Shown: positions 1 to 24,117 of the stretch, piece after piece | How positions within the stretch are numbered: the first letter of the stretch is position 1 | Layout of the letters: each line of letters begins with the position of its first letter | Virus record (IMG/VR): IMGVR_UViG_3300009593_003389 | Coordinates: 1 to 24,117 of that record | Source of the DNA: a virus | Length of the DNA: 24,117 nucleotides | Strand: one strand, 5' to 3' | Translations under genes and position numbers: made by a program | Notes under the pieces: model-generated | Database searches by the model: none | Seen by the model: the letters and a program-made list of their open reading frames with translations, nothing else | What the model was told of the DNA's origin: nothing

Positions 1-241
1 ACCGATGGATGCTGGAATTTTCTATTGCCCATACGTTCCGTTGCAAATGGTTCGTGCGGTTGACACAAGCACATTCCAGCCAAAAATTGGATTCAAGACC
101 CGTTATGGTCTCGTAAGGAATCCTTTCTCAACTGGAGCCGCAGACATTACAAGCACAGGATCTTCGGATATTAGTGCAGATAATGCTGGTGCATCATCTA
201 ACGAATATTACAGGATCGTAAGAGTAAATAACTTAATGTAA
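1..241 (+). CDS. 23: Major capsid protein gp23, C-terminal end (partial)
   Basis: This is the 3' end of a gene that begins before the window; the reading frame is open from base 2. The visible ~80 residues include FQPKIGFKTRYGLVRNPF and end in YYRIVRVNNLM. The GFKTRYG-type stretch is typical of the C-terminus of T4-like major capsid proteins, which form the hexamers of the prolate head. A strong terminator follows 28 bases after the stop, as expected for a very highly expressed late gene. The N-terminal prohead cleavage site is outside the window. The main alternative would be the related vertex protein gp24, which is less likely from the C-terminal sequence. Confidence 0.85.
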   Translation, partial: PMDAGIFYCPYVPLQMVRAVDTSTFQPKIGFKTRYGLVRNPFSTGAADITSTGSSDISADNAGASSNEYYRIVRVNNLM

Positions 242-268
242 TTTTCTCTGAAAATTTGTAGTATACAT

Positions 269-300
269 AAAAGGAGTAGGGTAAAACCTACTCCTTTTTT
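269..300 (+). terminator. Rho-independent terminator after gp23
   Basis: A perfect 12-bp stem is seen: AAAAGGAGTAGG at 269-280 pairs with CCTACTCCTTTT starting at 287, with a 6-base loop (gtaaaa) and a run of T's to 300. It lies 28 bases after the gp23 stop codon and would insulate capsid expression from the sugar-enzyme genes that follow. Confidence 0.93.
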
Positions 301-315
301 CGTTTATGGAGATAT

Positions 316-861
316 ATGCATTCTAAAATTGATTTATACAAACATTATCATACTCATCAAAAAGCCTATTCAGGTAATTCCCTCACACATCATTTACCAA
401 ATATAAAAAGATTAATAGATTCCACACAATCCAAAACTGCATTAGATTATGGTTGCGGTAAAGCAGAAAATTATCTTATCCATCGTGTTCATTTGGCATG
501 GGGTCTTAAAAAAATGGGACTCTATGATCCTGCGGTTCAAGATTATAATTTTATTCCCGGAGATGATTTTGATTGTGTTATTTCTACAGATGTTTTAGAG
601 CATGTACCAGAAAATGAAATAAATGATACTTTATCAGAAATTTTTACACTAAGCAATAAATGTGCTTATCTAAATATAGCAATGTATCCTGCGAGAACTA
701 TTCTATCAAATGGTGAAAATGCTCATTGTACATTAAAACCTAAAGAATGGTGGAGAGATAGAATGAATGAAACAATGAAAAATAATATCGAAGTTCATGT
801 TGTATATGCATATGCACACGGATTTAAAGAAATAGAATACGAGATTTATAATAAAATATGA
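316..861 (+). CDS. Class I SAM-dependent methyltransferase
   Basis: Predicted 181-residue methyltransferase. The SAM-binding motif I is seen as LDYGCGKAENY near residues 43-53, followed by DDFDCVISTDVLEHVPENEI, the usual motif IV/post-motif segment of Methyltransf_11/12 enzymes acting on small molecules or sugars. The protein is shorter than most stand-alone members and lacks a clear long C-terminal substrate domain. The start is fixed by GGAG at 308-311, five bases ahead of the ATG. It overlaps the next gene by four bases (ATGA), so it is translationally coupled to the two putative glycosyltransferases; this suggests methylation of a sugar or glycan, but the substrate cannot be read from sequence. 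Confidence 0.72.
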   Translation: MHSKIDLYKHYHTHQKAYSGNSLTHHLPNIKRLIDSTQSKTALDYGCGKAENYLIHRVHLAWGLKKMGLYDPAVQDYNFIPGDDFDCVISTDVLEHVPENEINDTLSEIFTLSNKCAYLNIAMYPARTILSNGENAHCTLKPKEWWRDRMNETMKNNIEVHVVYAYAHGFKEIEYEIYNKI

Positions 862-1466
862 TATTTTGTATAGGTAATGGCAAGTCAAGATCCAATGTAG
901 ACTTGGATAAATTAAAAAAACTAGGAAAAATTTATGGTTGTAATGCTCTGTATCGTGACTTTACTCCTGATAAACTCATTACAAACGATTCATGGATGTT
1001 AAAAGAATTATTTGAAGCAGAATATACTAAAGACAATCCAACTTACATAGTTGAAAGAAAAATAGAACATTATTTTCCTAGAGATCATAAAATTTATTAT
1101 TTTGAAGATATAATGGATATTATTTTTCCTATTCAGTCTGGACTTTGTGCAATTAGATTAGCATATCATTTTCACCCTCAAGAACAAATATACATGATAG
1201 GTTTTGATATATTTGGAGATAGAGACAACATATATGATGGAACTCTTAATTATAATGGAGGTGCTAATTTTACTACACCAGGATATCCTGATGCTGAAGA
1301 AGCATGGAAAGTTCAAGAAGACACAAGACGGGGACAATTCTTTTTACTAAAAGAACAATTGTGTCCTGGAATAAGATTAACAAGAGTTTCAGATGATAAT
1401 ATGGGAATAGAAAATATTGATAATATCACATATGAACAATTTGAGAGAGAAATATTATGGCAGTAG
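858..1466 (+). CDS. Putative glycosyltransferase-like protein, copy 1 of a tandem pair
   Basis: A 202-residue protein opening with a Rossmann-like strand and glycine turn, MIFCIGNGKSRSNVDLDKL, then YGCNALYRDFTPD, and later QSGLCAIRLAYHF and IYMIGFDIFGDRDNIYDGT. The order (GNGxS near the N-terminus, a CN-x-(F/L)Y segment, SGL-A helix, IY-x-(I/S)G-(F/I)D strand) recalls GT42 sialyltransferases and MptE/DUF115-like proteins. That comparison is from memory of motifs, not a search. It is clearly paralogous to the next gene, sharing both motifs and an exact 17-base stretch (933-949 and 1535-1551). Its ATG overlaps the upstream stop as ATGA. A role in making or attaching a surface sugar is inferred from context. 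Confidence 0.6.
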   Translation: MIFCIGNGKSRSNVDLDKLKKLGKIYGCNALYRDFTPDKLITNDSWMLKELFEAEYTKDNPTYIVERKIEHYFPRDHKIYYFEDIMDIIFPIQSGLCAIRLAYHFHPQEQIYMIGFDIFGDRDNIYDGTLNYNGGANFTTPGYPDAEEAWKVQEDTRRGQFFLLKEQLCPGIRLTRVSDDNMGIENIDNITYEQFEREILWQ

Positions 1467-2140
1467 TTATAATAGGTAATGGTAAATCCAGAGAAAACAT
1501 TGATTTAGAAAAAATTAAAAAACATGCAAAAGTATATGGTTGTAATGCTCTATACAGAGATTTTTCTCCTGACTATCTGTATACAGGTGATCCTCATATA
1601 ACTCATGAAGTTTTGAGTGGTGATTATGCTTTGAATAATACAGTTGTTTTAAATAACATGGAATCTATTCCTGCAATGGCGAGAGAAGGACTAACTTTTG
1701 AAGGTAAAGTTGTTGAAAATGAACCAACAGGTTTTGAATTTTTCTGCACTGGTTGGGGTGATTATACATACATTACTTGGATAAAAGAAGGAAGTAAAAT
1801 AATGAAAACTCCTTGGGTAGATGATGGAGTTGGACTAAGTGCTGGTTTGATGGCAACACGATTTGCTCATCATCAATTTTCAACTGATGTAATTTACTTA
1901 ATTGGATTTGATATTTTCGGTAAAAGAGATAATATCTATGACGGAACAAATGGATATCCTTCTGAAGACTACCCAAATGAAATGGAAAAAGAATTCATAG
2001 AGGGTTTTGAATATCTTATAAATACATACGAGAGGATTAAAATCAAAAGAGTAATAGAACAATGGACCTCTCTTAAAAACATACCAAACGTATCGGAAGA
2101 TGAATTATGGCAAGTGCTGGAAGACAACCGAAAAATTTAA
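1457..2140 (+). CDS. Putative glycosyltransferase-like protein, copy 2 of a tandem pair
   Basis: A 227-residue paralogue of the preceding gene: VVIIGNGKSRENIDLEKI at the N-terminus, YGCNALYRDFSPDYLYTGD, GLSAGLMATRFAHHQF, and IYLIGFDIFGKRDNIYDGT. It is longer than copy 1 because of extra sequence between the second and third motifs (around residues 60-125). It overlaps copy 1 by ten bases and the tail-tube-like gene by 34 bases, so the start codon and an apparent late promoter of the tube gene both lie inside its 3' end. GT42/MptE-like fold is an inference; the true acceptor is unknown. Retention of two divergent copies suggests two linkages or a heterodimer. Confidence 0.6.
   Translation: MAVVIIGNGKSRENIDLEKIKKHAKVYGCNALYRDFSPDYLYTGDPHITHEVLSGDYALNNTVVLNNMESIPAMAREGLTFEGKVVENEPTGFEFFCTGWGDYTYITWIKEGSKIMKTPWVDDGVGLSAGLMATRFAHHQFSTDVIYLIGFDIFGKRDNIYDGTNGYPSEDYPNEMEKEFIEGFEYLINTYERIKIKRVIEQWTSLKNIPNVSEDELWQVLEDNRKI
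2017..2024 (+). promoter_or_regulatory. T4-type late promoter box TATAAATA
   Basis: An exact match to the T4 late promoter -10 octamer TATAAATA lies 83 bases upstream of the tail-tube-like gene, inside the preceding coding region. T4-type late promoters need only this element plus the gp55 sigma factor and clamp, both encoded in this window. It is the only exact copy I noticed, and it precedes a virion gene. In such AT-rich DNA a chance octamer remains possible. Confidence 0.5.
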
Positions 2141-2643
2141 ATTATTTTATACCTACTGGTTTTAAATTTATGATAGATAATATTCCTCATGTGAATTTTT
2201 TCTGTCAATCTACAAATTTACCAGGATTGTCTGCAGGTCAACATTTATTAACAAATCCTCTTAGAGATATTCCTATAGCAGGGGATAAGGTTCAATATAA
2301 TGAATTACGTGTTCGTTTTATAATAGATGAAGAATTGCAAAATTGGTTAGAAATTTATAATTGGATCAAGGGTATCACTTTTCCAGATTCAACAGATCAA
2401 TATGCAAAATTAGCAAATGCAGATGTTCCTAATCCTAGAGGGGGATTATATTCTGATGGTAGTTTAGTTATCCTTACAAGTAATAAAAATGCACAGTATG
2501 TAGCAAAATTTACAGATTTGTTTCCTGTAGATTTAACAGATATTGAAATGTCTTCTGATGTTGCAGATGCAGAAACAGTTGCGGCAGATGCTACTTTTGC
2601 GTATGCTACATATAATGTAGAAAGAATGATTGGAGAACATTAA
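2107..2643 (+). CDS. T4-like tail tube family (gp19-like) structural protein
   Basis: A 178-residue protein with YFIPTGFKFMIDNIPHVNFF near the N-terminus, then STNLPG, a central VQYNELRVRFIIDEELQNWL and a C-terminal FTDLFPVDLTDIEM...ATFAYATYNVERM. This pattern (F-x-hydrophobic strands, LPG turn, 'FPV-L' segment, final beta strand) is that of T4-like tail tube and tube-initiator proteins. Assignment to gp19 itself rather than a baseplate tube relative (gp54-like) is uncertain. It starts inside the previous gene with a 34-base overlap. A late-promoter octamer 83 bases upstream agrees with expression as a virion gene. Confidence 0.65.
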   Translation: MASAGRQPKNLNYFIPTGFKFMIDNIPHVNFFCQSTNLPGLSAGQHLLTNPLRDIPIAGDKVQYNELRVRFIIDEELQNWLEIYNWIKGITFPDSTDQYAKLANADVPNPRGGLYSDGSLVILTSNKNAQYVAKFTDLFPVDLTDIEMSSDVADAETVAADATFAYATYNVERMIGEH

Positions 2644-2655
2644 TTATGAGGGTTG

Positions 2656-3099
2656 ATGAAATTAGAAGATATACAAGAATTATGGACCAGTGATTGTGTT
2701 CTTGATGATGTACAATTAGATTTAGAATCAAAAAGAATACCAGAACTTCACAACAAATATTACAAAATTTTTTCAGATGAGAAACTAAGACTCGTTAAAT
2801 TTGAGTCGAGGAAGAAAGAATTGTCTAAATTGAAATGGCTGTATTATACAGGCAAAATAGACAAAGACAGTTTAGATAATATGGGATGGGAACCTTTTGA
2901 ATTAGATATCAAATCAAGGAATAAATTAGATTTAGAAAGATTTCTTGAAGCAGATAAAGACATGATTGATGTCCAAGAAAAAATTGAATATCAAAAGGAA
3001 AAAATTAGTTATTTAGAATCAATTATAAAAACCGTTGTCAATAGAAATTTTCTAGTTAAGAATATAATTGATTGGAGAAAATTTACTTCAGGAGCATAA
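2656..3099 (+). CDS. uvsY: UvsY recombination mediator
   Basis: Predicted 147-residue UvsY, which loads the UvsX recombinase onto gp32-coated single-stranded DNA in T4-type recombination-dependent replication. The N-terminus MKLEDIQELW resembles the T4 MRLEDLQEE start, the middle has the K-rich LKWLYYTGK (T4: ARLDYYSGR), and the C-terminus has ADKDMIDVQEKIEYQKEKIS and a final FLVKNIIDWRKFTSGA matching the T4 ending IKHIQDMRAFEAGK. Length is close to T4 (137). I chose the ATG at 2656 over the TTG one codon earlier because it restores this start and has GAGG at 2648-2651. It sits between virion and glycosyltransferase genes; uvsX is not in the window. Confidence 0.9.
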   Translation: MKLEDIQELWTSDCVLDDVQLDLESKRIPELHNKYYKIFSDEKLRLVKFESRKKELSKLKWLYYTGKIDKDSLDNMGWEPFELDIKSRNKLDLERFLEADKDMIDVQEKIEYQKEKISYLESIIKTVVNRNFLVKNIIDWRKFTSGA

Positions 3100-4109
3100 T
3101 GTACGATTATTTGATAATTTCGCCTCAGTTATTTGAAACTGATGGTGGTGCGATGGGTGGAACCGAACGACAAATCATGACAGTTGCGGAGAAACTTGCT
3201 AGTGAAAATTTTAATGTTGGAATAGTACATTCATTTACAAATGGTCATGATCAAGTGATAAATGATGTAAAACATTTAAATTATTATAGACATTTTTATG
3301 CTAGATCAAGGGTTAGAATTCATTGCAATCATATAGCATATGATGGTAATTGTTGGAAGGGTTATCAGATGTTTAATCCTCATATTAGAGCATTATCACC
3401 TTTAGAAAAAAATTGCGGAGATAAGGAATTCATTTGGTTACATAATTGGACAGGTTGTCATGAAGAAGTACCTAGAATATTTTTATCTGATGCACTTAAA
3501 AAATATGTTCATAAAAATAATAAAGTAAAGGGTGATCAGACTATTCATTATATGGTACCCAAAGGAGTAGATGAACATATACCAAAAAACAAAAGAGCAG
3601 ATTATCTTTTTTGGATGAGTGCTTTTGGTAAGGGATTTAAAGAAGCACTAATGACATATATTGCTCTTTATGATAAAGGAATGAAACGACCATTTTATGC
3701 ATGTTGTCCTCCTCAGAAGGGAAGAAAAGATGTAAAAATATTTACAGATATAATAGAAGATGCTAATAAACATGGTTATCCAGTACATTTTTTAGGTGAA
3801 TTAAATTATGAAGGAGTTTTAAAAAATTTAGCAAATGCCGCTTGTCTTTTTAGAGTAGGACTTCCTCAAGAAACATTTGGTTTAGTTTATCTTGAAGCAA
3901 ATAAATTAGGGGTTCCTGTTATAACTCATGAGCAAGATGCCGCAGAAGAAATTTTAACAGATCCACATAATATGTTTATAAGAGATGATACAACATTGGA
4001 TGATGTTTTTTCTTGGATGAACGGAGTTGAAAAAAGAAAAACTTCAGTTGATATGAAAAAATTCGATCCTGATTTAATTGTTAAAAAATGGGTTAAATTA
4101 CTAAAATGA
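3099..4109 (+). CDS. Glycosyltransferase, GT4-like (GT-B fold)
   Basis: A 336-residue enzyme of the glycosyltransferase group 1 type. The N-terminal domain begins YDYLIISPQLFETDGGAMGG followed by TERQ, the usual donor/acceptor loop of GT4 enzymes. The C-terminal domain carries the nucleotide-sugar EX7E motif, ETFGLVYLE, around residues 258-266, followed by ANKLGVPVI. The ATG at 3099 is chosen because it overlaps the uvsY stop as TAATG and has GGAG at 3091-3094; an earlier ATG-equivalent in frame would add nine unrelated residues. It likely acts in the cytoplasm on a host or phage glycan; the sugar is unknown. The next gene starts inside its stop region (ATGA). Confidence 0.82.
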   Translation: MYDYLIISPQLFETDGGAMGGTERQIMTVAEKLASENFNVGIVHSFTNGHDQVINDVKHLNYYRHFYARSRVRIHCNHIAYDGNCWKGYQMFNPHIRALSPLEKNCGDKEFIWLHNWTGCHEEVPRIFLSDALKKYVHKNNKVKGDQTIHYMVPKGVDEHIPKNKRADYLFWMSAFGKGFKEALMTYIALYDKGMKRPFYACCPPQKGRKDVKIFTDIIEDANKHGYPVHFLGELNYEGVLKNLANAACLFRVGLPQETFGLVYLEANKLGVPVITHEQDAAEEILTDPHNMFIRDDTTLDDVFSWMNGVEKRKTSVDMKKFDPDLIVKKWVKLLK

Positions 4110-4636
4110 ATGATCTTAAACACTTTATAGAATTGGGAGTGCAATTCGCATATCCATTCTATTGGAAAAAATGGGAAGTAATACATTATTATGCTATTAC
4201 GTTTAAATATAAATTAGGTGTTATTAGTGGTAAGGGTATTGATGGAACATTGTTTCATGTTGCTGATAAAAAACTACCTAAATTGAAAATAATAGGAATT
4301 GGTCCACATAAAGAATCAATACCAAAAGCATTAGATTATGATAATCTTCAATTAATAATTGATTCACCCGAAAGAGCATCCAAAGAATTCAAAGATGATT
4401 CAATTGATTTTGTCTTTATAGATGATTGTACAGATTATGAAAGTATGAAAAAATCTTTAAATATTTGGGAATCTAAAGTTCATGAATATGGTTTAATTAT
4501 GGGACATAATTATAATCATGGAGATATTGCAAGAGCAGTTGGAGAATATTTTAATGAAGTTTGGGTTTTGCCTGATAATGTTTGGGCTGGTTCTAAAGTT
4601 TGGTTAAGAGATGATAGAAAAAATTTCGATAGATAA
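4106..4636 (+). CDS. SAM-dependent methyltransferase-like protein
   Basis: A 176-residue protein resembling Methyltransf_24-type enzymes: GKGIDGTLFHVADKK in the glycine-loop region, LKIIGIGPHKES for the following strand, DDSIDFVFIDDCTDYESMKK for the acidic strand, and HEYGLIMGHNYNHGDIARAV, which corresponds to the 'GG-hI-x-G-D-D/H' segment of this group. The canonical E/D-x-G-x-G-x-G loop is degenerate, so activity is not assured. It overlaps the GT4 gene by four bases, which pairs it with sugar transfer, and overlaps uvsW by 26 bases. A methyl transfer to a sugar is the simplest reading. Confidence 0.6.
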   Translation: MNDLKHFIELGVQFAYPFYWKKWEVIHYYAITFKYKLGVISGKGIDGTLFHVADKKLPKLKIIGIGPHKESIPKALDYDNLQLIIDSPERASKEFKDDSIDFVFIDDCTDYESMKKSLNIWESKVHEYGLIMGHNYNHGDIARAVGEYFNEVWVLPDNVWAGSKVWLRDDRKNFDR

Positions 4637-6098
4637 GAAAAATGAAGTTCATATGTTGGTTCAATCTGAACCTGGAGTAGAACAAGAAATAAGTGAATAT
4701 TTTACTTTTTTTGTTCCTGGATATCGTTTTATGCCGTCTTACAAAAATAAAATGTGGGATGGTAAAATCAGACTTTATAATTTGAGATCAAAAGAATTAT
4801 ATACAGGATTATTAAATCATCTTCTTAGATTTACAAAGGATAGAGAATATGAAGTAGAGTATAAAAGTTTTCCTAGAATATTGAATAAATATAACAAGGA
4901 CGATTATGAAAGATTTGTTAAAAGTCTTGTGTTAAATATCCACGCCAGAGACTACCAGATTGATGCATTTTTACATGCGATTAATCATGAAAGGTGCTTG
5001 CTTCTCTCTCCTACGGCATCTGGCAAATCTTTCATAATTTATTTACTTCTTAGATATTATCAACAAAAACTTCCTACATTTAAAGCATTAATTATTGTTC
5101 CCACAACATCATTAGTCGCACAGATGAAGAGTGATTTCAACGAATATTCTAAAAATGATAATTGGAATGCATTAGAAAATATTCATGAAATATACGCTGG
5201 TAAAGATAAGGTTTCATCTAAATCAATTTACATTTCAACATGGCAGTCATTATATAAAATGCCTCTCAATTATTATACAGAATTTGATTTTATTCTAGGA
5301 GATGAAGCACATCTTTTTAAAGCAAAATCTCTTGCATCTATAATGGAAAAAACAGTCAAAACCAAATATAAATTTGGAACAACTGGAACTTTAGATGGTA
5401 CTCAAACTCATAAATTAGTTTTAGAAGGATTGTTTGGACAAACATATAAAGTAACATCTACAAAAGAATTAATAGATAGTAAAACACTATCTCCATTTCA
5501 AATTAAATGTTTAGTTTTACAATATCCAGAAGAATTAAATAAACAAATAAAATCTTATAACTATAAAGAAGAAATCAATTTTATAGTTTCAAATGAAGCA
5601 AGAAATAGATTTATTAGAAACCTCGCATTAAGTTTAAGCAATAACACCTTAGTGCTATTTCAAATGGTAGAAAAGCACGGTAAAATAATTTATGATCTTA
5701 TAAAGGAAAAGAACTTTGAAAAAGGAAGAAAAATATTTTTCGTATTCGGAGGGACAGAAACAAGTGATAGAGAAGATATACGAGGAATCGTTGAACGGGA
5801 AACAAATGCCATTATTGTTGCGAGTTATGGTACCTTTTCTACTGGTATCAATATTACTAATCTACACAATGTCATTTTTGCTTCCCCTAGTAAATCAAGG
5901 GTAAGGAATCTTCAAAGTATAGGAAGAGGTCTTAGAAAGAACGAATCTAAAGAAATGGCTACATTATATGACATATCAGACGATTTTTCGTACAAGAGTC
6001 ATAAAAACTATACTTTAAATCATTTTATAGAAAGAGTAAAAATATATAATGAAGAACAGTTTGAATACAAGATTATAACTGTTCCAATTAATATTTAA
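4611..6098 (+). CDS. uvsW: UvsW DNA/RNA helicase
   Basis: A 495-residue superfamily 2 helicase matching T4 UvsW, which unwinds R-loops and D-loops, drives branch migration and shifts replication from origin to recombination mode. The N-terminal domain has YFTFFVPGYRFMPSYK and MWDGKIRLYN, equivalent to the T4 FFSFEADGYRFNP...WDGRIRL region. Walker A is SPTASGKS near residues 132-139, motif II is DEAH near 231-234, motif III TGT follows at FGTTGTLDG, and motifs V/VI are VASYGTFSTGI and QSIGRGLRKN. The start at 4611 has AAGAG next to it and keeps the full N-terminal domain. It ends the sugar/recombination operon; a 119-base gap with a promoter follows. Confidence 0.95.
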   Translation: MIEKISIDKKNEVHMLVQSEPGVEQEISEYFTFFVPGYRFMPSYKNKMWDGKIRLYNLRSKELYTGLLNHLLRFTKDREYEVEYKSFPRILNKYNKDDYERFVKSLVLNIHARDYQIDAFLHAINHERCLLLSPTASGKSFIIYLLLRYYQQKLPTFKALIIVPTTSLVAQMKSDFNEYSKNDNWNALENIHEIYAGKDKVSSKSIYISTWQSLYKMPLNYYTEFDFILGDEAHLFKAKSLASIMEKTVKTKYKFGTTGTLDGTQTHKLVLEGLFGQTYKVTSTKELIDSKTLSPFQIKCLVLQYPEELNKQIKSYNYKEEINFIVSNEARNRFIRNLALSLSNNTLVLFQMVEKHGKIIYDLIKEKNFEKGRKIFFVFGGTETSDREDIRGIVERETNAIIVASYGTFSTGINITNLHNVIFASPSKSRVRNLQSIGRGLRKNESKEMATLYDISDDFSYKSHKNYTLNHFIERVKIYNEEQFEYKIITVPINI

Positions 6099-6162
6099 TA
6101 CTATTTAACATTAAAAGCGGTACACACCTATTATACCAACTATTTTCAGAAAAGTCAACACC

Positions 6163-6191
6163 TTGACAATTCCATAATATAATGATATAGT
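6163..6191 (+). promoter_or_regulatory. Sigma-70 promoter for gene 55
   Basis: TTGACA at 6163-6168, a 17-base spacer and TATAGT at 6186-6191 lie 27 bases before the gp55 start codon. A second TATAAT (6178-6183) is too close to the -35 to pair with it. The 119-base gap 6099-6217 holds this promoter and the ribosome site AAAAGGAG (6207-6214); I see no terminator in it. Confidence 0.8.
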
Positions 6192-6217
6192 AATAAGACA
6201 TTTTTAAAAGGAGTGCA

Positions 6218-6781
6218 ATGGCTAATTATATTAATAATGAAGATTTCCTTGTTGCTATGATTGAATACAAAGAGGAAATAAAAAAAGCGGAGGAGAAAGA
6301 AAAAGAAACTCCCCCAGTTCCAGATTATATAGGAGAGTGTTTTTTACTTATTGCTGAAAGACTTTCTTTTAGACCCAATTTTATAAATTATGCATTTAAA
6401 GAAGATATGATTTCTGATGGTATAGAAAATTGTCTTCAATATGTTAATAATTTTAATCCAGAAAAATCGAAAAACCCTTTTGCTTATTTTACTCAAATAA
6501 TATATTGGGCTTTTGTTAGAAGAATCCAAAAAGAAAAAAAGAATTTATATATTAAATATAAAGAGATGGAAAGACTTTCTTATCTTGAAGATCATATAGA
6601 CAGTAGTGATAGTGATGACACATCATATTTAAATTTGGTGGGTTCAGCAGATACTAGAAATATGATATCAGAATTTATTGAAGATTTTGAAGAAAAAAGA
6701 TTCAAGAAAAGAAAGAAAAAGGACGATAATGTTTCTAACATAAGAACGGTTTTTGAATATGAAAATAGCATTAATAACTGA
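6218..6781 (+). CDS. 55: Late transcription sigma factor gp55
   Basis: A 187-residue homologue of T4 gp55, the small sigma factor that directs host RNA polymerase to TATAAATA late promoters. Matching segments are YINNEDFLVAMIEYKEEI (T4 YVNNKELLQAIIDWKTEL), FLLIAERLSFRPNFINY, MISDGIENCLQYVNNFNPEK, and KNPFAYFTQIIYWAFVRRI followed by QKEKK. These cover the region corresponding to sigma-70 region 2. The C-terminal end has TVFEYEN, a hydrophobic-acidic tail where T4 gp55 has its clamp-binding LDFLYE. This fits clamp-activated late transcription, the clamp gene also being here. It has its own promoter and a strong AAAAGGAG ribosome site, and overlaps gene 47 by 23 bases. Confidence 0.93.
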   Translation: MANYINNEDFLVAMIEYKEEIKKAEEKEKETPPVPDYIGECFLLIAERLSFRPNFINYAFKEDMISDGIENCLQYVNNFNPEKSKNPFAYFTQIIYWAFVRRIQKEKKNLYIKYKEMERLSYLEDHIDSSDSDDTSYLNLVGSADTRNMISEFIEDFEEKRFKKRKKKDDNVSNIRTVFEYENSINN

Positions 6782-7835
6782 TACTCATTGGGGAGCAAGA
6801 AACGATAGTGCTATTTTTGCAACCCATTTCTCAAAATTTTATAATAATGTATTTTTCCCTTATCTAGATGAACATGATATAAAAACATGTATTCATTTGG
6901 GTGATGTTGTTGACAGACGAAAATATATTAATTTTAAAACTGCAAATGATTTGAGAGAAAATTTTGTAGAGAAATTATGGGAAAGAAAAATTGATACTCA
7001 CATGATAGTGGGTAATCATGATATCTACTATAAAAATACAAATCAAGTAAATTCACTTACTGAATTGTTTACTTCTTCTAATAATGAATTTGAACCATGG
7101 ATATATCCAAGTCCAAGAGAATATGATTTCGAAGGTACTAAAATTTTAATGATGCCTTGGATTAATTCTGATAATTATACAGAATGTGTGGATGCGATTA
7201 AAAAATCTAAAGCACAAATTATGATGGGACATCTTGAAATTAATGGATTTGAAATGCACCGAGGACATATTTGTGATATTGGATTTGATGCTACCATGTT
7301 TTCAAAATTTGATTTAGTTTATAGTGGACACTTTCATCATAAATCTACACAAGGTGGTATCACATATCTCGGCAATCCTTATGAAATTACTTGGTCTGAT
7401 TATGGAGATGATAGAGGATTTCATATATTTGATACTAAAACAAGAAATTTAGAATTTATTCGTAATCCCTATAAAATGTTTCATAAAATCTTTTACGATG
7501 ATTCTAAAGAAACATTTGAAAGTATTAAGGAGAAAGATTATGATAAATATGCAGGATCTATCGTCAAAGTCATTGTTACTACGAAGCAAAATCCATATTG
7601 GTTTGATACGATGTTGGATGAGTTATACAAAACTGAAGTGGCGGATGTGTCAGTTGTTGAGAACGTGGATCTTGAATTCGAAGATGATGATACTGTTATT
7701 GATGAAGCAGAAGACACATTGACTATTTTAAGCAAATATATAGATACATTAAACATTCAAAAAGATAAAAAAGAACTTGACAACTTAATAAGGACATTGT
7801 ACAATGAAGCCCTCGATTACGAAATCTCGGCTTAA
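6759..7835 (+). CDS. 47: Recombination endonuclease subunit gp47 (SbcD/Mre11-like)
   Basis: A 358-residue metallophosphoesterase, the nuclease subunit of the gp46/47 complex that resects DNA ends to start recombination. Motifs in order: DTHWG (D-x-H), GDVVDRRKYIN (GD-x-x-D), VGNHDIYYKN (GNH[DE]), MMGHLEINGFEMHRG, and YSGHFHHKS (GHxH). All metal ligands are present. The sequence parallels T4 gp47, for example GHWELNGF and SGHFH. I start at the ATG at 6759 (MKIALITDTHWG) rather than a TTG two codons earlier, because the mature motif begins directly. The acidic C-terminal stretch EFEDDDTVIDEAED is like the T4 protein. The 3' end carries an apparent promoter and the start of the next gene. Confidence 0.95.
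   Translation: MKIALITDTHWGARNDSAIFATHFSKFYNNVFFPYLDEHDIKTCIHLGDVVDRRKYINFKTANDLRENFVEKLWERKIDTHMIVGNHDIYYKNTNQVNSLTELFTSSNNEFEPWIYPSPREYDFEGTKILMMPWINSDNYTECVDAIKKSKAQIMMGHLEINGFEMHRGHICDIGFDATMFSKFDLVYSGHFHHKSTQGGITYLGNPYEITWSDYGDDRGFHIFDTKTRNLEFIRNPYKMFHKIFYDDSKETFESIKEKDYDKYAGSIVKVIVTTKQNPYWFDTMLDELYKTEVADVSVVENVDLEFEDDDTVIDEAEDTLTILSKYIDTLNIQKDKKELDNLIRTLYNEALDYEISA
7777..7805 (+). promoter_or_regulatory. Candidate internal sigma-70 promoter in the 3' end of gene 47
   Basis: TTGACA at 7777-7782, 17 bases, then TACAAT at 7800-7805. The -10 box overlaps the ATG (7804) of the next gene, so transcripts from here would serve 7991 onward and gene 46 and not the overlapping small gene. It is inside coding sequence and unproven, but matches the spacing and -10 variant at 11163-11191. 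Confidence 0.45.
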
Positions 7836-8034
7836 ACAAGAATCCGAGTACCAAGCAACAATTACAAATGAAATAGATATAAATCTTCCTGATGAAGTAA
7901 TAATAAAATTATCATTAGAAGCACATAAAAGAAATGTTACTCTTAACAAGCATATTAATGATATTATTATAAGTAATTTAGAAAAATTAAATGATGGACC
8001 AAAACCTGAATTTCTTACTGAAGACAAAACTTGA
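7804..8034 (+). CDS. Small ribbon-helix-helix-like protein
   Basis: A 76-residue protein with DINLPDEVIIKLSLEAHKRN followed by VTLNKHINDIIISNLEKL from about residue 26. The pattern (short hydrophobic beta strand, helix, turn with N-x-T-L-N-K, second helix) is that of MetJ/Arc or CopG-type ribbon-helix-helix DNA-binding domains. The first ~20 residues are charged and look disordered. AAGGA at 7790-7794 precedes the ATG, and the gene overlaps gp47 by 32 bases. Small genes between 47 and 46 also occur in T4, but this one I know only by fold pattern. A DNA-binding regulator or an HicB/antitoxin-like remnant are both possible. Confidence 0.65.
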   Translation: MKPSITKSRLKQESEYQATITNEIDINLPDEVIIKLSLEAHKRNVTLNKHINDIIISNLEKLNDGPKPEFLTEDKT

Positions 8035-8179
8035 TGAATTGTCTATATTAGAAGAAGAACATACCAAATGCAAAAAGCATGAGTTTCAATCAAATAGGGA
8101 TCTTGCTCATGCAAAACTCACCCATTGTGAAAAACAAATAATTGAAATTTTAAAGTCAAACTATGATCATCTTTCATAA
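7991..8179 (+). CDS. Small helical protein of unknown function
   Basis: A 62-residue, highly charged protein, LDELSILEEEHTKCKKHEFQ in the middle and KQIIEILKSNYDHLS at the end, probably one long coiled-coil helix pair. I do not recognise it. It is supported mainly by position: it fills the space between the ribbon-helix-helix gene (44-base overlap) and gene 46 (17-base overlap) in the same direction, and no other frame there is open. There is no good ribosome site before the ATG at 7991; a TTG at 8039 in the same frame is an alternative start that would remove the long overlap. Confidence 0.5.
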   Translation: MMDQNLNFLLKTKLDELSILEEEHTKCKKHEFQSNRDLAHAKLTHCEKQIIEILKSNYDHLS

Positions 8180-9878
8180 GATTCGTTGGAAGAACTTTTT
8201 ATCAACTGGTCAAAACTTTATTGAAGTTGATTTAAAAAGGAATCCAACCACTCTGATTGTAGGTGAAAATGGATCTGGTAAATCTACAATACTTGATGCA
8301 TTAACCTTCAGTCTTTTCGGAAAAGCATTTCGTAATATTGTTAAATCTCAAATCATCAATTCAATCAACGATACTGGTTGTCTTGCTGAAGTAGAGTTTT
8401 CCATAGGCAAAAAACATTTTCTTGTTCGTAGAGGAATTAGACCTAATCGATTTGAAATTGAAGTCGATGGTGTGATGATAAATCAAGATTCAAAGGCTAG
8501 AGATTATCAAGAACATCTTGAGAAAAATATACTTAAACTCAACTATAAATCTTTTACTCAAATAGTAATTCTTGGTAGTTCTTCTTTTGTTCCTTTTATG
8601 CAATTAAAAGATAAGGATCGAAGAGTCATTATTGAAGATTTGCTTGATATTCAAATATTTTCAACTATGAATTTAATTCTGAAAGGAAAAGTATCTACAT
8701 TAAAAGGAGAGCAAGGACAAAATGAAATAAATCTTGCAAAGACTGAAAATTCATTAGAATTGCAAGAGGATTATATTTCAAAGATGAAACAAAACAATAA
8801 ACAGTTGATAGAAAACAATCAAAAAAAGATTGAAGAGTCTTTTGGTCAAATAAAAGAGTATAACGATAAGGTAAAAGATGTAGAAAATAATATTATTGAT
8901 CTTAAAGATCATATGGGCGATGTTGAAAAGAAGAAAAATAAACATGATAAGTTAGAAAAATTTCAGTACGACATTGAAAAGAATTTTAAAAAAGTCGAAG
9001 GTGAAATTGAGTTTTATAATAAAAATACAGATTGTCCAACATGTAAACAAACTATTGATGATGATCACAGAGAATGTGAAATTCATGCAAAAGAAGAAAA
9101 GAAAGAAGAACTCAAGGATGCTTTTAAGAAAATAGAAGAAGAAATACAAACATCTCTTAAACAGATTAATGAAGTAAAAGAGACACAAGAAAAAATCTCA
9201 GACTTACAAGGAGATATATCTAAACACAATGCTTCAATTTCTGCTATTAATCAGTACATACAGAAGATTAATGAAGAAATAGAAGAGTTGGGTGAAAAGG
9301 GTGCTGATGTTGCAGATGCATCAAAGAAATTAAAAAAATTAAGGTCAGACCAAAAAAACCTCTTGACATTGAAGGAACAACATAGTACCATATTATCTGT
9401 ATTCAATACTGCAAGTGTCTTATTGAAAGATGGTGGTATTAAAACAATGATTATCAAGAAATATCTGCCAATTATGAACAAGTTAATTAATAAGTATTTG
9501 GCATCAATGGATTTTTATGTTTCATTTAATCTTGATGAAAATTTTAGTGAAACTATTCAATCTAGATTTCGTGATGAATTTACCTATGCTTCATTTAGTG
9601 AAGGTGAAAAAATGCGTATTGATTTAGCATTACTTTTTACATGGAGAGCAATTGCTAAATTAAAAAACAGTATGAGTACAAATTTACTCATATTAGATGA
9701 GGTGTTCGATAGTTCACTTGATGAAGATGGTACAAGTGATTTTCTTAAAATACTTCATTCTCTAGGTATTGGTTCGAATGTATTTGTCATAAGTCATAAA
9801 GGAGAAGTTCTTTATGATAAATTTAAAAACATGATTAAATTCGAAAAATACAAAAACTTTAGCAAAATAGTAACATGA
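8163..9878 (+). CDS. 46: Recombination endonuclease subunit gp46 (SbcC/Rad50-like)
   Basis: A 571-residue SMC-type ATPase that partners gp47. Walker A is GENGSGKST near residues 34-42 after the opening FHKIRWKNFLSTGQNF. A long coiled coil runs from about 175 to 410 and is broken by the zinc hook CPTC (about 291-294). The ABC signature FSEGEKMRIDLAL is near 478 and Walker B LLILDEVFDSSLDEDG near 508, followed by the FVISHKGE switch. Length agrees with T4 gp46 (560). It begins 17 bases inside the preceding small gene and its stop overlaps the deformylase start by four bases. With gp47, UvsY and UvsW it makes a full end-resection and strand-exchange support set. Confidence 0.96.
   Translation: MIIFHKIRWKNFLSTGQNFIEVDLKRNPTTLIVGENGSGKSTILDALTFSLFGKAFRNIVKSQIINSINDTGCLAEVEFSIGKKHFLVRRGIRPNRFEIEVDGVMINQDSKARDYQEHLEKNILKLNYKSFTQIVILGSSSFVPFMQLKDKDRRVIIEDLLDIQIFSTMNLILKGKVSTLKGEQGQNEINLAKTENSLELQEDYISKMKQNNKQLIENNQKKIEESFGQIKEYNDKVKDVENNIIDLKDHMGDVEKKKNKHDKLEKFQYDIEKNFKKVEGEIEFYNKNTDCPTCKQTIDDDHRECEIHAKEEKKEELKDAFKKIEEEIQTSLKQINEVKETQEKISDLQGDISKHNASISAINQYIQKINEEIEELGEKGADVADASKKLKKLRSDQKNLLTLKEQHSTILSVFNTASVLLKDGGIKTMIIKKYLPIMNKLINKYLASMDFYVSFNLDENFSETIQSRFRDEFTYASFSEGEKMRIDLALLFTWRAIAKLKNSMSTNLLILDEVFDSSLDEDGTSDFLKILHSLGIGSNVFVISHKGEVLYDKFKNMIKFEKYKNFSKIVT
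9363..9391 (+). promoter_or_regulatory. Weak candidate promoter inside gene 46
   Basis: TTGACA (9363-9368), 17 bases and TACCAT (9386-9391). The -10 and its surroundings (AGTACCATA) match the promoter before the CobT-like gene. It lies 484 bases upstream of the deformylase start, fully within coding sequence, so function is doubtful. Confidence 0.25.
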
Positions 9879-10444
9879 TCCTAAATCTCGTAGATGGGGT
9901 ACATCCCTTAATAGAAACTAAATTAGATGATTTTGATTTCGAATCGAATAAAGTTACATATTTTGATAATGAAAAAGTATTGCACACTTTAAATGGTGAA
10001 GAGTTAGAAAATACTTTAATTGAAAATATGCAACATCATCAAGGATTAGGAATATCATCTAATCAAATAGGTATCAATTGCAGATCGTTTGCTATGTTAC
10101 ATGAAGGCGAACCCTTGGTTATGATTAATCCTAAAGTCATAGAAGCAACAGAAGAAAAGACTATGATGAAAGAGGGATGTCTTACTTGGGAGGGATTGTT
10201 TCCTAATGTAGCAAGACCAAGCGGTGTTTCTATTAATTGGTACGATAAAGAAGGTCAACAATTCAATGGAAATTTTATAGGACTTTCTGCTAGAATAATT
10301 CTTCATGAATATGATCATTTAAATGGTTATACTTTTTTTGATAGAGCAAAACCCTATCATATGCAACAAGCACGAAAGAAAATGAAAATATACATGAGAA
10401 GACTAAAAAGACATGCCAAAGCAGTTAAACAAAATAATCTCTGA
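9875..10444 (+). CDS. def: Peptide deformylase
   Basis: A 189-residue peptide deformylase, which removes the formyl group from nascent protein N-termini. All three family motifs are present: GLGISSNQIG (consensus GxGxAAxQ) near residue 57, EGCLTWEG (EGCLS) with the metal-binding Cys near 101, and HEYDHLNG (HExxH) near 144-148. The alanines of motif 1 are replaced by SS and the serine of motif 2 by T. There is an acidic N-terminal extension, and a basic C-terminal tail (KKMKIYMRRLKRHAKAVK) that may hold it at the ribosome. Deformylases are known in marine cyanophages, where they are thought to favour fast protein turnover or photosystem protein processing. It overlaps gene 46 by four bases. 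Confidence 0.93.
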   Translation: MILNLVDGVHPLIETKLDDFDFESNKVTYFDNEKVLHTLNGEELENTLIENMQHHQGLGISSNQIGINCRSFAMLHEGEPLVMINPKVIEATEEKTMMKEGCLTWEGLFPNVARPSGVSINWYDKEGQQFNGNFIGLSARIILHEYDHLNGYTFFDRAKPYHMQQARKKMKIYMRRLKRHAKAVKQNNL

Positions 10445-11269
10445 TATAATAGAGAAAGAGGCACCAGACGAAACTGTAGCAGTTTTAATGTCAGGTGGAA
10501 CTGATAGTCTTTCAATTGCAGTGGCCGCTGATGCATTGGGTAAAAATCTAAACTGTTATACTTTTCGTATAGAAGGTAAGGATACTTCCGATAGCATAGC
10601 CTCTCAAAAAGCATGTGAACATTTTAATTGGAATTTTAATATTATAGATGTTCCAGTTGATAATATTGAAAAAGATTTTTTTACGTTGATTGAAAAATAT
10701 GAATGTAAAAAGAAAACACATGTAGAATGTACGTTTCCTTTTTTATATGTCTATCCTCAGATAAAAGAAAAATATATCTTAACTGGATCGCGGCTGATGG
10801 TTATTATGGTGTAAGCAAAAGAGCAAACATGCATTTCAAACACACCAAAGAATTGATAGACGAATTTAGACAAGGTTACTTTGGTAGATTAGATGAGACT
10901 ACACAAAAATTTACTGTAGACAATCCTGTAGGAATAAGACAACAAATGTTATTAGCAGATAATATAGATTCTGTTATAGTTGCTCCATATGTTGATAAAA
11001 AGGTTTGGGATTGGATGATTCAATTTGATTGGAACTATTTTAACAAGCCATATCAGAAAGCACCGATATTTGAAGCATTTCCTAAATTAAAAGAAATTAA
11101 AAGACGAAATCATCTTAATTTACAGTTGGCCGCAGGAATACCAAATTATTTTGAAAAACTCCTTGACAATAAGGAAATAAACATATACAATAGATCCAGA
11201 ATAATGGATTTGGTGAGAGATTATAAGAATGGAATTTCACAAACAAATATAGAGGAATTTTTTGTATGA
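10413..11269 (+). pseudogene. PP-loop ATPase (asparagine-synthase C-domain-like), frameshifted
   Basis: Two open frames together make one ~285-residue protein. The first (10413-10814) has VLMSGGTDSLSIAVAADALG, the SGGxDS pyrophosphate loop of N-type ATP pyrophosphatases, and reads to YILTGS. The second, in the -1 frame, continues AADGYYGVSKRA and later VGIRQQMLLADNI and APYVDKKVWDWM, as in the asparagine synthase domain (usual 'LTG-x-x-AD-x-x-YG'). The join is at about 10788-10790: re-reading one base gives TGS-AADG exactly. No slippery heptamer is seen there, so a one-base deletion or a sequencing error is likelier than programmed shifting. No glutaminase domain precedes it. It could amidate or adenylate a carboxylate on a sugar or tRNA; substrate unknown. 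Confidence 0.75.
11163..11191 (+). promoter_or_regulatory. Candidate sigma-70 promoter for the DNA methyltransferase
   Basis: TTGACA at 11163-11168, exactly 17 bases, TACAAT at 11186-11191, placed 75 bases before the methyltransferase ATG and within the 3' end of the PP-loop gene. Same spacing and -10 variant as at 7777-7805. Confidence 0.55.
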
Positions 11270-12492
11270 GTTATCAAAAATATTACGTTAAAGATGTAAA
11301 AGAAGAATCTTCAAAAAAATTATTTAATGTCATTAGTTGTTTTGCTGGTGGTGGAGGAAGTTCTACTGGTTATAGACTTGCTGGAGCAAATATTCTTTTG
11401 ATCAATGAATTTGTTGAAGAAGCAATTTCTACTTATCAAGCAAATTTTCCAGATACAAAAGTTTTAGTTGACGATATTAAAAAATATTCATCAGATGATT
11501 TTTTAGAAATGGCAGGTATTGAGGTCGGTGAATTAGATTTGCTTGATGGATCTCCGCCATGTTCAGCATTTTCACTTGCAGGTAAGAGAGATAAAGGATG
11601 GCAAGGATATGTAGAAGATACAGTAGCATATCATATTGATTTTGAAACTGATGAAATAGTACAAGAGACTGGTGAACGAAAAAAGAAAGATGGTATTAAA
11701 AAATATTCAGAAAACAAAGTACAAGAAAGTATTGAAGATTTGTTTTTAGAGTATATAAGAATTGCAAAAGGAATTCAACCGAAAGTTATTGTAGCAGAAA
11801 ATGTTAAAGGAATAACATTTGGTGAATCTAAGAAAAAACTTGATGAGTTTCTTATTGCTTTTGAACGAATAGGTTATGAAGTTTCGTTTCAAGTTATTAA
11901 TGCGGCAGATTATGGAACTCCTCAAGCAAGAGAAAGAACAATTTTCATATGTGTTCGAAAAGATGTTGCAGAAAAAATTGGTCTTAATTTTATGAATATA
12001 AATGGTATCTTTCCCACCAAAACTGTAACGAAACACGTTACAATGAGACAGGCTTTTGATGATATTGAAAATGATCCTGAAGAAGTAAAAATGCTTTTAG
12101 ATTATGTTGAGGGTTCATTTCAAAAGAAATTTTTAAGTTTCATCCCATTCAATCCTGAAAAACCACTCAAACCCTCAGATAAACAATTTCGGGAGTTTAA
12201 TCCTAAAGGATCATGTTTTAATATGATTCGACCTGCACCCGATCTTCCTTCTCCAACTTTAACTCAACAAGGACAAAAGAAAGGATTATCTGGTGTTTTT
12301 CATTATGCTGAAAATCGTAAACCAACTATCGTAGAATTCAAACGATTGATGGGTATGCCAGAAGATTTTATTCTTACGGGTGAGTATGATCAACAAGCAG
12401 AAAGATTAGGAAGAATGGTTGCCCCAAAGATGATGAAAGAAATTGCTAGTAGTATATACAAGCAAGTATTGAAACCCTATTCAGAGTTATAA
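11266..12492 (+). CDS. dcm: DNA (cytosine-5) methyltransferase
   Basis: A 408-residue C5 methyltransferase. Motif I FAGGGGSSTGYRLAG near residue 25, motif IV GSPPCSAFSLAG with the catalytic Cys near 99, motif VI VAENVKG near 177, motif VIII PQARERTIFI near 218, and motifs IX/X at PSPTLTQQG and FKRLMGMPEDF. All catalytic residues are intact. The target recognition region lies between motifs VIII and IX; its specificity cannot be read. No restriction enzyme is nearby, so it is an orphan, probably guarding phage DNA or altering host expression. AGAGGA precedes the ATG, which overlaps the upstream stop as ATGA, and a promoter lies within the upstream gene. Confidence 0.95.
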   Translation: MSYQKYYVKDVKEESSKKLFNVISCFAGGGGSSTGYRLAGANILLINEFVEEAISTYQANFPDTKVLVDDIKKYSSDDFLEMAGIEVGELDLLDGSPPCSAFSLAGKRDKGWQGYVEDTVAYHIDFETDEIVQETGERKKKDGIKKYSENKVQESIEDLFLEYIRIAKGIQPKVIVAENVKGITFGESKKKLDEFLIAFERIGYEVSFQVINAADYGTPQARERTIFICVRKDVAEKIGLNFMNINGIFPTKTVTKHVTMRQAFDDIENDPEEVKMLLDYVEGSFQKKFLSFIPFNPEKPLKPSDKQFREFNPKGSCFNMIRPAPDLPSPTLTQQGQKKGLSGVFHYAENRKPTIVEFKRLMGMPEDFILTGEYDQQAERLGRMVAPKMMKEIASSIYKQVLKPYSEL

Positions 12493-12494
12493 TA

Positions 12495-13172
12495 ATGCCT
12501 AAATTTACATTTGCAACTGCAAGTGAAGGTTTTGATAAACACATTTTACAATCGGTTCGTGGATATGATGCCCTTTGGAATGATGTTTTAAGATATTCAC
12601 AATACTTTGTAGAAAACGAAACTAATGTTGTAGATATTGGTTGTTCTACAGGTAAATTGTTAGAATCAATGCATAGTCAAAATCTTAGCATTGCACCTAC
12701 TGCACAATATATCGGTGTAGAAATTGAAGAAGATTTTTATGATAAATTTGTAATACCTCCTGACATGCCTTTTATTAAAATAGTAAAGGGTGATATCAGA
12801 GATTACAAATTTGAAAATTGCAATTTAGTAACATCTATTTTTACATTGCAATTTATGCCCCAATATTCAAGGCAAGATGTCATAAATAAAATTTATGAGG
12901 GCCTGAATGTTGGAGGTGCTTTCATCTTTTCTGAAAAGACTTTTTCAGATGATGCTCAAATTCAAGATATGATGACTTTTTGTTATTATGATTATAAAAG
13001 TCAGTTTTATACTGAAAAAGAGATTATTGAAAAAGAACGAAACCTCAGATATTTGATGAAACCCAATAAGATAAGTGAACTCTTATCTATGTGTGAAACC
13101 GCAGGATTTAATTCTGTACAACCTTTCTGGCAAAATTTTAATTTTGTTGGATTTATCGCAATAAAGAGATAA
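12495..13172 (+). CDS. CmoA-like class I methyltransferase
   Basis: A 225-residue SAM-binding protein whose second half follows E. coli CmoA (carboxy-SAM synthase, tRNA wobble cmo5U pathway) closely from memory: VKGDIRDYKFEN / EGDIRDIAIEN, FTLQFMPQYSRQDVINKIY / FTLQFLEPSERQALLDKIY, EGLNVGGAFIFSEK / QGLNPGGALVLSEK, and PFWQNFNFVGFIAIK / LWFQCFNFGSLVALK. Motif I is VDIGCSTGKLLES near residue 48. In CmoA an Arg in the segment before the 'AGF' turn contacts the carboxyl group of carboxy-SAM; here the aligned segment reads LLSMCETAGF with no Arg, so the protein may use plain SAM. No CmoB is visible. It could modify tRNA or a small molecule. Confidence 0.7.
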   Translation: MPKFTFATASEGFDKHILQSVRGYDALWNDVLRYSQYFVENETNVVDIGCSTGKLLESMHSQNLSIAPTAQYIGVEIEEDFYDKFVIPPDMPFIKIVKGDIRDYKFENCNLVTSIFTLQFMPQYSRQDVINKIYEGLNVGGAFIFSEKTFSDDAQIQDMMTFCYYDYKSQFYTEKEIIEKERNLRYLMKPNKISELLSMCETAGFNSVQPFWQNFNFVGFIAIKR

Positions 13173-13178
13173 AATATT

Positions 13179-13391
13179 ATGAAAGCAACAATCAAAAAAC
13201 AAGTAGTCGAAAAACTTCAAGCATATAACATGAAATATGCGGCCATGGATTGGAACAATAAGTGGTTTTGTTTCGAAAAGAAACCAAATTGTAAAGACGA
13301 TATGTGGGATGTCAAAACGGGGCATGTCATGGAACTGTTTAATCTTCCACTAGAAGGGTTTGATTGGAGAGATTCGTTAGTCCAAAAATAA
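13179..13391 (+). CDS. Small protein of unknown function
   Basis: A 70-residue protein with a basic N-terminal helix (MKATIKKQVVEKLQAYNMKY) and a tryptophan-rich remainder (DWNNKWFCFEK, DDMWDVKTGHV, GFDWRDSLVQK), suggesting a small folded domain. I do not recognise the family. It starts six bases after the methyltransferase stop with only a weak ribosome site, and is followed by a 79-base gap carrying a promoter. An antisense open frame covers the same region but has no gene-like features. Confidence 0.6.
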   Translation: MKATIKKQVVEKLQAYNMKYAAMDWNNKWFCFEKKPNCKDDMWDVKTGHVMELFNLPLEGFDWRDSLVQK

Positions 13392-13409
13392 CCAAAATAA
13401 AACTTGACA
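13390..13409 (+). repeat. 20-bp promoter box, copy 1
   Basis: The 20 bases aaccaaaataaaacttgaca are identical to 16433-16452. Each copy ends in the -35 hexamer of the promoter of one half of the CobT-like/CobS-like pair. The A-rich upstream half looks like an UP element. Confidence 0.85.
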
Positions 13410-13432
13410 TGTTTTTTCATATGAAGTACCAT
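13404..13432 (+). promoter_or_regulatory. Promoter for the CobT-like gene
   Basis: TTGACA at 13404-13409 and TACCAT at 13427-13432 with a 17-base spacer, preceded by the A-rich repeat. Transcription would begin near 13440, which argues against the ATG at 13441 and for the start at 13471. Confidence 0.65.
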
Positions 13433-13470
13433 AGTAGTGAATGGTTAATAAACATAGAGAGAGATTTCAT

Positions 13471-15801
13471 ATGAAAGAACTTCAGTCTACAAAATCCTTA
13501 CTAGCAAAACTTCTTGCTTCAGAGGATATCCGTGTAGAACACGGAAACTTTCAGACTGCATCATTTGATGTAAAAAATCGGGTCATTCATCTACCTATTT
13601 TTAAGTATATGAGTCGTCCGATTTATGATTTAATGGTACTACATGAAGTGGGTCATGCACTATGGACACCCCTTAAAGGATTACATTCTGAAAAAGGTGA
13701 TCTTGGTCCTGGATTCAAGTCTTATCTTAATGTAGTTGAAGATTCTAGAATTGAGAAAAAGATAAAAAGAAAGTATCCAGGTGGTGCAAAACCAATGATT
13801 GAAGGATACAGACAACTTGTATCAGAAGATTTTTTTGGTACAAAAGGTATGAATTTAGATGATTTGAATTTGATCGATAGAATCAACTTACATTATAAGA
13901 TGGGTGCTTCAACAGGAATCACTTTTGATGATGTTGAAAGAGGTTTTATTGATGAAATGGATAAAGCAGAAACTTTTGATGAAGTTTTTGATATTACTAC
14001 TCGCCTTTACGAATATTCCAAAGAAAATGAAAGTGAAACAGATTTTCAAGACCTTTCAATGATGGATGCATCTAGTTTTTCTGATGATGACGAAGATGAT
14101 ACTGAAACTGAAATGTTTGGAGATTCTCCTCTTGATTATATGGAAGAGGAAGAATCTGAAGAAAGAAAAGATGCTTCTAAAGGTATGCAAGGTGATTCAA
14201 AACAGGAAGAATCAGGAGAATCAGAAGAAGACTCTCAAGGAGATTCTGTAGAGGGAGAGGGGGATCAGCAAAGTCAAGCCAATCCAAATAAGGATATGGA
14301 AGATCAAATGTCATCCCAGAACAATATTTCTCCTGGTCAAGAAGGTGGAGTTTCTAATGATGAAAGATTCGAACCTAAATCTCATACTGATGAAGCATGG
14401 CAGAGAACTCAAGAAGATTTGAATGAGACCTCTGATGCAGTATATGAATATGTTACTATTCCTAAGCCACATGATTTGAAAGAAATGGTCATTACTCATA
14501 AGGAATTATATAAAATGATTAATGATTGGTATACGGAAAAGACTAATCGTTATTATGATGATGAAACTCTTGCAAGCAAATTTGATGCCGCTAACAGGAA
14601 AGTTAAAGAATTCAAATCAAAAAATGTAAAAACTGTTGATTTTTTGGTTAAAGAATTTGAAATGAAGAAACGGGCTGATGAGTATAAGAGAACCGCAAGT
14701 GCTAATACTGGATTGCTTGATATGTCTTCAATTCATGAATACAAATATAGTGATAATCTTTTCAAAAAAGTAGCAACTGTGGCTACTGGAAAGAATCATG
14801 GATTAACAATGTTTATTGATTGGTCTGGTTCAATGTCAGGAAATTTGACTGGAACAATTGATCAACTTTTGTGTCTTGTGATGTTTTGTAAAAAAGTTAA
14901 TATTCCTTTTGAAGTTTATGCTTTTACTGATAGAGATCCTAGAAGAAATGATGAGCCAATGTCAAAATATAGTGGCGTGTTTGAGAAAAAAGAAGGAAAC
15001 TTAATCTGTAATAGTTCATTACATTTGATGAATTTGTTTAGTAGTTCCATGACAACTTTGGAAACTAACAAAGCAATGATGCATATGATAATGATTAAAG
15101 AAAGATATGATTGGAATAATTATTATTACAGTTCTAGATGGAATCTTCCACATTTTCTTGATCTTGGAGGAACACCTCTTGATGCTACAATTATTGCTTC
15201 ACTTGAATTGATTCCTGAGTTTCAAAAGAAAAATCGTGTACAAATTGTAAATGCAATTTTTCTTACTGATGGAGAATCTCATACCAGTTCAGAACATTGG
15301 ATGCCTAATATAGATGGACATTTGACGCCAAAGTATTTTAATTCTGGTGGAAGACATAAACTCTTTTATGTTGATCCTGTGACTAAGAAATCTTATTCTT
15401 GTCAAAAACGAAGACATGGTTCAACACCTGTTTTCTATCAGATATTAAAGGATCGTTTAGGAGTTAATGTCTTGGGTTTTTATTTGATTGGAAAGAAATT
15501 TAAATCAAAGAGTTTTGACATTGCTATCGATACCGATTCAAAAGATAAACACGGATTTACAAATTCTGATGATATCATGAGAACTTGGAGAAAAGAAAAA
15601 TCTTTTGTAGCCGCTAATTATCTTGGTTATGATAGACTGTACTACATTAAAGATGGTCAAGATTTAAATACTGATGATGGAGAATTTGTTGTAAAAGAGG
15701 ATGCTTCAAAAAGTCAAATAACAAGAGCATTTAAATCATTCAATAAGAAGAAACTGTCAAGCAGAATTGTTTTGAAAAGTTTTGCTGAAATGGTTTCATG
15801 A
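13471..15801 (+). CDS. Metallopeptidase-like / VWA-domain protein (CobT-like)
   Basis: A 776-residue two-part protein. The N-terminal part has LHEVGHALW near residue 58, an HExxH zinc motif, followed by NVVEDSRIEKKIKRKYPG, which offers further acidic ligands. A very acidic, low-complexity linker lies at about 190-310. The C-terminal part is a von Willebrand A domain: MIDAS FIDWSGSMSG near 447, the threonine loop GGTPLDAT near 566 and FLTDGE near 597. The layout resembles CobT and other VWA partners of MoxR-type AAA+ ATPases, and a CobS-like ATPase lies two genes on. The start at 13471 is preferred over 13441 because of the promoter position and GAGAGAG upstream. Cobalt insertion is unlikely; a MoxR/VWA remodelling or protein-cleaving role is inferred. 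Confidence 0.78.
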   Translation: MKELQSTKSLLAKLLASEDIRVEHGNFQTASFDVKNRVIHLPIFKYMSRPIYDLMVLHEVGHALWTPLKGLHSEKGDLGPGFKSYLNVVEDSRIEKKIKRKYPGGAKPMIEGYRQLVSEDFFGTKGMNLDDLNLIDRINLHYKMGASTGITFDDVERGFIDEMDKAETFDEVFDITTRLYEYSKENESETDFQDLSMMDASSFSDDDEDDTETEMFGDSPLDYMEEEESEERKDASKGMQGDSKQEESGESEEDSQGDSVEGEGDQQSQANPNKDMEDQMSSQNNISPGQEGGVSNDERFEPKSHTDEAWQRTQEDLNETSDAVYEYVTIPKPHDLKEMVITHKELYKMINDWYTEKTNRYYDDETLASKFDAANRKVKEFKSKNVKTVDFLVKEFEMKKRADEYKRTASANTGLLDMSSIHEYKYSDNLFKKVATVATGKNHGLTMFIDWSGSMSGNLTGTIDQLLCLVMFCKKVNIPFEVYAFTDRDPRRNDEPMSKYSGVFEKKEGNLICNSSLHLMNLFSSSMTTLETNKAMMHMIMIKERYDWNNYYYSSRWNLPHFLDLGGTPLDATIIASLELIPEFQKKNRVQIVNAIFLTDGESHTSSEHWMPNIDGHLTPKYFNSGGRHKLFYVDPVTKKSYSCQKRRHGSTPVFYQILKDRLGVNVLGFYLIGKKFKSKSFDIAIDTDSKDKHGFTNSDDIMRTWRKEKSFVAANYLGYDRLYYIKDGQDLNTDDGEFVVKEDASKSQITRAFKSFNKKKLSSRIVLKSFAEMVS

Positions 15802-16166
15802 GATCACCCGTCAAACGTAATCCTGATTGGAATGCAATTGGACGGGATGATCTTGATGATTATAGAAACCGTCAAATAGAATCGGTTCATTATCATGCTG
15901 GAAATCAATTAGACAATTTAAAAGAACATGCTAAAATACTTGTCAAACAAGCGGAGGATATTCTGAATAGAGTAGCAATAGCAGAAAAAGTTCTTAGTGC
16001 TAATTTTGCATTTAAACCCGTACTAAATAATCCCTATTTCCTATACAGAAAAGGTGATGATTACATTTTGACTTTGATTTCTCCAGAAGAATGGAAATCA
16101 CCTTATGATGAATTTGTTGCAGTTGTTAAGCAATTGGGAGATGGGACTTGGGAGGAAATAAAATGA
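15798..16166 (+). CDS. DUF2452 family protein
   Basis: A 122-residue protein. The N-terminus SPVKRNPDWNAIGRDD is followed by a helix rich in charged residues, then FAFKPVLNNPYFLYRKGDDY and LTLISPEEWKSPYDEFVAVV and DGTWEEI. The 'F-P-x-x-x-Y-x-LY-K...LS-IsPeEW' pattern is what I recall for DUF2452, found in bacteria and in cyanophages without an assigned function. It overlaps the CobT-like gene by four bases (ATGA) and the next gene by four, so it is cotranscribed and may belong to the same AAA+/VWA module. Confidence 0.65.
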   Translation: MRSPVKRNPDWNAIGRDDLDDYRNRQIESVHYHAGNQLDNLKEHAKILVKQAEDILNRVAIAEKVLSANFAFKPVLNNPYFLYRKGDDYILTLISPEEWKSPYDEFVAVVKQLGDGTWEEIK

Positions 16167-16450
16167 AATATAATGAAAAAGAAATATTGAAACATCTTGA
16201 AGAATATATTGAAAATACGTATTCACAACATTATGTGAATGGTGGATTTCAAATTCAAGATTTGTTTGAACAGATAGATATTGCAGAGGAATTTTGTAGA
16301 GGAGCGGCTATCAAATATTTAATACGTTTTGGTAAAAAAAGCGGAAAAAATAATCTTGATTTATTAAAATGTATGCATTATATTGTCTTAATGTATCATT
16401 ATTGTGGATTTGATAAAGAATTATTGGTAGAAAACCAAAATAAAACTTGA
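16163..16450 (+). CDS. DUF3310-like small protein
   Basis: A 95-residue protein with YVNGGFQIQDLFEQ, then EFCRGAAIKYLIRFGKKSGK and NNLDLLKCMHYIVLMYHY. The 'Q-x-x-D...FC-x-G-x-AiKYl-R-x-gkK...DL-K-x-hY' pattern is that of DUF3310, common in phages and sometimes called nucleotide-kinase-like, with no firm function. I start at the ATG at 16163, which overlaps the previous stop as ATGA and has GGGAGG seven bases upstream; a TTG at 16148 also exists. The last codons (NQNKT and TGA) are the 20-bp promoter repeat of the next gene read as coding sequence. Confidence 0.7.
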   Translation: MKYNEKEILKHLEEYIENTYSQHYVNGGFQIQDLFEQIDIAEEFCRGAAIKYLIRFGKKSGKNNLDLLKCMHYIVLMYHYCGFDKELLVENQNKT

Positions 16451-16452
16451 CA
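16433..16452 (+). repeat. 20-bp promoter box, copy 2
   Basis: Identical to 13390-13409. Here the repeat also encodes the C-terminus of the DUF3310-like protein, with its TGA stop inside the TTGACA -35 hexamer. Confidence 0.85.
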
Positions 16453-16475
16453 CTATGGAGCAGATTTGAGACAAT
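16447..16475 (+). promoter_or_regulatory. Promoter for the CobS-like gene
   Basis: TTGACA at 16447-16452, 17 bases, GACAAT at 16470-16475 (4 of 6 to consensus), supported by the repeated upstream box. The leader to the ATG at 16524 is about 42 bases and contains GAGG at 16515-16518. Confidence 0.6.
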
Positions 16476-16523
16476 ATATACTGTTGGTTGGTTGTTTACT
16501 TTTAATCTATATTATGAGGTCAT

Positions 16524-17696
16524 ATGAATAAAAACCAAAAAGCACTTATTCAGGCAATTTCCGATGCTGGTTATATAGACGAAATCACTCGTCCGCAATT
16601 GAAAGCAATCGGTTATCAACTGGGTGTAAGTACCGCATGGTTGCAAAAAAACGATACATATAAAATTGCACGTGGAGTTTATAGAATTCCTAACATGGAT
16701 GGCTCTGTGAGTCATGCTATTCCTGCACAACCTACTGTTGAACCTACCATGACAGAAGCAAAAAATAATGTGGTTCAATTTCCTGCTCAAACAGAAAATT
16801 TTATTCCCGATACTGATTCTCATTTTGTTCGTTTCGGACATTGTAAAGATGTAGAATCTATCATAAAATCTAGAATCTATTATCCAACATTTGTAACAGG
16901 TTTGTCTGGAAATGGAAAGACTTTTATGATCGAACAGGTTTGTGCAAGATTGAAACGTGAAATGTTTCGTGTAAACATTACTATTGAAACCGATGAGGAT
17001 GATCTTCTCGGTCATTATCTTTTAAAAGATGGTGAAACAGTTTGGCAAGATGGACCAGTTGTTCAAGCAATGGAACGTGGTGCAATTCTTCTTTTAGATG
17101 AGGTTGACCTTGCATCAAATAAAATTATGTGTTTGCAACCTGTTCTTGAAGGTAAAGGTATTTTTATCAAGAAAGTAAACCGATGGGTTCGCCCTACAAA
17201 AGGTTTTAATGTGTTTGCTACTGCAAATACCAAAGGTAAAGGTTCCGATGATGGTCGTTTTATTGGAACTAACATTCTCAATGAAGCATTTCTTGAAAGA
17301 TTTGCTATCACAATGGAACAAGAGTATCCCACAATTACTGTTGAGAAGAAAATTCTCAATTCAGTTCTTGTAAGTCTTGGGTGTGACAATGAAGAGTTTG
17401 TTGACAAACTTACAAATTGGGCCGACATCATTCGTAAAACTTTTTATGATGGTGGAGTTGATGAGATAATTGCAACTCGTAGATTGGTTCACATTTGTAA
17501 TGCATTCGCCATTTTTGGTGATAAAATGAAAGCAATCCAGATGTGTGTCAATCGTTTCGATGATGAAACCAAAACGGCATTTCTAGATTTGTATAGCAAA
17601 GTTGATGCTGATGTTGTTAACCCAAATGATTCTGCTTCAGAAGGAGGTGAATCAGAAGTGGAATCCAGTGAAACAGATTCAGAACAACCGTTTTAA
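16524..17696 (+). CDS. cobS: CobS/MoxR-like AAA+ ATPase
   Basis: A 390-residue AAA+ ATPase. The first ~75 residues form a small separate domain (QLKAIGYQLGVSTAWLQKND), followed by Walker A GLSGNGKT near 126-133, the MoxR-type EDDLLGHYLL segment, Walker B ILLLDEVD near 188-195, sensor 1 VFATANTKGKG near 229, and an LERF arginine near 260. The C-terminal tail is acidic (SEGGESEVESSETDSE). CobS is a hallmark of marine T4-like phages and is often annotated as a cobaltochelatase subunit. With a VWA protein next to it and no CobN, a general MoxR/VWA chaperone role is as likely. It shares its promoter box with the VWA gene. Confidence 0.85.
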   Translation: MNKNQKALIQAISDAGYIDEITRPQLKAIGYQLGVSTAWLQKNDTYKIARGVYRIPNMDGSVSHAIPAQPTVEPTMTEAKNNVVQFPAQTENFIPDTDSHFVRFGHCKDVESIIKSRIYYPTFVTGLSGNGKTFMIEQVCARLKREMFRVNITIETDEDDLLGHYLLKDGETVWQDGPVVQAMERGAILLLDEVDLASNKIMCLQPVLEGKGIFIKKVNRWVRPTKGFNVFATANTKGKGSDDGRFIGTNILNEAFLERFAITMEQEYPTITVEKKILNSVLVSLGCDNEEFVDKLTNWADIIRKTFYDGGVDEIIATRRLVHICNAFAIFGDKMKAIQMCVNRFDDETKTAFLDLYSKVDADVVNPNDSASEGGESEVESSETDSEQPF

Positions 17697-17707
17697 TTGA
17701 CATACTA

Positions 17708-17750
17708 AATAGAGGATAGAGACCTATATTGATCTATCCTCTATTTTTTT
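17708..17750 (+). terminator. Rho-independent terminator after the CobS-like gene
   Basis: AGAGGATAGA (17711-17720) pairs perfectly with TCTATCCTCT (17733-17742), extended by A/T pairs outward, with a 12-base loop and a T run to 17750. A TTGACA at 17697 just upstream has no matching -10. The next gene starts 20 bases on with GGAG at 17761-17764. Confidence 0.92.
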
Positions 17751-17769
17751 ATTTACACGTGGAGATATA

Positions 17770-18777
17770 ATGCAAATTGAAGTTAAAGTTGAAGAATTAA
17801 GAAAGAAAAAAATATTTGTTGCAACGCCTATGTATGGTGGTCAATGTGCTGGAATGTATACGAAGGCATGTATTGATCTTGCAACAATGTGTGCTAATTA
17901 TGGAGTTGAATGCAGATTCTTTTTCATATTTAATGAATCCCTTATTACTAGAGCAAGAAATTATCTTGTCGATGAATTTTTGAGGGCAGAAGAGTTTACT
18001 CATCTTATGTTCATTGATTCAGATATTCATTTTGACCCAAGAGATGTTTTATCTCTTGCAGTTTTATGTGATGATGACAAACCTATTATTGGTGGTCCTT
18101 ATGGTAAAAAATGCATTGCTTGGGAGAAAATTGTACAAGCAGTGGATGCTGGTGTTGCTGATAAAGATCCTAATGAACTCCAAAAATTTGTAGGTGATTT
18201 TGTTTTTAATCCTGTACAAGGAACCAAAGAATTAAAAATTAATCAACCTGTAGAAGTATTGGAAATTGGAACTGGTTTTATGATGGCTCAACGGAATGTT
18301 TTTGACAAGTGGAGAGAAGCATATCCACAATTTCATTATAAACCAGATCATAATCGTTCAGAACAATTCAAGGGTGATCGATACATTCATGCATATTTTG
18401 ATACTGTAATTGATAATGAACAGTATATGCCTATGGGTGCATCTAATAAATCTGATCGATATTTATCGGAAGACTATGCGTTTTGTCAGTTAGCAAGACA
18501 TATAGACATTCCTATTCACTTATGTCCTTGGATGAAATTAGGACATATTGGAACATATGTTTTTGATGGTACAATGGCGGATCTTGGAAGAATAGATTCT
18601 TCTAATGGTCTTGCTAAAGCACATATGGATCAATCTCAAAAATTGAGAGAGGCTAGAATAAAAGTTACTGAAGAAGCCGAAGCAGTTAAAGAGATTGAAC
18701 AGGTTGAAAAACATAAAACTACTAGACAAGAGAGAAGGAAGGCGTTAAGAGATAAGAAGAAAAAGAAGAAACATTGA
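17770..18777 (+). CDS. Glycosyltransferase, GT-A fold
   Basis: A 335-residue enzyme. After KKIFVATPMYGGQCAGMYTK comes FFFIFNESLITRARNYLVDE, then HLMFIDSDIHFDPRDV with the metal-binding DSD at about 83-85, and further on GTGFMMAQRNVFD and LSEDYAFCQLAR, which supply the usual acceptor-side acidic residues. This is the pattern of GT2/GT-A nucleotide-sugar transferases common in phages. The C-terminus is a coiled, very basic tail ending KALRDKKKKKKH, which could bind nucleic acid or a membrane; DNA as acceptor is possible but not shown. It follows a terminator, and its stop codon lies in the -35 box of the clamp promoter. Confidence 0.75.
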   Translation: MQIEVKVEELRKKKIFVATPMYGGQCAGMYTKACIDLATMCANYGVECRFFFIFNESLITRARNYLVDEFLRAEEFTHLMFIDSDIHFDPRDVLSLAVLCDDDKPIIGGPYGKKCIAWEKIVQAVDAGVADKDPNELQKFVGDFVFNPVQGTKELKINQPVEVLEIGTGFMMAQRNVFDKWREAYPQFHYKPDHNRSEQFKGDRYIHAYFDTVIDNEQYMPMGASNKSDRYLSEDYAFCQLARHIDIPIHLCPWMKLGHIGTYVFDGTMADLGRIDSSNGLAKAHMDQSQKLREARIKVTEEAEAVKEIEQVEKHKTTRQERRKALRDKKKKKKH

Positions 18778-18802
18778 CAAACATTATCATACGTGGTATA
18801 AT
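18774..18802 (+). promoter_or_regulatory. Consensus sigma-70 promoter for the replication cluster
   Basis: TTGACA (18774-18779), 17-base spacer, TATAAT (18797-18802): both hexamers perfect. It precedes gene 45 by 34 bases. The TGA stop of the glycosyltransferase is inside the -35 hexamer. Confidence 0.93.
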
Positions 18803-18835
18803 GATGATTAAACATTTAAACTATGGAGTAATATT

Positions 18836-19513
18836 ATGAAATTAAGTGAACAAACTGTTTCTGTTTTAAAAAACTTTTCGAATATCAATAGTGGTATCTT
18901 TTTTCAGAAAGGTAAACAGATTAAAACAGTTGCACCTACTAAAGCAATTTTAGCAAGTGCAAACATTGAAGAAGATATACCAACGAGTTTTGGTATTTAC
19001 GATATAACAAGATTACTTGGTTCTTATTCACTTTTTGAAAATCCAGAAGTTGAATTTGGAGAAAAGTCTCTTCTTATTGAGGACAAAAGTAAAAAAGCAA
19101 CTGTAGAATATGGATATTGTGATCCAGAACTTGTTGTAAGACCTCCAGAAGGAAAAGAAATAGCACTTCCTACTGAAGATGTTAATTTTGTTCTTGAAGC
19201 CGATGCTTTAGATTTTTCAATTAAACAGGCAAGTGTATTAAATCTTCCTGAGATTGGAATCATTGGCGATGGTACTGATATAAAAATATGTTCATTAGAT
19301 TCTCAAACTAATGAAGCCTCATCTAGACGAATTGTCGGTGAAACTGACAAAACTTTCAAATTTGTTTTTAAATTCGAAAACCTTACAAAGATAATGACTA
19401 AAAATTATAATGTGTCTTTGTCTAGTAAAGGATTGTCGAAATTTAACAGTTCAGACGATACAATAGAATATTTTGTTGCTATCGAACTTGCAAATTCTGT
19501 TTATGATGGATAA
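18836..19513 (+). CDS. 45: Sliding clamp gp45
   Basis: A 225-residue homologue of the T4 sliding clamp, which tethers DNA polymerase and, in T4, also activates late transcription with gp55. The start MKLSEQTVSVLKNFSNINSG closely follows T4 MKLSKDTTALLKNFATINSG, with FGIYDITRLLGSYSLFENPE next (T4 VAIYDLNGFLGILSLVND), and the C-terminus YFVAIELANSVYDG matches the T4 ending. Length is almost identical (T4: 228). TATGGAG at 18823-18829 serves as ribosome site. It is the first gene of the 45-44-62-regA run driven by a consensus promoter, as in T4. Confidence 0.95.
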   Translation: MKLSEQTVSVLKNFSNINSGIFFQKGKQIKTVAPTKAILASANIEEDIPTSFGIYDITRLLGSYSLFENPEVEFGEKSLLIEDKSKKATVEYGYCDPELVVRPPEGKEIALPTEDVNFVLEADALDFSIKQASVLNLPEIGIIGDGTDIKICSLDSQTNEASSRRIVGETDKTFKFVFKFENLTKIMTKNYNVSLSSKGLSKFNSSDDTIEYFVAIELANSVYDG

Positions 19514-19515
19514 TT

Positions 19516-20457
19516 ATGTTTGGAGAATCATTTTTATGGGTCGAAAAGTATCGACCTAAAACAATTGATGAGTGTATTTTACCTGATCGAATAAAAACAA
19601 TTTTTAATCAGATATCATCGGAAGGTCGCATTCCTAACATGATACTTTCAGGCGGTCCTGGTATGGGTAAAACGACCGTGGCGAAAGCACTTTGTAATGA
19701 AGTGGGTTGTGACTTTCTGATGATTAATGGTTCTGAAGAATCTGGTATTGATGTTTTACGAACTAAAATACGTGGATATGCTTCAACTGTTAGTTTTGAT
19801 GGTGGAAGAAAAGTTGTTATATTAGACGAAGCAGGTTATCTAAATCCTCAGTCCACACAACCTGCCTTAAGATCCTTCATAGAAGAATTTGAAAAACATT
19901 GTTCATTTATTATGACATGTAACTATGTTAATCGAATTATCGAACCTTTACATTCTAGGTGTCAGGTAATTGATTTCAAGATAAATAAAGAAGAGAAGGT
20001 TGATGTTGGATCGAATTTCGGAAAAAGACTTTATACTATCCTAGATCAAGAGCAAGTTGATTATGATAAGAAAGTAGTAGCAGAAGTGTTAATGAAACAC
20101 TTTCCCGATTATCGCCGAGTATTAAACGAACTCCAAAAATATTCTAAATATGAACGCATAGATTCAGGAATATTGTCTCAAGTTTCTGACATAAATCTTA
20201 CTGAACTTATGAAGCATATGAAGGATAAAAAATTTAACGAGGTTAGAAAGTGGGTTGTCAATAATTTGGATAATGATCCACAAAGAGTTTACAGGAAGAT
20301 TTATGATGTTGCATCTGATTTTATTCACACAACTTCAGTACCTCAATTAGTATTAATTTTGGCAGACTATCAATATAAATCTGCATTTGCGGCAGATCAT
20401 GAACTCAATTTAGTCGCATGTTTAGTAGAAGTAATGGTAGAATGTCAATTTAAGTAA
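19516..20457 (+). CDS. 44: Clamp loader large subunit gp44
   Basis: A 313-residue AAA+ clamp loader ATPase. Walker A GGPGMGKTTVAKAL near residue 46, Walker B VVILDEAGYL near 100, sensor 1 MTCNYVNRI near 134, and the SRC arginine-finger motif in LHSRCQVI near 147 are all present, followed by the helical collar domain. Length agrees with T4 gp44 (319). It starts two bases after the gene 45 stop. In T4 four copies of gp44 assemble with one gp62; here gene 62 is separated from gene 44 by a putative lipoprotein gene. Confidence 0.96.
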   Translation: MFGESFLWVEKYRPKTIDECILPDRIKTIFNQISSEGRIPNMILSGGPGMGKTTVAKALCNEVGCDFLMINGSEESGIDVLRTKIRGYASTVSFDGGRKVVILDEAGYLNPQSTQPALRSFIEEFEKHCSFIMTCNYVNRIIEPLHSRCQVIDFKINKEEKVDVGSNFGKRLYTILDQEQVDYDKKVVAEVLMKHFPDYRRVLNELQKYSKYERIDSGILSQVSDINLTELMKHMKDKKFNEVRKWVVNNLDNDPQRVYRKIYDVASDFIHTTSVPQLVLILADYQYKSAFAADHELNLVACLVEVMVECQFK

Positions 20458-20465
20458 AGGGCCTA

Positions 20466-20918
20466 ATGTTTAAGTCAATGCTTATTATGTTTATTTTGAT
20501 GATAGGTATTGGTTATGGGTGTACAAAACACGAACCAAAAATTGATACACCACCAGATACAGATAATGCTACAGTTGAAATAGCACCTGTAAAATCCTGG
20601 GATAATCCATTAAAAAAGGAATTTTGGACAGTAATGTTATTTACTCAATTGTCTAGTATGCATGGAGTAAGACAAAGATTCGTTCCAAAACACTTACACT
20701 TAATGGTAAGGTGTGTAGTAGATGAATATGAGAGAAGATTTGAATTAGATTACTTTGAAAAAGTTTTTGGAATGCCACCAGCGGGTAGTTTATCACCAGA
20801 AAATGCCGCAATTGCATATGACATAACTTATCAATGTTCTGCAAAACAAATGCTTCTTCAGAATCAAGATTTTCAAAAACAACAAGCAGAACCGCTTAAA
20901 TTGAAAGATTCTATATAA
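20466..20918 (+). CDS. Putative lipoprotein of unknown function inserted between 44 and 62
   Basis: A 150-residue protein with a clear signal: MFKSMLIMFILMIGIGYGC gives a basic N-terminus, a hydrophobic core and a Cys at residue 19 preceded by GYG, an imperfect lipobox, then a Pro/Thr/Asp-rich spacer (KIDTPPDTDN). The folded part (about 40-150) includes WTVMLFTQLSSMHGVRQRF and three further cysteines. I do not recognise the family. It lies 8 bases after gene 44 and overlaps gene 62 as TAATG, so it is cotranscribed with the clamp loader although a membrane protein has no place there. A superinfection-exclusion or envelope function is speculation. A plain membrane-anchored protein is the alternative. 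Confidence 0.65.
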   Translation: MFKSMLIMFILMIGIGYGCTKHEPKIDTPPDTDNATVEIAPVKSWDNPLKKEFWTVMLFTQLSSMHGVRQRFVPKHLHLMVRCVVDEYERRFELDYFEKVFGMPPAGSLSPENAAIAYDITYQCSAKQMLLQNQDFQKQQAEPLKLKDSI

Positions 20919-21307
20919 TGACTCCATTTGACTTTTTAAATGAAATAAATTATGGTAAAAACAACCTGATGGCTGACGATATCGACCATCAGGTTGAGAA
21001 AAAATATCTCCCTTTTATTGTAAATAAAGGGTTATCTTATACTATGGATACAGTTATTCATGCAAATGAAATGAATATTCGACCTAATACTGAGAAAAAA
21101 CTTCAATTTGATTATTTAATAAATACAATAAGACGAAACAAACGGTTTCCTAAGTGGTTAAAACTTGGGGAAGACGAAAACATCAAGGTGATCATGGAAT
21201 ATTATGGATATAATGTGCATAGGGCTAAAGAAGTTTTACCTTTGCATTCCATGGAAAAGATAAATCAAATTAAAGAAAAATTAGATAGAGGTGGTGAAAG
21301 GAACTAG
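20918..21307 (+). CDS. 62: Clamp loader small subunit gp62
   Basis: A 129-residue protein matching the short marine form of gp62: MTPFDFLNEINYGKNNLM, then KKYLPFIVNKGLSYTMDTV and HANEMNIRPNTEKKLQFDYL, and FPKWLKLGEDENI. These are the segments I associate with cyanophage gp62, which is considerably shorter than T4 gp62 (187). It is the non-ATPase subunit of the clamp loader. The start overlaps the upstream stop as TAATG and it ends directly before RegA, whose ATG is the next base after its TAG. Order 44-62-regA supports the call. Confidence 0.85.
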   Translation: MTPFDFLNEINYGKNNLMADDIDHQVEKKYLPFIVNKGLSYTMDTVIHANEMNIRPNTEKKLQFDYLINTIRRNKRFPKWLKLGEDENIKVIMEYYGYNVHRAKEVLPLHSMEKINQIKEKLDRGGERN

Positions 21308-21706
21308 ATGGCATATGACATCGGTGAAATGGTCGAGATTACTTTAAACGAGCCTGATGATTTCTTAAAAGTAAAAGAAACATTAACTCGTATAGGTGTT
21401 GCTAGTCGAAAAGACAAAACACTTTATCAATCTTGTCATATTTTACATAAACAACAAAAATATTATATAGTACATTTTAAGGAATTGTTTGCTTTAGATG
21501 GTAAACCTTATAATTTTTCAGATACAGATGTTGCTAGACGAAATACAATATCGAATCTTTTAGAAGAATGGAATCTTGTAAAGTTGGTTAATGTTGAAAA
21601 AACTAAAGACCCAACTCTACCATTAAATCAATTAAAAATACTATCATTTGCAGAAAAAGAAGAATGGACATTAACGCCGAAATATAATATCGGCAAAAAA
21701 TCATAA
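21308..21706 (+). CDS. regA: RegA translational repressor
   Basis: A 132-residue RNA-binding repressor of early mRNAs. The core DDFLKVKETLTRIGVASRKD and LYQSCHILHKQQKYYIVHFK are almost those of T4 RegA (EDFLKIKETLTRIGIANNKD, LYQSCHILQKQGKYYIVHFK), with DVARRNTISNLLEEW after. The N-terminus has seven extra residues; an internal start at MVEITL (21329) would match T4 length better, but AAAGGA at 21297-21302 fits the ATG at 21308. In T4, RegA represses itself and genes 45, 44 and others at their start regions; the same targets lie just upstream. Confidence 0.95.
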   Translation: MAYDIGEMVEITLNEPDDFLKVKETLTRIGVASRKDKTLYQSCHILHKQQKYYIVHFKELFALDGKPYNFSDTDVARRNTISNLLEEWNLVKLVNVEKTKDPTLPLNQLKILSFAEKEEWTLTPKYNIGKKS

Positions 21707-22248
21707 TGAAAGACTATTGGGATACTGTGGATACTGTAAAATTAACACACAAATTGGGTGTATTTTGCTTACATGATGATGTTGAAATACCCTCTTTAGC
21801 AACTGAAAAATCGGCATGTTTTGATATTAAAGCATATCTTAAAAAAGATTCTACAGTTTTAGCATATAATCAATACAATCGTAAAAAAGAACTTGTTTTA
21901 AAAACTAATTCTCTTGAAATGCTTCCAGGGTGGAGATATCTTATTCCCTCAGGAATGATTTTCGATATTCCTTCGGGTTTTTATGTAAAAGTACATCCAA
22001 GGTCTGGAAACGCATTGAAAAAGGGATTAATTACTGCAAACAATGTAGGAATCGTTGATGAGGATTATGTAGAAGAATGTAATTGTATTATGAGAACCGT
22101 TTCTCATGATCCTATCACAATTGAACATGGTGATCGAATAGCACAAGCAGAATTACGTAAGACAGAAAGTTTTGAAATTGGTCGTATTGACAATAGACCA
22201 GAACAAAAAACAGATAGAGATGGTGGATTTGGATCCACTGGAACTTGA
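21706..22248 (+). CDS. dut: dUTPase
   Basis: A 180-residue trimeric-type dUTP pyrophosphatase, keeping uracil out of DNA and supplying dUMP for thymidylate. The five motifs are in order: SACFDIKA (1), VHPRSGNALKKGL (2), NNVGIVDEDYVEE (3), GDRIAQAEL (4) and RDGGFGSTGT (5). The catalytic Asp and the Tyr stack of motif 3 are present. It is longer than the usual ~150 residues because of a loop between motifs 1 and 2 (around 46-75). It starts in a TAATG overlap with regA and ends in a TGA embedded in the -35 hexamer of the hsp20 promoter. Confidence 0.95.
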   Translation: MKDYWDTVDTVKLTHKLGVFCLHDDVEIPSLATEKSACFDIKAYLKKDSTVLAYNQYNRKKELVLKTNSLEMLPGWRYLIPSGMIFDIPSGFYVKVHPRSGNALKKGLITANNVGIVDEDYVEECNCIMRTVSHDPITIEHGDRIAQAELRKTESFEIGRIDNRPEQKTDRDGGFGSTGT

Positions 22249-22273
22249 CAAGTTTTATATATAGTAGTATAAT
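22245..22273 (+). promoter_or_regulatory. Consensus sigma-70 promoter for hsp20
   Basis: TTGACA (22245-22250), 17-base spacer, TATAAT (22268-22273), both perfect. Transcription would start near 22280, giving a leader of about 100 bases. It is not a heat-shock sigma-32 promoter, so any heat control must act after transcription start. Confidence 0.93.
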
Positions 22274-22281
22274 AGTTCTTT

Positions 22282-22376
22282 TGAGGGTTAAACTGAAACT
22301 CTCATATGTTGCAATTAGCAACTTCCCTCTGGCATTTATGCAGAGGATTAATTAATTAATCTGCCTATAAGGAGAT
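22282..22376 (+). promoter_or_regulatory. Structured hsp20 leader, candidate ROSE-like RNA thermometer
   Basis: Hairpins read by eye: (1) 22282-22289 with 22297-22304, 8 bp with one G-U; (2) GTTGC 22308-22312 with GCAAC 22318-22322; (3) CCTCTG 22326-22331 with CAGAGG 22341-22346; (4) palindrome GATTAATTAATTAATC 22346-22361; (5) an SD hairpin, 22359-22366 with 22370-22376: CT(G)CCT pairs with the SD AGGAG, leaving G22363 bulged and a 3-base loop ATA, extended by two A-U pairs. A bulged G opposite the SD and several hairpins in a ~100-base leader of a small heat-shock gene is the ROSE layout. Hairpins 4 and 5 compete for three bases. GAGGG (22283-22287) can also pair with CCCTC (22325-22329). 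Unproven. Confidence 0.5.
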
Positions 22377-22379
22377 AAT

Positions 22380-22847
22380 ATGTACTTAGTACCGAAAACT
22401 ATCGAAGAATTCAACCGCTCACTTTCAATGTCAGTAGGGTTTGATTCTTTTTTTAATCGTCTATTTGATGATGTAACATTGGCGAATAGTTCACAAGGGT
22501 ATCCGCCCTATAATATTCGCAAAGTGACCGACACAGACTATGTGATCGAACTTGCCTTAGCAGGATTTACTAAAGACGACCTGGACGTAGAATTAGCAGA
22601 TGGAACACTTACTATAATGACAGTTCCAAACGAAAACAAAAAGGATGAAAGTTATCTGCATCAAGGAATCGCCAAGCGAACCTTTACCCGAAGATTTAAC
22701 CTTGCTGATGATGTCATTGTGAAGGGTGCAGATTTGTTCAATGGCTTGCTTAAAATTGAGTTAGAGCGGGTTATACCTGAAGAGAAAAGGCCTCGCAAAA
22801 TTGATATAGATGACGGAGTAAAAGTAGTAGATCACAAGGTTGTTTAA
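22380..22847 (+). CDS. hsp20: Small heat shock protein Hsp20 (IbpA-like)
   Basis: A 155-residue alpha-crystallin-domain chaperone that holds unfolding proteins. GFDSFFNRLFDD near the N-terminus and YPPYNIRKVTDTDYVIELAL then AGFTKDDLDVEL are IbpA-like, followed by LHQGIAKRTFTRRFNLADDV and the ADLFNGLLKIELERVIPEE strand; RKIDID supplies the C-terminal I-x-I anchor. AAGGAG at 22369-22374 is a near-perfect ribosome site but is predicted to be paired. Its codons look GC-richer than its neighbours', which hints at later acquisition. Hsp20 genes are known in marine T4-like phages. It is a single-gene unit with its own promoter, leader and terminator. Confidence 0.95.
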   Translation: MYLVPKTIEEFNRSLSMSVGFDSFFNRLFDDVTLANSSQGYPPYNIRKVTDTDYVIELALAGFTKDDLDVELADGTLTIMTVPNENKKDESYLHQGIAKRTFTRRFNLADDVIVKGADLFNGLLKIELERVIPEEKRPRKIDIDDGVKVVDHKVV

Positions 22848-22867
22848 GAAACCTTGACTATCAACGG

Positions 22868-22896
22868 AAAGGGGGTGCAAATGTACCCCCTTTTTT
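22868..22896 (+). terminator. Rho-independent terminator after hsp20
   Basis: AAAGGGGGT (22868-22876) pairs with ACCCCCTTT (22885-22893); a G-U and a C-G pair extend it inward to an AAAT tetraloop, and six T's begin at 22891. It closes the hsp20 unit 20 bases after the stop. Confidence 0.95.
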
Positions 22897-22914
22897 ATTT
22901 TAATAGGAGAAAAG

Positions 22915-23379
22915 TTGAAAATTACAAAGAATTTTTCTTTAAAGGAAATGACTTTTTCAGATACGGCAATTAGACGGAATATTGAAAACGATCCTGGAAC
23001 AGAAGAACTTATTAATTTGACAAACCTATGTGTTAAAATTCTTCAACCTGTCCGAGAACATTTTGCAAAATCTGTAAGAATTAATTCTGGATATCGATGT
23101 GTAAAATTATGCGAAGCAGTAGGTAGTTCTGGGAAATCCCAACATGCAAAAGGCCAGGCCGCCGATTTTGAAATTAATGGTTTGTCTAATTTGGAATTAG
23201 CAACGTGGGTTTATAAGAATTTAGATTTCGATCAAATCATTTTAGAGTTTCACGATCCAGATGCCGATCCCAATAGTGGTTGGGTACATTGCTCATATAG
23301 AAATGATGGAACAAACAGACATACTGGATTAATTATTAACAAAAAAACTAAAGGCAAATACTTGCCATGGAAGCCTTAA
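22915..23379 (+). CDS. Peptidase M15-type cell-wall peptidase (TTG start)
   Basis: A 154-residue zinc D-Ala-D-Ala carboxypeptidase-like (Peptidase_M15_3) protein. NFSLKEMTFSDTAIRR opens it, RINSGYRCVKLCEAVG is the substrate side, SQHAKGQAADFE gives the zinc His and Asp, and GWVHCSYRN the second zinc His. No signal peptide or membrane segment is seen, so release would need a holin; it may serve as endolysin or as a virion wall enzyme. Translation starts at TTG 22915: AGGAG at 22905-22909 is ideally placed, and the only nearby ATG, at codon 12, would remove the conserved FSLKE segment. No promoter of its own is seen after the hsp20 terminator. Confidence 0.88.
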   Translation: MKITKNFSLKEMTFSDTAIRRNIENDPGTEELINLTNLCVKILQPVREHFAKSVRINSGYRCVKLCEAVGSSGKSQHAKGQAADFEINGLSNLELATWVYKNLDFDQIILEFHDPDADPNSGWVHCSYRNDGTNRHTGLIINKKTKGKYLPWKP

Positions 23380-23398
23380 AATCATTATTCTGGAAAAT

Positions 23399-23412
23399 AT
23401 ATTTGCAAATAT
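23399..23412. repeat. 14-bp perfect palindrome
   Basis: ATATTTG/CAAATAT is a perfect palindrome 20 bases after the M15 stop, in the 157-base gap before gene 43. It has the symmetry of a dimeric repressor site, but no T run follows it and it is not a terminator. Confidence 0.4.
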
Positions 23413-23424
23413 TATTTGGTTGTC

Positions 23425-23464
23425 ATGTGTTTGTTAATAAACGGACATGGATTGACAAACACAT
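23425..23464. repeat. Inverted repeat over the gene 43 promoter
   Basis: ATGTGTTTGT (23425-23434) and ACAAACACAT (23455-23464) are exact inverted repeats, 20 bases apart. The right arm covers most of the -35 hexamer. Centre spacing is 30 bp, about three helical turns, which suits an operator. As RNA it would be a long-loop hairpin followed by TTTATT. Confidence 0.6.
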
Positions 23465-23480
23465 TTTATTGTGCTATGAT
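23453..23480 (+). promoter_or_regulatory. Sigma-70 promoter for gene 43
   Basis: TTGACA at 23453-23458, 16 bases, TATGAT at 23475-23480, 56 bases before the polymerase ATG. The leader holds AGGGAG at 23496-23501, about 35 bases from the ATG and thus too far to act directly. Confidence 0.82.
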
Positions 23481-23536
23481 AATTTAGATAAATTAGGGAG
23501 TAAATACGATAAATCTTGGTATCACAAACATAATTC

Positions 23537-24117
23537 ATGACCTTCTACACAAATGTTCAAAATTGGGCTGGTAAAATCTATTACAGAGGTATAGATTCTA
23601 ACGGCAAGCACTTCAAAAAGAAACTGGATTACTATCCCACCTTATACATCAATTCACCAGAACCTACAGAATACAAGAGTCTTGAGGGGCAATATCTTGC
23701 TCCTATAGAACCTGGTACTATTAGGGAATGTAGAGACTTCATTAAAAAATATGAAGGAGTTGATAATTTTAAAATTTTTGGAAATACGAATTATCATTAT
23801 ACATTCATAGCAGATACTTTTCCAGATCAACTTAAATACGATTTAAGTACAATAACAATTGCAAATATTGATATAGAAACTGGTTCAGAAAATGGATTTC
23901 CTAATCCTGAAACTGCTCCTGAACCTGTTACTTCAATTACTGTTTCTTTTAAAGGAACATATTATGTATTTGGTTGTGGTGAATATAAACAACATAGAAA
24001 TGATGTTCAATATTTTGATTGTGAAAATGAATTGCATTTACTTCAAGAATTCATGTCATTTTGGTCTAAGCAAGACATAGACATTATTACAGGTTGGAAT
24101 ATAAAGTTTTTTGATAT
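23537..24117 (+). CDS. 43: DNA polymerase gp43, N-terminal part (runs off the window)
   Basis: The first 193 codons of a family B replicative DNA polymerase. It starts MTFYTNVQNWAGKIYYRG and continues with LDYYPTLYINSPEP, as in T4-like polymerases. The exonuclease motif Exo I, NIDIETG, puts Asp and Glu at residues 112 and 114, the same numbers as in T4 gp43. GWNIKFFD at the window edge is Exo II. An in-frame TAA two codons upstream fixes the ATG at 23537. There is no proper ribosome site directly before it, which fits a translationally controlled gene; T4 gp43 represses its own message in the leader. The gene remains open to the last base. Confidence 0.95.
   Translation, partial: MTFYTNVQNWAGKIYYRGIDSNGKHFKKKLDYYPTLYINSPEPTEYKSLEGQYLAPIEPGTIRECRDFIKKYEGVDNFKIFGNTNYHYTFIADTFPDQLKYDLSTITIANIDIETGSENGFPNPETAPEPVTSITVSFKGTYYVFGCGEYKQHRNDVQYFDCENELHLLQEFMSFWSKQDIDIITGWNIKFFD

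Follow-up and report, generated by a model that had tools for sequence, protein, structure and literature searches.

The cobT and cobS genes and their predicted promoters

We analyzed a stretch of 24,117 bases (from here on, the window) that belongs to a marine T4-like phage, as profile matches to gp55 (phrog_234), a CobT-like protein (phrog_459), a CobS-like AAA_5 ATPase (phrog_249) and Hsp20 indicate; further genes, which we take from their translations and gene order to be UvsW, gp46/47, gp45/44/62 and gp43, lie in the same window. On the plus strand, the gene for the CobT-like protein (13471..15801; phrog_459 'peptidase', E=7.5e-195) and that for the CobS-like ATPase (16524..17696; phrog_249 'porphyrin biosynthesis', E=3.5e-121) are separated by two genes. 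The first encodes a DUF2452 protein (PF10504; 15798..16166), also present in the related loci L004, L006 and L007 and with no match in L009, and the second a DUF3310 protein (Pfam PF11753, E=5e-8; 16163..16450). The best cultured match of CobS is in Pelagibacter phage HTVC008M (58%). The functional start of cobT is probably at 13471 and not at 13441, given that alignments with relatives begin at about residue 8-14 and that 13441 would coincide with the transcription start.

The CobT-like protein has no Pfam match. It combines an HEVGH metallopeptidase motif with a VWA/MIDAS motif (DWSGSMS), and together with its AAA_5 partner it looks more like a MoxR/VWA-type pair than like a cobalt chelatase; we noticed no CobN in the window. 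Elsewhere in the window, the neighboring genes 858 and 1457 have a 114-base stretch in common (870-983 and 1472-1585, 73% identity) and look like a tandem gene duplication.

The feature of interest is a 20-mer, AACCAAAATAAAACTTGACA, that is present exactly twice, at 13390-13409 before cobT and at 16433-16452 before cobS, both on the plus strand. A sequence-only reading of this DNA had pointed to an identical 20-bp box at both sites, with the -35 hexamer at its end and a 17-base spacing to the -10, and our search found this exact match. The search covered the 24,117 bases, the full length of this phage's record, and no third copy at up to 3 mismatches was found there, where shuffled sequences lead us to expect 0.01 matches. 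Among the window's exact direct repeats, the box is also the longest. In 300 fourth-order Markov simulations, a repeat of at least 20 bases appears in about 1%, and 18-mer repeats appear in 7% (for a sequence of 31% GC).

Each copy consists of an A-rich upstream tract and a -35 hexamer. In front of cobT, TTGACA (13404..13409) is followed after 17 bases by the -10 TACCAT (13427..13432), which is conserved in L004, L006, L007 and L009; orthologous boxes with TTGACA are found in relatives. In front of cobS, where the box has orthologues in L003, L004 and L006-L009, TTGACA (16447..16452) is followed at the same spacing by GACAAT (16470-16475). Here TGA directly precedes the hexamer and makes it an extended -10 (16467..16475), and the same TGA precedes GATAAT in the cobS promoters of L004, L006 and L007; the sequence-only reading, which had called the -10 weak, was thus too pessimistic for the cobS copy. 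Both promoters match the consensus at 10/12 bases. The elements of a sigma70-type early promoter (TTGACA, a TATAAT-like -10, 16-18 bases between them, a gene downstream) are all in place and conserved in relatives, and many T4-like relatives have a TTGAC[A/T] promoter upstream of both genes. On the best reading, the two boxes are the upstream halves of two predicted sigma70-type promoters for host polymerase, which would be active early.

UP elements have an A/T-rich consensus, and binding of alpha-CTD to them raises promoter activity. The A-tract of the box abuts the -35 as the proximal subsite (the alpha-CTD site) does (AAAATAAAA in the window, AAAAAAAGT in genome G007), although the tracts are imperfect in half of the clade (AAGAATTGT, ATTTTTTGT) and the clade's conserved ACC lies outside the known A/T-rich consensus. 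Located by sequence at about -38 to -46, the place of that subsite, the tract may function as an UP element (for context, see PMC4390567). Early promoters of T4-like phages and cyanophages have been predicted as sigma70 sites (PMC3037559, PMC7029224), and the present pair is like them in having TTGACA, 17 bases and a TATAAT-like hexamer before replication and auxiliary genes. It differs from them in that two particular promoters have an upstream tract in common and drift together.

The box in near relatives

We sought the box over whole contigs of near relatives, that is, those whose CobS is about 80-82% identical. In three of them (G004, 56.7 kb; G005, 76.9 kb; G007, 13.3 kb) it occurs exactly twice each, only before cobT and cobS, while a fourth (G002) has one copy at that stringency, its cobT copy ACCATTTTTTGTC being more diverged. 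The sequence-only reading had proposed comparing relatives for a box restricted to these two genes, and such a restriction is what we see in the near-relative contigs of greatest length (up to 77 kb). The box pair recurs before cobT and cobS in five genomes of the clade.

Within this clade ACC is almost invariant in the box, and in most of the five genomes lineage-specific letters are common to both copies. The window has AACCAAAATAAAAC at both genes, so that the 14 bases upstream of the -35 agree at 14/14 within the genome, as against 7-10 with other genomes' boxes (8-10 where these are cobS boxes). The two copies are CACCAAAAAAAGTC and AACCAAAAAAAGTG in G007 (12/14), AACCAAAAAATGTC and GACCAAGAAATGTC in G004 (12/14), and AACCAAGAATTGTC and AACCAAGAAATGTC in G005 (13/14); G002 is the exception, with a poorly matched pair (8/14). 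Other intergenic early-type promoters agree with the box at no more than 9/14 upstream bases in the window and no more than 8 in the other near relatives. With few lineages, a coupling test limited to the window's own clade is not significant (p=0.08).

The second copy is also coding: the last codons of the DUF3310 gene lie within it and the TGA stop within its -35 hexamer. The sequence-only reading had recognized this (NQNKT and stop), and the tail ...VENQNKT-stop is indeed that of DUF3310. Its further claim, that this copy is kept despite a protein constraint, fails, as the DUF3310 tail is variable and the box is read in different frames or lies in different genes in relatives. In L008 and L009 DUF3310 ends in ...LEETKKSVDIKV-stop, with the box in another frame, and in L004, L006 and L007, which have no DUF3310 match before cobS, it is DUF2452 that ends in the same box at the same stop, as ...QEMS-stop (...DENQEMS-stop in L007). 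In L003 neither DUF2452 nor DUF3310 has a match between cobT and the box. The genes ahead of the cobS box thus vary among near relatives (DUF2452 plus DUF3310, DUF3310, DUF2452, or neither) and the box is kept. Because it stays with cobS while the preceding gene changes, the box would be a natural border of module exchange.

This arrangement recalls the PeSL cassette, an early promoter beside a stem-loop terminator that marks the borders of shuffled gene modules. The likeness would lie in an early promoter at the edge of exchangeable modules, which here may be the varying genes before the kept cobS box. We do not take the boxes for PeSL cassettes, since the window has no terminator-like stem-loop beside 13390 or 16433.

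Genes ending on the TGA of a -35 hexamer are not confined to this site. TGA stops at 16448-16450, 18775-18777 and 22246-22248 of the window end genes inside the next promoter's TTGACA, and over several T4-like contigs the same holds for 22 of the 77 promoters that have the end of a gene close upstream. Such endings are partly mechanical, because TTGACA contains TGA and stops an open frame by itself, and as a selected feature the stop codon inside the -35 is unproven.

Some relatives carry further elements around these promoters. A cobS-leader element of about 100 bases, with a long stem and a branched top, is found at L004:4845-4970, L006:4005-4128 and L007:4840-4985 (folding z of -3.4, -3.75 and -1.7, respectively) and, by sequence, also in L003 and L011; the long stem is common to the L004/L007 version and the L006 version, whose sequences differ. 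The window does not have this element, which matches no Rfam family, and a search of cobS leaders for riboswitch or RNA families gave sub-threshold matches only, none at gathering score. The inverted repeat TGTC-TT-GACA of L004, L006 and L007 was dropped as a shared feature, since the window lacks it. In L013, L015-L019 and L021, the sequence directly before the cobT promoter resembles the 3' end of a tRNA gene (for example, ...TCGCTCCA), after which come an A-tract and the -35.

Within-genome likeness of the two promoters across T4-like phages

Now we consider T4-like genomes more broadly. In a first set of 28 dereplicated genomes with promoters before both genes (six more, in which the automatic picker chose implausible sites, being excluded), the 14 upstream bases of cobT and cobS agree at 8.8 positions within genomes and at 6.2 when genomes are mismatched (permutation p<0.0001). 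Spacer, -10 and leader segments likewise agree beyond expectation, the first 12 spacer bases with p<0.0001. A second set of 21 genomes, found via cobT and cleared of contigs recognized from the first set though some are still close kin of it, gives 6.1 within genomes versus 4.6 for the upstream bases (p=0.0005) and 6.05 versus 3.45 for the first 12 spacer bases (p<0.0001).

The dereplicated union of the two sets holds 41 genomes. Here cobT and cobS promoters that belong to one genome agree at 7.4 of 14 upstream bases, whereas orthologous promoters agree across genomes at 5.6 (cobT with cobT) and 5.3 (cobS with cobS), a comparison that deals with relatedness through dereplication and permutation, not through a tree model, and in which some kinship remains. 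Likeness within a genome that exceeds the likeness of orthologues between genomes is what defines a concertedly evolving pair of repeats, and the cobT-cobS pair shows this pattern. The first 12 spacer bases of the union match at 5.3 positions within genomes versus 3.6. At the far end of the range, the two promoters of L053 and of L054 are almost identical over a stretch that begins 8 bases upstream of the -35 and ends 8 bases downstream of the -10. Genome G023, which contains L054, has promoters at 19812, 22170 and 28981 of the reverse complement; those of cobT and cobS are almost identical over about 40 bases and the third, similar one is close to the end of the contig, a pattern suggestive of recent promoter duplication.

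Copying, selection and other explanations

The sequence-only reading had ascribed the exact match to selection for matched expression of interacting proteins. That cause is viable, and so is a second one, ectopic copying between promoters. Selection without any copying would mean that the box is read by a shared regulator or by the host polymerase's alpha subunit, with the partner proteins made in matched amounts as a result. Several observations fit: the box is sharp-edged in the window and its ACC varies hardly at all in the clade, near relatives have the pair only at the two genes, and in the window the match ends at the -35, with agreement at only 4 of the first 12 spacer bases. Given the unmatched spacer, copying in the window would have to be long past or confined to a short tract, and the sharp edges favor selection or an old copy. 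Across the broader set, however, within-genome matching extends to the first 12 spacer bases, for which no recognition is known, and in the window the -10s and leaders of the two promoters differ, so that expression need not match. We hold selection alone to be rather unlikely.

Alternatively, a lineage's host polymerase could set a flavor for all of its early promoters, which cobT and cobS would simply follow. Consistent with this, other early promoters of G023 have the GAAAAAAC-TTGACA style, and pairs of other early promoters in the 41-genome union are slightly closer within genomes than across them (5.6 versus 4.8 of 14). In the same union, cobT and cobS promoters of one genome agree at 7.6/14 as against 5.4/14 for pairs of either with another early promoter (p=0.0003), and the cobT-cobS pair lies above every such pair in 22/33 genomes; the ceiling of 9/14 for other promoters in the window points the same way. 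A genome-wide consensus is in our judgment improbable as the explanation. That two -35 regions converged by chance on the same 20 bases can for practical purposes be dismissed: the sequence is A-rich, both sites must carry TTGACA and the simulations do yield 18-mers, but the pair recurs before the same two genes in five genomes, in most of which the copies have lineage-specific letters in common.

The box is not a signal reserved for these genes in all phages. A ACCAAAATAAnCC-TTGACA box of the same style precedes other genes in G031, a remote phage without detected cobT or cobS, and we reject an operator that would be specific to cob genes in every phage. Where remote phages have box-like promoters, unrelated genes follow, and the sequence in itself is no cob signal. 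IMG/VR matches to the exact 20-mer likewise fall in loci without a cobT or cobS match.

The reading that we favor, with some confidence, is that these are early promoters, each with an UP-like A-tract, and that copying together with selection makes them evolve in concert. Host RNA polymerase would probably read both promoters early in infection, starting the cobT operon (cobT, DUF2452, DUF3310) and cobS separately. The twin promoters would then evolve in concert, so that both copies bear the same variant within a lineage. The likeliest cause would be that intragenomic recombination, to which these phages are prone, repeatedly copies one promoter onto the other, and selection may help to hold the copies alike by favoring similar early expression in the VWA/AAA+ partners. 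Copying is favored as a contributor in the broader set because the spacer is matched within genomes though of little sequence constraint. A stronger version can be put forward only tentatively, and we would not quite give it even chances: T4-like phages would repeatedly copy an early promoter onto that of a partner gene about 3 kb away by ectopic recombination, and this concerted evolution would keep a VWA/AAA+ system under identical upstream control while neighboring genes are swapped at the box.

Concerted evolution is well known for genes and for rRNA operons. We know of no description of it for a single pair of promoters in phages, and a search limited to open-licence papers found no description of promoter pairing of this kind. 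The pairing bears on the frequent carriage of cobT and cobS, as a promoter-led pair, in marine T4-like phages, though the CobN partner is not seen here. If it is real, functionally coupled phage genes could be found from their promoters alone.
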